Below, one piece after another: positions 1-64,000 of a DNA stretch of 64,000 nucleotides. The first letter of the stretch is position 1; each line of letters starts with the position of its first letter. The translations under genes were made by a program, and so were the position numbers. The notes below the pieces were generated by a model. It was given only the letters and a program-made list of their open reading frames with translations, ran no database searches and was not told where the DNA came from. This DNA is from Anaerolineaceae bacterium (GTDB taxonomy: Bacteria; Chloroflexota; Anaerolineae; Aggregatilineales; Phototrophicaceae): NCBI GenBank assembly GCA_002699585.1, contig PABP01000038.1, positions 372,001-436,000 on the forward strand. Direction: 5' to 3'.

Positions 1-155
1 ACATCATCGTCACGCTCGACGAAGAATCGGTTTCCCAGGTGGATGAACTGCTCAGCTTGCTAACGGGCGACCGTGTCGGCCAGGAACTGCCGATTGAGAT
101 CGTGCGCGGCGGCGAAATGCGCGACATGACCGTCACCATCGCTGAGCGCGTCTAA
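1..155 (+). CDS. C-terminal end of HtrA/DegP-like serine protease (PDZ domain), 5' truncated by window edge
   Basis: The reading frame is open from base 3 to the TAA at 153-155, giving about 50 residues. The fragment has the texture of the end of a PDZ domain: an ITLDE-like strand, a helix (QVDELLSLL), then 'IEIVRGGEMRDMTVTI' as the two closing strands, ending AERV. This is the usual C-terminus of HtrA-type trypsin-like proteases. The next gene is a second trypsin-like protease without a PDZ domain, which fits a tandem protease pair. The catalytic domain lies outside the window, so the assignment rests on the PDZ end and the neighbour only. Confidence 0.65.
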   Translation, partial: IIVTLDEESVSQVDELLSLLTGDRVGQELPIEIVRGGEMRDMTVTIAERV

Positions 156-264
156 CTTCAATTCGAATTCTCCTTCCAACAACAGGGCGTGTCGCAAGAT
201 GCGCCCCCTTTTTCTCTATCTGAAATCTCTATCTTCCAGCTGTCATTGTGAAAAGGACGTTCTT

Positions 265-924
265 ATGACACGTATCTGGCAGCAAATCAATCAAGCTCAG
301 GCGGCTTTAGTCGAGCAAGTGGGCCAAAGCGTGGTCCGTATTTACAGCGGTGACGATGGCATCGGCGCGGGCATGGTCTGGCAGGCAGATGGCATCATCG
401 TGACCAATGCGCACGTCGTCGCCGACCGCAATGGGTTGCGGCAAAATCTGGCGGTGGAACTGCGCGACGGGGCGTTATTTGACGCCCAGGTGCTGGGCTA
501 TGACTTGCGCGGTGATGTGGCTGTGCTGCACATCGATGAGAACAATCTAGCCCCTGTCAGCGCAAAATATGATGTTCAACTACAACCGGGCCAATACGTC
601 ATGGCGCTTGGTCACCCCTGGGGGATGGTCGATGCCGTTACGGGCGGCGTGGTCATCGGCACGGGGAACAATCTGCCGGAGTTACGCGACCACCGTAATT
701 GGATCGCGCTCGATCTCAAGATGCGACCCGGCCACAGCGGCGGACCGCTGTTCAATGCCTTTGGTCAGATTGTGGGTATGAACACCATGATCCAGGGACC
801 GGAAGTGAGTTTCGCTATCCCGGCTGGTGTCATCCAGAGCTATGTGGACGATGTGCTCACGCAGGGCGTACCGGATACGCAGGCCGCCTCATATCAACCA
901 GATGACGATGTGACGCTGGTCTAA
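265..924 (+). CDS. Trypsin-like (S1C/HtrA-type) serine protease without PDZ domain
   Basis: A 219-residue protein when started at ATG 265, which has an AAGGAC ribosome-binding site 7 nt upstream; a start at 199 would add 22 residues with no clear Shine-Dalgarno. The catalytic triad is visible: His50 in TNAHVV, Asp84 in DLRGDVAVL and Ser158 in PGHSGGPLF. This order and spacing is that of the HtrA/trypsin_2 family. No PDZ domain follows and no clear signal peptide precedes, so it may be a cytoplasmic or adaptor-lacking paralogue of the upstream protease. It probably shares its transcript, which ends in the strong terminator directly downstream. Confidence 0.88.
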   Translation: MTRIWQQINQAQAALVEQVGQSVVRIYSGDDGIGAGMVWQADGIIVTNAHVVADRNGLRQNLAVELRDGALFDAQVLGYDLRGDVAVLHIDENNLAPVSAKYDVQLQPGQYVMALGHPWGMVDAVTGGVVIGTGNNLPELRDHRNWIALDLKMRPGHSGGPLFNAFGQIVGMNTMIQGPEVSFAIPAGVIQSYVDDVLTQGVPDTQAASYQPDDDVTLV

Positions 925-944
925 GCCGTATCGTATGGAAATAG

Positions 945-976
945 AAAAGGCGCACCCGGTTGGATGCGCCTTTTTT
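945..976 (+). terminator. Rho-independent terminator after the protease pair
   Basis: The arms AAGGCGCA and TGCGCCTT are separated by a 10-nt loop and followed by six T. The stem closes 20 nt after the protease stop codon and sits between convergent genes. Confidence 0.85.
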
Positions 977-986
977 GTTGCTTTTT

Positions 987-1928
987 TTAGAAGGCGACCG
1001 GGACCCACTGGTAGCCTTCACCTTGCCGCGCAACGTACCCCAGGCCAGGGAACGGGAAATGATAGCCCATTGTCTGCAGTTTCTCAGTCGCAGCCCGGTC
1101 GAGCAAGGCTTGACGCGATTCCACAGCCAATGCAGGGTCAGTATCGAACCGGGCATGCCAGGTCGGGTTGGGTAGCGTGGCGTAAGCGTTCAAGGCAGCA
1201 TCGACCACATGCAGCAGTTGGGCATCGCCGGATGATATATGGAACGACATATGCCCCGGCGTGTGTCCCGGTGTATAGACGGCCTGTACACCGGGGATGA
1301 TTTCCGCATCAGCAGCGTAGAAGGCAATCTGGTCATTATCGAGTGCAGGTTGAATCGCCGCCTGCGCGGAACCGACGACATTGCTAGCGGCAGTCTGCAT
1401 ATAGTCGTATTCTGGCTGCGGGAAATGCACCAGCGCGTTGGGGTACGTCAAAGCGCCGCCTGATAACAAGCCGCCGACATGGTCGCCGTGATAGTGCGAA
1501 ATCAATACATCGGTGACATTTTCCGTGCCGATGCCAAGGTCATTGATCGTGCGTGCAAGGCGCGCACCTGTGCCCGTATCGAATACGGCGACCGTATCGC
1601 CACTGAGCATGATGAGGTTAAGTACGGCGGTATTGACGCTGTTATTGGGGGTTAAAACATGGAGGTTATCAAAAAAAGCGATGACATCCTCGGCGGGCTG
1701 ATTGCTGCCGAAGATGGTAGCATCAAGCTGAAAAGCTGTGTCACTGACGACGATGAGGTCGGCATCACCGAGCTTGAAGCGATAATAGACATTGTTGCTG
1801 GCATCGGTTGCACTGATCTGGGCATGGGCAATTCCGGGTGCGACCTGTAGCAAGCCTGCCCCCAGCGCAGCCAACCCCGCCCCACGCAACCATTCTCGGC
1901 GCGTTATTCCAACAGATTGATGGCTCAT
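987..1928 (-). CDS. Tat-exported metallo-beta-lactamase-fold hydrolase, methyl parathion hydrolase-like
   Basis: A 313-residue protein. The N-terminus carries a twin-arginine signal (TRREWLRGA, then a hydrophobic stretch ending AHA), so a folded, metal-loaded enzyme is exported. The MBL zinc ligands are visible: HYHGDHVGG, the His in TPGHTPGHMS, the Asp in HVVDAAL, and a C-terminal His in GYHFPFPG. The FDTDP segment and the G-H-PFPG-G ending resemble the methyl parathion hydrolase/lactonase branch rather than glyoxalases. The natural substrate is not evident; a lactone or ester is likely by family. The gene stands alone, with two dyad sequences in its upstream region that may be operators. 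Confidence 0.85.
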   Translation of the reverse strand: MSHQSVGITRREWLRGAGLAALGAGLLQVAPGIAHAQISATDASNNVYYRFKLGDADLIVVSDTAFQLDATIFGSNQPAEDVIAFFDNLHVLTPNNSVNTAVLNLIMLSGDTVAVFDTGTGARLARTINDLGIGTENVTDVLISHYHGDHVGGLLSGGALTYPNALVHFPQPEYDYMQTAASNVVGSAQAAIQPALDNDQIAFYAADAEIIPGVQAVYTPGHTPGHMSFHISSGDAQLLHVVDAALNAYATLPNPTWHARFDTDPALAVESRQALLDRAATEKLQTMGYHFPFPGLGYVARQGEGYQWVPVAF

Positions 1929-1945
1929 ACACGTCTCTCCTTCTG

Positions 1946-1969
1946 CATACAGTCATCTTCGACTGTATG
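1946..1969. promoter_or_regulatory. 9-bp inverted repeat upstream of the MBL-fold hydrolase gene
   Basis: CATACAGTC and GACTGTATG are perfect inverted repeats separated by 6 nt, 18 nt upstream of the ATG at 1928. In the mRNA this would be a hairpin just before the ribosome-binding site; as DNA it could be an operator. Function is inferred from position only. Confidence 0.4.
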
Positions 1970-1995
1970 AGCAAGATATTGCGGAGTTGTAAATT

Positions 1996-2011
1996 CTAGA
2001 TAAATGTCTAG
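1996..2011. promoter_or_regulatory. CTAGA-N6-TCTAG dyad, candidate operator
   Basis: CTAGATAAATGTCTAG is a 16-bp dyad about 70 nt upstream of the MBL-fold gene, in an AT-rich promoter-like stretch. The form TAGA-N6-TCTA resembles sites of small winged-helix repressors (MarR/ArsR type), but no such regulator is encoded nearby. Confidence 0.3.
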
Positions 2012-2045
2012 CTAAGTAACCATGAACGCCAGATAAGCGCCTCGC

Positions 2046-3635
2046 TCAGTTGCCGGATGGCGTGCTGGTCACAAATAGGCTGCGCGCTGTCGCTGAGGGC
2101 TGCACCTCTTCAGTGGATGCGACATCTTCAGTGGGCGCCTCAAAACTGAACTGCCGTGTCTCTTGGGCAGCAGGTTGACCTGTCCCATTACCATAGGTCA
2201 CACGCCAGATATGACCGTAGACCGAATCCGATACCAGTACCGAGCCATCTTGATCGACAATCACATCCGAGGGCCGAATCAGGCCACTCATGAAGGGCTG
2301 CAAAATATAGTCTTCGCTAGATAATGCCGGGTCTTCGGGGTCCATCCAGACGATACGCTGGCCCCAGTCAGTGCCGTTCCATAACGCAATCAGCAGTGTA
2401 TCGTCCATATCGCTAGGGAACATCGCCCCATGATAGACCGTGATACCTGATGGCAGCGTGTAATCCGGCAGCGTCAATAGATCGGGCACAACATCGAGCT
2501 GACCACGTGTCGGTGGGCAATCCGCACAGCCGCGCACCCGATAAAAAGGCCAACCATAATGACCACCCTCGCTCACACGCACAATCCGGTCGCCGGGGCC
2601 AGTGACCAGCCCCTGATCGGTGGCGTAGATCTGGCCATCGGCTGTAAATGCCAGATCATAGGGATTGTGTAGACCCTCCGCAATGCGCTCGACATCGCCT
2701 GTATGCGGGTTAATTCTGAGGATACCCGCTTCTAAGGGACCAACCTCGTCAAATGGGCGGCTAGACGGGTCGCTGCTTTCAGCATGGTCCGTTACAGCGC
2801 CGATGCCCATGTACAGCCAGCCATCAGGGCCAAACACCATACCATTGGGCTGATTGCCCACGTCAAGATAGCAGCAGGGCAAATCATCGATGACCGTATC
2901 GGTCTGTCCATCGCTTTCCACGCGGACCAGTAAGCCGCTACTATTATCGTCATTGCGTGCCGAGACATACAGCACATCCGTCCCCGGCTGGAAAGCCAAG
3001 CCAATCGGCAGCGATAGCGTATCGCTGTAGCGTTCGGTGGAGCCATCAGCATCCATGACATAAACTGCACCCGCCAGTGTGCCCTGCTCCAGCACAGTGG
3101 CATACACGCGACCATCCAACGGACCGATGGCGATTTGCATCACCTGACCAGGGAAGCGCCCGACAAACGAAAAGTCGAAGCCAGGGGGTACTTTTATGCG
3201 GCTTGCCCAGCCGTCGAGATCATCTTCACAGGGGAAATCGCCACAGGACCAATCGGTATTGCCCATCACAGCAGCCGATGCCACCACACCACGCGGCCCC
3301 TGAGCCTCGCCTACGGGCGTCAACGTGACCAGCGGCGGGGTCGCGGAAGGTGTCGACGTGGGGGTAAAGGTGGCGGTCGGCGTAAAGGTCGCTGTGGGCG
3401 TATGGCTGGCCGTAGGCGTGACCGTCGCCGTTGGCGTATCGGTTGGCGTCAAAGTGGCGGTCGGCGTATCTGAAGCGGTTGGCGTTGCGCTGGGTGTAAA
3501 GGTTGGCGTGGCCGTATACACAGGCGCGCCCGATCCAATTTGCGTTGGGGCTAAGGTAACGCGCTCGACTTCCGGGCTATCACAAGCAGCGATTAGGAAT
3601 ACGATCAGGACTATGGCAGGCAAAAAACGATGCAT
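2046..3635 (-). CDS. Exported lipoprotein, PQQ-dependent sugar (sorbosone) dehydrogenase-like beta-propeller
   Basis: A 529-residue protein. The signal peptide ends in a lipobox (FLIAAC), followed by a long Thr/Pro linker of TPT and TAT units (about residues 35-105), then a catalytic-type domain. Features of the soluble glucose/sorbosone dehydrogenase propeller are present: IKVPPGFDFSFVGRFPG, a repeated GPDG/DGQIYATDQG motif, HNPYDLAFTADGQIY, and GHYGWPFY with GCADCPP. Family members oxidise sugars with PQQ or simply bind ligands; cofactor use cannot be read from sequence. The protein is predicted to be tethered outside the cell by its lipid and spaced away by the linker. Confidence 0.8.
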   Translation of the reverse strand: MHRFLPAIVLIVFLIAACDSPEVERVTLAPTQIGSGAPVYTATPTFTPSATPTASDTPTATLTPTDTPTATVTPTASHTPTATFTPTATFTPTSTPSATPPLVTLTPVGEAQGPRGVVASAAVMGNTDWSCGDFPCEDDLDGWASRIKVPPGFDFSFVGRFPGQVMQIAIGPLDGRVYATVLEQGTLAGAVYVMDADGSTERYSDTLSLPIGLAFQPGTDVLYVSARNDDNSSGLLVRVESDGQTDTVIDDLPCCYLDVGNQPNGMVFGPDGWLYMGIGAVTDHAESSDPSSRPFDEVGPLEAGILRINPHTGDVERIAEGLHNPYDLAFTADGQIYATDQGLVTGPGDRIVRVSEGGHYGWPFYRVRGCADCPPTRGQLDVVPDLLTLPDYTLPSGITVYHGAMFPSDMDDTLLIALWNGTDWGQRIVWMDPEDPALSSEDYILQPFMSGLIRPSDVIVDQDGSVLVSDSVYGHIWRVTYGNGTGQPAAQETRQFSFEAPTEDVASTEEVQPSATARSLFVTSTPSGN

Positions 3636-3690
3636 AAGCTCATCAATTGTGGTTTTGTCGTGTTATCAAAGGTGAAGATGCAGCATCTGA

Positions 3691-4005
3691 TTATAACGGT
3701 AAAGGCCCAGGCCACAATCCGAGATAAGAACCCGCCATCAAGAGGGCAACGATTGCCACGGCGAGCGTCAAAAGGCCCGCCAGCAACCACCCCAAGCCAG
3801 CAAGGAAATAAGACCCGCCCATGCTCAGTTGATGGCGGGCGTTGATGTCCTTACGCGGATCGGTCCCCTGTGGCAGTGAGCGAATCCAGCCCCAGCCCAG
3901 CGGCAAATAACGGCGGCCCATCCGCAGGGCATACCAGGCAATCCGCCCGGAGATATAGGCAATGAGGGCACTCAGGCCAGCTAATAACATGCTACTTCCT
4001 GTCAT
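3691..4005 (-). CDS. Small two-helix membrane protein, unknown function
   Basis: A 104-residue protein with two hydrophobic segments: one near the N-terminus (LAGLSALIAYISGRIAWYAL) and one near the C-terminus (a Leu/Ala-rich stretch of about 25 residues). A basic, polar loop with GWGWIRSLPQGTDPRKD lies between. No family is recognised. It starts 6 nt after the stop of the HEAT-repeat gene upstream, and the dtd gene precedes that one, so the three are almost certainly one operon. Confidence 0.7.
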   Translation of the reverse strand: MTGSSMLLAGLSALIAYISGRIAWYALRMGRRYLPLGWGWIRSLPQGTDPRKDINARHQLSMGGSYFLAGLGWLLAGLLTLAVAIVALLMAGSYLGLWPGPLPL

Positions 4006-4011
4006 CAGGCT

Positions 4012-4686
4012 CTATTTCAATTCATCAATGGCCCATTTCGCCATCGCTTGTACGTCACTATCAGGATGATCGAGCAGTGGCTCCAAAAGGGCACGATTAC
4101 CATCACCCTTCAGGCGGCCCAACACACTAATGAGGTCTATCAAGATGCCCGGTTCATCCACATAAGACTGCATGGCCGCGCCGACTGCTGACCGAACCGA
4201 TGCGCCACCGATCTGCACCAGGCTCTCCTGGGCGAAGTAGCGCGTGCTGTCGTCGTCATCTTCGATCAAAGTTTGCAACAACGCATCGACCGCTTCAGCG
4301 GCCTGCAACGTACCCAGGGCTTCCGCTGTTTTGGCGCGAACAGTCGCTGAGGTATCCTGCAAGCCACCTATGAGGACATCGACCACAGCCGGATTTTGCA
4401 TCAGGCCCAAACTACGCGCCGCCTGTGCCCGGACCGTTTCATCGGCATCGGTAAAGGCTTGCATAACCACCTGCGTCACATCCGGGTTGGATTTCCAGGC
4501 TCCCAGCGATTCCACAACGCGCATACGAACAGTGGCATCGGTATCGTTTGCTGCTTGCAAAAGGGACGCAATGACGCGCATATCGCGCTGCCGGCCCAGT
4601 ATAAAGGCTGCGTTCTGGCGCACAGAAGGCTTTGGGTCATGCAATAGCTGCTGAATATAATCGTCTAGCGTGGGTTCGTACGTCAT
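4012..4686 (-). CDS. HEAT-repeat protein
   Basis: A 224-residue protein built of about six HEAT/PBS-lyase-like helical hairpins of roughly 31 residues. Typical units read 'VRQNAAFILGRQRDMRVIAS' and 'VRMRVVESLGAWK', with V-R...A..LG signatures recurring. There is no signal peptide, so it is a cytoplasmic scaffold or protein-binding protein. It is the middle gene of the dtd-HEAT-membrane protein operon. HEAT proteins occur four times in this window and are not informative about pathway. Confidence 0.85.
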   Translation of the reverse strand: MTYEPTLDDYIQQLLHDPKPSVRQNAAFILGRQRDMRVIASLLQAANDTDATVRMRVVESLGAWKSNPDVTQVVMQAFTDADETVRAQAARSLGLMQNPAVVDVLIGGLQDTSATVRAKTAEALGTLQAAEAVDALLQTLIEDDDDSTRYFAQESLVQIGGASVRSAVGAAMQSYVDEPGILIDLISVLGRLKGDGNRALLEPLLDHPDSDVQAMAKWAIDELK

Positions 4687-4704
4687 CGCAAACCGACTTT
4701 TCGT

Positions 4705-5163
4705 CTATTTTTTGCTGAGTTCATCACTGTCGAGCAGGATGGTCACCGGGCCATCATTATGAATGGTGACGTGCATCATGGCCCCGAACTGCCCCATCTC
4801 CACGCGCTGGATACCTTCCTGACGCAGGCGCTCCGCAAAATAGTCTACGAGCGGCTCGGCAACGTCGGGTTTGGCAGCATTGATGAAGCTAGGTCGACGG
4901 CCTTTGCGAGCATCAGCATACAGCGTGAACTGCGATACCACCAGAATACCGGCCCCAACGTCGAGCATAGACAGGTTCATTTTACCATCCGCATCTTCAA
5001 AAACGCGCAAGTTAGCCGTCTTGGCTGCTAACAGATCGGCCTCAGCCTGAGTATCGCCATGTGTGACCCCAACCAGGGCCACAAAACCCCGGTCAACCGA
5101 CCCCACGCTGACATCATCGACGCTGACATCACCATATGTCACCCGCTGCAAAACAACGCGCAT
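4705..5163 (-). CDS. dtd: D-aminoacyl-tRNA deacylase
   Basis: A 152-residue protein of the standard length for DTD. It starts [13 protein letters not shown] and carries the diagnostic SQFTLYAD motif followed by KGRRPSF, and the C-terminal [10 protein letters not shown] (cross-subunit Gly-Pro motif). The enzyme hydrolyses D-amino acids (and glycine) mischarged on tRNA, in the cytoplasm, as a homodimer. It is the first gene of a three-gene operon with a HEAT protein and a small membrane protein 18 nt and 6 nt apart. Confidence 0.95.
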
Positions 5164-5442
5164 GCATACTCCTCTGCTTATGACAAGACAAAACTGGCCC
5201 TATTGTAGCAGGTCACGCCCAATACCGAGCTGGCCATCCTGAACATAGCCCGAAAGCGCATAAAAACTTAATTGGCAGAGGCAAACAAACGACAATCCAT
5301 TGTGATTGGCAAGCCTTTTTCCACTTCTAACGGGGCAATCAACCCATTCCCGAAAAATCGCCTTAATCGAACCTACGCAAGCATCATGGCGCGTATTAAA
5401 CTAAGATAGATTATTGGCAAATGGTATGGGGACAGCCGTTAA
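5164..5442. other. Non-coding stretch between dtd and the kinase-like gene
   Basis: This divergent intergenic region holds no convincing ORF, tRNA or terminator. It must contain the dtd promoter on the minus strand, which I cannot place with confidence. Its right part leads into the phased repeats and promoter described separately. Confidence 0.5.
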
Positions 5443-5491
5443 ATCCCAAAGTAAAGCGTCGTTATCCCAACTATTAGGCGTTTTATCCCAA
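5443..5491. repeat. Three ATCCCAA direct repeats at exact 21-nt spacing
   Basis: ATCCCAA occurs at 5443, 5464 and 5485, so successive copies are 21 nt apart, about two DNA helix turns. The last copy is part of a dyad CCCAA-GAT-TTGGG. The array ends about 20 nt upstream of the predicted -35 box of the kinase-like gene. Same-face phasing next to a promoter suggests binding sites for an activator or repressor; the protein is unknown. Confidence 0.5.
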
Positions 5492-5510
5492 GATTTGGGC
5501 GCCAGTTATT

Positions 5511-5538
5511 TTGCGACTTTGGCACAAGCACGTACAAT
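5511..5538 (+). promoter_or_regulatory. Sigma-70-type promoter for the kinase-like gene
   Basis: TTGCGA (5511-5516) and TACAAT (5533-5538) are spaced by 16 nt, 86 nt before the ATG at 5625. The same two boxes with 17-nt spacing occur before the FAH-family gene at 25618, which supports TTGCGA/TACAAT as a real promoter form here. Confidence 0.55.
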
Positions 5539-5624
5539 TACAGACGTGCATTTTTCTGACTAGCTAGGTCATATGATCCTCATAACTGCCTGCACGGTCT
5601 TCTTTGCAGAATAGGAACGCGCAA

Positions 5625-8600
5625 ATGGCGGAAAGCATCTTCGATCAGCGGTATCGTTATGATTACATCTACCCTCGTGGCCGATCCGGGGAAACATTAC
5701 GGGCAATAGACATCGAAACCGAGCAAAAGGTTGTTGTCAAACGGCCCGCGCCCAATGACGCGCCACCGATACGCGCTGGCCAAGAAGTGAGTATTAAAAA
5801 CGAAAGGCAGGCGCTGCGGCGGCTAGCCGGACATCCGGTCCTGACTGAGCTATTGGGTGAGGGCCAATTTACCGTTGGCGGCATGGCCCACCAGTACATC
5901 GTCATTGAGCGTGCCGAAGGCCGTATCATCGAAGATGAGGTACTCGCGCTGGGCACCAGCGGCGACCGCTTGCCCCAACTTGAGATGCTCCTCATCCTGG
6001 ACCGCCTGCTCGATCTGCTGCATGCTGCCCATGCCAAAGACATCGTATATAACGATGTTGATGCCAAGCACCTGTTCTGGAACCGGGATGACTATACGCT
6101 AAAGGCCATTGACTGGGGCAACGCCGTTTTCTTAGAAGGCGACGAAATGACCGCCCAGGGCATCAGCCGCCAGACCGATGTCTTCCAGATCGGCGAACTG
6201 CTGTATTTCATCGTGACGGGCGGCAAACGTGCCGAACTGCCACGCGATGCGGAAGCCAGCTTTGCCGTTGATTTCGGCGATGACCAGCAACGCATCGATG
6301 CCCAACTGCGCGACATCATCAGCCGCGCGCTGCATCCCAATACCAACTATCGGTATCCGAGCATCCAGGCGCTGCGCAATGACCTCAACAGATTTCGAGA
6401 GCCATTGGAGCGCAGCCGCAGTGCGACCCTGACAACAGTTAGGGACAAGCTAAAGCAAGCCAACCTGAGCAAGAATGAACTGCGCACCCTCAAAACAATG
6501 ATGGAGCCTGTCATTCGTCAAGACCCGGGCTACCCACAGGCCAGCGAACTGCTGCATCAGGTCAACGACCGCCTGCAAGAAATCGAAGTCGCGTCTGACC
6601 TGGATGCGGTAAAAATCTACCTGAAGAATGGCAACTGGCAGCGCGCCATTGACCTGCTCAATGAGCTGCGCCACAAAACCAGCGACAACAATCGCCAGCT
6701 TATCGGTTGGCTGTATGATATCGCGCACATCTTGCACGAAGAACACGTCTCCAACGTGACTGAGCCTATCGTTACGGCCATCGATGAGATGTACGACGAT
6801 CAGGCTGTGATTGCAGCGGCAGCGCTGATGGAAGCCACCCCAGAAAACGACGACCAGCGGCGCGTCTACTGGCGGCTGGCCGAGCGCATTTCATCACATG
6901 CGACCGATATTCTGCTGCTGCGACCCAATTTGATGCGCCTGCGCAATGCCATGCGCCAGATCAATACATCGGGCACTTCGATTGGCGAATCGCGCGGCAT
7001 CCTCGACCAAATTGATGCGATTCTGCATCGGCTGGACAGCGGCAACAGCGATGTTTCCGGGTTACGCGATGGCTACCGCGAAGTGGTCGATCACCTGATC
7101 CATATGAACCGCCTGCTACAGACATTTTCCGTTTCTAACCAGTTGAGCAACAACGAACTGCCCTTAAGTTCGCTGGAACGGGCGCTTAATGCGGCGATGG
7201 CCCTTGCCGATAATATGCACGTGATCGGCAAGCAGGCGGCAGCCCGTCCGCGCGTCGTGCAGAACGCGATCATCACCAGCCGCGCCATTGATACGCCCAA
7301 CCCCATCTGGGACAGCGTCGAGGACCTGCTCAGCCGCCTGTATGAGCGCTTGCAAGCCTGTCAGACTTATGTGCCCACAGCAGATGGTTCCGATTTGGCC
7401 GATTGGCTCAAAACGACGCATACCAACCTGTCACCTTTCGTCAATCGACTGTTCGATGACATGCTGAGCAGCATGGTTCGCGGACTTCAGCACGCATCCG
7501 ACGATTGGCAAATCTACCGAGAAGCGGTCGTGCAGGGTAACCGTGAACTGGCCGAAAGCAGCCTGAGCAGTGCGGCCAGCCAGATCAACACGCTCAGTCC
7601 GACACTGCAAAACTGGTTTAATCAGTTACGCAGTGTGATTGGTGGCGCGCACTATATCGAACGCCATTCGGTGCCGGGTGGCATTGGCCGTGCCCTGGCG
7701 GATGGCTGGCAAGCCTTTGACTCTGGACGCCTGCCAGAAGCGGAACGACTTGGTCAACAGGCCCTTGAGATCGCCCGCAGCGAATCAGAACGTTTTGCTG
7801 CGACACGTTTGCGAGAAGTCACGCAGCAAACCCGCGAATGGGTCGAGCGCAATGGCGTCACCAGCGTCAGCCGCACGCAGGCGACATCGGCGGCCATTGA
7901 ACGCCTCTTTACCGAAGAAGAACGGGCTACGCTGGATGGCTTTACGGCACAAATGCCGAGCATCGAAACCTATCTGCGGGCGATGCCCAAAGGGTTGGTC
8001 AGCCTGTATGCACAACGCAGCACAGCGGCACTGCGGCTGCTGTTCGTGCAGTACGTCATGCTGGGCACGCTCGACTTGCATGAAGGCTTGATGATCGATG
8101 CTGAATTCTGGCGCGAAGCTGCCCTGAAAGTCCTGGGCGACAGTGCCGAAAAGCATATCGCTGTGCGCACACTCGATGATTTTATGGTGCAGCGCAAAGA
8201 TCTGACTGAAGCCCGCGATCTGCTCAACAGCGTGAACGGGTCGCATATTCTGCCACAGATCAGCAATATCAAACTGAAGCTAGAGAATAACGCCCAGGCC
8301 AGGCAACTCGCATCCGGTGCGCGCAGCCTGCGAGAGCTTGAAGAAGCCCTCCGCGCCTGGGGCGAAGGCGACTTTAGGACAGCTGGGGGCAAGCTCGATA
8401 GTGCTGTCAAGAGCATCAGCGAAGTCGAACAAGCCGCCGGGTTCACGCTGACAGCCTATCGCGCGTGGCTGATGGACCTGATGTCCAACGCCGCCGATCT
8501 GGCGGTTGCCAAGCGCGAGCTATCGACGCTGGCACAAAAACGCGAAGATGACCCCAATCCACGCATGGGCGAGTTGTTCCATGAGATGGCACATACCACG

Positions 8601-9938
8601 CACCGCCTGCTGGGCAATGAATACGCCGCCACGCTCATCAGTTGGCGCGATACCTATGAGCAGTTCGTCGAGATCTACACCGGCACGGAGCGCCGCAGTC
8701 GTCGCTTGGATGCCATGAACGATCAATTCCGGGCACTGTTCATTGACCGCCACCCGGCCTACGCTCTGTTCCGGCATTGGTACGCCGTGCTGGAAGCATC
8801 GCCGGAATTCCCTGCACCACCAACCGATGACCCCACGCCGCATCTGGCAACTGATGTCGAGCCGCAGTTGATCCACCGCACCACGACGATGGAAACGCCA
8901 GCAGCCGTCCCAACTGTCCAACCCAAACGCCGCATTCCAATAGCACTGATCGCTGTCATAGGCTTGATCGCTATCGTTGCATCAGCGATTGGCTTGCTGC
9001 TGCTGAACAACAACCCGGCAGCGCCGATTGTCGATGTAACCATTTCCGCAACGGCTGACGAAACGGTCGCTGACGCCGCCACCGACACGCCATCAGAGAG
9101 CGAACCTACTGAGGACACACCTGTTCCGGCGGATACAGAAGGCGACCAGACACCGACAGCTATCACCAGTGTTGAACCCATCGTGCCAGCAAATGCGGCT
9201 ACCGATACCGTCGAACCAACCGAGGAACAAGCATCGGAAACGCCAACCACAGCAGCCACCATCACACCGACCGAGGAGCCAACAGCGACGCCTACACCAA
9301 CGCCTACTAAAACCCCAACCGAGCGGCCCACTCTGCCTGCGGAAGGCCTGCGTGATGTGCAGGATGTGTTGGCCATGCTCGGCAGCACGGATGATGTCAC
9401 ATTTGATCCAGCAGTCTTCTTTGAGCAAGATACGAATTGGCGCCTGGGTGCAGCCCAGAGCACAGGCGGTGACGACCTGTTCATCAGTCCGTCAGCAGGC
9501 TTGATGGAAAGCACTTATGGCAATAATGCCGTAGGCCGCGTCCTACGAACAGAAGTCACAATGGCCCTGCGCACCATTAACCCGGCAGTGGCTCAGGATG
9601 ACGATATTTACTTCGGCCTGTTATTGGCCAGCGCAGATGATGGCAATGTGACGGGTATTCGCATTAATGTAGTGAGCGATACCGTCATTGATGCCCACCA
9701 GGTCCTGAATGACCGCATCGTCTTTGCTAACCGTCGTCCAAGTGACCCCAATCTAGGCGTGCGCTTGCGCATTGATCGCGACCTGGTGACAGGGCAGATT
9801 ATCATCTACGTCAATGATGACCCACTCGGCCAACCATATGACTTTTTCCCAGCAGGGACACCCGTTGTACCCATGTTATTCGTCCATGATGGTGGTGTGA
9901 TTGTCGGCGTCACCAACTGGACCGTGACGCTTTCTTAA
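5625..9938 (+). CDS. Giant membrane-anchored protein-kinase-like protein with long helical region and C-terminal exported domain
   Basis: A 1437-residue protein from ATG 5625 (AGGAAC ribosome-binding site). Residues 10-265 form a kinase-like fold with VVVK (Lys39), a catalytic-loop equivalent YNDVDAKHLFW (Asp144) and DWG (Asp163) in place of DFG. The canonical catalytic-loop Lys and metal-binding Asn are replaced, so activity is uncertain. Residues 270-1080 are predominantly helical, with TPR/coiled-coil texture. A single membrane helix lies at about 1105-1127, followed by a Thr/Pro/Glu linker and a beta-rich C-terminal domain of about 190 residues, possibly a concanavalin-like jelly roll, outside the cell. 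The topology is that of a one-pass sensor kinase reading the cell surface. No partner gene is adjacent; it appears monocistronic. Confidence 0.8.
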   Translation: MAESIFDQRYRYDYIYPRGRSGETLRAIDIETEQKVVVKRPAPNDAPPIRAGQEVSIKNERQALRRLAGHPVLTELLGEGQFTVGGMAHQYIVIERAEGRIIEDEVLALGTSGDRLPQLEMLLILDRLLDLLHAAHAKDIVYNDVDAKHLFWNRDDYTLKAIDWGNAVFLEGDEMTAQGISRQTDVFQIGELLYFIVTGGKRAELPRDAEASFAVDFGDDQQRIDAQLRDIISRALHPNTNYRYPSIQALRNDLNRFREPLERSRSATLTTVRDKLKQANLSKNELRTLKTMMEPVIRQDPGYPQASELLHQVNDRLQEIEVASDLDAVKIYLKNGNWQRAIDLLNELRHKTSDNNRQLIGWLYDIAHILHEEHVSNVTEPIVTAIDEMYDDQAVIAAAALMEATPENDDQRRVYWRLAERISSHATDILLLRPNLMRLRNAMRQINTSGTSIGESRGILDQIDAILHRLDSGNSDVSGLRDGYREVVDHLIHMNRLLQTFSVSNQLSNNELPLSSLERALNAAMALADNMHVIGKQAAARPRVVQNAIITSRAIDTPNPIWDSVEDLLSRLYERLQACQTYVPTADGSDLADWLKTTHTNLSPFVNRLFDDMLSSMVRGLQHASDDWQIYREAVVQGNRELAESSLSSAASQINTLSPTLQNWFNQLRSVIGGAHYIERHSVPGGIGRALADGWQAFDSGRLPEAERLGQQALEIARSESERFAATRLREVTQQTREWVERNGVTSVSRTQATSAAIERLFTEEERATLDGFTAQMPSIETYLRAMPKGLVSLYAQRSTAALRLLFVQYVMLGTLDLHEGLMIDAEFWREAALKVLGDSAEKHIAVRTLDDFMVQRKDLTEARDLLNSVNGSHILPQISNIKLKLENNAQARQLASGARSLRELEEALRAWGEGDFRTAGGKLDSAVKSISEVEQAAGFTLTAYRAWLMDLMSNAADLAVAKRELSTLAQKREDDPNPRMGELFHEMAHTTHRLLGNEYAATLISWRDTYEQFVEIYTGTERRSRRLDAMNDQFRALFIDRHPAYALFRHWYAVLEASPEFPAPPTDDPTPHLATDVEPQLIHRTTTMETPAAVPTVQPKRRIPIALIAVIGLIAIVASAIGLLLLNNNPAAPIVDVTISATADETVADAATDTPSESEPTEDTPVPADTEGDQTPTAITSVEPIVPANAATDTVEPTEEQASETPTTAATITPTEEPTATPTPTPTKTPTERPTLPAEGLRDVQDVLAMLGSTDDVTFDPAVFFEQDTNWRLGAAQSTGGDDLFISPSAGLMESTYGNNAVGRVLRTEVTMALRTINPAVAQDDDIYFGLLLASADDGNVTGIRINVVSDTVIDAHQVLNDRIVFANRRPSDPNLGVRLRIDRDLVTGQIIIYVNDDPLGQPYDFFPAGTPVVPMLFVHDGGVIVGVTNWTVTLS

Positions 9939-9967
9939 GCAAAACATCCCAATTCCAGCCAGATCAA

Positions 9968-9993
9968 GAGACCCCCTTATTGGGGTCTTTTTT
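9968..9993 (+). terminator. Rho-independent terminator after the kinase-like gene
   Basis: GACCCC and GGGGTC arms enclose a short loop and run into six T, about 30 nt after the stop codon. Confidence 0.85.
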
Positions 9994-10110
9994 GTTTGAC
10001 AAGTCTCAGAAACCGCCTCATAGGACAAAATTCGATCAATAATTGAGAAACATTAAGGTTCATTACACGCACTTTTTGAGTACAATAGAATTGATTTTAG
10101 ATTAACAGTC

Positions 10111-10126
10111 AGATATTTCGTAATCT
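10111..10126. promoter_or_regulatory. AGAT-N7-AATCT motif upstream of the receiver-histidine kinase gene
   Basis: AGATATTTCGTAATCT lies 47 nt before ATG 10174. It matches 14 of 16 positions of the perfect palindrome AGATTATTCGTAATCT found at 38252-38267 before the PycTM-like gene. It could be a shared operator; the evidence is two sites only. Confidence 0.3.
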
Positions 10127-10173
10127 TAACGACAATTCATCGTTTGTGATTGCGCGGCGAGTGTATAAGACAC

Positions 10174-11334
10174 ATGGACAATCAAATAACGAAAATCCCA
10201 GCAAATACCCAGCGTACAAGCCGCATCCTGGTGGTCGATGATGACACCATGACGCGCAACTTGATGTATCACCTGCTCAAGCGGTATTACATCGTCGATA
10301 GTGTCAGCAATGGCAAGACGGCCCTGGAAGCTCTGGAAGAAATCGAATACGACCTGGTATTAACCGACATCATGATGCCGGGTATCAACGGTCTACAATT
10401 GCTTGGCCATATCCGCGCCCAGGAAAAATTCGCGGATCTACCTATCATCTTGATTACAGCGATGGGCAGCACAGATGATGTCGTCAACGGGTTGAAGATG
10501 GGCGCCAATGATTACATCGTCAAGCCAGCCGACACCGAAATTGTGCTGGCGCGCGTCCGTAATCAAATCACGATGAAACGGCTGGTCGATGAAAACAAGC
10601 GCACGGCCAACGAATTGGCTGAGCTAAACAGCCTCCGCGCGGACATGTTCCATATTGCCGCACACGACTTGAAGAACCCGCTGCATAACATCAGCTTGGC
10701 CGCGAACGTATTGCGTCCGATGGTATCGGAAATCAAAGATACCCAGCCGATCCTTAAAAACGTTCAGGACTCCGTCAGGAACATGGAAAACATCTTATCG
10801 GCATTCCTGGATGTGATGGCCCTGCAATCGGGTCGCATCGAATTGACCATGCGCAAGATGTCGCTGGCGATAGTGGTTGAGCAAGTCGTCAGCCAAAACC
10901 GCATTTCCGCTCAGGAAAAAGACATCACCATTGAAGTCGGCGATATCATGGGTGAAGTCGAAGCCGATCTGGATCGCATGTTCCAGGTGGTTGGCAATTT
11001 GGTCAACAACGCCGTCAAATACAGCCCTGAAGGAACGCGCATCCATATCTGGGCTGAGCCTGCCAATGAGGCTTACCGCCTGTGCATCCGCGATGAGGGC
11101 CCCGGCATCAAGCCGGAAGAGCGCGACAAGCTGTTTAAGCAGTTCAGCAAGACCAGCAACCTACCCACTGGCAACGAAAGCAGCACCGGCCTGGGATTGT
11201 GGATCATCAAGCAACTGGTCGAGCACTTTGATGGCCTGGTCGGCGCGGACTTCCCTGCTGAGGGCGGGTCCATCTTCTGGATAGAAATGCCCGCTGTCAA
11301 AGAAGTGATGCACATCACAGAGAATGCATCCTAG
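10174..11334 (+). CDS. Receiver-histidine kinase (REC-HisKA-HATPase) signalling protein
   Basis: A 386-residue cytoplasmic protein from ATG 10174 (a TTG 24 nt upstream is the alternative). It has a receiver domain at about 17-133 with Asp22-24 and phosphoacceptor Asp65 (LTDIMMPG), and Lys117 in VKP. A HisKA helix follows with phospho-His164 in HDLKNPL, then a HATPase domain with the N box (NLVNNAVKYSPEG), DEGPGI and GLGLWI. There are no membrane segments or PAS/GAF sensor. The receiver-first order is that of kinases driven by another kinase through phosphotransfer. The gene is convergent with the following M14-like gene, only 1 nt apart, so the two may share a terminator zone. Confidence 0.92.
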   Translation: MDNQITKIPANTQRTSRILVVDDDTMTRNLMYHLLKRYYIVDSVSNGKTALEALEEIEYDLVLTDIMMPGINGLQLLGHIRAQEKFADLPIILITAMGSTDDVVNGLKMGANDYIVKPADTEIVLARVRNQITMKRLVDENKRTANELAELNSLRADMFHIAAHDLKNPLHNISLAANVLRPMVSEIKDTQPILKNVQDSVRNMENILSAFLDVMALQSGRIELTMRKMSLAIVVEQVVSQNRISAQEKDITIEVGDIMGEVEADLDRMFQVVGNLVNNAVKYSPEGTRIHIWAEPANEAYRLCIRDEGPGIKPEERDKLFKQFSKTSNLPTGNESSTGLGLWIIKQLVEHFDGLVGADFPAEGGSIFWIEMPAVKEVMHITENAS

Positions 11335-11335
11335 G

Positions 11336-12385
11336 TCAGTCAGCAGAAGCTAACCACTGCTGTACGGCCATCACCCCCCGTAGATTTCGTTCTAGCTCAA
11401 TGCCGCTGGATGTAGCCAATTCTACATCCAGCGCTTGGATTCCCTGGCTGGCCACCCAGGCTGGCCCGGTCCCAGTGACTTCATACTCACTGAAAGCTTC
11501 TCCATAGGGATAGCCGGATGCCTCACCATAGACCTCAGCCAGGACATGGCTATCGAAGCCATCACACATCCCGGCAAAAAGGCCGTTAGCTGCCGCATGA
11601 TAAAACAGCACCACCCTGGGCTGCACCTGCTGGATCAAGCCACCCAGTGCAATCGTCTCCGGCTCTGAAAATGGCCCTGACCCCGGATCAACAGGCCCCT
11701 GGCCATTGACAGCTTCCTCCGACCAACCACAGCCCCAATTACGGTTGAGATCAACCTCATTACCGTTAAATCGGCCCCGTATCACCCGCCCATGACGCAG
11801 GCCATCGGGGTTCAGTGACGGAATGAGCAGCAGCGTGACGTGTGACAATACGTCTTCTGGATACTGTTGATAATAGCTGTACATTTCCTCGACCAATTCG
11901 ACCGTGTTGGCCTCAAAGCCGGCATGGATGCCCCCTACCAGAAGAATGACATGAGGCCCCGTACCCAGCCGATAAGCGCGCAAAGTCTGGCCTTCCGCTG
12001 ATTGGCCAAATGCAAAAGCGGAGGGCAACAAGGTCGGCGTCACAGATGGCACACGGGTTGGCGTCGCAGCGATACGTGTTTCAGTGGCGACCTCACGCAG
12101 GGTGCTCGTGGCTGTGGATGTCTGTGTCATCGCAGCGTCACTGGCGACAAGCGCTATCTCAGTAGTGGGTTGCGGCGTGACTGTCGCAGTAAAGGTCGGC
12201 GTAAACGTTGGAATAGTTGTCGCAGTCGGAGCAAACGTCGCGGTCGCATCGGGAACAACAGGAGCCGAAAGTCGTGCCAGCGTCGGTAAAGGTGCCACGT
12301 CAGCCTGATTAGAGCAGGCTCCGATGGCCAATGCGCCGATTAGCGTTATAATCATTGTTATGTAGCGCGTCTTTATAGGGCGCAT
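11336..12385 (-). CDS. Lipoprotein M14-family zinc carboxypeptidase-like protein
   Basis: A 349-residue protein with a signal peptide ending in a lipobox (AIGAC), a Thr/Pro linker to about residue 115, then an M14-like domain. Visible family features are GGIHAGFE (zinc His and nearby Glu, spaced HxxxE rather than the textbook HxxE), LNRNWGCGW (substrate-binding Asn-Arg), FYHAAANG (third zinc His) and a C-terminal Glu in ALDVELATSSGIE. It probably trims peptides or cell-wall muropeptides outside the membrane. Its first 45 residues resemble those of the divergent lipoprotein at 12418, sharing an ACxxQA then PLPTLAxL pattern. The two start codons are only 32 bp apart. Confidence 0.8.
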   Translation of the reverse strand: MRPIKTRYITMIITLIGALAIGACSNQADVAPLPTLARLSAPVVPDATATFAPTATTIPTFTPTFTATVTPQPTTEIALVASDAAMTQTSTATSTLREVATETRIAATPTRVPSVTPTLLPSAFAFGQSAEGQTLRAYRLGTGPHVILLVGGIHAGFEANTVELVEEMYSYYQQYPEDVLSHVTLLLIPSLNPDGLRHGRVIRGRFNGNEVDLNRNWGCGWSEEAVNGQGPVDPGSGPFSEPETIALGGLIQQVQPRVVLFYHAAANGLFAGMCDGFDSHVLAEVYGEASGYPYGEAFSEYEVTGTGPAWVASQGIQALDVELATSSGIELERNLRGVMAVQQWLASAD

Positions 12386-12417
12386 CTTGGCTCCGCGTAC
12401 GACAATTGGAGTAAATC

Positions 12418-13488
12418 ATGATTACCAGGCGTTATCTTATCACGCTGCTGTTGATGGTGGTAATCGCAGCAGCTTGCCAACCGCAGGCGGAAGAACCTCT
12501 GCCCACCCTGGCTTCTTTGAATACGCCAACACCGATCACGCCATCGGCGACGTTCACAGAGACAAGCACAGCTAAAGCGACTGCCACGGCAACGCCAACA
12601 TCAACCGCGACGCCCACGGCGACCGCCACAGCGACAAACACCCTGACACCGACCGTCACGGGGACGAGTACGGCGACGGCCACACGCACCATCACGCCGA
12701 CAAATACCGTCACGGCAACGGCAACGGCGACAGCAACCAGTACATTCACAGCCACACCCACGGCAACAGCGACCGCCAACGCGCCTATCATCAATTCGTT
12801 CAACAGCAATATTTCATCAGCGACGCCGGGTTCGCAGGTCATCCTGACATGGGATGCTGATGCCGATAGCGCCCGTCTGGAACGCTTGAACACATCAGGT
12901 GTTATCAAGGAAACGCTGTCTGTACCGCCCATATCAACCGCAACAATGACTATTCCAGCGGGCGAAACGCGCGTCATGTATCGTCTGGTGGCCAGCCGCG
13001 CAGGCCAGGAGACCAGCCTATCGGTAGCGATTGCGGTTTCTTGCGCGACACCGTGGTTCTTTGGCAATGCCCCGGCGAATATTGGCTGCCCCAGCAGCGG
13101 TCCCACGACCACAACAGGCGCCTTCCAACCCTTTGAATCGGGTTTCATGTTCCGAGTGCAATACAGCACCAGCAATCGAGTTTGCGGCATCCAGAATGAT
13201 CGCCAGCGCTATTCCTGCTGGGATTACGTGGCCTATGTCGGTACACCACCGACAACACCTCCAGCCGGTTTACTGGTCCCAGGGCCGGATTTGCAGGATG
13301 CTTTCTACAATAAGCTGGCGATTGGTGGCCCCTGGTACACGGTGATTGGTTGGGGTACAAGCGCCATGACATCGCCTTCTATCTCCATCCAGCCGGATAT
13401 GAGCGGCCAGTTGTATATCGGGCTGCCCAATGGCGTGTATCGCTTTGATGCGGCTTTGAGCAACGGCTCTGTCACCAAGATCCAGTAG
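12418..13488 (+). CDS. Exported lipoprotein with Thr/Ala/Pro repeat linker, unknown C-terminal domain
   Basis: A 356-residue protein. The signal peptide ends in VIAAAC. It is followed by PLPTLASL and then about 75 residues of near-periodic TAT/TPT/TAN units. Residues about 120-205 look like an Ig-like strand domain (GSQVILTWDADADSARL). The remaining 150 residues have several cysteines (CATPW, GCPSSG, VCGIQ, YSCWDY) that could form disulfides outside the cell. No enzyme motif is recognised. It is divergently arranged with the M14-like lipoprotein, whose N-terminus it resembles, suggesting an inverted duplication of the export module. Confidence 0.8.
   Translation: MITRRYLITLLLMVVIAAACQPQAEEPLPTLASLNTPTPITPSATFTETSTAKATATATPTSTATPTATATATNTLTPTVTGTSTATATRTITPTNTVTATATATATSTFTATPTATATANAPIINSFNSNISSATPGSQVILTWDADADSARLERLNTSGVIKETLSVPPISTATMTIPAGETRVMYRLVASRAGQETSLSVAIAVSCATPWFFGNAPANIGCPSSGPTTTTGAFQPFESGFMFRVQYSTSNRVCGIQNDRQRYSCWDYVAYVGTPPTTPPAGLLVPGPDLQDAFYNKLAIGGPWYTVIGWGTSAMTSPSISIQPDMSGQLYIGLPNGVYRFDAALSNGSVTKIQ
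12577..12780 (+). repeat. Coding repeat: Thr/Ala/Pro linker
   Basis: Degenerate in-frame repeats of ACN-GCN-ACN and ACN-CCN-ACN codons encode the lipoprotein's linker. Such linkers also occur in this window at 2046-3635, 9090-9340, 11336-12385 and 27485-28813. They are low-complexity coding sequence, not a CRISPR or satellite. Confidence 0.8.
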
Positions 13489-13511
13489 ACATTGCCCAGC
13501 ATACCATCGAC

Positions 13512-13539
13512 AAAAGACCGGCCTATGGCTGGTCTTTTT
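13512..13539 (+). terminator. Rho-independent terminator after the lipoprotein gene
   Basis: AAAGACCGGCC pairs with GGCTGGTCTTT around a short loop (one mismatch), with a T run ending at 13539. Confidence 0.8.
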
Positions 13540-13630
13540 CGTTACAGTATGCCGATTGCCCCAGTCTTAAGGCCATAGACATGAATGTCCGCATATCATC
13601 AAGGTATAGACGACTGGCAGGACAACATGC

Positions 13631-14812
13631 ATGACCGCTTACCCTGATGCCCAAAACCATGAGAAAACGCCCGCATTTGATCTGGCAACCGCACTGGCGG
13701 CGATCACCGCGCTGATCTTTGTTTTGCTGTTCGTGGCTTTGAATCAGCCAATTTTGATTGCAGCCGCCGTACCCTATGCGCTACTCACGATTTATCGGCT
13801 CATCAACACGAAGACACGTACCCCGTTATCTGCGAGCCAGAATGACGAAACGGAACAAGACGCGACCGATAGCGAACCATCCGAAGAGGTTCCCAATCTG
13901 CATACGCGCATGAACGTCACAGTGGATGGACTTGTCCGGGCGACTTATGCCATCAATGATGTCACCATCCAACAGGCAACCAACGCCACTGAGCAAGTCC
14001 AGCTCATCCAGAAAACGAACAAAATGCTGGATGATTTTTTGCAACTCGGTGAACGCATCAATGAACAGGTCCGTAATGTGACGCAGACGGCTAACGAAGC
14101 GGCTGATATATCACGGCATGGGCATAGCGCCATCGGCGAAACGCTCAACAGCATGGACGACATCCGCAACCAGGTAGAGACCATCGGCAATACCATCGCC
14201 AAGCTGGCACAACTCGTTCAGCGCATCGACAGCATCATCACATCAGTAGGCGAGATTGCGACCCAATCCAACTTGCTTGCCTTGAATGCCTCGATTGAAG
14301 CCGCACGCGCCGGCGTCCACGGGCGCGGCTTTGCCGTTGTCGCTGATGAAGTTCGCGCATTATCGCGCCAATCAACTGAATCCGCTGACCAGGTCCGTGC
14401 GATTCTCTCGGAGATCCAGCAGGCGATGAAAGAGGCAGTCGCCGCCACACAGACAGGTGTCCAGAATGTGGATGCAGGTGTTGAACGCACACGCGATGCC
14501 AATCAGGTCATGAATCAGCTTGTAGAAATTGTGCATGCAGCGCGCGAAGCGGTCAAGCACACGGCTGCGGTCTTCGATGAGCAGTCTGAGGATATGGAGC
14601 AGATCGCGATTGATATGGACCGTATCGCGCTCATCACCAACCAGAGCATGGCCAGTATGCGCACCGTGGAAACCGTATCAGCCAACCTCACCCGGCTGGC
14701 ATCGGACTTACAGTCTACGTTGAACCAGGAGCAACTCGGCGACCTGGACAGCTTGCATCTGGAACCCACCGAGGAATCTGAGGATGTGCCCCAAATGGAA
14801 TTGATACCCTAG
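13631..14812 (+). CDS. Methyl-accepting chemotaxis protein without periplasmic sensor
   Basis: A 393-residue protein. Two closely spaced membrane helices (about residues 17-36 and 40-58) leave no room for an extracellular sensor. The C-terminal cytoplasmic coiled coil contains the MCP hairpin tip: EIATQSNLLALNASIEAARA, then RGFAVVADEVRALSRQS. It would signal to CheA/CheW, whose genes lie at 42-51 kb. The input is probably intracellular or membrane-borne. The start at ATG 13631 is preceded by GGCAGGAC. It is a lone gene, not part of the main cluster. Confidence 0.92.
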   Translation: MTAYPDAQNHEKTPAFDLATALAAITALIFVLLFVALNQPILIAAAVPYALLTIYRLINTKTRTPLSASQNDETEQDATDSEPSEEVPNLHTRMNVTVDGLVRATYAINDVTIQQATNATEQVQLIQKTNKMLDDFLQLGERINEQVRNVTQTANEAADISRHGHSAIGETLNSMDDIRNQVETIGNTIAKLAQLVQRIDSIITSVGEIATQSNLLALNASIEAARAGVHGRGFAVVADEVRALSRQSTESADQVRAILSEIQQAMKEAVAATQTGVQNVDAGVERTRDANQVMNQLVEIVHAAREAVKHTAAVFDEQSEDMEQIAIDMDRIALITNQSMASMRTVETVSANLTRLASDLQSTLNQEQLGDLDSLHLEPTEESEDVPQMELIP

Positions 14813-14834
14813 CAGCAAACAATACAGTCGGGGA

Positions 14835-15257
14835 CTAGGCATAGGCAATCAAGACGATTGCTAAGCCAATCAGCAAGAGGATCACGACAATTTCAATCGC
14901 CCACAGCAATATATCGAGCAGGCGCGACGACAATGGCTTCTGCCGACGTTCCTGACGCTGTTCGTCGGATAAGGCCGCTTCTTCTTCAAGCTGGGCCAGC
15001 ATACTTTTGGCAGATTCGTTATCAGGATTGATAGCGATGATGTTCAACAAACAGGTGCGGCGATCTTCGACAGTTTCCACCACGTATAACAACATCATCC
15101 ATACCTGTTCGTTCGCCGGATCGATCAGAGCCGCGCGCTTCAATAGTTGGTTGGCGCTGTCCAGATCGCCCTCAGTGGCAGCGATACGCGCAAGACGCAG
15201 CATTTGCGTAATATCTGGTTTGTTAGGGTGGATAACTGTTTCTCTTGAAGCAACCAT
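14835..15257 (-). CDS. TPR-like protein with C-terminal membrane anchor
   Basis: A 140-residue protein. The first 85 residues form two to three TPR-like helical repeats (LARIAATEGDLDSANQLLKR, ALIDPANEQVWMMLLY, AINPDNESAKSMLAQL). They are followed by a charged linker (DEQRQERRQKP) and one C-terminal membrane helix of about 25 residues. This is a tail-anchored cytoplasmic TPR adaptor. No partner is adjacent. A perfect TATAAT (minus strand, at 15289-15294) lies 31 nt upstream of the start and is a likely -10 box. Confidence 0.75.
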   Translation of the reverse strand: MVASRETVIHPNKPDITQMLRLARIAATEGDLDSANQLLKRAALIDPANEQVWMMLLYVVETVEDRRTCLLNIIAINPDNESAKSMLAQLEEEAALSDEQRQERRQKPLSSRLLDILLWAIEIVVILLLIGLAIVLIAYA

Positions 15258-15288
15258 GCCGATATTTACTCTATGTGCCGATAATCCT

Positions 15289-15294
15289 ATTATA
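15289..15294 (-). promoter_or_regulatory. Likely -10 box of the TPR gene
   Basis: TATAAT on the minus strand, 31 nt before the ATG at 15257. No good -35 box is visible at 16-18 nt, so the call is tentative. Confidence 0.35.
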
Positions 15295-15297
15295 GCG

Positions 15298-16036
15298 GTC
15301 TTTCGTTTTCGTAGGGGGATTCCAACTAAATTTAAACAAGTTATTGGTAGGCATCCCTATACAAACTATCAGACTAGACTGCCATCGTTCCCGAATCTTT
15401 AACCATCTCGTCATTATCTTTTTACAATCTATCTATATAATCAATCCAATGTTTGCTTCTGGTTATGCACACTCCGGCACACTTCCTGATTTCATCCACC
15501 ACATAACCCGATAAACAGCACCTGTTTTGCAGCAAAAGCGCACTGCGGCTTCGTTAGGTAAGGACAAATGCGGCCAGTTCGTCTAGAATAAAGTTGGAAT
15601 CATCCGCACCTTTACATCATGGGCGGGCTTATCCGCAGTAGGCTCTCTGCAAAACCAATTTTGCAAAACACTTTTTTACGAGCACCCATTTTGTGTCGCT
15701 GCAAGGTGTTATGCTTAAGGTATGTGGGTATACAGAGGTAAATCAACCGGAATTTATTACGAGTGCATAGCTTACTCGTCAATAGTGCCCAAACCTTTTT
15801 GCAGGATTTTTGTCTGAATGACAATGTGGATTCGATGACGATATGCCATAATTGGCCAGAAGATATGCTATAACATGTAGATCGCAGGCAAGCAAAAGGC
15901 TATTTGGCAGTTGTAAAGAAATTAACAGAAATCGACAAAAACAGTTTTCTTACGTGAACTTTTAGGAAAGTATGGCAAAATTTACTTGTAAGCCCACAGC
16001 ATACGTCGGTATGTTGACACAGAAAGGACAAGCCAA
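15298..16036. other. Long AT-rich intergenic region without a convincing gene
   Basis: About 740 bp between divergent genes. A 70-codon minus-strand ORF at 15612-15824 has no ribosome-binding site, no recognisable family and poor codon texture, so I do not call it. The region holds a perfect hairpin, TGCAAAA-CCAA-TTTTGCA, at 15648-15665. It also holds two near-identical boxes, GATATGCCATAA at 15840 and GATATGCTATAA at 15862, 22 nt apart. These could belong to the promoter of the HEAT gene at 16037 or to an unannotated small RNA. Confidence 0.4.
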
Positions 16037-16495
16037 ATGGCGGACTCCACGGGTTCCGTAAAAAGCATACTAAGCGAATTGCGCGACATCAATAAAGAAA
16101 AGCGCCGTTCTGCTGTCATGAAGCTCGGAATGATCGGTGGAGAAGAGGCCTCACGCGCTTTGATCCGGACGTTAGAAAACGAACACGAAGATCTCATTGT
16201 CCGGGGCCGTGCCGCCCTCATGCTCGGCAAATTAGGTAATACATCAGCCGTATCAGCATTAATTCGTGCTTTGAGTGCTCCTGGATACCAGACGCCCCTC
16301 TACGCAGCCCAGGCGCTCGGCATGATTGGCGACCAACGCGCGGTTCTCCCCCTGGTTGCTATGGCCAACACCCATTCCGACCGTCTGCACGATATTGCGG
16401 TGGATTCCTTGCGTAAGCTGGATTACATCTGGCAGTCTGAAGTCCAGACAACCGATAGCGCAGACGACGCAGAGCTCGCGCCCGAAACCGTATAA
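16037..16495 (+). CDS. Small HEAT-repeat protein
   Basis: A 152-residue protein from ATG 16037 with a good AAAGGA ribosome-binding site. Four HEAT/PBS-type helical hairpins are visible, with repeating signatures KLGMIGGEEASRALIR, MLGKLGNTSAVSALIR and ALGMIGDQRAVLPLV. It has an acidic C-terminal tail, no signal peptide and no membrane segment. It is a cytoplasmic protein-interaction module; its partner is unknown. It is monocistronic, ending in a clear terminator. Confidence 0.88.
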   Translation: MADSTGSVKSILSELRDINKEKRRSAVMKLGMIGGEEASRALIRTLENEHEDLIVRGRAALMLGKLGNTSAVSALIRALSAPGYQTPLYAAQALGMIGDQRAVLPLVAMANTHSDRLHDIAVDSLRKLDYIWQSEVQTTDSADDAELAPETV

Positions 16496-16535
16496 CTCCC
16501 AGGCGAGCCAAACCCACTTAAATAGCCCACATTTT

Positions 16536-16564
16536 AGAGCCTCACTCAACGTGATGGCTCTTTT
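16536..16564 (+). terminator. Rho-independent terminator after the HEAT gene
   Basis: AGAGCC-TCAC pairs with GTGA-TGGCTCT around a small loop and is followed by TTTT, about 40 nt after the stop. Confidence 0.8.
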
Positions 16565-16708
16565 AATTTCTTAAGTTGACCTCTTAGGTTGATTTCCTAT
16601 GCCTATTTTGTGGATAGGACTGATACGGCAGTGCCCCCTGCATGCCTTTATTGGCTATAATCACATCATCAAAATTGTTGGCTATTCCACGCTTGGATTG
16701 GAGACCCT

Positions 16709-17800
16709 ATGTTGTTCGATTATCAAGATCGTATGCAAACGCTCATGGCATCGGTCGATGTCGATGCGGTTATTCTTGTACCCGGTGCCAATATGGTGTA
16801 CTACACGGGGCTGCATTTCCATCTGAGCGAGCGGCCCACGTTCGCTGTCATCAGCAAGGATGGCTTGGCGATGATGGTACCCGGGCTGGAACTGGCAAAA
16901 GTCACCGCACGCGATGACCTCAAGGCGAAAAGCTTTGCATGGTCCGACGATGAAGGCTATATGGGCAGCATCAAAGCGACCATAACGGCCCTCGAGCTGG
17001 GCAATAAAAAGGTCGGCGTGGATGGCATGACCATGCGCGTCTTTGAATGGCTGGCGCTGGCCGAGGGGGGCATCAACCTGGGAACGGCCAAAGATGTCAG
17101 CGAAAGTTTGCTCTTACAAAGAGCACACAAGACCCAACCAGAAGTCGAAGCTATGCGCAAAGCCATCAAACTGAGCGAAGCGGCCCTGCGCGATACCATC
17201 GAATTCGCAAAACCGGGCATGACCGAGCTGCAAATCCAGGAAAAGCTGGTGGATGCCCTCAGCGAACACGACAGCGATGCCCATTCCTTTAGCCCAATCG
17301 TACTGACCGGTCCCAACAGTGCCCTGCCACACGGCCTTAGTGGCGAGCGCGTGCTGGGCGAAGACGAGTTCCTGTTGATCGACTTTGGCGGTATGAAAGA
17401 CAGTTACCCGGCAGACATCACGCGGACATTTTGCCTGGGGACGCCCTCCAACAAGATGCGCGAGATCTATGAAACCGTGTTAGCCGCCAATACCGCCGCC
17501 CGCGAAAAGGCCGCTCCGGGGGTGGCTTGCAAAGATGTCGATAAAGCCGCCCGTGATGTCATCGAAGCCGCAGGCTACGGCGAGTATTTCATTCACCGGA
17601 CGGGGCATGGGCTGGGCCTGGAAATCCATGAGTGGCCCAACATCACCAGCATCAACGAGATGCTGCTGGAGCCGGGTATGGTCTTTACGATTGAGCCGGG
17701 GATTTACATTCCAGATTTTGGTGGGGTCCGCATCGAAGACAATGTCGTCATTACGGAAACAGGCAGCGAATCATTGACGTCGTATGCACGCGACCTGTAG
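16709..17800 (+). CDS. M24 family metallopeptidase (Xaa-Pro aminopeptidase/dipeptidase type)
   Basis: A 363-residue protein with a creatinase-like N-terminal domain (residues 1-130) and a pita-bread catalytic domain. The five metal ligands are visible: Asp in LIDFGG, Asp in ADITRTF, His in HRTGHGLG, Glu in FTIEPGIY and Glu in VRIEDNVV. The enzyme removes N-terminal residues next to proline or cleaves X-Pro dipeptides in the cytoplasm. The ATG at 16709 has GGAG 7 nt upstream. The gene is convergent with the response regulator at 17820. Confidence 0.93.
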
Positions 17801-17819
17801 TTAGATGCGAAGCATCATC

Positions 17820-18233
17820 CTATGTGGAAGGCAGTGACGCATCATTGCCTTCTGCATGGGTTTTTTGCTGGCTGATGTAATGATCGACCATGGTCAGCAA
17901 GACAAACCGATTGATGGGCTTGGCCAATAAATCGTCGAAGCCCTTTTTGATATAGTCGCCACGTTCATTTTCGGTCGCCCAGGCTGTCAGTGCAATAATT
18001 GGCGTATCGCTAAATTCCGACAGCGAGCGTAGTTTTTCGCAAACCTCAACGCCATCCATACCGGGCATGTTGATGTCCAGCAAGATCAGATCAGGATGCT
18101 CTTGCTGGGCTTTCTCGATGCCACGTAAGCCACTATCTGCACTCAAGAATTCATAGTCGGTTGGCCGTAAGATGACTTTGACCAGACGCATATTCATGGC
18201 ATTATCTTCAATGTACAGAATTTTACCGGGCAT
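17820..18233 (-). CDS. Single-domain response regulator (CheY/DivK-like)
   Basis: A 137-residue protein consisting of one receiver domain. It has acidic Glu9-Asp10, phosphoacceptor Asp53 (LLDINMPGMDG), a Thr in ALTAWA and Lys in LAKPIN. There is no output domain, so it works by protein contact or as a phosphate relay. It starts 56 nt downstream of the putative selenoprotein gene on the same strand and may be co-transcribed with it. Confidence 0.92.
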   Translation of the reverse strand: MPGKILYIEDNAMNMRLVKVILRPTDYEFLSADSGLRGIEKAQQEHPDLILLDINMPGMDGVEVCEKLRSLSEFSDTPIIALTAWATENERGDYIKKGFDDLLAKPINRFVLLTMVDHYISQQKTHAEGNDASLPST

Positions 18234-18289
18234 GACTATTACCTAACAATCCACATGACAAACCCTCGGCAAACGCATAGGGTTATATA

Positions 18290-18811
18290 TTACCTATTAT
18301 CAGCCAGATACCCAAACAATGCATCCAGCAGTTCGGCTTCCTGTAGCGGCCCAAACCAACGCCTGATTTCAGTACCATCCGGTGCCAGGAACAAATATTG
18401 TGACCGCTGCACAAGATTGTACTGCTCACGCAGGGCCAGCGTATCGTCATCGTCGACATCCAGCCGTATGAAGGTGATTTCTTCACCGAAGTCAGATTCT
18501 AACCCATTCACGATGGGTTCATTGTGCCGTCAGGTTGATCACCAGCTTGCATAAGAGTATAGGAATTGAGGACGCACATCCACCACATCAGCGGTGGCCG
18601 ATGGGGCAACCGTTGGCGAAGCGACTGTTAAGGTGGCCGCCGTCGTCAATGACGACTCGGTGGGTTGTTCAGTCGGCAAAGCGGTTGTGGGCGAAAGCGG
18701 AATAGGAGATGCAGTCATCGTGGCAGATACCGTCATGTTGGCGGGGCCACAAGCGCTCAAACCCAACAGGCCTATACAAACCATCCCCACTATTTTTAGT
18801 AGCCTAACCAT
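18290..18811 (-). CDS. Putative selenoprotein: lipoprotein-anchored thioredoxin-like protein with a UxxU active site
   Basis: One frame runs from ATG 18811 (TTG 18817 is the alternative) to the stop at 18290, 173 residues, if two in-frame UGA codons at 18539-18541 and 18530-18532 are decoded. The order is a signal peptide with lipobox (LLGLSAC), a Thr/Pro/Ser linker, then a thioredoxin-like domain: PQFLYSYASW-UGA-S-T-UGA-R, followed by NGLESDFGEEITFIRLDVD, a second strand-helix pair (SQYLFLAPDGTEI) and a C-terminal helix. In thioredoxins the residues after SW are CxxC, so both UGAs sit on the redox cysteines (positions 91 and 94). A SECIS-like hairpin follows. Other genes here use UGA as stop, so codon reassignment is unlikely. 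Conventional annotation would give two broken fragments. SelA/B/C/D are not in the window; decoding is inferred. The usual cis-proline position reads Ser/Gln, unusual for the fold. Confidence 0.75.
18501..18519 (-). promoter_or_regulatory. Candidate bacterial SECIS hairpin
   Basis: On the minus-strand mRNA, AACCCAT and AUGGGUU form a perfect 7-bp stem with loop CGUGA. The loop starts 17 nt after the second UGA and 26 nt after the first, both within the 16-37 nt window of the published bacterial SECIS model. The loop has a G among its first two bases, as that model requires. One element could therefore serve both codons. Confidence 0.65.
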
Positions 18812-19011
18812 TCGCAACCAATCTCACTTCCTACTGAGACACCAGAATAGCATATTTTGATGGCTAACAAACATAATTATTTCCAATCCAGCTTGTTTAA
18901 CGTGGTGCCATTGAAAAGTGGACGGGTTTGCAGGAGCAAGATAAGCTATTGAGATAGGCTGGAAATTCAGTCATTTTATTCTGTTTAATAATCACTTCAA
19001 GTGAGGCTATC

Positions 19012-19929
19012 GTGGTTGAATTCAAAAAAGTAGCTTTTGGCGGATGGCCCAATTGTTACCAACTTAGCAATGGTAAAGTCGAGCTGGTCATCACCAGCGA
19101 TGTCGGCCCGCGCCTGATTCACTTTGGTTTTGTGGGCGGCCCCAATCAATTTTGCGAAGTCGAGGACTTGATCGGCAAGACAGGCGGCGATGAATGGCGT
19201 ATCTACGGTGGGCATCGCTTCTGGTATTCACCGGAAGACCAGGTACGGACTTATTACCCGGATAACAGCCCAATCACGGTTGAAGACAAAGGCGACTTCA
19301 TCCAGGTGACGCAGCCCGTCGAGCCAACAACCGGCTTACAGAAGCAAATCGACATTCGCATGGACGCAGCAGAAGCCCAAGTCACCGTCACACATCGGCT
19401 GATTAATACGGGCCTGTTCGCACTAGAAACGGGTCCCTGGGCGCTGAGTGTGATGGCAACGGGCGGCGTGGCTATTCTGCCGCTGCCACCGCGCGGCACG
19501 CATCCAGAAGATTTGCAGCCCGTCAACACGCTGGTTCAATGGGCATATAACGACCTGAGCGACCCGCGTTGGACCTGGGGTAAAAAGTTCATTATGCTGC
19601 GCCAGGATGTCAACGGTGCACCGCAGAAGATCGGGGCCAGCACGACCGAGCACTGGATCGCATATGTCAATGATGGCACCATGTTCGTCAAGCAATACCC
19701 CAAGCATGAGAATGCGACCTACCCCGACTTCGGCAGCCAGATCGAACTTTACTCCTGCGACTTTATGCTGGAACTAGAAACTCTGGCTCCTATCGGTCTG
19801 ATTGAACCGGGCGCAACAGCGGAGCATACTGAGGTATGGAACCTGTTCGCAGATGTCCCGGCGGTTGATAGTGAAGCCGACATCGAAGCCCACGTTCTGC
19901 CACTCATTAAACCAATTGTATCCGCGTAA
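19012..19929 (+). CDS. DUF4380/mutarotase-like protein
   Basis: A 305-residue protein from GTG 19012 (GTGAGG upstream). The sequence has the beta-sandwich texture of galactose-mutarotase-like proteins: ELVITSDVGPRLIHFGF, GGHRFWYSPED, VTVTHRLINTG and ALSVMATGG. These match the DUF4380-type family found beside sugar metabolism genes. There is no signal peptide. Substrate and activity are unknown; a role in sugar or sugar-acid handling is plausible given the pentose-acid genes at 21-26 kb but not shown. Confidence 0.7.
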   Translation: MVEFKKVAFGGWPNCYQLSNGKVELVITSDVGPRLIHFGFVGGPNQFCEVEDLIGKTGGDEWRIYGGHRFWYSPEDQVRTYYPDNSPITVEDKGDFIQVTQPVEPTTGLQKQIDIRMDAAEAQVTVTHRLINTGLFALETGPWALSVMATGGVAILPLPPRGTHPEDLQPVNTLVQWAYNDLSDPRWTWGKKFIMLRQDVNGAPQKIGASTTEHWIAYVNDGTMFVKQYPKHENATYPDFGSQIELYSCDFMLELETLAPIGLIEPGATAEHTEVWNLFADVPAVDSEADIEAHVLPLIKPIVSA

Positions 19930-19938
19930 AAAAGCCAA

Positions 19939-19968
19939 CAGCCAGACCATTACAGTCTGGCTGTTTTT
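19939..19968 (+). terminator. Rho-independent terminator after the mutarotase-like gene
   Basis: CAGCCAGAC and GTCTGGCTG form a 9-bp perfect stem around a 7-nt loop, followed by five T. Confidence 0.9.
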
Positions 19969-19988
19969 CTATCGTTCCCCGTGTTGAG

Positions 19989-21203
19989 CTAGGTCACAAA
20001 GTCACGACCGCGCTGATGCCGCTGCCAACTACCCTCTTTGAGAATGTCGCGGATGGTATGGAGCGTGTGCTCAATTTCCTCATCGCTGTTATAAAAATGC
20101 GGCGCGATGCGGATGCCTGCCCCCTGACGATAGTCGATGATGATGCCACGCTCGATCAATTCCCGCGAGACTTCATAGGCGTTTGGCGGCGCAACAGTCA
20201 CCGTTCCGGCGCGGGTGGCATCGTCACGCGGGGACACGACCTCATAGCCGAGTTCGTCAGCCAGGTCTATCAGGCGGCGCGTCTGGCGCATGGACTTGGC
20301 ACGAATGGCCTCAACACCGATTTGATTGAGCACGTCCACACCGGGCTGAATGGCATACAGCGAGGCAATTCCGGGCGTACCGTTCATCAGGCGATAGGCA
20401 TCCTCACGCAGCTCAAAATGCTCTATATCGAAGGCGAAAGGCTGCTTATGGGCAAACCAGCCCGTGACCTGCGGTTGCAGCGTCGGCAGCAGATCCGGGC
20501 GCACATACATGAACACGCCGCCAGGTCCGCCACACATCCACTTGAGCGTGCCGCCAATGTAAAAATCGACATTCATCGCGCTGACATCCACCGGAATGAT
20601 GCCGATGCTGTGGTAGCCATTGAGCAAAACCTGCGCACCAACGCTGTGGGCTTTATCCACAATGGCCTGGGCGGGCATGATATAGGCGCTCTTGAACAGC
20701 ACATGCGAAATGCTCACCAGACGGGTATTTTCGTCGATGGCCGCCAGCAGTTCGTCGGTATCAATAGTGATGCCATCCGACGATTTGACCATATGGACCT
20801 GCATGTGGTCCGGCAGCCATTGGCGCAGCACATACACATCTGAAGGAAAGTCCATATCGGTGATGACGACCTTGTTACGGCGAGTATCACTGAAATCAAG
20901 CGCACTAAACAAAATGCTATTGGCGATGCTAGCGTTCTGGTGTACCAGGACGCTACCCGCAGGCGCACCCATCAAGGGTGCAATTTTGTCGCCCACAGCG
21001 GCGTTGAGGTCCCACCACGTCGGATTATCGCCAAGCGGTTTGCCCCAGGCGCTGACGCCCAGCGTGGACCAGGTATCGGCATACGCGGCGAGATCGTCAT
21101 ATACTGCGCGGGGCATCGCACCCAGGCTGTTGCTGATGAGATAAGTACATTTTTCTAAAATGGGGAATTCACTGCGCCAGGTCAACAGCGGGTCAGTCGT
21201 CAT
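19989..21203 (-). CDS. Kynureninase-like class V aminotransferase-fold PLP enzyme
   Basis: A 404-residue protein with the class V PLP fold. The PLP lysine is Lys221 in GGTLKWMCGGPGG, and the His-Ser pair appears in LLNGYHSIG. The Lys-Trp then Gly-rich motif is like kynureninases and related lyases. The aspartate that normally pairs with the PLP nitrogen (D in DGYHS) appears as Asn196, an unusual substitution. Substrate is unknown; no tryptophan-degradation gene is adjacent. The gene stands alone on the minus strand. Confidence 0.8.
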   Translation of the reverse strand: MTTDPLLTWRSEFPILEKCTYLISNSLGAMPRAVYDDLAAYADTWSTLGVSAWGKPLGDNPTWWDLNAAVGDKIAPLMGAPAGSVLVHQNASIANSILFSALDFSDTRRNKVVITDMDFPSDVYVLRQWLPDHMQVHMVKSSDGITIDTDELLAAIDENTRLVSISHVLFKSAYIMPAQAIVDKAHSVGAQVLLNGYHSIGIIPVDVSAMNVDFYIGGTLKWMCGGPGGVFMYVRPDLLPTLQPQVTGWFAHKQPFAFDIEHFELREDAYRLMNGTPGIASLYAIQPGVDVLNQIGVEAIRAKSMRQTRRLIDLADELGYEVVSPRDDATRAGTVTVAPPNAYEVSRELIERGIIIDYRQGAGIRIAPHFYNSDEEIEHTLHTIRDILKEGSWQRHQRGRDFVT

Positions 21204-21322
21204 CGAGCGTTCTCCAATCGGTGGTTTGTGGGTCAGTCCGGTATATTGACTTTATACCACAGGCAGGGTAAGACTTCCGACAGGGTTTCATACCACTAGC
21301 CATACCACAGCCAGGGAGCTAC

Positions 21323-22489
21323 ATGGCCATCACTGCTGCCACCTTTAAACGCGACCGCTTCACCTGGGTCGTTTATGTCTTACTCGGTTTCTTCGCCCTG
21401 ATTCAGTCCTCGCTCGGACCCATCATGCCCTACCTGCGGGAAGAACTCGACCTGTCGTATACAGTCGGGGGGATGCATGTGAGCGCCTTCGCCATCGGCA
21501 TGGTTATCGCCAGCCTAACCGCCGCCCGACTCACCGCTAAATGGGGCCGCCGACTCTTATTCTGGGGTGGCGCGTTGGGGATGGTCGCAGGCGGGGCGTT
21601 CATCTCGATTGGGTTAATCGCGCCCGTGACCATTTTCGGGGCCTTTTTAATGGGCTACCTGGGGTCATACCTCATTGTCACCATCCAGGCGGTACTGTCG
21701 GACTGGCATGGCATCTTCCGCGCGACAGCCTTGACAGAAGCCAACATCATGGCCAGCATTCTGGCGGCGATTTCCCCGGTCATCGTCGCCTTTGGTGCGA
21801 CTACACCCCTTACATGGCGGCTCATCTATATCATAGCGGGGCTGTTCTGGGTGATGCTGTACATCACACAACGCAGCGTCCCTATTCCGCGCTCAAAACA
21901 GACGCAACCTGAAAACAAAGAAGAAAGCGGGCATCTGCCGCGCATCTTCTGGCTGGTGTGGTTGGTGCTGTCGATTGGTGTAGCCATTGAGTGGAGTATG
22001 ATCGCCTGGACAGCCGATTATCTGACGACAGCGGCCAATGTCACCACGGAGAGCGCATCGGCGATGGTCGGTATTGTGCTGGGGGCGATGGTCGTCGGGC
22101 GCGTAATTGCCAGCGCCCTGACGCGCAAATTCAGCAGCCGCGTATTGATGTGGCTGGCCATCGCCACAATGGGTATCGGCTTCCCGCTGCTCATCAGCCA
22201 AATCAGCGAGGCCACGACGGTCATCGGCCTGTTTTTGTGCGGAACAGGCATCGCCAACATGTTCCCATTGGGTTTAGCGATTGCCTCCGACATCGGTTCG
22301 GAATTCCCGGACCTGGCCAGCAGCCGGATTTCATTAGCGGCTGGATTGGCTATTTTGCTCGCGCCGCAGTTGCTTGGCTCATTAGCCGACCAGATCGGGA
22401 TTACAGCTGCTTATGGCTACATCGGCCTGTTGTGGGTGCTATTTGCCGCCACCTATGCCTTCGCGTTCGTGCTCAATCGCCCGCGCTAG
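21323..22489 (+). CDS. Major facilitator superfamily transporter
   Basis: A 388-residue protein with about 12 hydrophobic helices split by a central polar loop (residues 190-205, [14 protein letters not shown]). The MFS loop 2-3 signature appears in degenerate form as [15 protein letters not shown]. The family moves small solutes with proton or ion coupling. Its substrate is not evident. The 3' end overlaps the convergent dehydratase gene by 17 bp, and the neighbouring sugar-acid enzymes make a sugar or sugar-acid carrier plausible. Confidence 0.88.
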
Positions 22490-24482
22490 AGGCCCTATCG
22501 CGCTCGGCGAGCACCTGCATACCGGCGTCCAGGGCCGCGATGATCTTATCCACATCGTAGACACTGCCGTTCCAGACGCCGCCGCTGGCCGCCTGTAGGG
22601 CTGCCCATAGGCGCGTATCATCAGGCAGCTTGGCATTGGGCCGCATATCAGGATGTAGGGGCCGCTGCGCCAATAAGCGTTCCGCTGCTTCCGGTGATAG
22701 ATCAGCGTCAGCGGTCCCAACCAGGTTAATCGTGCCTGTAAGCTGGTTGCGGTCGATTATGATCTCGATGCGGTCACCATCCCGCAGGCGACCAATCGGC
22801 CCACCCGCCAGCCCTTCCGGGCCAATATGCCCGACACACGCCCCAGTCGACACACCGGAAAAACGGGCATCGGTCAGGATGGGTACATGCTTGCCCCAGG
22901 GAATGAACTTGAGCGCTGACGTGAGCTGATAAGTTTCTTCCATACCCGTGCCGCTAGGGCCAACACCTGCCAGTACCAGCACATCGCCTTGTTTTAGCGG
23001 TCGCTCTGACTGGCCTTTGATGGCCAGAATGGCGTCATGCTCGCTGGTGAAGACGCGCACCGGGCCAATGTGACGGTAGACGTTATCGTCATCAACCACA
23101 CTGGGATCAATCGAAGTCGCTTTGATGACTGAGCCTTGCGGCGCAATATTGCCCACCGGGAAAACCAGCGTACTGGTCAAACCCGCTTCACGGGCACGGT
23201 CCGCGCCCATGATGACGTCTTCCGGGTTGATGCCTTCGTCGGCCTGCAACCGCTCACGGGCGATGCGGCGACGGTCGCTGTGCTGCCACCAGTCGAGCAC
23301 CTCACCCAGCGGAACACCCGCAACGGTCATCACATCCAGGTGCAGCAAGCCCATATCGCGCAGATGCAGCATGACTTCCGGCACGCCCCCGGCCATAAAC
23401 ACCTGCACCGTCGGATGATTGCGCGGACCATTGGGCAAGGCATCGACCAGACGCGGCGTCATGCGGTTGATGCGGCTCCAGTCATCCACAGTGGGAACAC
23501 GTAAACCCGCTGCATGGGCAATCGCCGGGATATGCAGCAGCAAGTTGGTCGAGCCGCCGAAGGCCGCATGCAGCAGCATGGCATTTTCGATGGCTTTGTC
23601 GGTGAGAATATCGCTCAGGCGGACGTTGTCTGCTTTCAGGTTAAGCAGTGCCGCTGCGCTGCTGGTCGCCATATCGTACCAGACAGGTTCACCAGAGGGC
23701 GCCAGAGCACTGTGTGGCAGTGCGATGCCCAAGGCCTCAGCAACGACCTGAGCCGTCGCCGCTGTCCCCAGGAATTGGCAGCCACCACCGGATGAGCCAC
23801 AGGCTTTGCAGCCCATATCCGCAGCGTATTCCAGGCTAATCATGTCATGGGCGAAACGTGCACCAATGGTCTGGACTTTGCCTGCATCTTCGGCGTCGGG
23901 CGTAGGCAGCGTGACCCCACCGGGAACGATAATGCCGGGAATGTCACGGATGCCAGCCAGCGCGATCATGGTCGCGGGGAGGCCCTTGTCACAGGTGGCG
24001 ATGCCCATGACACCATCGCGGGTTGGCAGCGAACGAATCAGGCGGCGCATGGTGATAGCGGCATCATTGCGATACGGCAGGCTGTCCATCATGCCGGTTG
24101 TGCCCTGGCTACGCCCATCACAGGGATCACTGCAATACACAGCGAAGGGAATCACATTGTTCGCTCGCAACGTTTCCGCAGCTTGACGCACCAACAAGCC
24201 GATTTCCCAATGGCCCGTGTGGTAACCAAGCGCTACCGCTTCCCCATCTTCGCTCCTGAAGCCGCCTTGTGTACTGACGATGACATACTGGTCACGGTTG
24301 ACTGTTTCAGGATGCCAGCCCATCGCCACATTCTGCGTCATCGCGAATAGATTGCCGCTAGGTTCATTCAACAGCATATCTTCCGTCAGCGGCAGTTGGC
24401 CATCAACAGCTTCGCCATGAGTACGCGTATCACGGATGGCATCGCCGTTACCAAGGAGGGTATTCAAATCAGCATTGGGCAT
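22473..24482 (-). CDS. Dihydroxy-acid dehydratase family, YjhG/YagF-type (D-xylonate dehydratase-like)
   Basis: A 669-residue protein from ATG 24482 (a GTG 15 nt upstream is the alternative). The length and motifs fit the YjhG/YagF branch of the IlvD/Edd superfamily: [23 protein letters not shown] and [17 protein letters not shown], which carry the iron-sulfur cluster cysteines. YjhG enzymes dehydrate D-xylonate to 2-keto-3-deoxy-D-xylonate in the cytoplasm. The downstream-acting FAH-family dehydratase encoded at 25618 makes the pathway context coherent. Confidence 0.85.
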
Positions 24483-24565
24483 ATGGCACGTCCCCACTTT
24501 TTAACAAACATTATCAACAAAAAAGCCTGAGTGACACTATCATCACCCAAGCCGTGATTCTCTCG

Positions 24566-25372
24566 TTATATCACACTTACGGGATTGGTAAGCTGGCCGA
24601 TGCCTTCAACTTCGCAGGTGACGGTATCGCCATCTGTCAGGAAGATAGGCGGATCGCGGAAGACGCCAACGCCATCAGGCGTTCCTGTCAGGATGACATC
24701 ACCGGGAAGCAACGTAAAGGCCTTTGAGCAGAACGAAATCAGGTGACGAACGCCAAAAATCATTTCCGCAGTAGTGCTATCTTGCAGCACAGTGCCGTTG
24801 AGCGTCGTGCTCAATTTCAGATCTTGCGGATCCTTCACTTCGTCAGCGGTCAGGATGCACGGCCCCATCGGGCAGAAGGTATCCAGGCTTTTGCCACGCA
24901 CCCACTGCTTGTCACCGAATTGCAGGTCACGGGCGCTGACATCATTCGCAACGGTGTAGCCGAAGACATAATCGAGCGCGTCTTCTTCGCTGACGTTGCG
25001 GGCTTCTTTGCCAATGACCACAGCCAGCTCAACTTCATAATCCGCTTGCTGCGTCAGGGCTTGGGCATATTCGATGGTATCGCCATTGCCGATGATGCTC
25101 GTGGTGAACTTGGTAAACAGAATCGGGCGCTCTGGGGGTGCGACGTTCTGTTCGCGGCAGTGGTCCATGTAATTCTGGCCGACTGCAACAATTTTTGAGG
25201 GGCTTGCTATCGGGGCCAGCACCTTGACGGAATCCAGGGACACACTCGCCCCACCCGTCACTGCCTGCCCTGCCAGGATGTCTTCCCAGCTCAGGTTGGT
25301 CTTCTGGATAGAATCACCGTCCTGAATGCCGTAAAAAATGCCATCACTATCTTGGAACCGTACCCATTTCAT
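24566..25372 (-). CDS. Fumarylacetoacetate hydrolase family protein (acylpyruvase/ring-cleavage hydrolase type)
   Basis: A 268-residue protein from ATG 25372, which has AGGA 9 nt upstream; an upstream start would add eight residues. FAH-fold signatures are VGQNYMDHCRE, the metal site in EVELAVVIGKEARN with ANDVSARDLQ, and the closing GDVILTGTPDGVG. Family members cleave or hydrate 2-keto acids with Mg or Mn. The small size matches the acylpyruvase and 2-hydroxyhepta-2,4-diene-1,7-dioate isomerase group. It sits between the dehydratase and the other FAH gene, so a sugar-acid substrate is plausible. Confidence 0.85.
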   Translation of the reverse strand: MKWVRFQDSDGIFYGIQDGDSIQKTNLSWEDILAGQAVTGGASVSLDSVKVLAPIASPSKIVAVGQNYMDHCREQNVAPPERPILFTKFTTSIIGNGDTIEYAQALTQQADYEVELAVVIGKEARNVSEEDALDYVFGYTVANDVSARDLQFGDKQWVRGKSLDTFCPMGPCILTADEVKDPQDLKLSTTLNGTVLQDSTTAEMIFGVRHLISFCSKAFTLLPGDVILTGTPDGVGVFRDPPIFLTDGDTVTCEVEGIGQLTNPVSVI

Positions 25373-25521
25373 CAGAGTTATCCTCATTAGTTGCAAAATA
25401 TAAAATACCTATGCGCTGTGCATAGCAAACATTCCGCCGCACAGTATAACATCCGATAAGGCGTTTGACGGCCTGGTTATAACACCATATCGGGCCAGTC
25501 GGAGCCGAACAGTCCGATTGA

Positions 25522-25550
25522 TTGCGACAACAAACCGTAGCCCGTACAAT
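25522..25550 (+). promoter_or_regulatory. Sigma-70-type promoter for the FAH-family gene at 25618
   Basis: TTGCGA (25522-25527), a 17-nt spacer and TACAAT (25545-25550), 67 nt before the ATG. The boxes are identical to those of the kinase-like gene's promoter. Confidence 0.6.
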
Positions 25551-25617
25551 AAACTGCAACCAGAAACGACCTTTCGTTTCAGGTTTTCATCCAATTATGC
25601 CATCATGAGAAAAGATA

Positions 25618-26469
25618 ATGACCAACTTTTTGACACAGATAGAAATCGCAGGGCAGCCTCGGTGGGCGATCCAACAGACAGAAGGCACTTTTTTGCTACC
25701 GACGGACTTTGTCTTTAGCCAATGGCTGGCGGAAAGCATCGATCAACCTGGGGAGAGCATCACCGCTTTGATTGCCACAGCCACTGAAAAAGCACCCGAT
25801 AGCTACAAGACACTACCACCTGTGGATCAACAGGAAGTGTGGGCGGCGGGTGTGACCTATTTGCGCAGCCGTGACGCCCGTCAGGAAGAAGCGGAAGATG
25901 GCGGCGATGTCTATTGGCGCGTGTACCAAGCCGAGCGCCCGGAACTGTTCTTTAAGTCGCTGGCACAAAAAGTTGTTCCCGATGGCGACCTGGTAGGCAT
26001 TCGTGAGGATGCAACGTGGAATGTGCCGGAAGCCGAACTGGCTTTGGTGCTCAACCCGGCCATGCAAGTGGTTGGCTTCACCATTGGCAATGACATGAGC
26101 AGCCGCGACATCGAAGGCGCGAACCCGCTGTACTTGCCCCAGGCCAAAGTCTATGACAAGTCGTGCGCGATTGGGCCGCGCATCTGGCTGAACCCGGCTA
26201 CAATCTGGCCGGAAGTCAGTATCAGCATTACGATTGAGCGCGATGGTCAGGTCGTCTTTAGTGATGAAACCGACACCTCACAGATCAAGCGCTCGCTGGG
26301 CGACCTGGCCTCTTACCTGGGACGCAGCCATACCTTAGCCGACGGCGCAATCCTGCTGACCGGTACAGGCGTCGTGCCACCCAGTGACTTCACACTGCAA
26401 GTAGACGATGTCATTAAAATCAAAATAAACCCCATCGGCACATTGACGAATACCGTCTGTGTCGTCTGA
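25618..26469 (+). CDS. FAH-family sugar-acid dehydratase (2-keto-3-deoxy-pentonate dehydratase-like)
   Basis: A 283-residue protein. The motifs EVWAAGVTYLRSRDAR, AERPELFFKS, PEAELALVL and TIGNDMSSRDIEGANPLYLP followed by AKVYDKSC match the branch of the FAH family that dehydrates 2-keto-3-deoxy-D-xylonate or -arabinonate to alpha-ketoglutarate semialdehyde. With the YjhG-type enzyme this gives two consecutive steps of a Weimberg-type pentose oxidation. The semialdehyde dehydrogenase is not in the window. It is divergent from the other FAH gene and has its own promoter. Confidence 0.85.
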   Translation: MTNFLTQIEIAGQPRWAIQQTEGTFLLPTDFVFSQWLAESIDQPGESITALIATATEKAPDSYKTLPPVDQQEVWAAGVTYLRSRDARQEEAEDGGDVYWRVYQAERPELFFKSLAQKVVPDGDLVGIREDATWNVPEAELALVLNPAMQVVGFTIGNDMSSRDIEGANPLYLPQAKVYDKSCAIGPRIWLNPATIWPEVSISITIERDGQVVFSDETDTSQIKRSLGDLASYLGRSHTLADGAILLTGTGVVPPSDFTLQVDDVIKIKINPIGTLTNTVCVV

Positions 26470-26506
26470 GGTCTACTTAGATAATCGGATTGCGTTAGTA
26501 GATCAG

Positions 26507-27178
26507 CTAGACGCGATCACCCAGGCGGCGTTCCTGGCCCGTGAGCAGGCGCTGAATATTCTCGCGGAAGCGCCACAACAGCAAAATGCCCAACAAAACG
26601 GAGTACGTCGCGTACTCGATGGGCAGTTGGTTCTGTGTAGCCAGGGCATAGACCCAGATCGTTGCCAATGTGAAGGATGCCAGTACCCCCAGCGACACAT
26701 AGCGCGTCAGGGCAATCAACACGCCGAAGACGGCCACCATGCCAATGATGATCTGCGGTTGGGCGATCATGATCATCGTACCTAGGGCAGTCGCTGCGCC
26801 CTTACCACCACGGATCGTTAGATGTTTGCTTTTGACAGCCGTGTGATACAGGAAAGTCGCAAACAGGGACCAGTTATGGCCAATGATGACCGCAATAGCG
26901 CTGATGGTGGTTGCCCCCCATTTTTCGTCCGGCAGCAATAAACGTGCCAGGACGATAGCTGCAATGCCTTTACAGACATCCAGCAGAACGGTGATGACAC
27001 CCCATTTCGTTCCCAGAGCCCGGGCAACATTGGTACCGCCCATGTTGCCGCTGCCCACTTCAAAGATGTTGATATTACGTGACTTCGCGATGAGATACGC
27101 TGTTGGCAACGACCCGATTAAATAGCTTGTGACGATAATCAATAGGATAGGGAGAATATTTTGCTCAGTTACGCCCAT
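26507..27178 (-). CDS. plsY: Acyl-phosphate:glycerol-3-phosphate acyltransferase
   Basis: A 223-residue integral membrane protein from ATG 27178; an upstream start would add ten non-hydrophobic residues. PlsY motifs are present: SYLIGSLPTAYLIAK, GSGNMGGTNVARALG, LLDVCKGIAA, and GHNWSLFATF followed by GGKGAATALG. It transfers an acyl group from acyl phosphate to glycerol-3-phosphate, the first step of phospholipid synthesis, in the cytoplasmic membrane. It is monocistronic and convergent with the FAH gene. Confidence 0.93.
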   Translation of the reverse strand: MGVTEQNILPILLIIVTSYLIGSLPTAYLIAKSRNINIFEVGSGNMGGTNVARALGTKWGVITVLLDVCKGIAAIVLARLLLPDEKWGATTISAIAVIIGHNWSLFATFLYHTAVKSKHLTIRGGKGAATALGTMIMIAQPQIIIGMVAVFGVLIALTRYVSLGVLASFTLATIWVYALATQNQLPIEYATYSVLLGILLLWRFRENIQRLLTGQERRLGDRV

Positions 27179-27400
27179 AGCGTTTACAGGGCAGTGCCCC
27201 GCCTCCAAATACCTGCTACCATCGCCAAAATAGTGCAGGTGAATGCCCCAAATTGGGTGTGTTTGTGGTCAATGTCAATTATGTGAAACAGTGAAAGCTC
27301 CTATTTGTACTGCTTATATATCATAACCCACGTCATACGCAAAGGTTTTGTAGATGTAACTAATCAACTCATTATGATTTATGACGTATTTCCTACGTTA

Positions 27401-27428
27401 TTGTCCCAAAACACTCGTCTTATAGTAT
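27401..27428 (+). promoter_or_regulatory. Sigma-70-type promoter for the CAP-LysM gene
   Basis: TTGTCC (27401-27406), a 16-nt spacer and TAGTAT (27423-27428), about 57 nt before the start. The rest of the roughly 300-bp gap between plsY and this gene shows no ORF or structured RNA that I can support. Confidence 0.45.
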
Positions 27429-27484
27429 ACCGCGTTGGGTAATCGTCATATTGAGGTTTTCAGCAATCTGCTAAAATGTGCCCC

Positions 27485-28813
27485 ATGATGAAGAAAAATA
27501 TCGCCCTAAAACTTATTTTAACATGCAGCGCGGTGCTGTTGGTTATCCCGGTGATAATTGCCCAGGATGTGCAGAGTGATCTATTGGGCCGGATCAACGG
27601 CTTGCGGGCTTCACTGGGTCGTACGCCTTATACGCTCAATGGTGCGCTGTCAGCCGCCGCAGCCAATCAAGCCAATTGGATGGCGACCACCCGTGAGATT
27701 TCCCATGTGCAGTACGATGGCAGCCGTCCACGCGACCGTGCCGTCGCCGCCGGGTATGGATCCACCTGGGTGAGTGAAAATATCTATATCGGGTCCGATG
27801 CCAGCCCCAGTAATGCCTGGACGTTTTGGATCAACTCGCCCGTCCATTATGCTGGCCTGACCAATACCAACTATCAAGAAGTGGGCATCGCCAGCGCGCC
27901 AACAGGGGATGGCTGGTACGCTTTTGTGCTGGTGTTCGGCAATCCAGGCGGCGCACCACCTATCCAGGCATCAACAGGTGGTAACAGCAGCGGCCAATCG
28001 AGCGCGCCCTCAGGCCCACCGCCCTGGGTGGTTGGCGTCGATCCAGTGGGCAACATCATGCATGAAGTCCGCCAGGACGATACCTGGGGCGACATTTTGC
28101 TCGAATATGGCTATACCTGGGACGATCTGGAACGTGTCCTGGCACTCAATGGGCGCGAATTTAATGACGAAGGCGTACGTAGCATTAAACCGGGTGACGT
28201 GGTGCTGGTCCCGCCCTATGAAGGCACCTACACACCGACGCCTGAGGGCGCGCCCGCAGACGCACAAGCCACCCAACCTGCTGAAAACGCCGATGAACAA
28301 GCAGTCGAGGCCATGACGGTCAATAACCCTGAAGGTTCGTCAGAAGACGCACCATCGGAAGGTACCCCGCCGGAAGCCAGCGAAGTCCCTTCAGAGCAAC
28401 CGTCATCATCTGAAGATCTGGGGATTATTGATCTGTCGCCAACACCGACACTGACACCGACATTAACGCCAACGACCACGCCAATGCCGTCGATGCCCAC
28501 CAACGCAACAGGGGCAGACATCGACACGGGGACACCGACAACAGAGATGATGCCAACAGCAGCAGAGGAAGTTGCAGCCGCGGTCACAAGTGGCCCCATC
28601 ATGACAGCCACACCGCAGGAAATCATGGTCAGGACGCTGCCAGCACGTACGCTGGTGCCGACTATGCAAGTGAATATACAGCAATCAGCGACCATCCCTA
28701 CAGCCAATGCCGACGATGATGCGCCACCTGCGTGGCTCATCGCGGCGATTGTCGCCCAGGTAATCATATTGGGGTTTGCGGGTTTCCAGTTGATACGACA
28801 GCGGCGCGGCTAG
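27485..28813 (+). CDS. Exported CAP (SCP/PR1-like) domain protein with LysM-like module and C-terminal membrane anchor
   Basis: A 442-residue protein (start at one of the ATGs at 27476, 27485 or 27488). A signal peptide is followed by a CAP domain at about 25-155 (RINGLRASLGRTPY, NQANWMATTREISHVQYDG, SENIYIG, GLTNTNYQEVGIA). A LysM-like cell-wall-binding module follows (HEVRQDDTWGDILLEYGY ... IKPGDVVLVPP). Then comes a long Ser/Thr/Pro/Glu linker and a single C-terminal membrane helix ending in QRRG. CAP proteins are secreted and of varied function. Here the helix holds the protein at the membrane while LysM may contact peptidoglycan. Confidence 0.85.
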   Translation: MMKKNIALKLILTCSAVLLVIPVIIAQDVQSDLLGRINGLRASLGRTPYTLNGALSAAAANQANWMATTREISHVQYDGSRPRDRAVAAGYGSTWVSENIYIGSDASPSNAWTFWINSPVHYAGLTNTNYQEVGIASAPTGDGWYAFVLVFGNPGGAPPIQASTGGNSSGQSSAPSGPPPWVVGVDPVGNIMHEVRQDDTWGDILLEYGYTWDDLERVLALNGREFNDEGVRSIKPGDVVLVPPYEGTYTPTPEGAPADAQATQPAENADEQAVEAMTVNNPEGSSEDAPSEGTPPEASEVPSEQPSSSEDLGIIDLSPTPTLTPTLTPTTTPMPSMPTNATGADIDTGTPTTEMMPTAAEEVAAAVTSGPIMTATPQEIMVRTLPARTLVPTMQVNIQQSATIPTANADDDAPPAWLIAAIVAQVIILGFAGFQLIRQRRG

Positions 28814-28909
28814 GTCATGGATTTACCTGCATCTTATGCGACTGCGTTATGATAGGGGCCATGCGTCGCATATATCACGATATGACCCTTGCCACAAAGG
28901 AAGCAAATT

Positions 28910-29368
28910 ATGCGCGTTTCGCGCTATGTTCGTGCCTTTTTCAAAGCCCTATCTATGACCCTGCGCGGCGAAGCCATCCAGCCGCCGGATGCCGAGCATC
29001 CCGAATTACATGCCTGGATCATGCAAGGCAGGGAAATGCTCGATAGAGCTTTCGCGGTCGCTGAAAAAAACGGCTTTGATGATGCTTTACAAGAGCAAAC
29101 CACCCTCACCATCGACCACCGACCGATGGCCATGCGTACCGTCTTGAAAGCGGTTCAGCACAATCTGGAAACCGAATACCCGATGTTACTGGCATCGCGA
29201 ATTGATGGCAGCATTTTGACGATCCAGTCGATCAACATGAACGATCACTATCGGGTTGGGCGCTTGCTAGAACACGAAGCCATTACCAACTCACCGCTGG
29301 AAACGGCTGTGCGGCATCTTCATGATCACCTGGGCAATATCCCCTCTAAACAAGCGAAGAACCAGTAG
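28910..29368 (+). CDS. Hypothetical protein, 152 residues
   Basis: From ATG 28910, chosen for AAGGA 9 nt upstream. It has a basic N-terminus (MRVSRYVRAFFKALSMTLRG), then mostly helical segments with a central strand pair. Phrases such as RPMAMRTVLKAVQHNLETEY and GSILTIQSINMNDHYRVGRL carry no family signature I recognise. There is no signal peptide or membrane helix. It lies about 100 nt after the CAP gene and is convergent with htpG. Confidence 0.7.
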   Translation: MRVSRYVRAFFKALSMTLRGEAIQPPDAEHPELHAWIMQGREMLDRAFAVAEKNGFDDALQEQTTLTIDHRPMAMRTVLKAVQHNLETEYPMLLASRIDGSILTIQSINMNDHYRVGRLLEHEAITNSPLETAVRHLHDHLGNIPSKQAKNQ

Positions 29369-29434
29369 CTAGCAAAAACAAAACAGGCAGCCATCAGGCC
29401 ACCTGTCGACATCATTCCTATACGAATGGGCTTT

Positions 29435-31489
29435 CTAGCTTTCGTCATCCTCAGTGACTGCCGCTTCCGGCGTTTCTACCTCGGTGAATTCAGCATCTTC
29501 AATTTCGACATCCGGTTCAGCATCAACACTCGCAGCATCTGTACTCGCATCGGCTGCGGATTCGGCCTCTACATCTGGCATGACGCTAGATAGATTGAGG
29601 CTGTTCACAGGCGTACCGGTTGCCGCCTGCATCAGCATGTTCAAACGCTCGGCCATCGCCGCCGGGTCCGGGTGGATGCCCTCTTGCAGCAGCGCCGTTT
29701 CAAAGAGCTGCATGGCCACCAGATCAATCATCGGATTGCGAGTATCACCTTCAAGCATATGGCTGAGGTTGTGCATCAGCGGATGACGCGGATTGAGTTC
29801 CAGCGCTTTGACAGGCAGTTCATAGTCGCGGTCCAGCAGGCGGTTGATGCGGAACATATGGCGCGTATCACCACCTTCCGGGCTAATCAAACGAGCGGGA
29901 CTCCCTACCAGCGACTTACTCATACGGACATCGCTGACGCGGCTACCCAGCACGCGCTTCACACGCTCGACCAATGTCTCGACCGAATCCGATTCCAGCG
30001 ATTCTTGTTCCTCAACCGAGTCATCAACTGTGCCCACATCGGTCAGGTCGATGTCGGCTTCATCAACGGCGCGTAGCTTAAAGCCGCTGTATTCAGTCAA
30101 GCCCATCGGCAGCATGGCATCAACTGGATCACAGAAATAGAGGACTTCAATCCCACGCTGGCGGAACGGCTCCAGATGGGGACTGCGGCGCGCCGTGCCG
30201 AAGTCATCAGCCACGACATAGTAAATCTCGTTCTGGCCATCGACCATGCGGTCCACATAACTTTGCAGGCTAGTGAATTCGTCTTCGTTATCATCGTGCG
30301 TACTCTGGAACCAGAGCAAATCGGTCAGGTCATCTTTGTCCTGCGGTGCGACGACGACTCCCTGCTTGAGGAAACGCCCAAATTCGGAGAAGATTTCCAG
30401 ATAGTCTTCGGGTTCATTGGCGGCCAACTTCTTGAGATCACCAATGACGCGGCGCGTAATGGTGCTCCTAAGGCGAGCAATGACGCGGTCAGCTTTGACG
30501 CTTTCGCGGCTGACGTTGAGCGGCAGGTCTTCGCTATCGACGATACCCTGCACAAATTGCAGGTACTCCGGCAGCAAATCCTTGTTGTAATTGTCAATCA
30601 GAATTTTGCGGGAGTAGAGTGACAGGCCCGGTTCTTTACGCAGGCTGAACATATTCTGGCCCTGCTGGGCGCTGGATGGAATATAGAGCAGCGCATAGAA
30701 CTGCATCGGCACATCAGCACGCATATGAATGCGATACATCGGATTGCTAAAATCCATCGTGTACTGCTTGTAGAAAGCGTCGTACTCGTCTTCGGTCACA
30801 TCATTGGGCGACTTGCGCCAGATAGCCGTCTGCTTGTTGGTCGGCTCCTCATCATCGGCGACATAAATCGGGAAGGCGACATAATCACTATGGCGGCGAA
30901 TGATGTCTTTGATCTTCCAGTCAGAGGCGAAATCTTTTGCGTCTTCCTCTTTCAGCTTGACGATGATGTCCGTGCCGCGTGTTTCTTTATCGGCAGTTTC
31001 CAGGCTGTAAGATGTGCCACCATGCGCCTGCCACCGGACGGCTTCGGCATCCGGCTCATAGCTGCGTGTGATCACCTGAACCTCATCAGCTACCATAAAC
31101 ACACTGTAAAAGCCTACACCAAACTGGCCAATAATATTCTGGGCCGTTTCCGCATTGGGGGCATCTTTCAGCGCCTGGATGAAGGTCTTGGCACCACTAT
31201 GGGCAATCGTACCCAGGTTTTCGATGACTTCCTGGCGCGTCATGCCAATACCCGTATCACTGATCGTCAGGGTACCGGCTTCTTCATCGGACGTAATGGT
31301 AATTTTGAGTTCAGCATCAGGGTCAAGCACATCGCTTTCGGTCAACTGCGTGAACTGCATGCGGTTGAGCGCGTCGGATGCGTTAGAAATCAGCTCGCGA
31401 AGGAAAATCTCGCGGTCGGTATACAGGGAATGAATGAGAATATCGAGGAGCTGTTGCGTTTCTGCTTGAAACGTAAACGTCTCGCTCAT
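29435..31489 (-). CDS. htpG: Molecular chaperone HtpG (Hsp90)
   Basis: A 684-residue protein. The N-terminal GHKL ATPase domain carries LRELISNASDALNR, DTGIGMT, GTIAHSGAKTF and QFGVGFYSVFMVAD. The middle domain has NVSRESVKAD, and a C-terminal dimerisation domain follows. An acidic tail (rich in Asp, Glu, Ala, Val) extends past the usual end. It is an ATP-dependent cytoplasmic chaperone. The start has CGGAGG upstream. It lies 175 bp downstream of the metal permease gene on the same strand; I see no CIRCE element. Confidence 0.96.
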   Translation of the reverse strand: MSETFTFQAETQQLLDILIHSLYTDREIFLRELISNASDALNRMQFTQLTESDVLDPDAELKITITSDEEAGTLTISDTGIGMTRQEVIENLGTIAHSGAKTFIQALKDAPNAETAQNIIGQFGVGFYSVFMVADEVQVITRSYEPDAEAVRWQAHGGTSYSLETADKETRGTDIIVKLKEEDAKDFASDWKIKDIIRRHSDYVAFPIYVADDEEPTNKQTAIWRKSPNDVTEDEYDAFYKQYTMDFSNPMYRIHMRADVPMQFYALLYIPSSAQQGQNMFSLRKEPGLSLYSRKILIDNYNKDLLPEYLQFVQGIVDSEDLPLNVSRESVKADRVIARLRSTITRRVIGDLKKLAANEPEDYLEIFSEFGRFLKQGVVVAPQDKDDLTDLLWFQSTHDDNEDEFTSLQSYVDRMVDGQNEIYYVVADDFGTARRSPHLEPFRQRGIEVLYFCDPVDAMLPMGLTEYSGFKLRAVDEADIDLTDVGTVDDSVEEQESLESDSVETLVERVKRVLGSRVSDVRMSKSLVGSPARLISPEGGDTRHMFRINRLLDRDYELPVKALELNPRHPLMHNLSHMLEGDTRNPMIDLVAMQLFETALLQEGIHPDPAAMAERLNMLMQAATGTPVNSLNLSSVMPDVEAESAADASTDAASVDAEPDVEIEDAEFTEVETPEAAVTEDDES

Positions 31490-31664
31490 GGTAAAACCTC
31501 CGAACGGTCGGCATAATTCGAGTCAAATTGTCTAAATCGGGCCTTGCAGCCACCCAATAGCATAACGAGGGCGTGTAAGAACAGAATAAGAGACCGCACC
31601 CGATTTCAGGATTAGCGACCTCACATACCCAAGCTCTGCGATTTGTTACCCAAATTGGCTGATT

Positions 31665-32531
31665 CTACGCTGGCTGAGCTTCTCTGCGTGAATGAGTCAG
31701 TAGCGATTTGATGACATAGACGAGAGCGAAAACCGCGCTCATGGTCAGCACAATAGCGGCACCGGACGGGATCAACAGGTAGTAGGACAGGTAGAACCCG
31801 ACGATACCACTGGTGACGCCGACTGCTGCAGCGATGAGAATCATGTTGTGCAGCCGATTGGAAATCAGGCGGGCGGTGGCGGCTGGTGTAATCAACAGGG
31901 CCAACATCAGGGCGATACCCACCGCCTGCAAGCTAGCGACAATCGTCACAGCGATGAGGATCAGCAGCAGCGTACGCAGCCATTCCACGCGAAATTTAAG
32001 CGTATGCGCCAGACTGAGGTCAAAGCTGATGATGAGGAATTGCTTGTAAAATACGGCAATCGTCACCAGGACGACCGCGCCCATCGCTGCCATGATGAGC
32101 AAATCGCCCTCACTAATGCCGTTGATGCTGCCAAACAGAATATGCGATAGGTCGATGCTGTAGCTGCCCTGGCTGCTGATTATGGCAATCCCCAGGGCGA
32201 ACATGGTCACAAAGACCAGGCCAACGGCCGTATCTTCTTTGAGGCGTTCGTTGCGCGTCAGGAAGGCGATAATCAGCGCGGAAATCACGCCCGCGCCCAG
32301 GCCACCCACGAACAGGTTGCTGCCGACCGCGCCACCACTCGATATATAGGAGAGGGCCACCCCCGGCAAAACCGCATGGGCCAGCGCATCCCCGAAGAAG
32401 GATAAGCCGCGTACCACGACAAAACAGCCAATGACCGCGCTGATGGTCCCTACCAGGACCAGTGCCAGCAGGCCACGCTGGATGAACACGTAGTTCAGTG
32501 GCTCCGTGAAAAAGTCGAGTATGGCTTCCAT
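31665..32531 (-). CDS. Metal ABC transporter permease (ZnuB/MntB family)
   Basis: A 288-residue protein with eight to nine hydrophobic helices and the ABC-3 family pattern: FFGDALAHAVLPGVAL near the N-terminus (ATPase-contact region) and LQAVGIALMLALLITPAATA. It is the channel of a zinc or manganese importer. It is the third gene of the operon with the solute-binding protein and ATPase genes, starting 20 nt after the ATPase stop codon. Confidence 0.93.
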   Translation of the reverse strand: MEAILDFFTEPLNYVFIQRGLLALVLVGTISAVIGCFVVVRGLSFFGDALAHAVLPGVALSYISSGGAVGSNLFVGGLGAGVISALIIAFLTRNERLKEDTAVGLVFVTMFALGIAIISSQGSYSIDLSHILFGSINGISEGDLLIMAAMGAVVLVTIAVFYKQFLIISFDLSLAHTLKFRVEWLRTLLLILIAVTIVASLQAVGIALMLALLITPAATARLISNRLHNMILIAAAVGVTSGIVGFYLSYYLLIPSGAAIVLTMSAVFALVYVIKSLLTHSRREAQPA

Positions 32532-32551
32532 AAGTCGTTCTTGTGCTTTCC

Positions 32552-33388
32552 TTAGTAACCAGCCGCGTGTTGGTCGGCGATGAAGATGGTTTCGTCGCCC
32601 TGATGGAACACGCGCAGCGCCCCACCAAAGGCCTGCTTCAGCACATCAGCCCGCATCACCTGCTCTGGCGGGCCATAAGCGATCATGCTCTGATTAATGA
32701 GCAAGACGTCATCAAAATCACGGGCAGCACGCCCCAGGTCATGGGTCGCCAGCAAAATGGTGATACCCTGCTCGGTCAGCACACCCAGCGTCGCCATGAT
32801 TTCTGTCTCAGAGACGGTATCAACCCCAGTAAAGGGTTCGTCCATTAGCAGGATGTTGGCTTCCTGGGCCAGAGCACGGGCGATAAAGACACGCCGCCGC
32901 TGGCCACCGCTCAGTTCGCTGATCTGACGTTTGGCGTAGGTATCCAGACTGAGCTGTTCCAACAATTCATCTACGCGCTGATGGTCGCTATTGGGCCACC
33001 AGGGGAACCACTTGCTGTGGCGCGCCCGACCCATCATGACCACATCGTAGACTGTCACCGGGAACGACCAGTCAATTTCGTTTTGTTGGGGCACATAGCC
33101 GACATAAGCATGGCTGCTGCGGCAGTCCTCGCCCTGCACCGAGATTTCGCCAGTGGTAAAGGGAATCAGGCCAGCGATGGCTTTGAAGAGCGTGCTTTTG
33201 CCGGCTCCGTTGGGGCCAATAATCGCGACCCGTTCCCCTTGCTTGACCGTAAAAGTGACGTGTTCCACCACCCGCAAGCCACCCGGATAACTGGCACTAA
33301 CATCATGCACATGAAGCGCGGCACCGTTATGCACTTGTTTGATATTGGGAATTGCTTTCATAGCGCTTTTGCCGGATGCCTTTATCAT
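32552..33388 (-). CDS. Metal ABC transporter ATPase (ZnuC/MntA family)
   Basis: A 278-residue protein from ATG 33388, preceded by GAAGG. It has Walker A (GPNGAGKSTLFKAI), Q-loop (YVPQQNEIDWSFPVTVYD), the signature LSGGQRRRVFIARAL, Walker B (NILLMDEPFTGVD) and the H-loop (LLATHDLG). The DWSFPVTVYDVVMMGR segment is typical of Zn/Mn importer ATPases. It powers uptake through the permease encoded next. Confidence 0.95.
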   Translation of the reverse strand: MIKASGKSAMKAIPNIKQVHNGAALHVHDVSASYPGGLRVVEHVTFTVKQGERVAIIGPNGAGKSTLFKAIAGLIPFTTGEISVQGEDCRSSHAYVGYVPQQNEIDWSFPVTVYDVVMMGRARHSKWFPWWPNSDHQRVDELLEQLSLDTYAKRQISELSGGQRRRVFIARALAQEANILLMDEPFTGVDTVSETEIMATLGVLTEQGITILLATHDLGRAARDFDDVLLINQSMIAYGPPEQVMRADVLKQAFGGALRVFHQGDETIFIADQHAAGY

Positions 33389-33448
33389 AATGCCTTCTTG
33401 ATGCTGCTGATGATACACATTCACTGTAGATGAGCCTAGTACGATTCG

Positions 33449-34678
33449 CTATTCGCTGCCGAGCAGGCTATCGACAACTGTCTGAAAGTTATAGCGCATG
33501 TAGTCGATGTAAGTGCTGGCCGGACCGTCTTCTTCGCTGAGAGTGCCGCTGTACAAATGAGCGACCGACGCGCCCGTTTCATCAGCGATGAGCCGCATCA
33601 GATTGTCATTGAGCGTGGTTTCTGCAAAGATGGCTTGCACACCATTTTCGCGCACAGCATCAATGACGCCCGCAACTTCAGAAGCACTCGGTTCCGCGAT
33701 GGTGCTGCCCCCGGCAATCAACGCCTGAACGATGGTGAAGTCATAGGCTGCCGCGAAGTAGCCCAGGGAATCGTGATTGGTCACCAGGATGCGCTGGTCT
33801 TCCGGCAAAGTCGCAATCAGCGGATTGATGAAATCATGGGCCAACGTATCCAATTCCGCCAGATAAGCGGAGGCGTTGGCTGTATAGACATCAGCGTTGG
33901 CTGGGTCCAGCGTGATGAGTTCGTCGCGAATCAGCATAGTCCAGTACATGACGTTGTGCGGCTCCAGCCACACATGCGGATCGCAAACACCATGATCGTG
34001 ACCATCGGTTTCTGCTTCCGTCTCATGATCATGCCCTGCACCGCAATCGAGCGAGTACAGCGGGCCAAGTGTTTCCACATGGCTGTGGTCATGGTCTTCG
34101 CCTTCTTCATGTCCCTCTTCGTGATCGTGATCATCAGCTTCCTCATGGTCATGGTCGGCATCCGCATCATGATCGTGACCTGCCTCGTGGAGCGCTGCCA
34201 TTTCCGCATAGTGCTGTTCGCAGAGCTGCCCGATCTCACTCAGATCACCCTGCGCACTTTCAGCGGCATGTTCTTCATCGTGATCGTCGCTGACTTCATG
34301 CTCGTCGCCTTCTTCGTGATCGTGCTCACCCAGGGCGAGGATCTGGACACAGGAAGAAGCCGTGACAACATTGGCATCTCCACCCGCGTTTTCAATAGCC
34401 TCTAATAGACCCTCTTCGAGCAATGCGCCGTTGATGAATACGACATCGGCATCGGCCAGCGCCACCAGGTCGGCAGGCGTCGGTTGGAAGCTGTGAGCAT
34501 CAGCCCCGCGCGGAATCGTGGATGTGACGCTAGCAGCATCCCCGGCAACGTTACTGACGACATCAGCCAGAATGCTATTACTTGTGACAATGTTCAGTTG
34601 CGAATTTTGAGCGATGCTCGTCGACGCAATCATGAGCAGGATAAGGACAGCCATTAGCGGCTGTAGTGTGCGTTTCAT
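33449..34678 (-). CDS. Zinc-type ABC transporter substrate-binding protein with very long His/Asp/Glu-rich loop
   Basis: A 409-residue protein from ATG 34678, chosen for AAGGAG 10 nt upstream. It has a signal peptide ending SIAQ, then the cluster A-I metal-binding fold: DAHSFQPTPADL (first His ligand), DPHVWLEPHNV (second), TNHDSLGYFAAAY (third) and a C-terminal ETTLNDN. Between residues about 130 and 240 is a loop packed with HD/HE repeats plus two cysteines. Such a loop is known in ZnuA but is unusually long here. It captures zinc outside the cell and delivers it to the permease. Confidence 0.93.
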   Translation of the reverse strand: MKRTLQPLMAVLILLMIASTSIAQNSQLNIVTSNSILADVVSNVAGDAASVTSTIPRGADAHSFQPTPADLVALADADVVFINGALLEEGLLEAIENAGGDANVVTASSCVQILALGEHDHEEGDEHEVSDDHDEEHAAESAQGDLSEIGQLCEQHYAEMAALHEAGHDHDADADHDHEEADDHDHEEGHEEGEDHDHSHVETLGPLYSLDCGAGHDHETEAETDGHDHGVCDPHVWLEPHNVMYWTMLIRDELITLDPANADVYTANASAYLAELDTLAHDFINPLIATLPEDQRILVTNHDSLGYFAAAYDFTIVQALIAGGSTIAEPSASEVAGVIDAVRENGVQAIFAETTLNDNLMRLIADETGASVAHLYSGTLSEEDGPASTYIDYMRYNFQTVVDSLLGSE

Positions 34679-34687
34679 CGAGAATGA

Positions 34688-34702
34688 TCTCCTTAAATGA
34701 GA
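34688..34702. promoter_or_regulatory. Candidate metal-repressor operator overlapping the Shine-Dalgarno of the zinc operon
   Basis: TCTCCTTAAATGAGA is a 15-bp dyad with one mismatched pair. Its CTCCTT is the complement of the gene's AAGGAG ribosome-binding site. An inverted copy of its core 11 bp lies at 34746-34756. Confidence 0.5.
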
Positions 34703-34734
34703 AACAGGTTGTCGGTTGGGTACCCACGCTCTTA

Positions 34735-34763
34735 TTGATACCAAATCTCATTTAAGATGACAA
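34735..34763 (-). promoter_or_regulatory. Sigma-70-type promoter of the zinc ABC operon
   Basis: On the minus strand TTGTCA (-35, 34758-34763), a 17-nt spacer and TATCAA (-10, 34735-34740). The spacer contains the second operator copy. Confidence 0.6.
34746..34760. promoter_or_regulatory. Second candidate operator, within the promoter spacer
   Basis: TCTCATTTAAGATGA carries the exact inverse complement of CTTAAATGAGA from the first site, 43 bp away. It lies between the -10 and -35 boxes, where a bound repressor would block polymerase. A Zur-, MntR- or DtxR-type regulator is inferred; none is encoded nearby. Confidence 0.5.
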
Positions 34764-34808
34764 GACAGAATTTCGAGTTTGATGATGCCAAATGTTATCA
34801 AGACGAAT

Positions 34809-36257
34809 TTAGATATTTTCTCGGATTTTCATCAAAGCGTCTTTGTCAGCCAGGACCAGCAGCGTGTCGCCTTGTTCAATGATGGTATTGCCATTGGGCA
34901 CGAGGATTTCTTGTCCGCGTGAGATGAGCACAATCAAGCTGTCTTCCGGCAGCCCCAGATTGACAATCTGACGATCTACGGCTGGCGAACCGGCTGCCAC
35001 GACCACCTCAACCAATTCATTGCGAATGTCCGTGTCGGTCACAAGCTCAAACGGGTACTGTGGCTTGGACGTCATCGGCTCTGTGATCCCCAGGAATTTG
35101 GCCACCGGGATCAAAGTCGATCCCTGAAGCAGGACGGAGACGAGCACCACAAAGAAAACGATATTGAAGATGGTATCGGACTGCGGAATATCTGCCAGCA
35201 GCGGGAAGGTCGCCAACACAATCGGCGTCGCCCCCCTCAAGCCGACCCAAGAAATCATGAGCTTATCCCGGAAATTAAATTGGGAGAACAGCAAGCTGAT
35301 GAAGACGCCCAGCGGCCTTGCCAGAAAAATCAGAATGATGGCGATCAGGATGCCGGTGGTCGCAATTGGCAACAACCGCGATGGAAAGACGAGCAGCCCC
35401 AGGCTAAGGAACATGACAATTTGCATCAGCCAGGATAGCCCATCATGAAAGCGGGACAGGCTGTTCTTATGCACAAAATTGCGACTCGCCATAACCAGCC
35501 CCAGCAGATAAACCGCCAGGAAGCCGCTGCCACCCAGAAGTGTCGTCAGGGCATAGGCGAACAATACCAACCCCACTGTGAACACGGCATACAGGCCATC
35601 CGCTTGCAACCGCAGTCGATTGATCGTCCGAGCTGTCAGGATACCCAGGCCGATGCCCAAAACAAGACCAATGCCCATCTGCTGGACAAAGATCAGGAGT
35701 AGGTTGGCAATCGGCATATCTGGGTGCTGAATCAATTCGACGGCGCCTACCGTCAGGAAAATCGCCATCGGGTCGTTACTACCCGATTCCAGTTCCAGTA
35801 AGGGAACTGTATTGCCTTTGAGGCCAATCTTTTGGGTTCCGAGGATTGAAAAGACCGCAGCCGCATCGGTAGCAGCCACAATAGACCCTACCAGAAACGC
35901 CTCAGCGAGGGAGTATCCGAGAAGCTCTTGCACGCCAACAGCCACCACCAACGCTGTCACCAGTACGCCCAACGTCGACATGACGATGCCGCGCCCCAGA
36001 ATATGTCGTACTTCAGAAACAGGTGTATCCAGGCCACCGGAAAAGAGGATAAAGATCAGGGCGATCACACCGATGGACTGGGCGGCTAAAGGGTCATCAA
36101 AATGAATGCCACCAATGCCATCTGAACCAGCGAGCATCCCAATAAACAAGAAGATCACGAGCGCAGGTACGCTCAGACGAGCAGAGACTTTACTCGCAAG
36201 CACACTGACAATGAGTAAGATGGCGGTACCAAAAAGGATCGTCTCTATTGCGAGCAT
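34809..36257 (-). CDS. Cation/proton antiporter (NhaP2/CPA1 type) with TrkA-C domain
   Basis: A 482-residue protein with about 12 membrane helices in residues 1-390 and family motifs FLFIGMLAGSDGIGG, LFSGGLDTP, GSIVAATDAAAVF and LELESGSNDPMAIFLT (conserved Asp of the ion site). A cytoplasmic TrkA-C domain follows at about 405-482 (GLPEDSLIVLISRGQEIL, GDTLLVLAD), which senses a ligand such as a nucleotide. The family exchanges K+ or Na+ for protons. It is a single gene downstream of, and codirectional with, the metal importer but on the far side of its promoter. Confidence 0.9.
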   Translation of the reverse strand: MLAIETILFGTAILLIVSVLASKVSARLSVPALVIFLFIGMLAGSDGIGGIHFDDPLAAQSIGVIALIFILFSGGLDTPVSEVRHILGRGIVMSTLGVLVTALVVAVGVQELLGYSLAEAFLVGSIVAATDAAAVFSILGTQKIGLKGNTVPLLELESGSNDPMAIFLTVGAVELIQHPDMPIANLLLIFVQQMGIGLVLGIGLGILTARTINRLRLQADGLYAVFTVGLVLFAYALTTLLGGSGFLAVYLLGLVMASRNFVHKNSLSRFHDGLSWLMQIVMFLSLGLLVFPSRLLPIATTGILIAIILIFLARPLGVFISLLFSQFNFRDKLMISWVGLRGATPIVLATFPLLADIPQSDTIFNIVFFVVLVSVLLQGSTLIPVAKFLGITEPMTSKPQYPFELVTDTDIRNELVEVVVAAGSPAVDRQIVNLGLPEDSLIVLISRGQEILVPNGNTIIEQGDTLLVLADKDALMKIRENI

Positions 36258-36400
36258 TCAGCCCAATCTCTACATAGCTATTCTCAGGTTGGCAGGTCTG
36301 GGTGAGCAAATGAGACTGAATTATAACAAGCAGTTGGCCCCCTATGTGGCGATAAATATGACAAATCGATGAATGATTTGATGAATAAAGCCTGTCTGCT

Positions 36401-36973
36401 TTAACGCTGTAATGCCTCGAACTCAGAGCGTAGCAGGCCAAATTGCTTATTATCGACGAAGCGGCCATGCTCCCAATACTTCTGCCGCCAGATGCCTTCC
36501 AGCTTAAAGCCACACTTGGTCAGCACCCGTTCAGAGGCAATATTGCCATCGGTGCAATCCGCCTGAATGCGATGCAGGTCCATGTGCTCAAAGCTCCAGG
36601 CGATCATGGCCTTACAGGCTTCGGTCGTATAACCCTTGCCCCAATAAGCAGGCAGTAGATGGTAGCCAATATCGAGGTAGTGATGCTCACGCTCCCAGTC
36701 ATATAGACCGCATGTACCGATACATTGGTCCTCACCCTGTAACGTCAACGCCCATTGGATGCCCTCATGCTTATCGAATGCCCCATTGAACCAGTCTATC
36801 AGGCCAATGGCTTTGTCGTGCGTGTCCAGGGGCGGTTGCGACAAAAAGCGGAGGACATCCGGGGAACTAAACAACTCACTCAGAGCGGGGGCATCCTCGT
36901 GCCGTAACTGGCGCAAGCGTAAGCGCGTTGTCTCCAGCACAGGGAATTCTAAAAAATCGAAAATAGGGGCCAT
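36401..36973 (-). CDS. GNAT acetyltransferase (RimJ/RimL type)
   Basis: A 190-residue protein from ATG 36973 (TAGG upstream); upstream starts would add up to 24 residues. RimJ-type features are ETTRLRLRQLRHEDAPALSE at the N-terminus, CIGTCGLYDW, DIGYHLLPAYWGKGYTTEA (acetyl-CoA loop), and a C-terminal SERVLTKCGFKLEG then RQKYWEHGRFVD. It acetylates an N-terminal amine of a protein or a small molecule in the cytoplasm; the substrate is unknown. Confidence 0.92.
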   Translation of the reverse strand: MAPIFDFLEFPVLETTRLRLRQLRHEDAPALSELFSSPDVLRFLSQPPLDTHDKAIGLIDWFNGAFDKHEGIQWALTLQGEDQCIGTCGLYDWEREHHYLDIGYHLLPAYWGKGYTTEACKAMIAWSFEHMDLHRIQADCTDGNIASERVLTKCGFKLEGIWRQKYWEHGRFVDNKQFGLLRSEFEALQR

Positions 36974-37099
36974 GTACCTACTTGTCATTGAAGGTGAATC
37001 ATAAGCCCATTGTATAAAAACAGAGCCACTTACTGCATGTGTCATCTGGCAGCAAATAGCTCTGTAGGATGTATGAGTGCGATGTCAGGCGGTAAGAAC

Positions 37100-37162
37100 T
37101 TACCAGCTACGTCCCGCGGCGATTTTGTCTTGCCCCGACATGGTACGGACGTCTACACCTAT
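37100..37162 (-). pseudogene. Diverged copy of the pdxS 3' end, in frame after the repeat lipoprotein's TAG stop
   Basis: Read on the minus strand, the 19 codons ending at TAA 37100-37102 match the last 18 sense codons plus stop of pdxS at 42 of 57 nucleotides, with one extra codon. The peptide is VDVRTMSGQDKIAAGRSW against [17 protein letters not shown] in pdxS. It lies directly behind, and in the same frame as, the TAG that ends the gene at 37163. It is most simply a remnant of a duplicated or displaced pdxS end. Confidence 0.55.
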
Positions 37163-38116
37163 CTATTTTGCATCAATAACAAAGATATGGTCTACGTCGG
37201 AATTCGGGTCAACCATATCATACCGTTGTCCATTAATCCAGAATGCCGCTTGTCCAGTTAGCCCATATGAACCTGCAAGATAGACAATACCATCTTTGAC
37301 ATACATATCTTCGATGAGAGCTGTATCTTCTGGTAAATCAAACCGCTCCCCATCAGCCCAATAAGCTGCAACGCTTTGAGGACCGTATATTCCAGCAAGA
37401 TAGATAATCCCATCTTCTACAAAAATATGGGTTAATTCAGCACCTGGTTCTTCAAGTGGAATCAACTCACCGTCGATCCAAATGCCTGCCAGCTCCGATA
37501 GGCCATAGGCCCCAGCGATATAGATTACCCCATTTTCTACAAAGATATCTGCGACCACCGCCTCTGGTTGCGGTAGTGGCATCCATTCGCCATCAATCCA
37601 ATATCCAGCAGTGCTGACCCCACCGATAGCACCACCCAAATAGACATGCCCATTCTCAGCGAACATGGTCGGCGCTACAGCGTTATCTCCCAGGGTGAAC
37701 AGCTCGTCCCCTGCCCAATATGTGGTTAAGTCAAGAAAGCCAGATGTACCAACCATATACGGAATATCATTTTCTACCCACAAGCCTATGACTTGAGCAC
37801 CACTGCCCGGAATTCGTTCAGGCTCATTGTTACGCCAGAGAGTTCCGCGGTTGAGAATACCTGAAGTCCCGACCACATAGACGGTATCGTTGTCTGCGTA
37901 CAGGCCACTCAGGTAGGCATTCCCATAATTGTGGAGAACACCATCAATCCACAAACTGGCTTGCATTGGACCAGAGGCGCCCGTGAGAATGATCTGCACA
38001 TCTTCCGGGCTCTCAAAAGCACGCTCCATGATGTTTTCGGCAGCCTGGCAACTAACAAGGAGTAAGGGGATAAGTAACAACAAATTATAAAGAAACCGCC
38101 CATTTAACATCATCAC
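37163..38116 (-). CDS. Lipoprotein with about six tandem beta-propeller-like repeats
   Basis: A 317-residue protein (start at one of three consecutive ATGs). The signal peptide ends in a lipobox (LLLVSC). The rest is a repeat of about 42 residues with the consensus W-DGE-x-L...IFVE-G-IY-AG-YG, which is typical of a beta-propeller or similar strand repeat. No catalytic motif is visible. It is probably a surface-attached binding protein. Base composition is lower in GC than the flanking housekeeping genes, and a fragment of pdxS-like sequence follows its stop codon. Confidence 0.8.
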   Translation of the reverse strand: MMMLNGRFLYNLLLLIPLLLVSCQAAENIMERAFESPEDVQIILTGASGPMQASLWIDGVLHNYGNAYLSGLYADNDTVYVVGTSGILNRGTLWRNNEPERIPGSGAQVIGLWVENDIPYMVGTSGFLDLTTYWAGDELFTLGDNAVAPTMFAENGHVYLGGAIGGVSTAGYWIDGEWMPLPQPEAVVADIFVENGVIYIAGAYGLSELAGIWIDGELIPLEEPGAELTHIFVEDGIIYLAGIYGPQSVAAYWADGERFDLPEDTALIEDMYVKDGIVYLAGSYGLTGQAAFWINGQRYDMVDPNSDVDHIFVIDAK

Positions 38117-38251
38117 AGAACCCTCAATGTATCCGGCTAATTAAACAAAATATAACACAGCATAACGGGTTTTATAACGTTTTTGATAGACAAAAGAGCA
38201 TAAATTGGCTATTGTTTAGTTCGTTACTTTAAAACATATCCATATATAACC

Positions 38252-38267
38252 AGATTATTCGTAATCT
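38252..38267. promoter_or_regulatory. Perfect 16-bp palindrome before the PycTM-like gene
   Basis: AGATTA-TTCG-TAATCT is a perfect dyad 22 nt upstream of ATG 38290 and just before the AAGGAAG ribosome-binding site. It may be an operator or an RNA hairpin. A 14/16 match is found at 10111. Confidence 0.35.
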
Positions 38268-38289
38268 ACAATCAGAAAAGGAAGCTAAA

Positions 38290-38811
38290 ATGAGTTTTGA
38301 CAACATCGAACGAAACGGTTCCATTGACTACCTGCTGCGTACCACACAGCAACATCACGTCCGTTTGAGCGTCATGGCCGATCAAAAAGCGAATATTATG
38401 ATTGCGGCCACCAGTATTTTGTTGACGTTTGCGTTCGCAAATTTCAAGCAGCAGAATTTGTTTTGGGGCTTCTTGTCACTCTTTGTCTTCGCCTTTATTG
38501 CACTCATTTTAGCGATTCTGGCAGTAAGTCCACGCTTTGGGCGAGAGAAACAGCAGTCTCACTCCAACATGCTGTTTTTCGGCCATTTTGTTCATCTTTC
38601 GTTGGATGAATACAACAAAAAAATGGAAGAGATCATGAGTAGTGATAAGGCTACTTACGAGGCAATTGTGAAAGATATCTATTCCATTGGGCAGGCACTA
38701 AACCAGCACAAATATCGGTATCTTTCCTGGAGCTATCGCGTGTTTCTCTTCGGCATTCTCATTTCTGGCGCGCTTTTTATCTTGCAAACAGTGTTGTTTT
38801 ATCTGACTTAG
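38290..38811 (+). CDS. PycTM/DUF5706-like two-helix membrane protein
   Basis: A 173-residue protein. The hallmark QHHVRLSVMADQKANIMI segment, followed directly by two adjacent membrane helices (about residues 38-55 and 60-78) and a third near the C-terminus (about 148-170), matches the DUF5706 family. That family is known as PycTM because some members are membrane-disrupting effectors of Pycsar anti-phage systems triggered by cyclic UMP or CMP. No pyrimidine cyclase gene is nearby, so this is an orphan and a defence role is not shown. It has a good ribosome-binding site and sits among lower-GC accessory genes. Confidence 0.75.
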   Translation: MSFDNIERNGSIDYLLRTTQQHHVRLSVMADQKANIMIAATSILLTFAFANFKQQNLFWGFLSLFVFAFIALILAILAVSPRFGREKQQSHSNMLFFGHFVHLSLDEYNKKMEEIMSSDKATYEAIVKDIYSIGQALNQHKYRYLSWSYRVFLFGILISGALFILQTVLFYLT

Positions 38812-38993
38812 CGCGACCTTCTACACGCTATTCTACACTCTACAAGAACAACCCATTTTGGCGCAGCAGACCTGCCTCCACTCGGTTGAGTGCTTGTGGC
38901 TCCTGTGCAGCCTAGCCCGGCCAATCTAAAATCTGTCTGCACACGTCCTCGGATTTCAGAGCAAGATAGGCTTGCGGTTCTTGAAGACGAGAT

Positions 38994-39032
38994 AGGTGTG
39001 GCAAATAGATTTAAGCCTATCTAGCCACACCT
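38994..39032. other. Long inverted repeat downstream of the 48-residue ORF
   Basis: AGGTGTGGC and GCCACACCT form a perfect 9-bp stem around a 21-nt loop that contains a further nested ATCTA/TAGAT pairing. No T run follows on either strand. It could be a transcript-end or stability hairpin for the small minus-strand ORF. The remaining space back to the PycTM-like gene (38812-38993) shows nothing else I can support. Confidence 0.4.
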
Positions 39033-39056
39033 GGTTATCAATAAACGAGTGCTTCT

Positions 39057-39203
39057 CTACCAGCCCCGGCCTGTGATTTTGTCTTCTTCCGGCATGGTGC
39101 TGGCGTTGATGCCAACCATCGGCCCGCCCAGGTTACAACTAATGCACATCCGATATTCCACGCCATTCATACGGCACCTGGAATGAATATTCTCGTTTGA
39201 CAT
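39057..39203 (-). CDS. Putative 48-residue zinc-finger mini-protein with a pdxS-derived C-terminus
   Basis: ATG 39203 to TAG 39057 is an intact frame. The first 23 residues are unlike PdxS and hold His7-x2-Cys10 and Cys20-x2-Cys23, a zinc-knuckle spacing. Residues 24-48 match the last 25 residues of PdxS at 22 positions, and the DNA matches at 71 of 78 bases including the stop. Four of the seven base differences are silent, which suggests the copy has been kept as coding sequence. The ribosome-binding site is weak (AAGGG 13 nt upstream). It may be a real small protein or a chance fusion to a displaced pdxS end. Confidence 0.45.
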   Translation of the reverse strand: MSNENIHSRCRMNGVEYRMCISCNLGGPMVGINASTMPEEDKITGRGW

Positions 39204-39263
39204 GGCATTTACAAGCCCTTATACTTTCGCTTCACATCTGCGGAATGCAGAATTGGATGCTGA

Positions 39264-41147
39264 TTGACAATACAAAAACACCTCTCCACCGTATTAATAG
39301 GGATCACCCTATTCATCGTTGCCGTGTTTATCGCATACTATGCGTGGCTAACCTTATCTGCCACAGTAGTTTTGAATGATTCTGGTTTATTTGCAGAATT
39401 AACCAGAATCATTCTCAAGCCCGATCTACGTCTCTACGTCGATCTATGGGACAACAAACCCCCTGGCCTTTTCTTTTTTGCAGCGCCTTTTGTGTTCCTT
39501 TTTGGGACGACAACCTTTGCCATCCAGCTTGCCGCAATTTGTGAGGCCTTGCTTTTTGCGGCGACAACAGCCTTGCTCGCTCAAATCTTCTGGACGAAGC
39601 GCCTGATTAACGTCCTGGCTTTTATAGCAGCCCTCTTCTACGCGCTAGTCATCGTCGTCACACGCAGCATAGAAACGACGCTCCTGATGTGCAGCTTGGG
39701 CAATTTGAGCCTTTATATCATATTGCGGGGCCACAAAAATCTCTTTTGGCTCTGTCTGAGCGGTCTGGTGTTTTCCTGGGCGGTCTTCTCCAAACAACCT
39801 ATCGCGCTCCAGTTTGTTGCGCTGACCGCGGCAATTGCCTACGTATATCGGCGTAAACGCTTTATTCCAGCGATGTTCGCTTTGTGTGTAGGCGGCGCAA
39901 TTGGGATCGGATTGTTCCTGATTTGGGCACTGACTGCCAGTGATTTAACTCTGATCTGGGAACATCTGATTGGGGGAAATGTGCAATATTCTGTCCTACC
40001 CGACCAATCAGACGCAGGGCCTACCCTGGATACGTATTATTTAATACGAGAAACCATCCCCATCCTGCTGCCACTGGCAATTGCATCTATTGTTAGCCTG
40101 TGGCTAATGCTACGCGAAGGACAAATAGGGCGAGTAGCTATCTTAGTACTATGCCTCATCACAGCTTTCATCGGGGCAAGCCTGGGTAAATCGCTCAAAT
40201 TCACGTACTTCCTACAAATGATGCCTTTTGTCGTGGGATTAACGGCTTTTTTGATGCACTGGCTTTATAAGCGCTCACCGCTTCATGGAGCAAGCGTTAC
40301 CTTGCTGTTCAGCCTTATCATGATCATATCCGTACAAGGTTATTATCAAGGAACGGTACAGTTCATCGAAATGGCACACGATACGGATTCCCCAACGCTC
40401 ACAACAAGCACTTATATTGCAGAAAATAGCGAACCGGATGACTGTATCTGGATATGGGGATATGCCAATAACCTGAGCTTCTATTCTGGACGCCGTTCTT
40501 GTACAGCCGTTCCGTATGACGGCATCGTGATGAATGCAACGGCATTCGACACATCACGATATCAAGTGAATTACTTAAACGACCTGTTCAGGAATCCACC
40601 TTCCTTTTTGTTCAACAGCAATACATGGGGATACTTCCCTATGCTGAACCAATATGCAGAGCGATATGTGCGCGACGCCATCCCACAGACGGAGTCAAAG
40701 CTCTTCAATATCGACACATCAGCTTTCCAGCCCATGCAAACAAACTTTGGTGACTATTTCACACTCATAGGCACCGACATTGTGCGCTCAGAGCAACTAT
40801 GTGCAGGTGACACGATTGCTTACGCCCCCACCTGGCGTAGTCACCAGGCAACCCCTATTCCATATCAGATGTTTTTGCATGTTCGCGCAGTGAATGATGA
40901 TCGTCTCATTTCGCAGTTCGATGGAGATGCCGCTACGGATTACCCAACGCAAGATTGGAAAACAGCTAACGAAGTCATCCTCAGCCCTACGATTGAGTTC
41001 GTATTGCCAGAAGATTTGCCTGCTGGCGACTACTATGCAGTCGTCGGCTTTTATGATCTGGACGACTTAACGCGCATTCCGATCCTTGCTAATGGCACCA
41101 GCGCAAATGAAGAGCCCATTGACTTTTTTCATGTTGAGTCATGCTGA
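39264..41147 (+). CDS. GT-C fold membrane glycosyltransferase (family 39-like)
   Basis: A 627-residue protein. About 11 membrane helices fill residues 1-370, and a soluble extracellular domain fills the C-terminal 250. The first loop has the acidic NDSGLFAELTR and the KPDLRLYVDLWDNKPPGLF motif typical of polyprenyl-phosphate-sugar dependent transferases (ArnT/PMT type). These move a sugar from a lipid carrier to a protein or glycan outside the cell. The start is a TTG at 39264 and is uncertain. The gene lies between two copies of the pdxS 3' end in a lower-GC stretch. Confidence 0.8.
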   Translation: MTIQKHLSTVLIGITLFIVAVFIAYYAWLTLSATVVLNDSGLFAELTRIILKPDLRLYVDLWDNKPPGLFFFAAPFVFLFGTTTFAIQLAAICEALLFAATTALLAQIFWTKRLINVLAFIAALFYALVIVVTRSIETTLLMCSLGNLSLYIILRGHKNLFWLCLSGLVFSWAVFSKQPIALQFVALTAAIAYVYRRKRFIPAMFALCVGGAIGIGLFLIWALTASDLTLIWEHLIGGNVQYSVLPDQSDAGPTLDTYYLIRETIPILLPLAIASIVSLWLMLREGQIGRVAILVLCLITAFIGASLGKSLKFTYFLQMMPFVVGLTAFLMHWLYKRSPLHGASVTLLFSLIMIISVQGYYQGTVQFIEMAHDTDSPTLTTSTYIAENSEPDDCIWIWGYANNLSFYSGRRSCTAVPYDGIVMNATAFDTSRYQVNYLNDLFRNPPSFLFNSNTWGYFPMLNQYAERYVRDAIPQTESKLFNIDTSAFQPMQTNFGDYFTLIGTDIVRSEQLCAGDTIAYAPTWRSHQATPIPYQMFLHVRAVNDDRLISQFDGDAATDYPTQDWKTANEVILSPTIEFVLPEDLPAGDYYAVVGFYDLDDLTRIPILANGTSANEEPIDFFHVESC

Positions 41148-41162
41148 TGGTCACAAATAAAA

Positions 41163-41189
41163 AGCCGATACAACCGGAGCGTATCGGCT
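41163..41189. terminator. Rho-independent terminator of pdxS, possibly bidirectional
   Basis: AGCCGATAC and GTATCGGCT form a 9-bp perfect stem. On the minus strand it is followed by TTTTTATTT, so it mainly serves pdxS; the plus-strand gene ending at 41147 may also use it. Confidence 0.8.
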
Positions 41190-41268
41190 TATAGAGATGA
41201 TCTTTACGGAATTAGCCCCGACCACTAAAAATCAGAGTGAGAAACGTGCTTCTGTGCTGATGCGTTTT

Positions 41269-42174
41269 CTACCAGCCGCGGCCTGCGATTTTGTCTTCTT
41301 CCGGCATGGTGCTGACGTTGATGCCGACCATTGGCTCGCCAAGGTTACGGCTGACGCGCGCTAGGATTTCCGCATCGGTGTAGTGCGTCACGGCATCGAC
41401 GATAGCCTTGGCCCGTTTGGCCGGGTTGCCACTCTTAAAGATGCCACTGCCGACAAACACGCCATCCACGCCAAGCTGCATCATGAGCGCGGCATCGGCA
41501 GGTGTCGCGACACCACCCGCAGCAAAGTTGACGACAGGCAGGCGACCCAATTCAGCCGTTTCTTTCAGCAGATGGTAAGGAGCCTGGATGTCTTTGGCAT
41601 AGGTATACAGTTCATCTTCGCTGAGTGAGCTAATCTGGCGAATTTGGCCGAGGACTTTGCGCGCATGGCGCACCGCTTCCACGACATCACCCGTACCGGC
41701 TTCACCTTTAGTGCGGATCATAGCCGCGCCTTCATTGATGCGGCGCAGGGCTTCGCCAAGGTTACGCGCACCACAGACAAAGGGTACCGTGAACTGTTTT
41801 TTGTCGATGTGATGTTCTTCATCGGCAGGGGTGAGCACTTCGCTCTCGTCGATGAAATCTACACCGAGCTGCTGCAAAATCTGAGCTTCTACAAAGTGGC
41901 CGATACGCGCTTTGGCCATCACCGGGATGCTGACAGCTTCCACAATGCCATCGATCATATCGGGATCGCTCATACGGGCGACACCACCCTGCACGCGAAT
42001 ATCAGCCGGGACGCGCTCCAGGGCCATCACCGCACATGCGCCCGCTTCTTCCGCGATTTTCGCTTGTTCTGGGGTCACCACATCCATGATGACGCCACCC
42101 TTTAGCATTTGCGCCAGACCGCGCTTGACATTTTCAGTACCGGTATGTGCACCGTTTCCGTTAGCAGTAGACAT
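41269..42174 (-). CDS. pdxS: Pyridoxal 5'-phosphate synthase lyase subunit PdxS
   Basis: A 301-residue protein of the usual length. Diagnostic stretches are [78 protein letters not shown] and [14 protein letters not shown]. The subunit joins ribose 5-phosphate, glyceraldehyde 3-phosphate and ammonia into PLP. Ammonia comes from the glutaminase PdxT, whose gene is not adjacent here. The C-terminus [18 protein letters not shown] is repeated in diverged form at 39057 and 37100. Confidence 0.97.
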
Positions 42175-42216
42175 TTATTTTCCCTCTGAGGACTTATTGA
42201 GCGATTACGCTTTGGA

Positions 42217-42239
42217 AATTACAAGTTGGTAATTACAAG
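42217..42239. repeat. AATTACAAG direct repeat upstream of pdxS
   Basis: AATTACAAG occurs at 42217-42225 and 42231-42239, 14 nt apart, about 45 nt before the pdxS start. It may be part of the pdxS promoter region, but two short copies are weak evidence. Confidence 0.3.
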
Positions 42240-42412
42240 CTAACTGTTCGCCCAACTAAAACGTAGCACCAGACTATACCATTGGTATTTGACACGCGGA
42301 AGCCAAATTTTACACGACGCATGTCCACAATCGACATTTCCTTCATGCACACAGTTCCGAACACCGATATATACTGAAATGGTGGAAACAAATAGAAACG
42401 CATAAGGCGTCC

Positions 42413-43006
42413 ATGACTGACGAACACCTGCCGCCAACACAAACGAGCATCGATTGGGATGCTCTGTTACGTACCTTGGAATGGGACGACGATGAGCGCC
42501 GTTCTGCTGATGCCCTCACCCGTTTGAGCATCCGGGCAGCGCAGTACGCGGAACTCACGCGCTTTGATTTGCAAAGCCAGAACGACACCACAATTTGCGT
42601 CACGTTCCGGTTGGGCACAGAGCGCTATGCAGTGAGTACTGATTGGGTGCGCGGCGTACAGGCCATCGGCAAAATCACACGGGTCCCCGGCGCACCGGAC
42701 TACTACCCCGGTGTGGTCAATATGCGCGGACGAATTATCACCGTGTTCGATTTGCGGCGCTTCTTCAATTTGGAAATCAATGACGAACTGCCGCAGGAAC
42801 TGGTACAAATCGAAATAGGCGATCTCAATCTAGGGATGCTAGCCGATCATATCGAAGGCGTGGAACAAATCCTCGACGATGAAATCCAACCGATTGATAT
42901 TTTGTTCGCACGGGGCATCACCTCAGATCGCCTCGTCATCCTGGACCTGGAAAAAATGGCAAAAGATGCTCGCCTGATAGTTAACGAAATGGACGAAGCC
43001 GAATGA
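42413..43006 (+). CDS. cheW: CheW-like coupling protein
   Basis: A 197-residue protein with an N-terminal extension of about 60 residues before the CheW domain. The domain shows TFRLGTERYAVSTDWVRGVQ, ITRVPGAPDYYPGVVNMRGR and ITVFDLRRFF. It bridges chemoreceptors to CheA. Its UGA stop overlaps the start of the receptor gene (ATGA), so the two are translationally coupled. First gene of the chemosensory cluster. Confidence 0.92.
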   Translation: MTDEHLPPTQTSIDWDALLRTLEWDDDERRSADALTRLSIRAAQYAELTRFDLQSQNDTTICVTFRLGTERYAVSTDWVRGVQAIGKITRVPGAPDYYPGVVNMRGRIITVFDLRRFFNLEINDELPQELVQIEIGDLNLGMLADHIEGVEQILDDEIQPIDILFARGITSDRLVILDLEKMAKDARLIVNEMDEAE

Positions 43007-44274
43007 ACCAGATAGAAACCATGCCCGACTATACGCCCATCAGTGCAACGCCACCTGCCCCCTTGATGATGCGCCTGAACAACCGGGCCGTTAATTTCAC
43101 GATCCTGGCAGCAACAGTGCCAACTCTGGTGATGAGCATTGTGCTATTCGCCAGTGGCATGCGCGAGGTCTGGCTTTACGTAGCCCCCTTCGTAGCGGCG
43201 GCATTTGGTGCGGTGCTCGGCATCCAGATTTATCGCCAGAGCTACGAGCGCATCGACGAGACCGTGCGTGCCTATGCTGATGTGCTCGACCGCGTTGGTG
43301 CTGGCGATTTGCGTCCGCGCTTGGAACCACCCACTATGGATCGCACCCGGCCAGAAGGCGCGATGCTGCATCACCTGGCGGAGGCGGTCAATCGCACGCT
43401 GGACACCATCCAGACGGTTGTGCGCGACTTCAATGCTGCCATGCTGCGCGTCGAAGCCGATACACAAGCCATTCTTGAAGCGACATCGCGCCAGATCAGC
43501 ATGGCCAATGAACAGGACGCTGTGGTCACGGAAACGACAGCGACGGTAAACGAAGTTCGTGCGACCGTAACCGAAACCGCCGAACGCGCCCAGAGCGTGG
43601 CAGAAACGGCCCAGCACTCTGTCGACATTTCCCGCGAGGGTACCGAAGCGGTGCGCGAAACCATCGATGGTATGGAAATCATTCGTCGCCGTGTGGAAGA
43701 CATCGCCGATAATATTCTCGTCCTGAGCGAACACACCCAGCAAATCGGCGAGATCATCGCCACCGTCAACAACCTGGCCGATCAATCGCGTATGTTGGCC
43801 CTCAACGCCAGCGTGGAAGCCGCCCGTGCCGGGGAAGAAGGCAAGGGTTTTGCTGTCGTCGCGATGGAAGTGCGCAATCTGGCCGACCAGAACCGCGATG
43901 CAACAGTGCAGGTCCGTGAAATCCTGGGTGAGATTCAGCGCTCGACTAACAGCGCCGTGATGGTCACGGAAGAAGGTAGCAAGGGTGTAGACATCGGCCA
44001 ACAACAGGCCAACCGTGCAGGTGGCTCCATCAGCGACCTGGCACGCGCCATTGAAGAAGCCGCGACCGCCGCCATGCAAATCGCTGCCAGTACCCGCCAA
44101 CAGACCATTGGCATGGACCAGCTAACGCGCGCGATGGCCACCATCAAACATGCCACAACAGAAACAGTCAGTAGCACGATGCAGGTTGAAGCTAGCGTCC
44201 AACGGCTTCGTGATGCGGCAGGGCGTGTCAATGATGTGCTCACGGGGTTAGAATTCATAGAAAATAACGACTAA
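43003..44274 (+). CDS. Methyl-accepting chemotaxis protein
   Basis: A 423-residue protein. Two membrane helices (about residues 31-49 and 57-75) have almost no loop between them, then a HAMP-like segment (DVLDRVGAGDLRPRLE) and the signalling coiled coil. The hairpin tip reads ADQSRMLALNASVEAARAGE, then GKGFAVVAMEVRNLADQNR. With no outside domain, it must sense through the membrane, HAMP or a partner protein. The exported protein encoded next is a candidate partner. Overlaps the cheW stop by 4 nt. Confidence 0.93.
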   Translation: MNQIETMPDYTPISATPPAPLMMRLNNRAVNFTILAATVPTLVMSIVLFASGMREVWLYVAPFVAAAFGAVLGIQIYRQSYERIDETVRAYADVLDRVGAGDLRPRLEPPTMDRTRPEGAMLHHLAEAVNRTLDTIQTVVRDFNAAMLRVEADTQAILEATSRQISMANEQDAVVTETTATVNEVRATVTETAERAQSVAETAQHSVDISREGTEAVRETIDGMEIIRRRVEDIADNILVLSEHTQQIGEIIATVNNLADQSRMLALNASVEAARAGEEGKGFAVVAMEVRNLADQNRDATVQVREILGEIQRSTNSAVMVTEEGSKGVDIGQQQANRAGGSISDLARAIEEAATAAMQIAASTRQQTIGMDQLTRAMATIKHATTETVSSTMQVEASVQRLRDAAGRVNDVLTGLEFIENND

Positions 44275-44298
44275 GCGCACCATGCGCGGGGGATTTCA

Positions 44299-46167
44299 AT
44301 GAAATCTATTACGAAGCTTTTGTTACGTGTGCTAGGCGTGATGCTGTTTGTCTGGACATCCAGCATCGCTTTTGCCCAGACGCCTGTCACGTTCAATACA
44401 CCTGTCACGGGCAGCGTTGATGCAACCACACCACAGGCGCTGTTTACATTTACGGGCAGCGCCGGGCAGGCCGTCAATGTGAATATCACCGCCAATGATC
44501 CGTTGCGCGTCCAGTTCGGCGTGTTCGATGCCAATGGCGTTTTGCTGCTGGCAGGCATGAACTCGTCACAAGAGATCAACTTGAGCGAAACCGTTACCTT
44601 GCCAACTGATGGCACCTATATACTGCAAGTCATCAGCAGCAATGGGCTTCAAGGGCAGTTTGTCTTTACGCTGACAGCCAACAGTGTGCCCGTCGCACCC
44701 GCTTCGGCGGATTCCTGCGAAGCGATTATGCGGCAAATCTCCCAGGCTTTAGATACTTTTTGCAGCACGACCGGACGCAATCAGGCCTGTTATGGCAATT
44801 TGCTGATCGACGCCGAACCCAGTACCAATGTAGTTGATCTGAGCACCTTCCAGTTTGATCGCCAGGGGGACATCCAGAGCTTGACGAACCTGAGCGCGCT
44901 CGAACTTAGCCCAATGGACCAGGACAACGGCACATGGGGCGTGGCGCTGATGCAGGTCCAGGCCAATATTCCAGATGCCCTGCCAGGAACGAACGTCACC
45001 GTATTGGCCTTTGGCGGCATGCAGATCGTCGATGCCAATACGATGGGATCAACGGCTAATCCGGCCTACGGTCCCATGCAGTCCATCTACATCCGACCGG
45101 GCATCGGGGCTACGCGCTGCGCCAACACACCGGATAACGGCCTGCTCATCCGCACCCCGGAAGGCGCGGGGACGATCAATATGGCCATCAACGAGATTGA
45201 GATCAACGTTGGCTCAACCGTCTTCATCACACCCGATCTGCAATCATCACAATTGAAATTTGCCACACTTGAAGGCCAGGTTGAGGTCACGACCAATGGC
45301 GTCACTCAGGTCGCAACAACTGGCTTTGAAGTCAACGTACCCGTTAACTTACAGATGCTGCCCTCCGGGCCACCCCAACCGCCGCAGCCAACCGACCCAA
45401 CCACAATCGAATTATTGCCAGTAGAAGGGTTGCTGCCATCGGCAGAAACACCTGATGATGGCACGTCATCTTCCAGTACAGTCAATCCAAATGTCTGCAC
45501 GGCTGTCGTCACAGGTACACAGCGCGTGAACGTCCGTTTTGGACCGGGCACCGTCTATGATGTCATCGGCGGCCTGGATGTCGGCGATACGGTCGAAGTT
45601 ACCGGACAAAGTGGCAGTGGTTGGTATGCAATTGACTTTAGCGGCTATGAAGCTTGGATCGCTGGCTCCGTCATCGAGCTATCCGGCCCATGTGACAACC
45701 TGCCCTACACCTATATTCCGCCGACGCCAACGCCACCCGCGACCCCAACACCCATTCCGTCACCAACGCCTGAGCTGCCGATAGCGGGTGACAATGAGTA
45801 TCGTGGCATCAAAGTCGATTATTTCTCAGAGTCACCCGTGTATCTATCCGGTGCGATCTCGTATCCGCAGGGTGATATGCAGGATACTGTTACCTATGCT
45901 TTGACCAATACCCAGTATGCTTACAATGGCGAATTCCGTCTGAGTGTGTCGTGTAGTGGCCAGGGTGCTGAACATGTCGTCGTAACGTTCCCAGACGGCA
46001 GCCAAAGCCGCTGCTCGCCAACCTATAACTTCATCCAGTATTTCTACCGGGGTTTCTCGACATCCGGCGAATTCACGATCCAGTTCGACGGTGGGCAATC
46101 CAATTCATACGTCGATTGGAACGCATCTTTGTTCATCTATGACAGCGAAAGAAGCAGTCAGCAATAA
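44299..46167 (+). CDS. Exported multidomain protein: PPC-like, FecR-like and SH3b domains
   Basis: A 622-residue protein with a signal peptide ending SIAFAQ. In order: a PPC-type beta domain (about 25-135), a cysteine-containing region, a FecR-like strand segment (about 270-350, MAINEIEINVGSTVFITPDL), an SH3b domain (about 400-465, RVNVRFGPGTVYDVIGGL), a Pro/Thr linker and a C-terminal beta domain of about 120 residues. No catalytic motif is seen. It stands inside the chemosensory cluster between the receptor and CheA genes, with 24 nt and 9 nt gaps, so it is likely co-expressed and may feed the receptor. Confidence 0.82.
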   Translation: MKSITKLLLRVLGVMLFVWTSSIAFAQTPVTFNTPVTGSVDATTPQALFTFTGSAGQAVNVNITANDPLRVQFGVFDANGVLLLAGMNSSQEINLSETVTLPTDGTYILQVISSNGLQGQFVFTLTANSVPVAPASADSCEAIMRQISQALDTFCSTTGRNQACYGNLLIDAEPSTNVVDLSTFQFDRQGDIQSLTNLSALELSPMDQDNGTWGVALMQVQANIPDALPGTNVTVLAFGGMQIVDANTMGSTANPAYGPMQSIYIRPGIGATRCANTPDNGLLIRTPEGAGTINMAINEIEINVGSTVFITPDLQSSQLKFATLEGQVEVTTNGVTQVATTGFEVNVPVNLQMLPSGPPQPPQPTDPTTIELLPVEGLLPSAETPDDGTSSSSTVNPNVCTAVVTGTQRVNVRFGPGTVYDVIGGLDVGDTVEVTGQSGSGWYAIDFSGYEAWIAGSVIELSGPCDNLPYTYIPPTPTPPATPTPIPSPTPELPIAGDNEYRGIKVDYFSESPVYLSGAISYPQGDMQDTVTYALTNTQYAYNGEFRLSVSCSGQGAEHVVVTFPDGSQSRCSPTYNFIQYFYRGFSTSGEFTIQFDGGQSNSYVDWNASLFIYDSERSSQQ

Positions 46168-46176
46168 TCCGGTGGA

Positions 46177-48567
46177 GTGAGTAAGACACGACTTATGTTG
46201 AATGCCGATCAAAAACTGCTGCAACTCTTCCAGGAAGAAGTCACTGACTATCTTCAGGCATTGAACGATGGCCTGCTGCGCATCGAAATGACCGAGGGAG
46301 ACGAGCGCGACGAACTCATCCGCGAGATGAACCGCATCGCCCACAGCATGAAGGGGGCAGCCCGTGCGGTCGGCTATGGCATGATCGAAACGGTTGGGCA
46401 CGCTATGGAAGAAGTGCTCAACCGCGTCATGGATGGCTCGCTGGCATTGTCACCGGATGTGGCCGATACGCTGTACGATGGTCTCGACCTGATTACCGGG
46501 GCGATGAACGGCGACGAGGACGACGACACCATCCCCGATGATGTCATTCAAGACGTGGTCAACAACCTACGAAGCGCTGCCGGATTGGATGTACCACAAG
46601 CCAGCCATGACAGTTCGTCCAATGGCAATGGCCAACACAACGGCGCAGGCATCAATGAAAATCAGGAAGTGCCCGCTGTTAAGGCAGATATGCCGCTGCC
46701 TGACCCTCAGCCTACGGCCCCTATACAGCCCGACAGCAACAAAACAGACGCTGATAGCGAGCACGCTACGGCCACCATGACAATGGCCCTGCGCCCATCG
46801 GAAGAAACCCTGCGCGTTGCTGTCCGCAAGCTCGATCACTTGATGGCGGAAGTCAGCGAGCTGCTGGTGGCACGCATGCAAAACGACGAGCGCCGCCGTC
46901 AAATCAACGTGGTACGGCGCGACTTGATGAAGTGGCAGCGCCACTGGCGCGGTGTGCGCGCATCGTATATTCGGCTGGTACGCCGTCAACAAGAACCCGA
47001 CAGCCACCTGCCGCCGGAACTCGTGGCCGTCATCAAGTTTTTGGAAACTAACGAGCGCTATATGTCGCGCATTACGCGCCAGATGACGCAGTTGGGGCAG
47101 CATGTCGCCCAGGACAATATGCAGCTCACGGCATTGTCCGACATGTTGCAAGATGATGTGGCTTCCTTACGCATGATGCCTTTTGAAGCCATTATCGGCA
47201 GCTTCCAGCGCATGGTGCGCGATATCTCCAGGGAGCAAAATAAAGACATTCATCTGGACATCATTGGCGCTGCTGTCGAGATCGACAAAATGGTGCTGGA
47301 TGCTCTCAAAGATCCCCTCGTGCATTTGCTGCGCAATTCCATTGATCACGGGCTGGAAGATGGTGACACGCGCGAAGCCGCTGGCAAGCCGCGAACAGGC
47401 GAATTGAGCTTAAAGGTCGAGCAGCGCGGCAGTGAGATCGTTATCATTGTCAGCGATGACGGGCAAGGCTTTGACATCAAGCGCATCAAGCAGAAGGCCA
47501 TGCAGGTCGGCCTCATCACGCCTTCAGAAGCTGAGAAACTGTCTGATACCGACGCCCGTATGCTAGTTTTCGCATCCGGTTTCTCCACAAATGAGCAGGT
47601 GACGGCCATCAGTGGGCGCGGCCTGGGCATGGACATCGTGCGCACCCGCATCGAGAGTTTGCGTGGCCGCATCGAAGTGGACAGCCGCAGCGGTGAAGGC
47701 ACGACCGTCACCCTGCATGTGCCCGTTTCCCTGACGCGCATTCGTGGCGTCTTGCTCAAAGTCGGCGATGAAAATTATGCTGTGCCTTCGGTCATGGTCA
47801 ACCGCATGGAGACTATCCCGGCGTTTTCTATATACACCGCAGAAGGCAAAGAGATGGTCGTCCTGAACGAGCGCCCGATGCCACTGGTCAAGTTGGGTCA
47901 GTTGCTGGGCACGCCCGATGAAATGGTACGCGGTGACACGCTGAACGTCATCGTGTTGCAGATGGCTGAGCGCATGGTGGCGTTTGAGGTCGATGGCCTC
48001 TACAGCGAAACCGAGCTGGTGCTGACGCCGCTCGGTAGAGAGCTGGCCAATGTACATTTTATCGCCGGGGCCGCCCTACTCGGCTCCGGCGATGTGCTGC
48101 TGGTACTAGATGCCAATGATCTGGTACGACAGGCTACCGGCATGACTCTGCCGATCAAACGCACAATCAGTCCGCTGCATCAATCACGCAAAGTCACAAC
48201 CGACAAGCTGACCGCCATGGTCGTAGATGATTCCATCACGACGCGTACCCTGGAAAAGAATATCCTGGAAGCAGTCGGCTTCGATGTGCGCGTGGCTGTG
48301 CATGGTGAACAAGCCTGGGACATGCTGACAGATATGCGACCCGATGTCATCATCAGCGATGTCGAAATGCCCTACATGAATGGGCTGGATCTGGCGCGCC
48401 TCGTTAAGAGCCATGTCCACACACAAGACATTCCGTTCATTCTATTGACATCCTTAGCCAAGCCAGAACAGCGCCAAGCCGGGCTTGAAGCCGGAGCCGA
48501 TGCCTATCTGGTGAAGTCACGCTTCGACCAGCAGGAACTGCTTAATACGATCCAGAGCGTCTTGTAA
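46177..48567 (+). CDS. cheA: Chemotaxis histidine kinase CheA fused to a receiver domain
   Basis: A 796-residue protein from GTG 46177 (ATG 46195 is equally possible). It has an HPt domain with phospho-His56 in RIAHSMKGAARAVG, a long linker without an obvious CheY-binding P2 domain, a dimerisation helix pair, a HATPase domain (LVHLLRNSIDHGLED, DDGQGFD, GRGLGMDIV), a CheW-like domain (RGVLLKVGDENYAVPS) and a C-terminal receiver (VVDDSITTR, IISDVEMPYMNG, VKSRF). Hybrid CheA proteins of this shape usually control pili, gliding or gene expression instead of flagella. Confidence 0.95.
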   Translation: MSKTRLMLNADQKLLQLFQEEVTDYLQALNDGLLRIEMTEGDERDELIREMNRIAHSMKGAARAVGYGMIETVGHAMEEVLNRVMDGSLALSPDVADTLYDGLDLITGAMNGDEDDDTIPDDVIQDVVNNLRSAAGLDVPQASHDSSSNGNGQHNGAGINENQEVPAVKADMPLPDPQPTAPIQPDSNKTDADSEHATATMTMALRPSEETLRVAVRKLDHLMAEVSELLVARMQNDERRRQINVVRRDLMKWQRHWRGVRASYIRLVRRQQEPDSHLPPELVAVIKFLETNERYMSRITRQMTQLGQHVAQDNMQLTALSDMLQDDVASLRMMPFEAIIGSFQRMVRDISREQNKDIHLDIIGAAVEIDKMVLDALKDPLVHLLRNSIDHGLEDGDTREAAGKPRTGELSLKVEQRGSEIVIIVSDDGQGFDIKRIKQKAMQVGLITPSEAEKLSDTDARMLVFASGFSTNEQVTAISGRGLGMDIVRTRIESLRGRIEVDSRSGEGTTVTLHVPVSLTRIRGVLLKVGDENYAVPSVMVNRMETIPAFSIYTAEGKEMVVLNERPMPLVKLGQLLGTPDEMVRGDTLNVIVLQMAERMVAFEVDGLYSETELVLTPLGRELANVHFIAGAALLGSGDVLLVLDANDLVRQATGMTLPIKRTISPLHQSRKVTTDKLTAMVVDDSITTRTLEKNILEAVGFDVRVAVHGEQAWDMLTDMRPDVIISDVEMPYMNGLDLARLVKSHVHTQDIPFILLTSLAKPEQRQAGLEAGADAYLVKSRFDQQELLNTIQSVL

Positions 48568-48724
48568 CCAGGGTGTAACCAGAGGTGGCTGTAAAGCGTG
48601 TCATGTTTAGGAGCAGAATACATTGTTATATGGGTTATTTTGTTACGTAAACCGTGTGAACAAGACAGCATAAAATGTTCAATGAAAAGTAGATAAATAA
48701 TTGAGAAAACAAAACAACTTTCTA

Positions 48725-48743
48725 ACCTTAATTTACCTTAATT
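48725..48743. repeat. ACCTTAATT direct repeat upstream of cheB
   Basis: Two copies of ACCTTAATT at 48725 and 48735, 10 nt apart, lie about 85 nt before cheB in an AT-rich gap of 258 bp. The gap is long for this cluster and suggests a separate cheB promoter. The spacing suits an OmpR-type tandem site but the regulator is unknown. Confidence 0.3.
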
Positions 48744-48825
48744 CGACCTAGCATATGAGTAGTGGCGTCAATTATCTGAAGTCTGTTTTTCGGGCGCCAC
48801 ACTATTGAACCGAGCGTATGATCAC

Positions 48826-49869
48826 ATGCAGCAAAAAAACGGCATCACACGAGTATTGGTAGCAGAAGATAGCCCCATACAGCGGCAATATCTGACTTCG
48901 CTGATTAACGAGGTGCCAGATTTAACGGTGGTCGGTCATGCCGCTGACGGCGCACAAGCTATCGAGATGACGAAAACGCTCCAGCCAGATGTCATATCAA
49001 TGGACATCAAGATGCCCAATACCGATGGCCTGGAAGCAACCCGCTACATCATGTCACAGTTGCCCACACCCGTGGTCATCGTCAGCAGCCTGTTGGAAGA
49101 TGATGTTGAATTAGCGCTCAAGGCGCTCGATAGCGGGGCGCTGGCGGTACTATCTAAACCTGTCAGCCGCAATCACACTGATTTCAACAAGCGCCAGTGT
49201 GAGCTTTTGACGACATTAAGGGCAATGGCCAAGGTCAAAGTGGTCGCCCGACGGAGCAAGTTCTCTACACAGACACTATCAACCACCAAAACACAGCGCG
49301 CCACACCGGAGGTCCTGGCGATTGGCGCCAGCACAGGTGGGCCAAGGGCGCTGCATCGCGTGTTGACGGGACTCCCCTCGTCATTATCTGTCCCGATTGT
49401 AATCGTCCAGCATATGCCCCCGGAATTTATCCCCGGGTTGGCACGCTGGCTCAATCATGTGACGCCGCTGGACGTCAAGGTGGCCGAATCTGGAAAGGTA
49501 CTCAAACCGGGGCAAGTTGTTATCGCGCCAGGGGACCAACACCTGCTCGTCGAAAAGCATGATCTCGATCTCGTCGCCCGGTTATCCAGTGCGGATTATG
49601 GGCAAGACTACAAGCCATCGGTCGATGTCCTGCTGAAGTCAGTGGCATCAGCGTGTGGCGCGGCAGCCATCGGCCTGATTATGACAGGCATGGGCGATGA
49701 TGGCGCTTTGGGCTTGTTGGCGATGAAGGAAAAAGGCGCCTACACCTTCACCCAGGATGAGCACAGCAGCACAGTCTATGGCATGCCCAGTGCGGCGATA
49801 AAATGTAATGCAGTGGAGAAATCTGTAAGCTTGTCAGATCTCCCATCTGAAATCCTGAAAGTGCTATAA
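48826..49869 (+). CDS. cheB: Protein-glutamate methylesterase CheB
   Basis: A 347-residue protein from ATG 48826; a TTG 21 nt upstream is less likely. It has a receiver domain with Asp60 (ISMDIKMPNTDG) and a CheB esterase domain with the catalytic triad Ser in IGASTGG, His in VQHMPPEF and Asp in MTGMGDDG. It removes methyl groups from receptor glutamates. No CheR methyltransferase is encoded in this window, which is odd for a complete adaptation system. Confidence 0.94.
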   Translation: MQQKNGITRVLVAEDSPIQRQYLTSLINEVPDLTVVGHAADGAQAIEMTKTLQPDVISMDIKMPNTDGLEATRYIMSQLPTPVVIVSSLLEDDVELALKALDSGALAVLSKPVSRNHTDFNKRQCELLTTLRAMAKVKVVARRSKFSTQTLSTTKTQRATPEVLAIGASTGGPRALHRVLTGLPSSLSVPIVIVQHMPPEFIPGLARWLNHVTPLDVKVAESGKVLKPGQVVIAPGDQHLLVEKHDLDLVARLSSADYGQDYKPSVDVLLKSVASACGAAAIGLIMTGMGDDGALGLLAMKEKGAYTFTQDEHSSTVYGMPSAAIKCNAVEKSVSLSDLPSEILKVL

Positions 49870-49905
49870 AATAGAAGTGTAAGATTAAAGAATCCTGAGG
49901 TTATC

Positions 49906-50283
49906 ATGGTACTCGAAGTCCTGCTTGTCGAAGATAGCAAAACGCAGGCGGCACAGATCGCAGAAATGCTTGAAAGCGTCGGATTGCGTGTCCGTGTGGC
50001 TTATGATGGCCCGGATGGCTTGCGCGAAGCAATGGATAACCCACCTTCGCTCATCGTCCTGGATGTAAAACTGCCAACAATGGACGGCTTCCAGGTATGC
50101 CGCCGCCTAAAGCGCAGTCCCAGTACCCAGGATATTCCTGTCATCATGTTGACCGAAAAAGCAGGCCCCAAGGCAACGATGTCCGGCTTGCGGGCTGGCG
50201 CGGACGATTATATCCCCAAGGATATTTTCGCATCTGAGCATTTAATGGAAACACTGGAAGAACTAGGCATCCTCCAGGAATAA
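49906..50283 (+). CDS. Single-domain response regulator
   Basis: A 125-residue receiver domain with Asp10, phosphoacceptor Asp53 (IVLDVKLPTMDG), a Thr in MLTEKA and Lys in YIPKD. It is likely the diffusible output of CheA in this cluster (CheY/PilH-like role). It lies 36 nt after cheB with GAGG upstream of the ATG. Confidence 0.92.
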   Translation: MVLEVLLVEDSKTQAAQIAEMLESVGLRVRVAYDGPDGLREAMDNPPSLIVLDVKLPTMDGFQVCRRLKRSPSTQDIPVIMLTEKAGPKATMSGLRAGADDYIPKDIFASEHLMETLEELGILQE

Positions 50284-50320
50284 ACCTAGCGAACAAAACT
50301 AGAGATAGAAGACAATTCGA

Positions 50321-50752
50321 ATGAACGGATATAGGAATCCGACCGACATGACTGAAGAACAAAGCGTGCTGCGTTATAAGATGCGTCCACCGGTGCTGAA
50401 TGTCCAGGTCGAGGACAGCATGGATATTATGATCGTGCGCGATACGACTCGCCGAGCGGCGAGCTTATTGGGGTTCTCACCTGCTTACCGAGCACAACTA
50501 GCGACCGCGGCGGCCTCTTTGGCAGAACTGGTACTAAAAACTGGCGAAGCCCATACGCTGAACCTGAATGGCGTCATTGATGGCATCAAGGACGGCTTGC
50601 AGATTTCTGCCGAAACGCCCTGGCTGCAAGGAGTATCTGCCAACAACGTGCTGGTGGCGCTCAAATCAAAAATGGGCGATCTGGTCGATGAGGTCATGCT
50701 GGTCAACAACCCGACCCCAACCATCGTCATGATTGTGTGGGTCAGAAGCTAA
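50321..50752 (+). CDS. Anti-sigma/RsbT-like protein, degenerate ATPase fold
   Basis: A 143-residue protein (ATG 50348 is an alternative start). The segment DIMIVRDTTRRAASLLGFSP, followed by ATAAASLAELVL, resembles the first helices of RsbT/RsbW-type ATP-binding proteins. The glycine-rich ATP-lid motifs (DxGxG, GxGL) that should follow are not visible. It may have lost ATP binding and act by contact. Its place between chemosensory genes suggests a switch protein. Confidence 0.6.
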   Translation: MNGYRNPTDMTEEQSVLRYKMRPPVLNVQVEDSMDIMIVRDTTRRAASLLGFSPAYRAQLATAAASLAELVLKTGEAHTLNLNGVIDGIKDGLQISAETPWLQGVSANNVLVALKSKMGDLVDEVMLVNNPTPTIVMIVWVRS

Positions 50753-50808
50753 CGTATGGTCGACAAACTGTGTTGCCCTAGCAATATGTATGATGACGTG
50801 TATTGAAC

Positions 50809-51297
50809 ATGACTGAACGTAAAAAGGTAGACACCCCGCTGATTCTGTTCGGCCTGGACGGTCGCCGTTTTGCCATGCGGATCGCCCATGTGCTTGAAGT
50901 CGCAGCGATGGTCGCGCTGGATTCATTTGCAGCGGATAACAATGTCTACCTGGGCTTGGCAAACCGACACGGGCAGCCGCTCCCAATTTATGATTTACGT
51001 GCCCTGATGCACCTATCGCCAGACACAGTCAGCGTTGATTCATTGTTCATCGTCTGCCAGAGTCAGAATACATTAGCGGGCTTCATTGTCGATGACATTC
51101 ATCAGGTCATCTACGTCGCACCCGAAGCCTTAACACCCATTACCAGCAGTTCACCTGCCATTAGCGAAGTGGCAACCTATGAAGGCCAGCTCATCCAAAT
51201 TATTGCCCCTGGCCCCTTATTGGCATCATTGGCCGAGTCCCAACAAATTCAGCAACCGGGCCAATTCGATGCTGTTGACGCAGGAGTTAGCTTATGA
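50809..51297 (+). CDS. cheW: CheW-like coupling protein
   Basis: A 162-residue CheW domain: LILFGLDGRRFAMRIAHVLE, then LGLANRHGQPLPIYDLRALM and GFIVDDIHQVIYV. It is the second coupling protein of the cluster and differs from the first in lacking the N-terminal extension. Its UGA stop overlaps the ATG of the next gene by 4 nt (ATGA), so the two products are made together. Confidence 0.88.
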   Translation: MTERKKVDTPLILFGLDGRRFAMRIAHVLEVAAMVALDSFAADNNVYLGLANRHGQPLPIYDLRALMHLSPDTVSVDSLFIVCQSQNTLAGFIVDDIHQVIYVAPEALTPITSSSPAISEVATYEGQLIQIIAPGPLLASLAESQQIQQPGQFDAVDAGVSL

Positions 51298-52199
51298 AGC
51301 AGCGGAAGACCGAACGCATCCTCATCGTCGCCAAAGACGATATTCTGCGTGAGCAGCTATCAGAAACACTGGCGGAAGCCGGGGGCTATGCCACCGCAGA
51401 AGCCGTCAATTTTGAAGAAGCACTCAGTGAAATTCTACTGACTGATTTTGATTTAATCATCACGGAAGCCGAATTACCGGACTTAAGTGGCATGGACCTA
51501 CTGGCAGTCGTCGGTGGCTTGCGCCCTAACGCCCGCGTGATCGTCATTGATGATGATTTAAGCGCTCGCAGCGCCGTGGCGGTCTTCCGGCTAGGAGCCG
51601 TTGATTACCTGTACAAGCCCATTAACATGACCTTCGTCTTGATGCAGGTTGAGCGCCAACTAGAGATGAAACGCGCGCTAGAAGGCCATCAGCCGACTGA
51701 AGAAGCCCCAGCCAACGAAAACCTGGCGCGTGACCGTGCCAAGCGTCTGGACCCGCGCACACGTCCGGTAGCCCTTGTCCTGGGTCGGCATCAATTTAAG
51801 AAGATCAACGTGGAACTCAACCGTCTGCTGGGCCATGTGAAAGCCGGTTTTGTCGGGCTGATTGACGCCGAAGGCAATATGGTTGGTGCGGCAGGCACAT
51901 TGGACGATTACGACCTGCAAATCCTGACGCAAGCCCTGAGCATTGACCACAGCGCGCAGCAGTCCCTAGCCAGCTTACTGGACGAAACCAAGTTCCATTC
52001 GACCTACTTTGAAGGCGACCAAAACGGCGTCTATATCATTGAATTTGGTGGACCCTACACGGTATCGCTGGCGGTCATCTGCGGGGCGGATGTCAAAGCG
52101 GGCATGGTCTGGTTATATAGCAAACGAACAGCAGCCCTTATCGACCAGATATTACAGGATATTCCGCAGCCCAGGAACATACCTATTCCAGAGAATTAA
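51294..52199 (+). CDS. Pseudo-receiver protein with C-terminal Roadblock/LC7-like domain
   Basis: A 301-residue protein. The N-terminal receiver (about 8-125) keeps Asp15-Asp16 and Lys in YLYKP, but the phosphoacceptor position is Glu58 (LIITEAELPDLSG), which mimics the phosphorylated state. After a polar linker, residues about 165-290 look like a Roadblock/LC7 domain (FVGLIDAEGNMVGAAGTLDD, VYIIEFGGPYTVSLAVICG). Such domains often bind small GTPases in gliding or polarity systems. It ends the chemosensory operon before a terminator. Confidence 0.72.
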   Translation: MKQRKTERILIVAKDDILREQLSETLAEAGGYATAEAVNFEEALSEILLTDFDLIITEAELPDLSGMDLLAVVGGLRPNARVIVIDDDLSARSAVAVFRLGAVDYLYKPINMTFVLMQVERQLEMKRALEGHQPTEEAPANENLARDRAKRLDPRTRPVALVLGRHQFKKINVELNRLLGHVKAGFVGLIDAEGNMVGAAGTLDDYDLQILTQALSIDHSAQQSLASLLDETKFHSTYFEGDQNGVYIIEFGGPYTVSLAVICGADVKAGMVWLYSKRTAALIDQILQDIPQPRNIPIPEN

Positions 52200-52219
52200 A
52201 CACAACTGACATTAAGCAC

Positions 52220-52247
52220 AAACGCCCACATGACATGGGCGTTTTTC
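52220..52247 (+). terminator. Rho-independent terminator of the chemosensory operon
   Basis: AACGCCCA and TGGGCGTT form an 8-bp stem with a 7-nt loop, followed by a T run, 20 nt after the last stop codon. Confidence 0.88.
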
Positions 52248-52286
52248 ATTTATAGCATTGTGTGGGCACCATCCTATTCAGGCCAA

Positions 52287-52745
52287 TTAGCCTGTCGTGG
52301 CATCCTGATTCTGGTAGCGAAGGAACATGTCCTCCGGGCTGAGATCCAGCAAGTTCTGCTCGACCAGATATGTACCAAACCGCTGTAGCTGTTCGATGTC
52401 CTCGCGCTGCATGACGCCATCACGAACCTGACGATCCATATAGATTGCTCCCAGTCCCCCGACCGGGATCGCAACGACCAGGCGCAAATTGCGGAATGCC
52501 GTATTGGTGTTGGGCGCTTTGGATGGATCACGAATGATGTTATTGCCGAGGATAGCCTCATTGGTAGATAGCGCATCCCCCACGATCTGTTTAACAAGCA
52601 GCATCATATCGCCAGCATTCAAGTCAGCTTCATCCAGATCGCTCATTGTAATGATGGTAGCATCGGAATTGACGGCAAGGCCGCGTTCAGCTTTGACGAC
52701 GCGCTTGGCCAATTGCAGGAAGTTCGCTAAGTATGCATTTGACAT
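52287..52745 (-). CDS. GAF-like domain protein
   Basis: A 152-residue protein. The arrangement KRVVKAERGLAVNSDATIIT, ALSTNEAILGNNI, RNLRLVVAIPV then GGLGAIYMDRQV followed by a helix rich in Glu and Gln (EDIEQLQRFGTYLVEQ) is that of a GAF domain. It has no output domain, so it is a small ligand-binding or adaptor module. It is convergent with the chemosensory operon and about 145 nt downstream of the large HEAT-like gene on the same strand. Confidence 0.7.
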   Translation of the reverse strand: MSNAYLANFLQLAKRVVKAERGLAVNSDATIITMSDLDEADLNAGDMMLLVKQIVGDALSTNEAILGNNIIRDPSKAPNTNTAFRNLRLVVAIPVGGLGAIYMDRQVRDGVMQREDIEQLQRFGTYLVEQNLLDLSPEDMFLRYQNQDATTG

Positions 52746-52888
52746 GCCAGTTTCCCCAGACTCGTACGCATGCAGTGTAACATGAGTATGAGCTTTTTCA
52801 TCGTAAACATCACGTATTATGATGCGATGGAACGATTATACATCATACCCCCAATATACGGGGGTTGCACGATATACGGATATTACGA

Positions 52889-55189
52889 TTAGGTAATTTC
52901 TGCCAAATTGGCCATTTCCGTAGCGATCATACGCGCGCCCTGGTCCTGCATCATCATGCGAACCAAGGGCATCAAGAGGCTAACACAATGCGAACCCGTA
53001 TCAGACGGTAAGCTGGCGATCTGCGGCAATAAGTAGGACCACAGCGCAAAGCTATCTTCAACCATGCCATCAGCTAAACCTTGCTGCAGACCATCTCCCA
53101 GGCACTGTTCCCGCAAAACGGCATCTGTAATCTGCAAAGAAGCCGCCAACCCCTGCCGCAGCAGTTCCGCACTGGCCGGTAGGGTCAACATCCCCTCTTC
53201 GGGATGGCCCTGTTCATTGGCCATAATCGGGGCCAGTAGCGCGATGGCACTGGCCTTGTCGTAGTCATCTTCAATGCGGTTGATAACTTCGAGAATCGTA
53301 TCCTGGTAACGCTCTTTGATGTTGGCAGGCAGCATGGGGATCAAGAGAGCTAAAGCAGCAGCCTGATCGTAACCATCTTCGATGTCCGCACAGGTCGCCT
53401 GGGCGCGGCGCAAGAACGGTCCCCGAACTTCTATCGGCAACTTGGCCGCTGCCGCTAATAAGACCTGGGCCTTGTCGGCAGGATCATGGATGTCTCTGGC
53501 CATGTCCATCAATTGGGAGGCCAACACGGCTGGAACGTAAGGTGCAATATGAACAAGGGCTTGCGCACGTCGATATTCTGCGCTGATACGTGACGCACAC
53601 AGCAGCATCTCGCGCACGGCAAGGTCGCGCTCTTCTTCGTCGAGGGCTTCGTAAATGCCAATTAAGCCACTGACCTGCACCTCTGGTTCGTTAAGCGCCG
53701 CAAGGATATCAGCCGCGCGTGACAGCAAATGTACGGGCAAATAGGCACTGAGCATGGTCAAAGCGCGGGCCTGCGTACGTTCATTGTTGATCGTTTGCGC
53801 GGTTTCTACGGCCTTTACCAGCGTCTGTTCTTTGAGGTCAGGTGACAAAGCATCCATCAGTGCGATATACGCTTTGACGCGCTCAAACGGATTGGGCAGG
53901 CTAGACGCAGCTTCCAGAGCATCTTTAACAGTCTGGAGACGCGCACTTTCAGGGATGTAATGGGCCAGCGTACACAGCGAATCCGCGCGGGCACTCTCAT
54001 CGCGCATGGTATGAACCACAGCCAGCGATGCGACCAGCATGTTGCTAGACAAATGCGGTGCCAGATTTTGCAGCAGCAGAGCGCACTCGCGTTCATCATC
54101 CAGGTTATGCAAATCAGCCAGAGCCGCGCCGTGCATATCCGCCCCGACATGGGCCGCGATGGCCACAAGCACGCGCGCGCGCAATGGCCTGCGAGAAATC
54201 AACACGGCTGAGGTCGTCACTTTGTCGACGAGTTCGCCATACAGGGTCGGTTGGCCCTGTACCATGTCCAGCGCCGGAACAAAATCAGTCAGCATCTGGG
54301 CCCGGGCGGATTCCGACTCGACACGATCTATGGTTTCCAGGGCAGCATGCAGCAAATTGTCACGATAATGACCGGGCAAACTCTGTGCTAATGCCACCAG
54401 GGCACGTAAACGCTCGGTGGGCAATTTAATCCTGAAGGCGAGTTCCATCGCCTGGGCCTGCAACTGCTTGGGCAAGTGCGGCGCCAGCGCCACCAGGAAC
54501 TGGCCACTAAAGGTATCGTTCTTGAGGCGTTTGAGGCTATTGAGCACGCTACGCTGCACATTGACGCTGATTTCTTCCGGCAGGTGCGGCGCCAGGACAA
54601 CCAGACTGCGAATGAAAGCGTCCGGGTTGCGCATACGCTGCGCCACGCTCAAAATGCGGGCGATCCCATTTTCACGCTGGCTGTTGACCGTAACCTGCTG
54701 CAGCAAGCGAGCCATGCTCAAAAGAGTGCGTGCTCTGGAATAGGGCTGCGGCATATCCTGCACGGCGATCCAGGCCAGGCGCATAATCTGGATAGCTTGC
54801 TGCGATGGCAAATAGGCGGCAACCTCTACCAGCAGCGGAATGCGTTCGTTGTCATCCGGCAGATCGTGAATCGCCTGGACGAGCTGCATGACCTGCCCGC
54901 GGCTGAGATAGGGGGCCATCTGGATCATCGGATCATACTTGCTGAAGGGTCGCAGTACCGGCAGAGGTTTGACATTGGGCGTATTCGAGGCCTGCCAGCA
55001 AGCCACCAGAGCATGCATCTGCCGACGCAAAGCGCGTGGACCCGCAGCTAAGGCTTGCTCCAATTGTGCATAAGCACCTTGAACCAAGCGCACAGATGGT
55101 TGGGGCATTGGCGTGCCGACTGCCGCCATCGTATCCGTAATTTTGATTGCCTCAGGGTTGCCCTGAGGTAAGGGGTTCGCATTCGCCAT
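52889..55189 (-). CDS. Large HEAT/ARM-like helical repeat protein
   Basis: A 766-residue protein from ATG 55189 (a GTG 9 nt upstream is the alternative). After about 80 residues it is built of some 18 repeats of about 37 residues. The recurring phrases are AHVGADMHGAALADLHNLDD, ARADSLCTLAHYIPE and RAQALVHIAPYVPAV, with a pattern (R)A.AL..LAPHLP. This is an alpha-solenoid, probably cytoplasmic. It has no catalytic motif and no membrane segment. Its role is unknown; a scaffold is the safe description. Confidence 0.82.
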   Translation of the reverse strand: MANANPLPQGNPEAIKITDTMAAVGTPMPQPSVRLVQGAYAQLEQALAAGPRALRRQMHALVACWQASNTPNVKPLPVLRPFSKYDPMIQMAPYLSRGQVMQLVQAIHDLPDDNERIPLLVEVAAYLPSQQAIQIMRLAWIAVQDMPQPYSRARTLLSMARLLQQVTVNSQRENGIARILSVAQRMRNPDAFIRSLVVLAPHLPEEISVNVQRSVLNSLKRLKNDTFSGQFLVALAPHLPKQLQAQAMELAFRIKLPTERLRALVALAQSLPGHYRDNLLHAALETIDRVESESARAQMLTDFVPALDMVQGQPTLYGELVDKVTTSAVLISRRPLRARVLVAIAAHVGADMHGAALADLHNLDDERECALLLQNLAPHLSSNMLVASLAVVHTMRDESARADSLCTLAHYIPESARLQTVKDALEAASSLPNPFERVKAYIALMDALSPDLKEQTLVKAVETAQTINNERTQARALTMLSAYLPVHLLSRAADILAALNEPEVQVSGLIGIYEALDEEERDLAVREMLLCASRISAEYRRAQALVHIAPYVPAVLASQLMDMARDIHDPADKAQVLLAAAAKLPIEVRGPFLRRAQATCADIEDGYDQAAALALLIPMLPANIKERYQDTILEVINRIEDDYDKASAIALLAPIMANEQGHPEEGMLTLPASAELLRQGLAASLQITDAVLREQCLGDGLQQGLADGMVEDSFALWSYLLPQIASLPSDTGSHCVSLLMPLVRMMMQDQGARMIATEMANLAEIT

Positions 55190-55213
55190 CGAATTCACAG
55201 ACTAAATTACAAC

Positions 55214-55243
55214 ATTATCCTAAACGTTCTTACATTATTGTAA
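55214..55243 (-). promoter_or_regulatory. Candidate promoter of the large HEAT-like gene
   Basis: Minus strand TTACAA, an 18-nt spacer and GATAAT, 25 nt before the start. The -35 box is part of a perfect palindrome TTACA-TTAT-TGTAA at 55230-55243. Confidence 0.4.
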
Positions 55244-55468
55244 TACCACCTCACCGCCTGTTTCATTGACGTTTTAATGGTTTGTGCAAATATCTTTAGA
55301 CAATCTTACGGTTAGGCTGCCCCGCACAGCAATTGAGGTGCGCCTGTGCAGAACCATGTGTGGCCAGTAAAATGGTGAACATATCGGGCGAAACGGCTCA
55401 TATATTTGAGCTAAACACCGCAATGGACATGTCAATTTTGTATCGAGAATCGTAAGGAGCAGGACGGG

Positions 55469-56764
55469 ATGTCTAATACACCCATGCTGGTCATTCTGGC
55501 AGGTGGTGCATCTTCGCGCATGTGGCCCCTCAAGGAAAAATCGCTACTTCGCTTTGGCGAGGACCCGCTGCTCGTCAGCCAATTAAGACGTTTTGAGTCA
55601 CTCGGATTTCATGAAGCGATCATCGTCGGCAACCCTGATAATCAAGCCGATATACAAGGCATGATCGATAGCCTGGGTGATGACATGCAGGTACAGCTCG
55701 CCATTCAGCCGGAGCCTATCGGTATGGGCGATGCAATCCTGCGCATAGAACCCTTGCTCAATAATCCGAATCGCGCAATCTACATCAATCAGGTCCATGA
55801 TGTTGTCGAGCAAAGCTTGCATACCGATATGCTCAAGCGCTTTCGCAGCAATCCCGAAGCGGCCTATCTGGCTGGTGTCGAGATGGACGATTATTTCCCC
55901 GGCGGCTATCTGGTCGTTAATGAGGATGGGCGCATTAGCGGCATGGTCGAAAAGCCAGGGCCGGATAACCGCCCCAGCAACCTTGTCAATATCGTCGCTC
56001 ACATACATCCGAATGCGGGTCGTCTGTTTGATACCATCCGCGCGGAATATGCCAGTGACGCCCAGAGCGATGACCATTACGAGCGTGCGATGGATACGCT
56101 CATGAAGGATTTGCCCTTCTACGTTGTGCCCTATCGCGGTCGTTGGGATGCATTAAAATTCCCCTGGCATACACTATCCATCATGGACGCATTTCTATCA
56201 GAAATTCGCGGGCAGGAAGTAGCCGGGGATGCCTACATCGCCCCGACAGCCACCCTCATCGGCGATGTGATTGTCAGCGCGGGAGCAAAGGTTTTCCCAG
56301 GGGCTTCTATCGTCGGGCCAGCTTACATCGGCAAAAATACGATTGTCGGCAATAATGCGATGGTCCGCAGCAGCATGGTGCTCGACAATTGCAATGTGGG
56401 CTTCACGACCGAGGTCGCGCGCAGTTATGTGGCTGATGGCTGCCAGATGCACGCCTGCCGCGTGCTGGACAGCGTCTTCGCGCCCAATGTGAATTTCAGT
56501 GCAGGCTGCACGACAGCCAATTTGCGCATCGACAAAGGTAGCGTCCCCAGCACAGTAAAGGGCCAGCGCGTCGATAGTGGCCGCGATAAGCTAGGGGCCA
56601 TTGTTGGCGAAAGTGCCTTCCTGGCAGTCGATGTCATGACCATGCCCGGTGTCAAAGTCGGGAGCGGTGCCCAGATTGGGCCAGGAACACACGTTGTTGG
56701 CGATGTCAAAGACGGCCAACGCATTTACGTCAAGCAAGAACTAGTCATCGTCGACCCATCGTAA
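55469..56764 (+). CDS. Sugar-nucleotide pyrophosphorylase (nucleotidyltransferase plus left-handed beta-helix)
   Basis: A 431-residue protein from ATG 55469 (AAGGAG upstream). The N-terminal Rossmann-like nucleotidyltransferase has ILAGGASSRMWPLKEKSLLR, PIGMGDAIL and MVEKPGPDNRPSN. The C-terminal 180 residues are hexapeptide repeats (YIAPTATLIGDVIVSAGAKV, GPAYIGKNTIVGNNAMV). It makes an NDP-sugar from a sugar phosphate; the sugar (mannose or glucose type) is not decided by sequence alone. The catalytic GGxxxR form is GGASSRM. It precedes a transporter gene by 36 nt. Confidence 0.85.
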   Translation: MSNTPMLVILAGGASSRMWPLKEKSLLRFGEDPLLVSQLRRFESLGFHEAIIVGNPDNQADIQGMIDSLGDDMQVQLAIQPEPIGMGDAILRIEPLLNNPNRAIYINQVHDVVEQSLHTDMLKRFRSNPEAAYLAGVEMDDYFPGGYLVVNEDGRISGMVEKPGPDNRPSNLVNIVAHIHPNAGRLFDTIRAEYASDAQSDDHYERAMDTLMKDLPFYVVPYRGRWDALKFPWHTLSIMDAFLSEIRGQEVAGDAYIAPTATLIGDVIVSAGAKVFPGASIVGPAYIGKNTIVGNNAMVRSSMVLDNCNVGFTTEVARSYVADGCQMHACRVLDSVFAPNVNFSAGCTTANLRIDKGSVPSTVKGQRVDSGRDKLGAIVGESAFLAVDVMTMPGVKVGSGAQIGPGTHVVGDVKDGQRIYVKQELVIVDPS

Positions 56765-56800
56765 GCGCACGGTATCGATTAGTTGTATTCTGAGGAGCCT

Positions 56801-57523
56801 ATGCAGGAAAACAAACGCATTCCCTATCGCTACTATGACATCGTCATGGCGATATTCGTCACCGTATTGCTGCTGAGCAATTTGCTATCCAGCGCCAAGA
56901 TCATCGACACAGGCATCGTGCTGGGGCCGCTGGCCTTCATCTTCGATGCGGGGACGCTCATCTTCCCCATTTCGTATATTTTCGGCGATGTGCTGACGGA
57001 AGTTTACGGCTACAAGCGCTCGCGCCGTGTCATCTGGATGGGCTTTATCGCGATGGCCATTATGGTCGCCTTCGTGTGGCTGGCAGGGGCCTTGCCCGGT
57101 GAATCCGAATGGTTGGGCTATGCAGGTGACGATGCTTACAATGCCATCTTAGGCGGCATTCCGGGGCTGGCGATTGCAAGCCTCATCGCTTATTTCGCAG
57201 GCGAGTTCAGCAACAGCTTCGTGCTGGCCAAGATGAAGATCGCTACCAAGGGCCGCTGGCTATGGTCACGGACCATCGGCAGTACGCTGGTCGGTCAGGG
57301 TGTGGATACGGTGATTTTCTTCGTCATCGCGACCGCGCTGGGTGTCTTCCCACCGGAAATTATGGTGTCACTAATCGCGTTCAACTATGTTTTCAAAGTG
57401 GCGATTGAGGTTGTACTGACGCCCGTCACCATACAGGTTGTCAACTGGCTGAAGCGTGCTGAAAACGAAGACTACTACGATACGGACACCAAATTCAACC
57501 CGTTCCGCTTCGACCTGGCCTAA
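56801..57523 (+). CDS. Queuosine precursor transporter (VUT/YhhQ family)
   Basis: A 240-residue protein from ATG 56801, which has GAGGAG upstream. It has six to seven membrane helices and the family motifs FVTVLLLSNLLSSAKII, FPISYIFGDVLTEVYGYKRS, GEFSNSFVLAKMK, and TIGSTLVGQGVDTVIFF. The family imports 7-deazaguanine precursors (preQ0/preQ1) for tRNA modification. It may be co-transcribed with the pyrophosphorylase gene, with which no functional link is known. Confidence 0.9.
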   Translation: MQENKRIPYRYYDIVMAIFVTVLLLSNLLSSAKIIDTGIVLGPLAFIFDAGTLIFPISYIFGDVLTEVYGYKRSRRVIWMGFIAMAIMVAFVWLAGALPGESEWLGYAGDDAYNAILGGIPGLAIASLIAYFAGEFSNSFVLAKMKIATKGRWLWSRTIGSTLVGQGVDTVIFFVIATALGVFPPEIMVSLIAFNYVFKVAIEVVLTPVTIQVVNWLKRAENEDYYDTDTKFNPFRFDLA

Positions 57524-57546
57524 GCACAAAAGTGCATTCGCAATTA

Positions 57547-57578
57547 AAAAAGCCGACATCGTAGTGTGTCGGCTTTTT
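57547..57578. terminator. Bidirectional Rho-independent terminator
   Basis: AAAAGCCGACA and TGTCGGCTTTTT form a stem between convergent genes, with T runs on both strands. Confidence 0.9.
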
Positions 57579-57606
57579 GCTTATATTATTTCGCTAATAT
57601 TTGCAA

Positions 57607-58482
57607 TCAACCATCCAGATTAATCGGCGCGCCCAGCAGCACGAGGGCCACGTCAATTGCTTCCAGGACGGTAACTTCGGGATCATCCATGCAGGCGCGT
57701 AAGACGTCAATCGCACGCGGGTCACCCATGCGGCCGAGCGCAATCGCCGCGGCCCGCCGTACCTGTGGCATAGTGTCGTAGCGCAGCGCATTGACAAGAT
57801 CAAAGAGCGCATCCGGTTGGCCGATTTCGCCCAGGGCGAGCGCCGCATTGTAACGCACCCACTCGTTAGGATCGCCCAGTTTGTGAATTAAACTATCCAC
57901 GGCGCGCACATCGCGCAAGCGACCCAGCGCACGCGCAGCGCGCATGCGTACCCAGTCGTTAGGATGGCGCAGGCTGTAAATAAGGGCCTCCACTGCCTGA
58001 CGGTTACGCAGCTTACCAAGCGCCTCCGCAATATGGCTGAGCAACTGCGGGTCTTCCGCATAGCCCATCATCTCAATGAGGCCGGAAACGGCCCGTTCAT
58101 CGCCAATCCAGCCAAGCGCGGCTACAGCACTCAAACGAATCGACGAATCGGGAGAGAGCAGTTTATCAAGCAAGTAGGGCACTATCTCTGGCCGACCGGA
58201 TTCACCCAAGGATTTGATAGCCAATTCCTGCACGCGCGAACTGCCATCATTGAGCGCGAACATCAGGGCAGGCAGAACGCGCTCATCACCCATTTCACCC
58301 AAAGCCCAGGTCACAATGTAGCGCACATGCTCCAATGGATGGCCAACCATACTCATGAGTGCATCAATAGCAGAGGGTCCCATTTCGACCAATTCAATGG
58401 CCGCAGCCTGATGAATATCAGGGTCCTCAATCTGTAGAGCTGCGACAAGCTCCTGTACATAATCTGGATTCATTTTAACCAT
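57607..58482 (-). CDS. HEAT-repeat protein
   Basis: A 291-residue protein (ATG 58473 is an alternative start). It has about nine PBS-lyase/HEAT hairpins of 31 residues with a very regular pattern, for example VRYIVTWALGEMGDERVLPA, VRMRAARALGRLRDVRAVDS and VRYNAALALGEIGQPDALFD. It lacks signal and membrane segments. The regular pattern suggests a recent repeat expansion. Its function is a protein-binding scaffold by family; no partner is evident. Confidence 0.88.
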   Translation of the reverse strand: MVKMNPDYVQELVAALQIEDPDIHQAAAIELVEMGPSAIDALMSMVGHPLEHVRYIVTWALGEMGDERVLPALMFALNDGSSRVQELAIKSLGESGRPEIVPYLLDKLLSPDSSIRLSAVAALGWIGDERAVSGLIEMMGYAEDPQLLSHIAEALGKLRNRQAVEALIYSLRHPNDWVRMRAARALGRLRDVRAVDSLIHKLGDPNEWVRYNAALALGEIGQPDALFDLVNALRYDTMPQVRRAAAIALGRMGDPRAIDVLRACMDDPEVTVLEAIDVALVLLGAPINLDG

Positions 58483-58573
58483 GTGTTAGCTATAAGCTAT
58501 CTCGTTTTAAGAACCATTATAATATTAGCACGTTAAGATACATATTATGCGTGCCGAATATCCTGGTTGTGCC

Positions 58574-59560
58574 CTACAAATCGCGCAATAACTCGATGGT
58601 TTGCTGCTCTAGCTCCCACAATTCCATGTTTTCCTGGTTTTTGAGCAGTTTACGCAAGCGCGGATAGCCGTCCGCATATTCGCGTGCCCATTCACGGGCG
58701 AAGGTCCCCCGGCGAATATCTTCCAGGGTAATTTCCATGAGCCGTTCCAGCTTGAGTTCACGGAAGCGTTCCAGGCGGCTGAAAACACCGAACTGACTGG
58801 TGAGTGAGGTTAGGCGCAGAGCGTGGAGCAGACCGCTATCGGCAGCGCGCTGCATGTAGTCGTTGAACTCGCCGCTGATGTAAAGGTCCATCATAGCGGC
58901 TTCCGGCGGATAACCCGCATCGACAAGCAGATTGGCGGCAGTGGTCAATATCTGGTGGACAGCGGGCAAAATCGCCTGCTGCACGAACAGGTCCAACTCG
59001 ACTTCCTGCTCAATGGTCAGTTCAAAAGCACCCGCCCACAGTGACCCCATCGCCAAGGCTAAAGCCAGAATCGTATCCCAGGCATTGCCGCTGGCATCCT
59101 GGCCAGCCGCCACGAACGTATAGAACCCTTCTCGACTGAGGTAGCGCTCGCGGACTGCGGGACCAATCGCACGCGGCGCAATCAGGCCCACATCGACAAA
59201 CGGCGGCGGCTCAATGAAGCCAAAGGCGAGCGTATAGCCACTGGCGAAAATCAGCATGTGGCCGGGGCGCAACATCGGCGAGACGCGCTCCAAATACACC
59301 TGCGCCATGACTTCATCCGGTAACATCAGCAGGATAATGTCGCTGGCTTCTACCAGAGCGTCGATGTCCCAGGGGGCAAGGCCATCACTTTCAACAATCG
59401 CGCGGCTCTCTTCTCGACGCAGGCCAACGCGCACATTCAATTCGCTATCACGCAGGTTGAGGGCAACCGGACGCCCCAGGTTGCCATAGCCGATCACGCC
59501 AATACGTTTGTTTTTGATGACATTAATGTCGCCATCTTCTTCATAGTACATGACTGTCAT
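58574..59560 (-). CDS. Ketol-acid reductoisomerase-like protein lacking catalytic residues
   Basis: A 328-residue protein that aligns along its length with class I IlvC. The cofactor loop VIGYGNLGRPVALNLRDS, LLMLPDEVMAQVY, and EQEVELDLFVQQA are recognisable and the numbering holds. Catalytic positions differ: Lys130 is Arg (IAPRAIGP), metal ligand Glu194 is Gln (DLFVQQ), the HGF histidine is Ser, and Glu230 is Ser; Asp190 is kept. It therefore probably does not make dihydroxyisovalerate and may bind NAD(P)H for another purpose. An AGGA ribosome-binding site precedes ATG 59560. It follows a GNAT gene on the same strand. Confidence 0.8.
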   Translation of the reverse strand: MTVMYYEEDGDINVIKNKRIGVIGYGNLGRPVALNLRDSELNVRVGLRREESRAIVESDGLAPWDIDALVEASDIILLMLPDEVMAQVYLERVSPMLRPGHMLIFASGYTLAFGFIEPPPFVDVGLIAPRAIGPAVRERYLSREGFYTFVAAGQDASGNAWDTILALALAMGSLWAGAFELTIEQEVELDLFVQQAILPAVHQILTTAANLLVDAGYPPEAAMMDLYISGEFNDYMQRAADSGLLHALRLTSLTSQFGVFSRLERFRELKLERLMEITLEDIRRGTFAREWAREYADGYPRLRKLLKNQENMELWELEQQTIELLRDL

Positions 59561-59630
59561 GGCGCATCCTTTTCAGCACATTGTTTCAAAATGGGTGGGT
59601 TCTATGTTGGGTATGAATGGGTTGGCAGGC

Positions 59631-60488
59631 TCAGCTCACCGATAGGGTCCAGACAGGGAAATCCAGGCCATTACGCCGGAAGTCAAAATGGCGATACAGC
59701 GCCTGACTCTGATAGTTGCTATGCTGGGTATTCACCGTAATGGCTTTGATATCGTACTGTTGCAAGCGCTGGATCATGTCGGTGACGAGGGCCGTCCCGA
59801 CGCCGTGCCCCTGCATCGACGGATGCACAGCCAGTCGCGCCAAATGGCCAATACCCCGGTGACGGGTGCTGATCTGGAAACCCACCACGCGATTATTAGT
59901 GAGGGCAACCATATATTGCGAAGCTTGTCGTCGCGCCTGATGAATATCCGAGGCGCCCATCTGCCAGGGGGCCGGGAAAGCGGCATTATCGACGCTGACA
60001 ATCTGCGACAGATGTTCCGTATAGGCCGGTTGAATCACAAGCGACGAGTTGGTTTCTGGCAAAGGCATGTCGGTCTCTTCACTGCGGTAAAGCGTGACAA
60101 CATCTTCTTTGTAGCGAAAACCCAACTGCGGCAGCAAAGGTTCCAGCCAGTGGTGGATGACCAGTACAGCTACTTGCTCAATGCCGGACTTTTGTAAATT
60201 GGGCTGGATGCCCTGCCACAGCATATTGAGCACGGATTGCCCATCATGGCGCGAAGATAAACCGACCAGACGCAGCCAACTGGCGCCATTGAGGGGCGGC
60301 GTCAGTCCGATGAAACCCGCCAGATGATTGCCTTCCCAGGCCAACATAAGCTGAACACCCTCGCGTTCAATCCACTGGCCGGGACGGTCCCAATCCAGGT
60401 GTACATGCGCCCGCTGACTGTAGTACAGCAAATTTAGAATAGCTGTACGGTGTTTGCGATGGTATGGAACTAAGGTTAGCGTGCTCAT
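59631..60488 (-). CDS. GNAT acetyltransferase, two-domain
   Basis: A 285-residue protein. The C-terminal half carries the acetyl-CoA loop in HLARLAVHPSMQGHGVGTAL and the closing NTQHSNYQSQALYRHFDFR. The N-terminal half is a second, degenerate GNAT-like fold without the loop. It is probably an N-acetyltransferase of unknown substrate. It starts 11 nt after the stop of the helicase loader gene and may be the last gene of the primosome operon. Confidence 0.85.
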   Translation of the reverse strand: MSTLTLVPYHRKHRTAILNLLYYSQRAHVHLDWDRPGQWIEREGVQLMLAWEGNHLAGFIGLTPPLNGASWLRLVGLSSRHDGQSVLNMLWQGIQPNLQKSGIEQVAVLVIHHWLEPLLPQLGFRYKEDVVTLYRSEETDMPLPETNSSLVIQPAYTEHLSQIVSVDNAAFPAPWQMGASDIHQARRQASQYMVALTNNRVVGFQISTRHRGIGHLARLAVHPSMQGHGVGTALVTDMIQRLQQYDIKAITVNTQHSNYQSQALYRHFDFRRNGLDFPVWTLSVS

Positions 60489-60499
60489 TCACGTTCTTT

Positions 60500-61897
60500 T
60501 CAACGACGTTTCAAACGCAGGGCATAACTTGGAACTATAATAGCAACATTCTGACAAACACGTGAATCTAGCAACCGACTACGGATACGTTCATCAATAT
60601 CATTAATCTCTTGAGCTGACGTTAATATTGTCGGTAATCGATTTACATAGCGAAAGTCTAATATCTGAAACAACTTTTCTTTCGCCCAACTTGACGAATT
60701 CTGCGTATTTAAATCATCTAACACAAGTAGTGTAACGTCTCGAATTTTATTGAATAATTCATCAAAAGTATGGGTTGAATTAGGATGAAAAGTTGTTCTC
60801 AGATAATCCATTAAATCCGCAACGGTAATGAACAACACCTCATCCCCTTTTTCATGACGATAATTCGCGATAATCGCTGCTAAGTGAGTTTTACCTGTAC
60901 CATACCCTCCCACAAACATGAGCCAACCATGTGGATGACTACCAAATTTTAGTGCAGCTTCCATAGCTCTTCGTAAATTTTGCTGCTCATCGTAAGTGAG
61001 ATTTGAATGAGGATCGAAATTGTCAGTAGTCATGTTCACATACATATGTAAACGAGAAAGAACCTGTTTACGCTCATTTTGCCGTCGTGAGCGATAATCA
61101 GGAGCAACGATCTTAATTATGTGAGTAATCTCAATATCCAACAATCGACTTCTAAGGCGTGGATCTAAGCCATCTATGTCACTGTTAGTTGTGACGATCG
61201 TTGACATACGACGACTATAGCGATGGTTGATTAGTTGGAACAACTTCTCTTTGGCCCACTCGCTGGGATTTTCTACTCCCAAATCATCTAAAATAAGCAG
61301 ATCAGTTTCGCGAACACGGTCAAACAATTCATCATAAGTCGTTTCTGAGCGTGGACTAAAGGTACTACGCAGATGATCTAATAGATCAGGCGTGGTGATA
61401 AAGAGAACTGTATCTCCCTGCAATAATCGCTGGTGACCTACCGCAGCAGCCAGATGTGTTTTACCACAACCATAAGAACCTTCTAACAGCAGCCAGCCAT
61501 CAGGGTTTTGAGCGTAATTGAGTGCACCATTGAAAGCAGTTGCAAGTGATTGTGCTTCACTTTCAGAATAATCTACAAGATCCGTCTGAAAAGTGTCAAA
61601 TGTTTTACCTGCAAATATATCCAAATTACTTAATTTGCGCAGGCGTTCGCGGCGATCCCGGTCAGCTTCTACCGGGAAATTGGGGCAGCGAAACAGCTTG
61701 CCAAAGCGCGGGTGCGACACGGGCACTTCATAGCGAACCTGCCCCAGTCCCCCACAAATCGGGCACGGCGAATCGGGATGATCGGGATCGTAACAAACGA
61801 TGGTCGGCTGGCTGTCATCAAGAATCGATGAAGTCGGCGTACTTTCCGCTTGCATATCGCTTGCCATCTTCGAGGCCAGGTCTCGAAAGTCTTTCAT
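60500..61897 (-). CDS. DnaC/DnaI-like helicase loader with two tandem AAA+ domains and zinc-finger N-terminus
   Basis: A 465-residue protein from ATG 61897 (GGAAGGAC upstream); an upstream start would run far into the DnaD-like gene. An N-terminal zinc-finger-like part (CPICGGLG ... FRCPNFP) precedes two homologous ATPase domains. Walker A motifs are EGSYGCGKTHLAAA and VGGYGTGKTHLAAI; Walker B motifs are LLILDDLGVEN and LLVLDDLNTQN; each ends in RLRSRLLD or ERIRSRLLD (arginine finger). Usual DnaC/DnaI loaders have one AAA+ domain. It presumably loads the DnaB encoded upstream. The DNA from about 60515 to 61630 is much richer in AT than the first 260 bp of the gene. Confidence 0.88.
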   Translation of the reverse strand: MKDFRDLASKMASDMQAESTPTSSILDDSQPTIVCYDPDHPDSPCPICGGLGQVRYEVPVSHPRFGKLFRCPNFPVEADRDRRERLRKLSNLDIFAGKTFDTFQTDLVDYSESEAQSLATAFNGALNYAQNPDGWLLLEGSYGCGKTHLAAAVGHQRLLQGDTVLFITTPDLLDHLRSTFSPRSETTYDELFDRVRETDLLILDDLGVENPSEWAKEKLFQLINHRYSRRMSTIVTTNSDIDGLDPRLRSRLLDIEITHIIKIVAPDYRSRRQNERKQVLSRLHMYVNMTTDNFDPHSNLTYDEQQNLRRAMEAALKFGSHPHGWLMFVGGYGTGKTHLAAIIANYRHEKGDEVLFITVADLMDYLRTTFHPNSTHTFDELFNKIRDVTLLVLDDLNTQNSSSWAKEKLFQILDFRYVNRLPTILTSAQEINDIDERIRSRLLDSRVCQNVAIIVPSYALRLKRR

Positions 61898-62528
61898 CCG
61901 TCCGTCCTTCCTGCTTCCAGCGCTTGAGCACAGCGCGTACATAACTCCATTTGCGTACATTCTGCTGTACGGCCTGCTGGATGGCATCTTCCACCCACTC
62001 CGACGAGAAGTCTTCTTCCGCGTCGATGATTTCTTCTTTGATATGCGGCGTAATCGGGCCGATGTTGGCTTCGTACAGGGCAAAAGCATTCAGCCGTGGC
62101 GGCAGAATTTCAATCGCATGCAGGCGATCCGGTCGCCAGTTGCCGGCCTTTAGCTGTTCGACAGCTTCCTGCCCTTTGTCCGTATTCAAGAAATATAACG
62201 CTTCCGGGCCAGTTTCCAATTCGGCCTTGGCATACAGCAGCGTGCCGCGTTGCAGTGCCTTCATGATGGTATCATCAAGGGCATCGTCCGGGTCTTGATC
62301 CGGCAGGATGGCCGACAACATGCCCATCAGGTCGCCATTCTCGCGGAAGTCGCTGTAATGCAGGTAGCGATAAACGCCTTCCATCTGATGCAGGGCATGA
62401 TAGCAATGCAGCGTCAGCTTCAACTCAGCCAGATCATCAATGGCAGGCAGCAGTTCCGTGAAGAACTGGGCATGCACACGGATGACGCTGTCTTTGCTGC
62501 TATCGAACCCCTCGAATTTCTGGCTCAT
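61818..62528 (-). CDS. DnaD-like primosome protein
   Basis: A 236-residue protein. The N-terminal winged-helix-like part (FFTELLPAIDDLAELKLTLH, then YCHALHQMEGVYRYL-like text) and the C-terminal DnaD/phage replication motif (YEANIGPITPHIKEEIIDAE, then WVEDAIQQAVQQNVRKWSYV) fit Bacillus DnaD-type proteins, which bring the helicase and loader to DNA. It starts 3 nt after the dnaB stop codon, and its last 80 bases overlap the start of the loader gene, a tight operon order dnaB-dnaD-loader. Confidence 0.85.
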   Translation of the reverse strand: MSQKFEGFDSSKDSVIRVHAQFFTELLPAIDDLAELKLTLHCYHALHQMEGVYRYLHYSDFRENGDLMGMLSAILPDQDPDDALDDTIMKALQRGTLLYAKAELETGPEALYFLNTDKGQEAVEQLKAGNWRPDRLHAIEILPPRLNAFALYEANIGPITPHIKEEIIDAEEDFSSEWVEDAIQQAVQQNVRKWSYVRAVLKRWKQEGRTDERLSRPGLEDGKRYASGKYADFIDS

Positions 62529-62531
62529 TGC

Positions 62532-63890
62532 TTATTCCAGATCACTCAAATCGACTTTGTGAACGCTGGCATCCATGAACTTGGTCAGGCGCTTTTCAAA
62601 ATAGAGCTGGATGACACCAGTCGGGCCATTACGATGCTTCGACACGAGAATATCCGCCTGATTGGGGAACTCAGTCGCCTCATTATAGACCTCATCACGG
62701 TAGAGGAACATCACAATATCGGAGTCCTGCTCGATAGAACCACTTTCACGCAGGTCACTGAGCACGGGCCGCTTGTCCTGGCGCTGCTCCACCGCACGCG
62801 ATAGCTGCGCCGCACTAATGAGCGGCACATTGAACTCACGCGCGAGTTCCTTCAGGTTACGGCTGATGAAGCTGATTTCCTGCACGCGGTTATTCTCGTA
62901 GCCTTTGCCCGCGTTCATCAACTGCATGTAATCAACCATAATCATATCCAGGCCGTGTTCATGGGCCAGGCGGCGGCATTTGGTACGCATCTCCAAGGGG
63001 GAAATCGCTGGGCTATCGTCAATAAAGATCGGGAAGTTGCTGATGCGCCCAACCGCTTCTGTAAAGCGCGAGGCTTCCTGCGCATTCAGTTGGGCTAAGC
63101 GCAACTTCTGAACATTGATGCCCGTCTCCATGGCGACCATACGCTGGACCATCTGCTCGACGCCCATTTCCATCGTGAAGATCGCCACCCGCGCCCCGAT
63201 GCGCGCGGCATTCATGGCGGTCGTCAATAGGAACGAGGTTTTGCCCATACCAGGACGACCTGCAAAAACAATCAAATCGGAGCGTTGGAAACCACCCAAA
63301 AGCTGGTCCAGATCCCGGAAGCCGCTGGGCACGCCAAGCGCTTTGCCCTGGTTTTGCAGCAATTCTTCAATGTGGTCGTAATAAGCACTGAGCGCTTCCC
63401 ACATCGGCACGAAATCGCGCTTGGTCTGGGTATCGCTAACGTTGAATAGCTGCGACTCCGCTTCCGAGATGACATCTTCGATGTTCTTCTCTTCATTCAG
63501 TGCCAGCAGCCGAATCTCATCAGACACCTGCATCAGGCGGCGGCGCACCGCTGTACGCTCGACAATGCGCCCATAAACCTCCGCATAAACCGAGGTGGGC
63601 GTGTTATTTGCTAGCTGGATGAGATAGGCTTGCCCGCCAATGGCATCCAGATGGTTGAAATTGTCCAGCTCTTCCGCGACGGTCAACTGGTCGATGGCCA
63701 TGCCACGCTCGTTCAAGCGAGCCATTGACGCCCAAATGTAATTGTGGCGCAGCAAGAAGAAGTCCTCCGGTTGGAGGAACGAAGACACGGTCACAAAGGC
63801 TTGCGGGTCCAGCAAGACCGCACCTATGACAGCTTCTTCCGCCTGTTGGCTAAATGGCGCACCGGGGTCCATCGTCGTGGGCATGCTCAT
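62532..63890 (-). CDS. dnaB: Replicative DNA helicase DnaB
   Basis: A 452-residue protein of normal length with no intein. The N-terminal domain (PFSQQAEEAVIGAVLLDPQA) and RecA-like ATPase domain are complete: Walker A GRPGMGKTSFLL, Walker B LDMIMVDYMQLM, and AQLSRAVEQRQDKRPVLSDL, RESGSIEQDSDIVMFLYRDE. The hexamer unwinds DNA at the fork. It is the first gene of the primosome operon. ATG 63884 is an alternative start. The upstream 110 bases to the window edge contain no gene. Confidence 0.97.
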   Translation of the reverse strand: MSMPTTMDPGAPFSQQAEEAVIGAVLLDPQAFVTVSSFLQPEDFFLLRHNYIWASMARLNERGMAIDQLTVAEELDNFNHLDAIGGQAYLIQLANNTPTSVYAEVYGRIVERTAVRRRLMQVSDEIRLLALNEEKNIEDVISEAESQLFNVSDTQTKRDFVPMWEALSAYYDHIEELLQNQGKALGVPSGFRDLDQLLGGFQRSDLIVFAGRPGMGKTSFLLTTAMNAARIGARVAIFTMEMGVEQMVQRMVAMETGINVQKLRLAQLNAQEASRFTEAVGRISNFPIFIDDSPAISPLEMRTKCRRLAHEHGLDMIMVDYMQLMNAGKGYENNRVQEISFISRNLKELAREFNVPLISAAQLSRAVEQRQDKRPVLSDLRESGSIEQDSDIVMFLYRDEVYNEATEFPNQADILVSKHRNGPTGVIQLYFEKRLTKFMDASVHKVDLSDLE

Positions 63891-64000
63891 ATGAAAAATG
63901 GCTTCCAGACTTTGCGAATAGAATACTAGGCTCTGGGTCGTTAATGTACAGTGGCTGCGCTTTTGGCATCACTTACATCAACCAACACATTGTCAAACCA

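Follow-up and report, generated by a model that had tools for sequence, protein, structure and literature searches.

Eukaryotic SelL carries a UxxU motif, in which selenocysteine (Sec, U) occupies both redox positions, and relies on a different SECIS system. Prokaryotic UxxU selenoproteins are found among the Prx-like (PF00578) and GOS Prx-like 2 proteins according to the available portions of two sources (PMC13188914, PMC2398784). The first of these, a 2026 review, also tabulates thioredoxin selenoproteins (PF00085, UxxC) before its heading 'Predicted with high confidence' and lists the NF041057 family as DsbG-like, UxxC. Open-licence PMC main texts, without supplements and represented by passages only (including PMC13188914, PMC9312934, PMC2398784, PMC12013277 and PMC1794560), yielded no UxxU thioredoxin lipoprotein. 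The gene described here is best read as encoding a new variant, a lipid-anchored, thioredoxin-fold UxxU selenoprotein, with selenoprotein thioredoxins, the (seleno)lipoprotein NF041057 and Prx-like UxxU proteins already known.

The gene lies in the window, which is the whole stretch of 64,000 nucleotides of DNA that was analysed, and its features are collected in Table 1. When TGA is translated as U, positions 18290-18811 of the minus strand give 173 residues followed by a TAA stop, with U91 and U94 in the context ...PQFLYSYASW-U-ST-U-RHNEPIVNGLESDF... and with the two UGAs 9 bases apart. Under translation table 11 the frame is broken, and its first piece is a 92-residue ORF with a TTG start that ends at UGA 1. 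The first-pass annotation had proposed this 173-residue frame, UGAs at both CxxC positions of a thioredoxin, their 9-base spacing, several flanking peptides and a lipobox, and all of them are present in the translation, the lipobox as LGLSAC with Cys21. The N terminus meets the criteria for a bacterial lipoprotein, with LSAC at Cys21 and an N-terminal helix at residues 2-16; the lipobox pattern is [LVI][ASTVI][GAS]C, and the call uses this pattern and the model helix only, without a signal-peptide program. The Cys21 column is at least 90% conserved in alignment A2, which holds 24 loci of the window gene's own family (family 1, below) and excludes L027, L030, L031, L033, L035, L036, L053, L054 and L057. 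The thioredoxin-like domain claimed earlier is recognized by PF00085 (Pfam Thioredoxin), which scores 31.8 bits over residues 83-163 (cut-off 23.5). In an AlphaFold2 model built on 24 family sequences, pLDDT by block is about 89-98 over residues 81-173; the model places position 91 directly before a helix at 92-108 and finds its best PDB matches (Foldseek) in solved thioredoxins. The column that holds Ser137, which we take from the alignment and from general thioredoxin anatomy to be the cis-proline site, has no Pro in the window's subclade (all 22 members carry Ser, Ala or Thr), whereas Pro is found there in all 18 members of the other family-1 subclade and in 83 of the 85 remaining rows.

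Table 1. Features of the predicted UxxU lipoprotein gene (window coordinates)
Feature	Position	Strand	Details and basis
UxxU thioredoxin-like lipoprotein gene	18290..18811	(-)	173 aa; ATG at 18811, TAA 18290-18292; translation and homologues
Lipoprotein signal peptide, lipobox LSAC, lipid-anchor Cys21	18749..18811	(-)	sequence and model helix 2-16
Low-complexity Pro/Thr/Ser/Ala linker, residues 22-78	18578..18748	(-)	low model confidence (block means 53-66); no secondary structure
Thioredoxin-fold domain, residues 79-173	18293..18577	(-)	PF00085, pLDDT, Foldseek
UGA 1, predicted Sec91, first redox residue	18539..18541	(-)	translation, homologues, alignment
UGA 2, predicted Sec94, second redox residue	18530..18532	(-)	translation, homologues, alignment
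SECIS-like hairpin AACCCAT-CGTGA-ATGGGTT	18501..18519	(-)	covariation, folding, SECIS constraints of PMC13188914
Ser137 codon, thioredoxin cis-proline place	18401..18403	(-)	sequence alignment and general thioredoxin anatomy

Thioredoxin selenoproteins share with the window protein the thioredoxin fold and a Sec as first redox residue; unlike these UxxC proteins, the window protein is predicted to be lipid-anchored and extracytoplasmic, with Sec at both positions and Ser in place of the cis-proline. It is not a canonical thioredoxin, as the TIGR01068 equivalog scores 36.6 bits against a cut-off of 96.8 and Ser137 replaces the cis-Pro. NF041057 ('Rcas_1661 family thioredoxin-like (seleno)lipoprotein', a name that points to a Chloroflexota locus tag) is likewise a Sec-containing thioredoxin-like lipoprotein. 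It is not among the listed NCBIfam matches of the window protein at E up to 0.1, so that the membership test fails, and at the same threshold it matches only three of 24 family-1 members (best E 0.015). The first-pass annotation knew of no bacterial lipoprotein of this layout; thioredoxin-like (seleno)lipoproteins are in fact known from NF041057, but this family is listed as UxxC and does not match the window protein. Prx-like UxxU proteins have two Sec residues as the window protein does, but in peroxiredoxin-like domains, and PF00578 (AhpC-TSA) is rejected for the window protein as it is not among its Pfam matches at E up to 1. SelL shares the UxxU motif and is eukaryotic, and no sequence comparison with it was made. 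By the tests made, the window protein would thus fall outside the canonical thioredoxin equivalog, NF041057 and the Prx-like UxxU proteins.

Homologues were sought in 61 genomes, namely the source genome and 60 relatives, and a match at E up to 0.001 occurs in 55 of them. Fifty loci (L008-L057) were read, with many weaker matches and further U-carrying matches outside this sample, and all except L054-L056 split into two groups. L055 and L056, among the weaker matches, are ordinary CGPC thioredoxins; L054 (G041, contig C276) is a distant thioredoxin-like frame with a UGA at its motif (HAYWUSACRRC) and stands outside both family alignments. Family 1, to which the window gene belongs, has U-x-x-C at 19 of the loci read, C-x-x-C at 11, and U-x-x-U in the window gene and in G023 (L020), where no lipobox was recognized. 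One genome, G060, carries both CxxC and UxxC family-1 paralogues (L029, L051), and the same-genus genome G001 has no family-1 match in the 61-genome search. Family 2 is a shorter lipoprotein of the form PTFLFFYTDG-U-PP-U-AQMxPIVNGLE...GLPGHP, with UxxU at 13 of the 15 loci read and UxxC at two, and the source genome itself holds two UxxU paralogues of it (L038 on contig C4 and L039 on contig C19), which the first-pass annotation had not noted. No codon other than Sec or Cys was found at the two sites among the homologues read, and the window gene fulfils the criterion of an in-frame UGA where homologues have Cys. A chance origin of the frame is excluded because the homologues read stay open through the site and have UGA or Cys codons at exactly these two positions. 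It had been anticipated from the sequence that homologues would have C or U at residues 91 and 94, and that decayed frames or other sense codons would refute the selenoprotein reading; the family-1 homologues read have open frames and carry only Sec or Cys codons there.

In a tree of 125 sequences, family 1 is a single group (support 100/99). Its 40 rows comprise 19 UxxC, 11 CxxC and 10 UxxU forms, eight of the last from a scan for the UxxU pattern, and the other 85 rows are all UxxU except two. UxxU rows are over-sampled, since many were taken from that pattern. The tree omits L054-L056, L206-L209, L244, the chance matches L263, L307 and L310, and 24 pattern loci judged by eye to be duplicates.

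The source genome (G000; 6.7 Mb, 96% complete) fulfils the criterion that SelA, SelB, SelC and SelD occur together in one genome. Profile searches gave 565.5 bits for SelA, 344 bits (over the cut-off) for SelB and 380.3 bits for SelD, which has one in-frame TGA; tRNA-Sec scores 72.8 bits and is called by ARAGORN as tRNA-SeC(tca), anticodon UCA. The search for selA, selB, selC and selD that the first-pass annotation recommended has thus found all four, and the absence of selB and selC, which it had named as grounds for refutation, is not seen. The SelD gene (L067/L103, contig C35) has its TGA at a CAG-U-ASK site, with a hairpin of its own downstream, so G000 holds at least one further selenoprotein-type gene.

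A hairpin that the earlier description did not include was found downstream of UGA 2, starting 10 nt past it. The distance to its loop, CGUGA, is 26 nt from UGA 1 and 17 nt from UGA 2. The bacterial SECIS model, as given in the available part of the review, asks for a loop of 3-9 nt with G in the first two loop positions, a distance of 16-37 nt from the UGA and a minimum free energy of at most -7.5 kcal/mol (PMC13188914). Position and loop of the window hairpin fit this model for both UGAs. The folding energy is -8.0 kcal/mol on a 22-nt window and -6.9 for the bare 19-nt hairpin, so that the SECIS criterion is fulfilled with the energy limit passed only on the 22-nt window. The window contains a single instance of the UGA-UGA-hairpin pattern, and 100 shuffles produced none; an Rfam scan of the window at gathering scores gave no match. 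Covariation was assessed in alignment A3, which contains 62 U-form genes (61 distinct) from protein searches only and omits the pattern-found loci (which were selected for the hairpin), the duplicates L206-L209 and the distant L054. Standard pairs fill 94.8% of its 366 pair cells, as against only 9-48% pairing in slid structures, and 36 cells are changed on both sides compared with 6.7 in shuffles, none of 500 reaching as high. RNAalifold recovers five of the six pairs, each with a compensatory change, although the energy is weak (-1.56 kcal/mol). U forms retain the five core pairs in 296 of 305 cells and CxxC homologues in 27 of 55, which indicates that the hairpin has decayed in the latter. 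Codon choice at the hairpin is also constrained in 39 family-2 UxxU genes, where Val is GTG in 39/39, Gly is GGG in 34/35, Pro is CCC in 36/38 and Ile is ATC in 37/37; elsewhere in the same genes these codons account for 42, 23, 39 and 60% of use. The 39 genes were picked by protein similarity, and binomial odds would be overstated as the sequences are related. The plain reading is selection on the RNA at the hairpin codons.

Exchange between Sec and Cys tracks the machinery. Family-1 U forms lie in genomes with a SelA match at 21 of 21 loci, 20 of them over the cut-off (the match in G034 is partial, at 254.8 bits, just under it), versus three of 11 loci for CxxC forms (p = 1.6e-5, with G060 counted in both groups). 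Among the 61 genomes, SelA occurs in 25 of 29 that have a TGA-carrying homologue and in 14 of the 32 others (p = 0.001), G015 being placed in the first group on the basis of a family-2 search of 396 genomes. The TGA-homologue genomes without SelA are G001, G009, G024 and G025 (68% complete); their best tRNA-Sec matches reach about 44-47.5 bits, compared with at least 63 in the others (cut-off 47), and SelB is present in G025. G028 (75% complete) has SelA and tRNA-Sec and no SelB over the cut-off. At class level, SelA is over the cut-off in 315 of 396 genomes and in 46 of the 51 that have a listed two-TGA row; it is partial in G161, weak only in G106, and absent from the matches listed in this search for G001, G353 and G356. 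The figure of 51 was counted by eye, with rows without a locus outside the reading, and the 46 of 51 adds little as SelA is common across the class.

Frame, family, fold, machinery, a hairpin with covariation and synonymous constraint, and Sec/Cys exchange that follows the machinery are established by computation. They support the selenoprotein reading of the first-pass annotation, with selenium content and redox function inferred. We consider it highly probable that the window gene encodes a lipid-anchored, extracytoplasmic selenoprotein with a thioredoxin fold and a Sec-x-x-Sec redox motif, although there are no protein or 75Se data. The ribosome would read both UGAs as Sec by means of SelB and tRNA-Sec, insertion at both sites being inferred. 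The single hairpin, 10 nt past UGA 2, would probably serve both codons, and its sufficiency for two insertions is likewise an inference. Outside the membrane, the protein is then presumed to act as a fast electron carrier or reductase that alternates between its diselenol and diselenide states.

UxxU-type genes appear to be widespread in Chloroflexota. When named genomes were scanned for exact matches to UGA-6-UGA-12-hairpin, 100 stretches were returned, 80 of them as loci, among which eight are family-1 UxxU genes (L237, L239, L248, L252, L261, L267, L305, L311), 68 belong to family 2 or are close to it, and three are chance matches (L263, L307, L310). L275, from a Planctomycetaceae MAG (JAHEJI010000102.1), is a distant thioredoxin-like U-x-x-U frame outside Chloroflexota, with the same hairpin and a long tree branch. 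Of the 76 family loci, all but L289 (bacterium CPR1) and L301 (Granulosicoccaceae MAG) bear Chloroflexota labels, counting some record names that we take to belong to that phylum. A search of named genomes with the window protein alone gave no match, probably because the patterns were too specific and the motif pattern required Cys codons. The first-pass annotation regarded UxxU proteins as rare; the motif is not confined to the window gene and recurs in two related, mainly Chloroflexota families.

Across the 396 genomes of the class, family 2 has two TGAs in 46 of the 47 best rows, which cover 12 families by label, and its motif was read directly in 11 of these 12. The 47-row cut was set by the author just before the first one-TGA row, and the rows listed below it mix one, two and no TGA. 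This persistence of UxxU bears on the reading in which efficient Sec insertion takes place at one UGA alone, inherited from a UxxC-like ancestor, while the second mostly terminates or takes a near-cognate tRNA, leaving the UxxU form in the minority. On general grounds a second UGA close behind the first should compound termination losses, and the many UxxC relatives in family 1 (19 of 40 tree rows) are as this reading would have it. Nevertheless, family 2 keeps both TGAs, a poorly decoded second UGA should revert to Cys by one base change, and UGA 2 lies 17 nt from the loop, inside the range of the SECIS model. We regard decoding of one UGA only as unlikely, and insertion of Sec at both as the preferred reading.

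Some UxxU genes lie in genomes without recognizable sel genes. G001, grouped in the same genus as the window, consists of one contig of 5,631,885 bp and matches in size the cultured Phototrophicus methaneseepsis ZRK33 (PMC8941918). It (L040/L106), G009 (NAT290; L041) and G024 (MAG_05; L042-L044) carry family-2 UxxU genes with the hairpin. Profile searches gave no SelB, SelA or SelD over the cut-off in any of the three, SelA reaching only 49 bits in G009 and 44 bits in G024. No tRNA-Sec was found at the level of the other genomes, the best matches being 43.8 (G001), 47.1 (G009) and 47.5 bits (G024) for a cut-off of 47, and the weak places in G001 and G009 are also matched by the general tRNA model. 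Three genomes in which no sel gene was convincingly found thus carry both UGA and hairpin, which are not always alongside the machinery. Such genomes, with no sel gene over the cut-off save tRNA-Sec matches of about 44-47.5 bits, are what might be expected if a suppressor tRNA read UGA as Cys or another residue and not as Sec. Against this, the source genome encodes a complete Sec apparatus, including a SelD gene that itself contains an in-frame UGA, the hairpin agrees with the bacterial SECIS model, and no UCA-anticodon tRNA occurs among the 45 distinct tRNAs retrieved from each of G001 and G009 (Rfam matches and ARAGORN, whose 49 calls for each genome represent these 45; G024 was outside the sample). 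A T-loop pattern search for suppressor tRNAs in sel-negative genomes gave too many chance matches among those listed. A very divergent tRNA could be missed, since only part of the first-look candidates were scored (150/166 and 150/159 by RF00005, 57/423 and 57/971 by RF01852, for G001 and G009). We give suppression very little credence and retain Sec insertion for the window gene.

The likeliest explanation of UxxU genes without sel genes seems to be recent loss of the machinery or horizontal gain of a gene cluster; a missing replicon and an unknown decoding route are also possible. Between L041 and L043 there are 24 synonymous and 12 non-synonymous differences (dN 0.041, dS 0.30, dN/dS about 0.14), a pattern as would be expected under constraint. 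L044, one of the three G024 copies, has an unrelated end, with the expected C-terminal helix continuing in a different frame; this may be a frameshift or an assembly error and, as far as the sequence can tell, points to decay. A wider proposal would hold that Chloroflexota use membrane-tethered diselenide thioredoxins, in which one SECIS directs two Sec residues 3 codons apart, for extracytoplasmic copper or cytochrome chemistry, and that some lineages, including ZRK33, keep a functional UxxU gene without selA, selB, selC or selD through unknown decoding. We hold this to be a long shot, and slightly more of one than before because L044 points to decay. That the window gene is a pseudogene, in which two nonsense changes have disabled a thioredoxin, or an artefact of sequencing error is a reading to which we leave next to no room and which is already contradicted: it has the two in-frame stops under table 11 in its favour, but the identical two positions are UGA in independent genomes, the frame, lipobox and domain of the window gene are intact, the hairpin covaries, and two family-2 genes diverge at dN/dS of about 0.14 with both UGAs kept.

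The window gene is flanked by a response regulator, an M24 peptidase, a class-V aminotransferase and a protein with a below-cut-off DUF4380 match. No conserved informative neighbour emerged for its family, a response-regulator cluster grouping the window, L104, L113 and L114. Around family 2, a copper-type P-ATPase lies near 23 of 68 loci (up to 8 kb) versus one of 79 controls (p = 3e-8). The controls comprise eight family-1 UxxU loci (none with the ATPase), 27 family-1 relatives (one), 30 T-loop pattern matches (none) and 14 selB-type, selB or tRNA loci (none). Control loci are shorter, about 275 kb in total against 475 kb for the 68 family-2 loci, and the excess per kilobase over all 68 is about 13-fold. 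Without seven that are among the records in which the link was first noticed (four with the ATPase, one a query source), the counts are 19 of 61 versus one of 79 (p = 3e-7). Cytochrome c occurs near 22 of the 68 loci, TlpA near six, CcdA near three and CsoR near one. In ZRK33 the UxxU gene sits between TlpA/Redoxin-type and DsbA/Thioredoxin_4-type proteins, with CcdA/DsbD-type, Rieske, cytochrome c and multicopper oxidase genes close by. Nothing of this kind surrounds the window gene. These neighbouring P-ATPases, c-type cytochromes, TlpA and CcdA suggest a role for family 2 in copper or cytochrome-oxidase thiol chemistry. Scs proteins such as ScsC are thioredoxin-like redox proteins tied to copper tolerance, according to the available part of one paper (PMC5524982); the analogy concerns family 2 only, as ScsC is Cys-based and no sequence comparison was made. 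For the window protein itself, an extracytoplasmic diselenide/diselenol electron carrier is the most likely function, by inference, and metal or Fe-S binding, which the absence of the cis-proline may permit, is no more than a guess.

Two inferred points will be of interest to specialists, namely the use of a single hairpin to decode two Sec residues and the association of family 2 with copper. With one hairpin and two UGAs 9 nt apart, the spacing rule and the processivity of bacterial Sec insertion become directly testable. The findings suggest that routine gene callers fragment the members of a selenoprotein family that is common in an abundant environmental phylum. ZRK33, which is cultured and has a single-contig genome, offers a setting in which to ask whether Sec genes can persist after their decoding machinery has been lost. 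Natural UxxU thioredoxin folds, with UxxC and CxxC relatives as controls, would provide a system to ask what a diselenide does beyond a selenenylsulfide or a disulfide.
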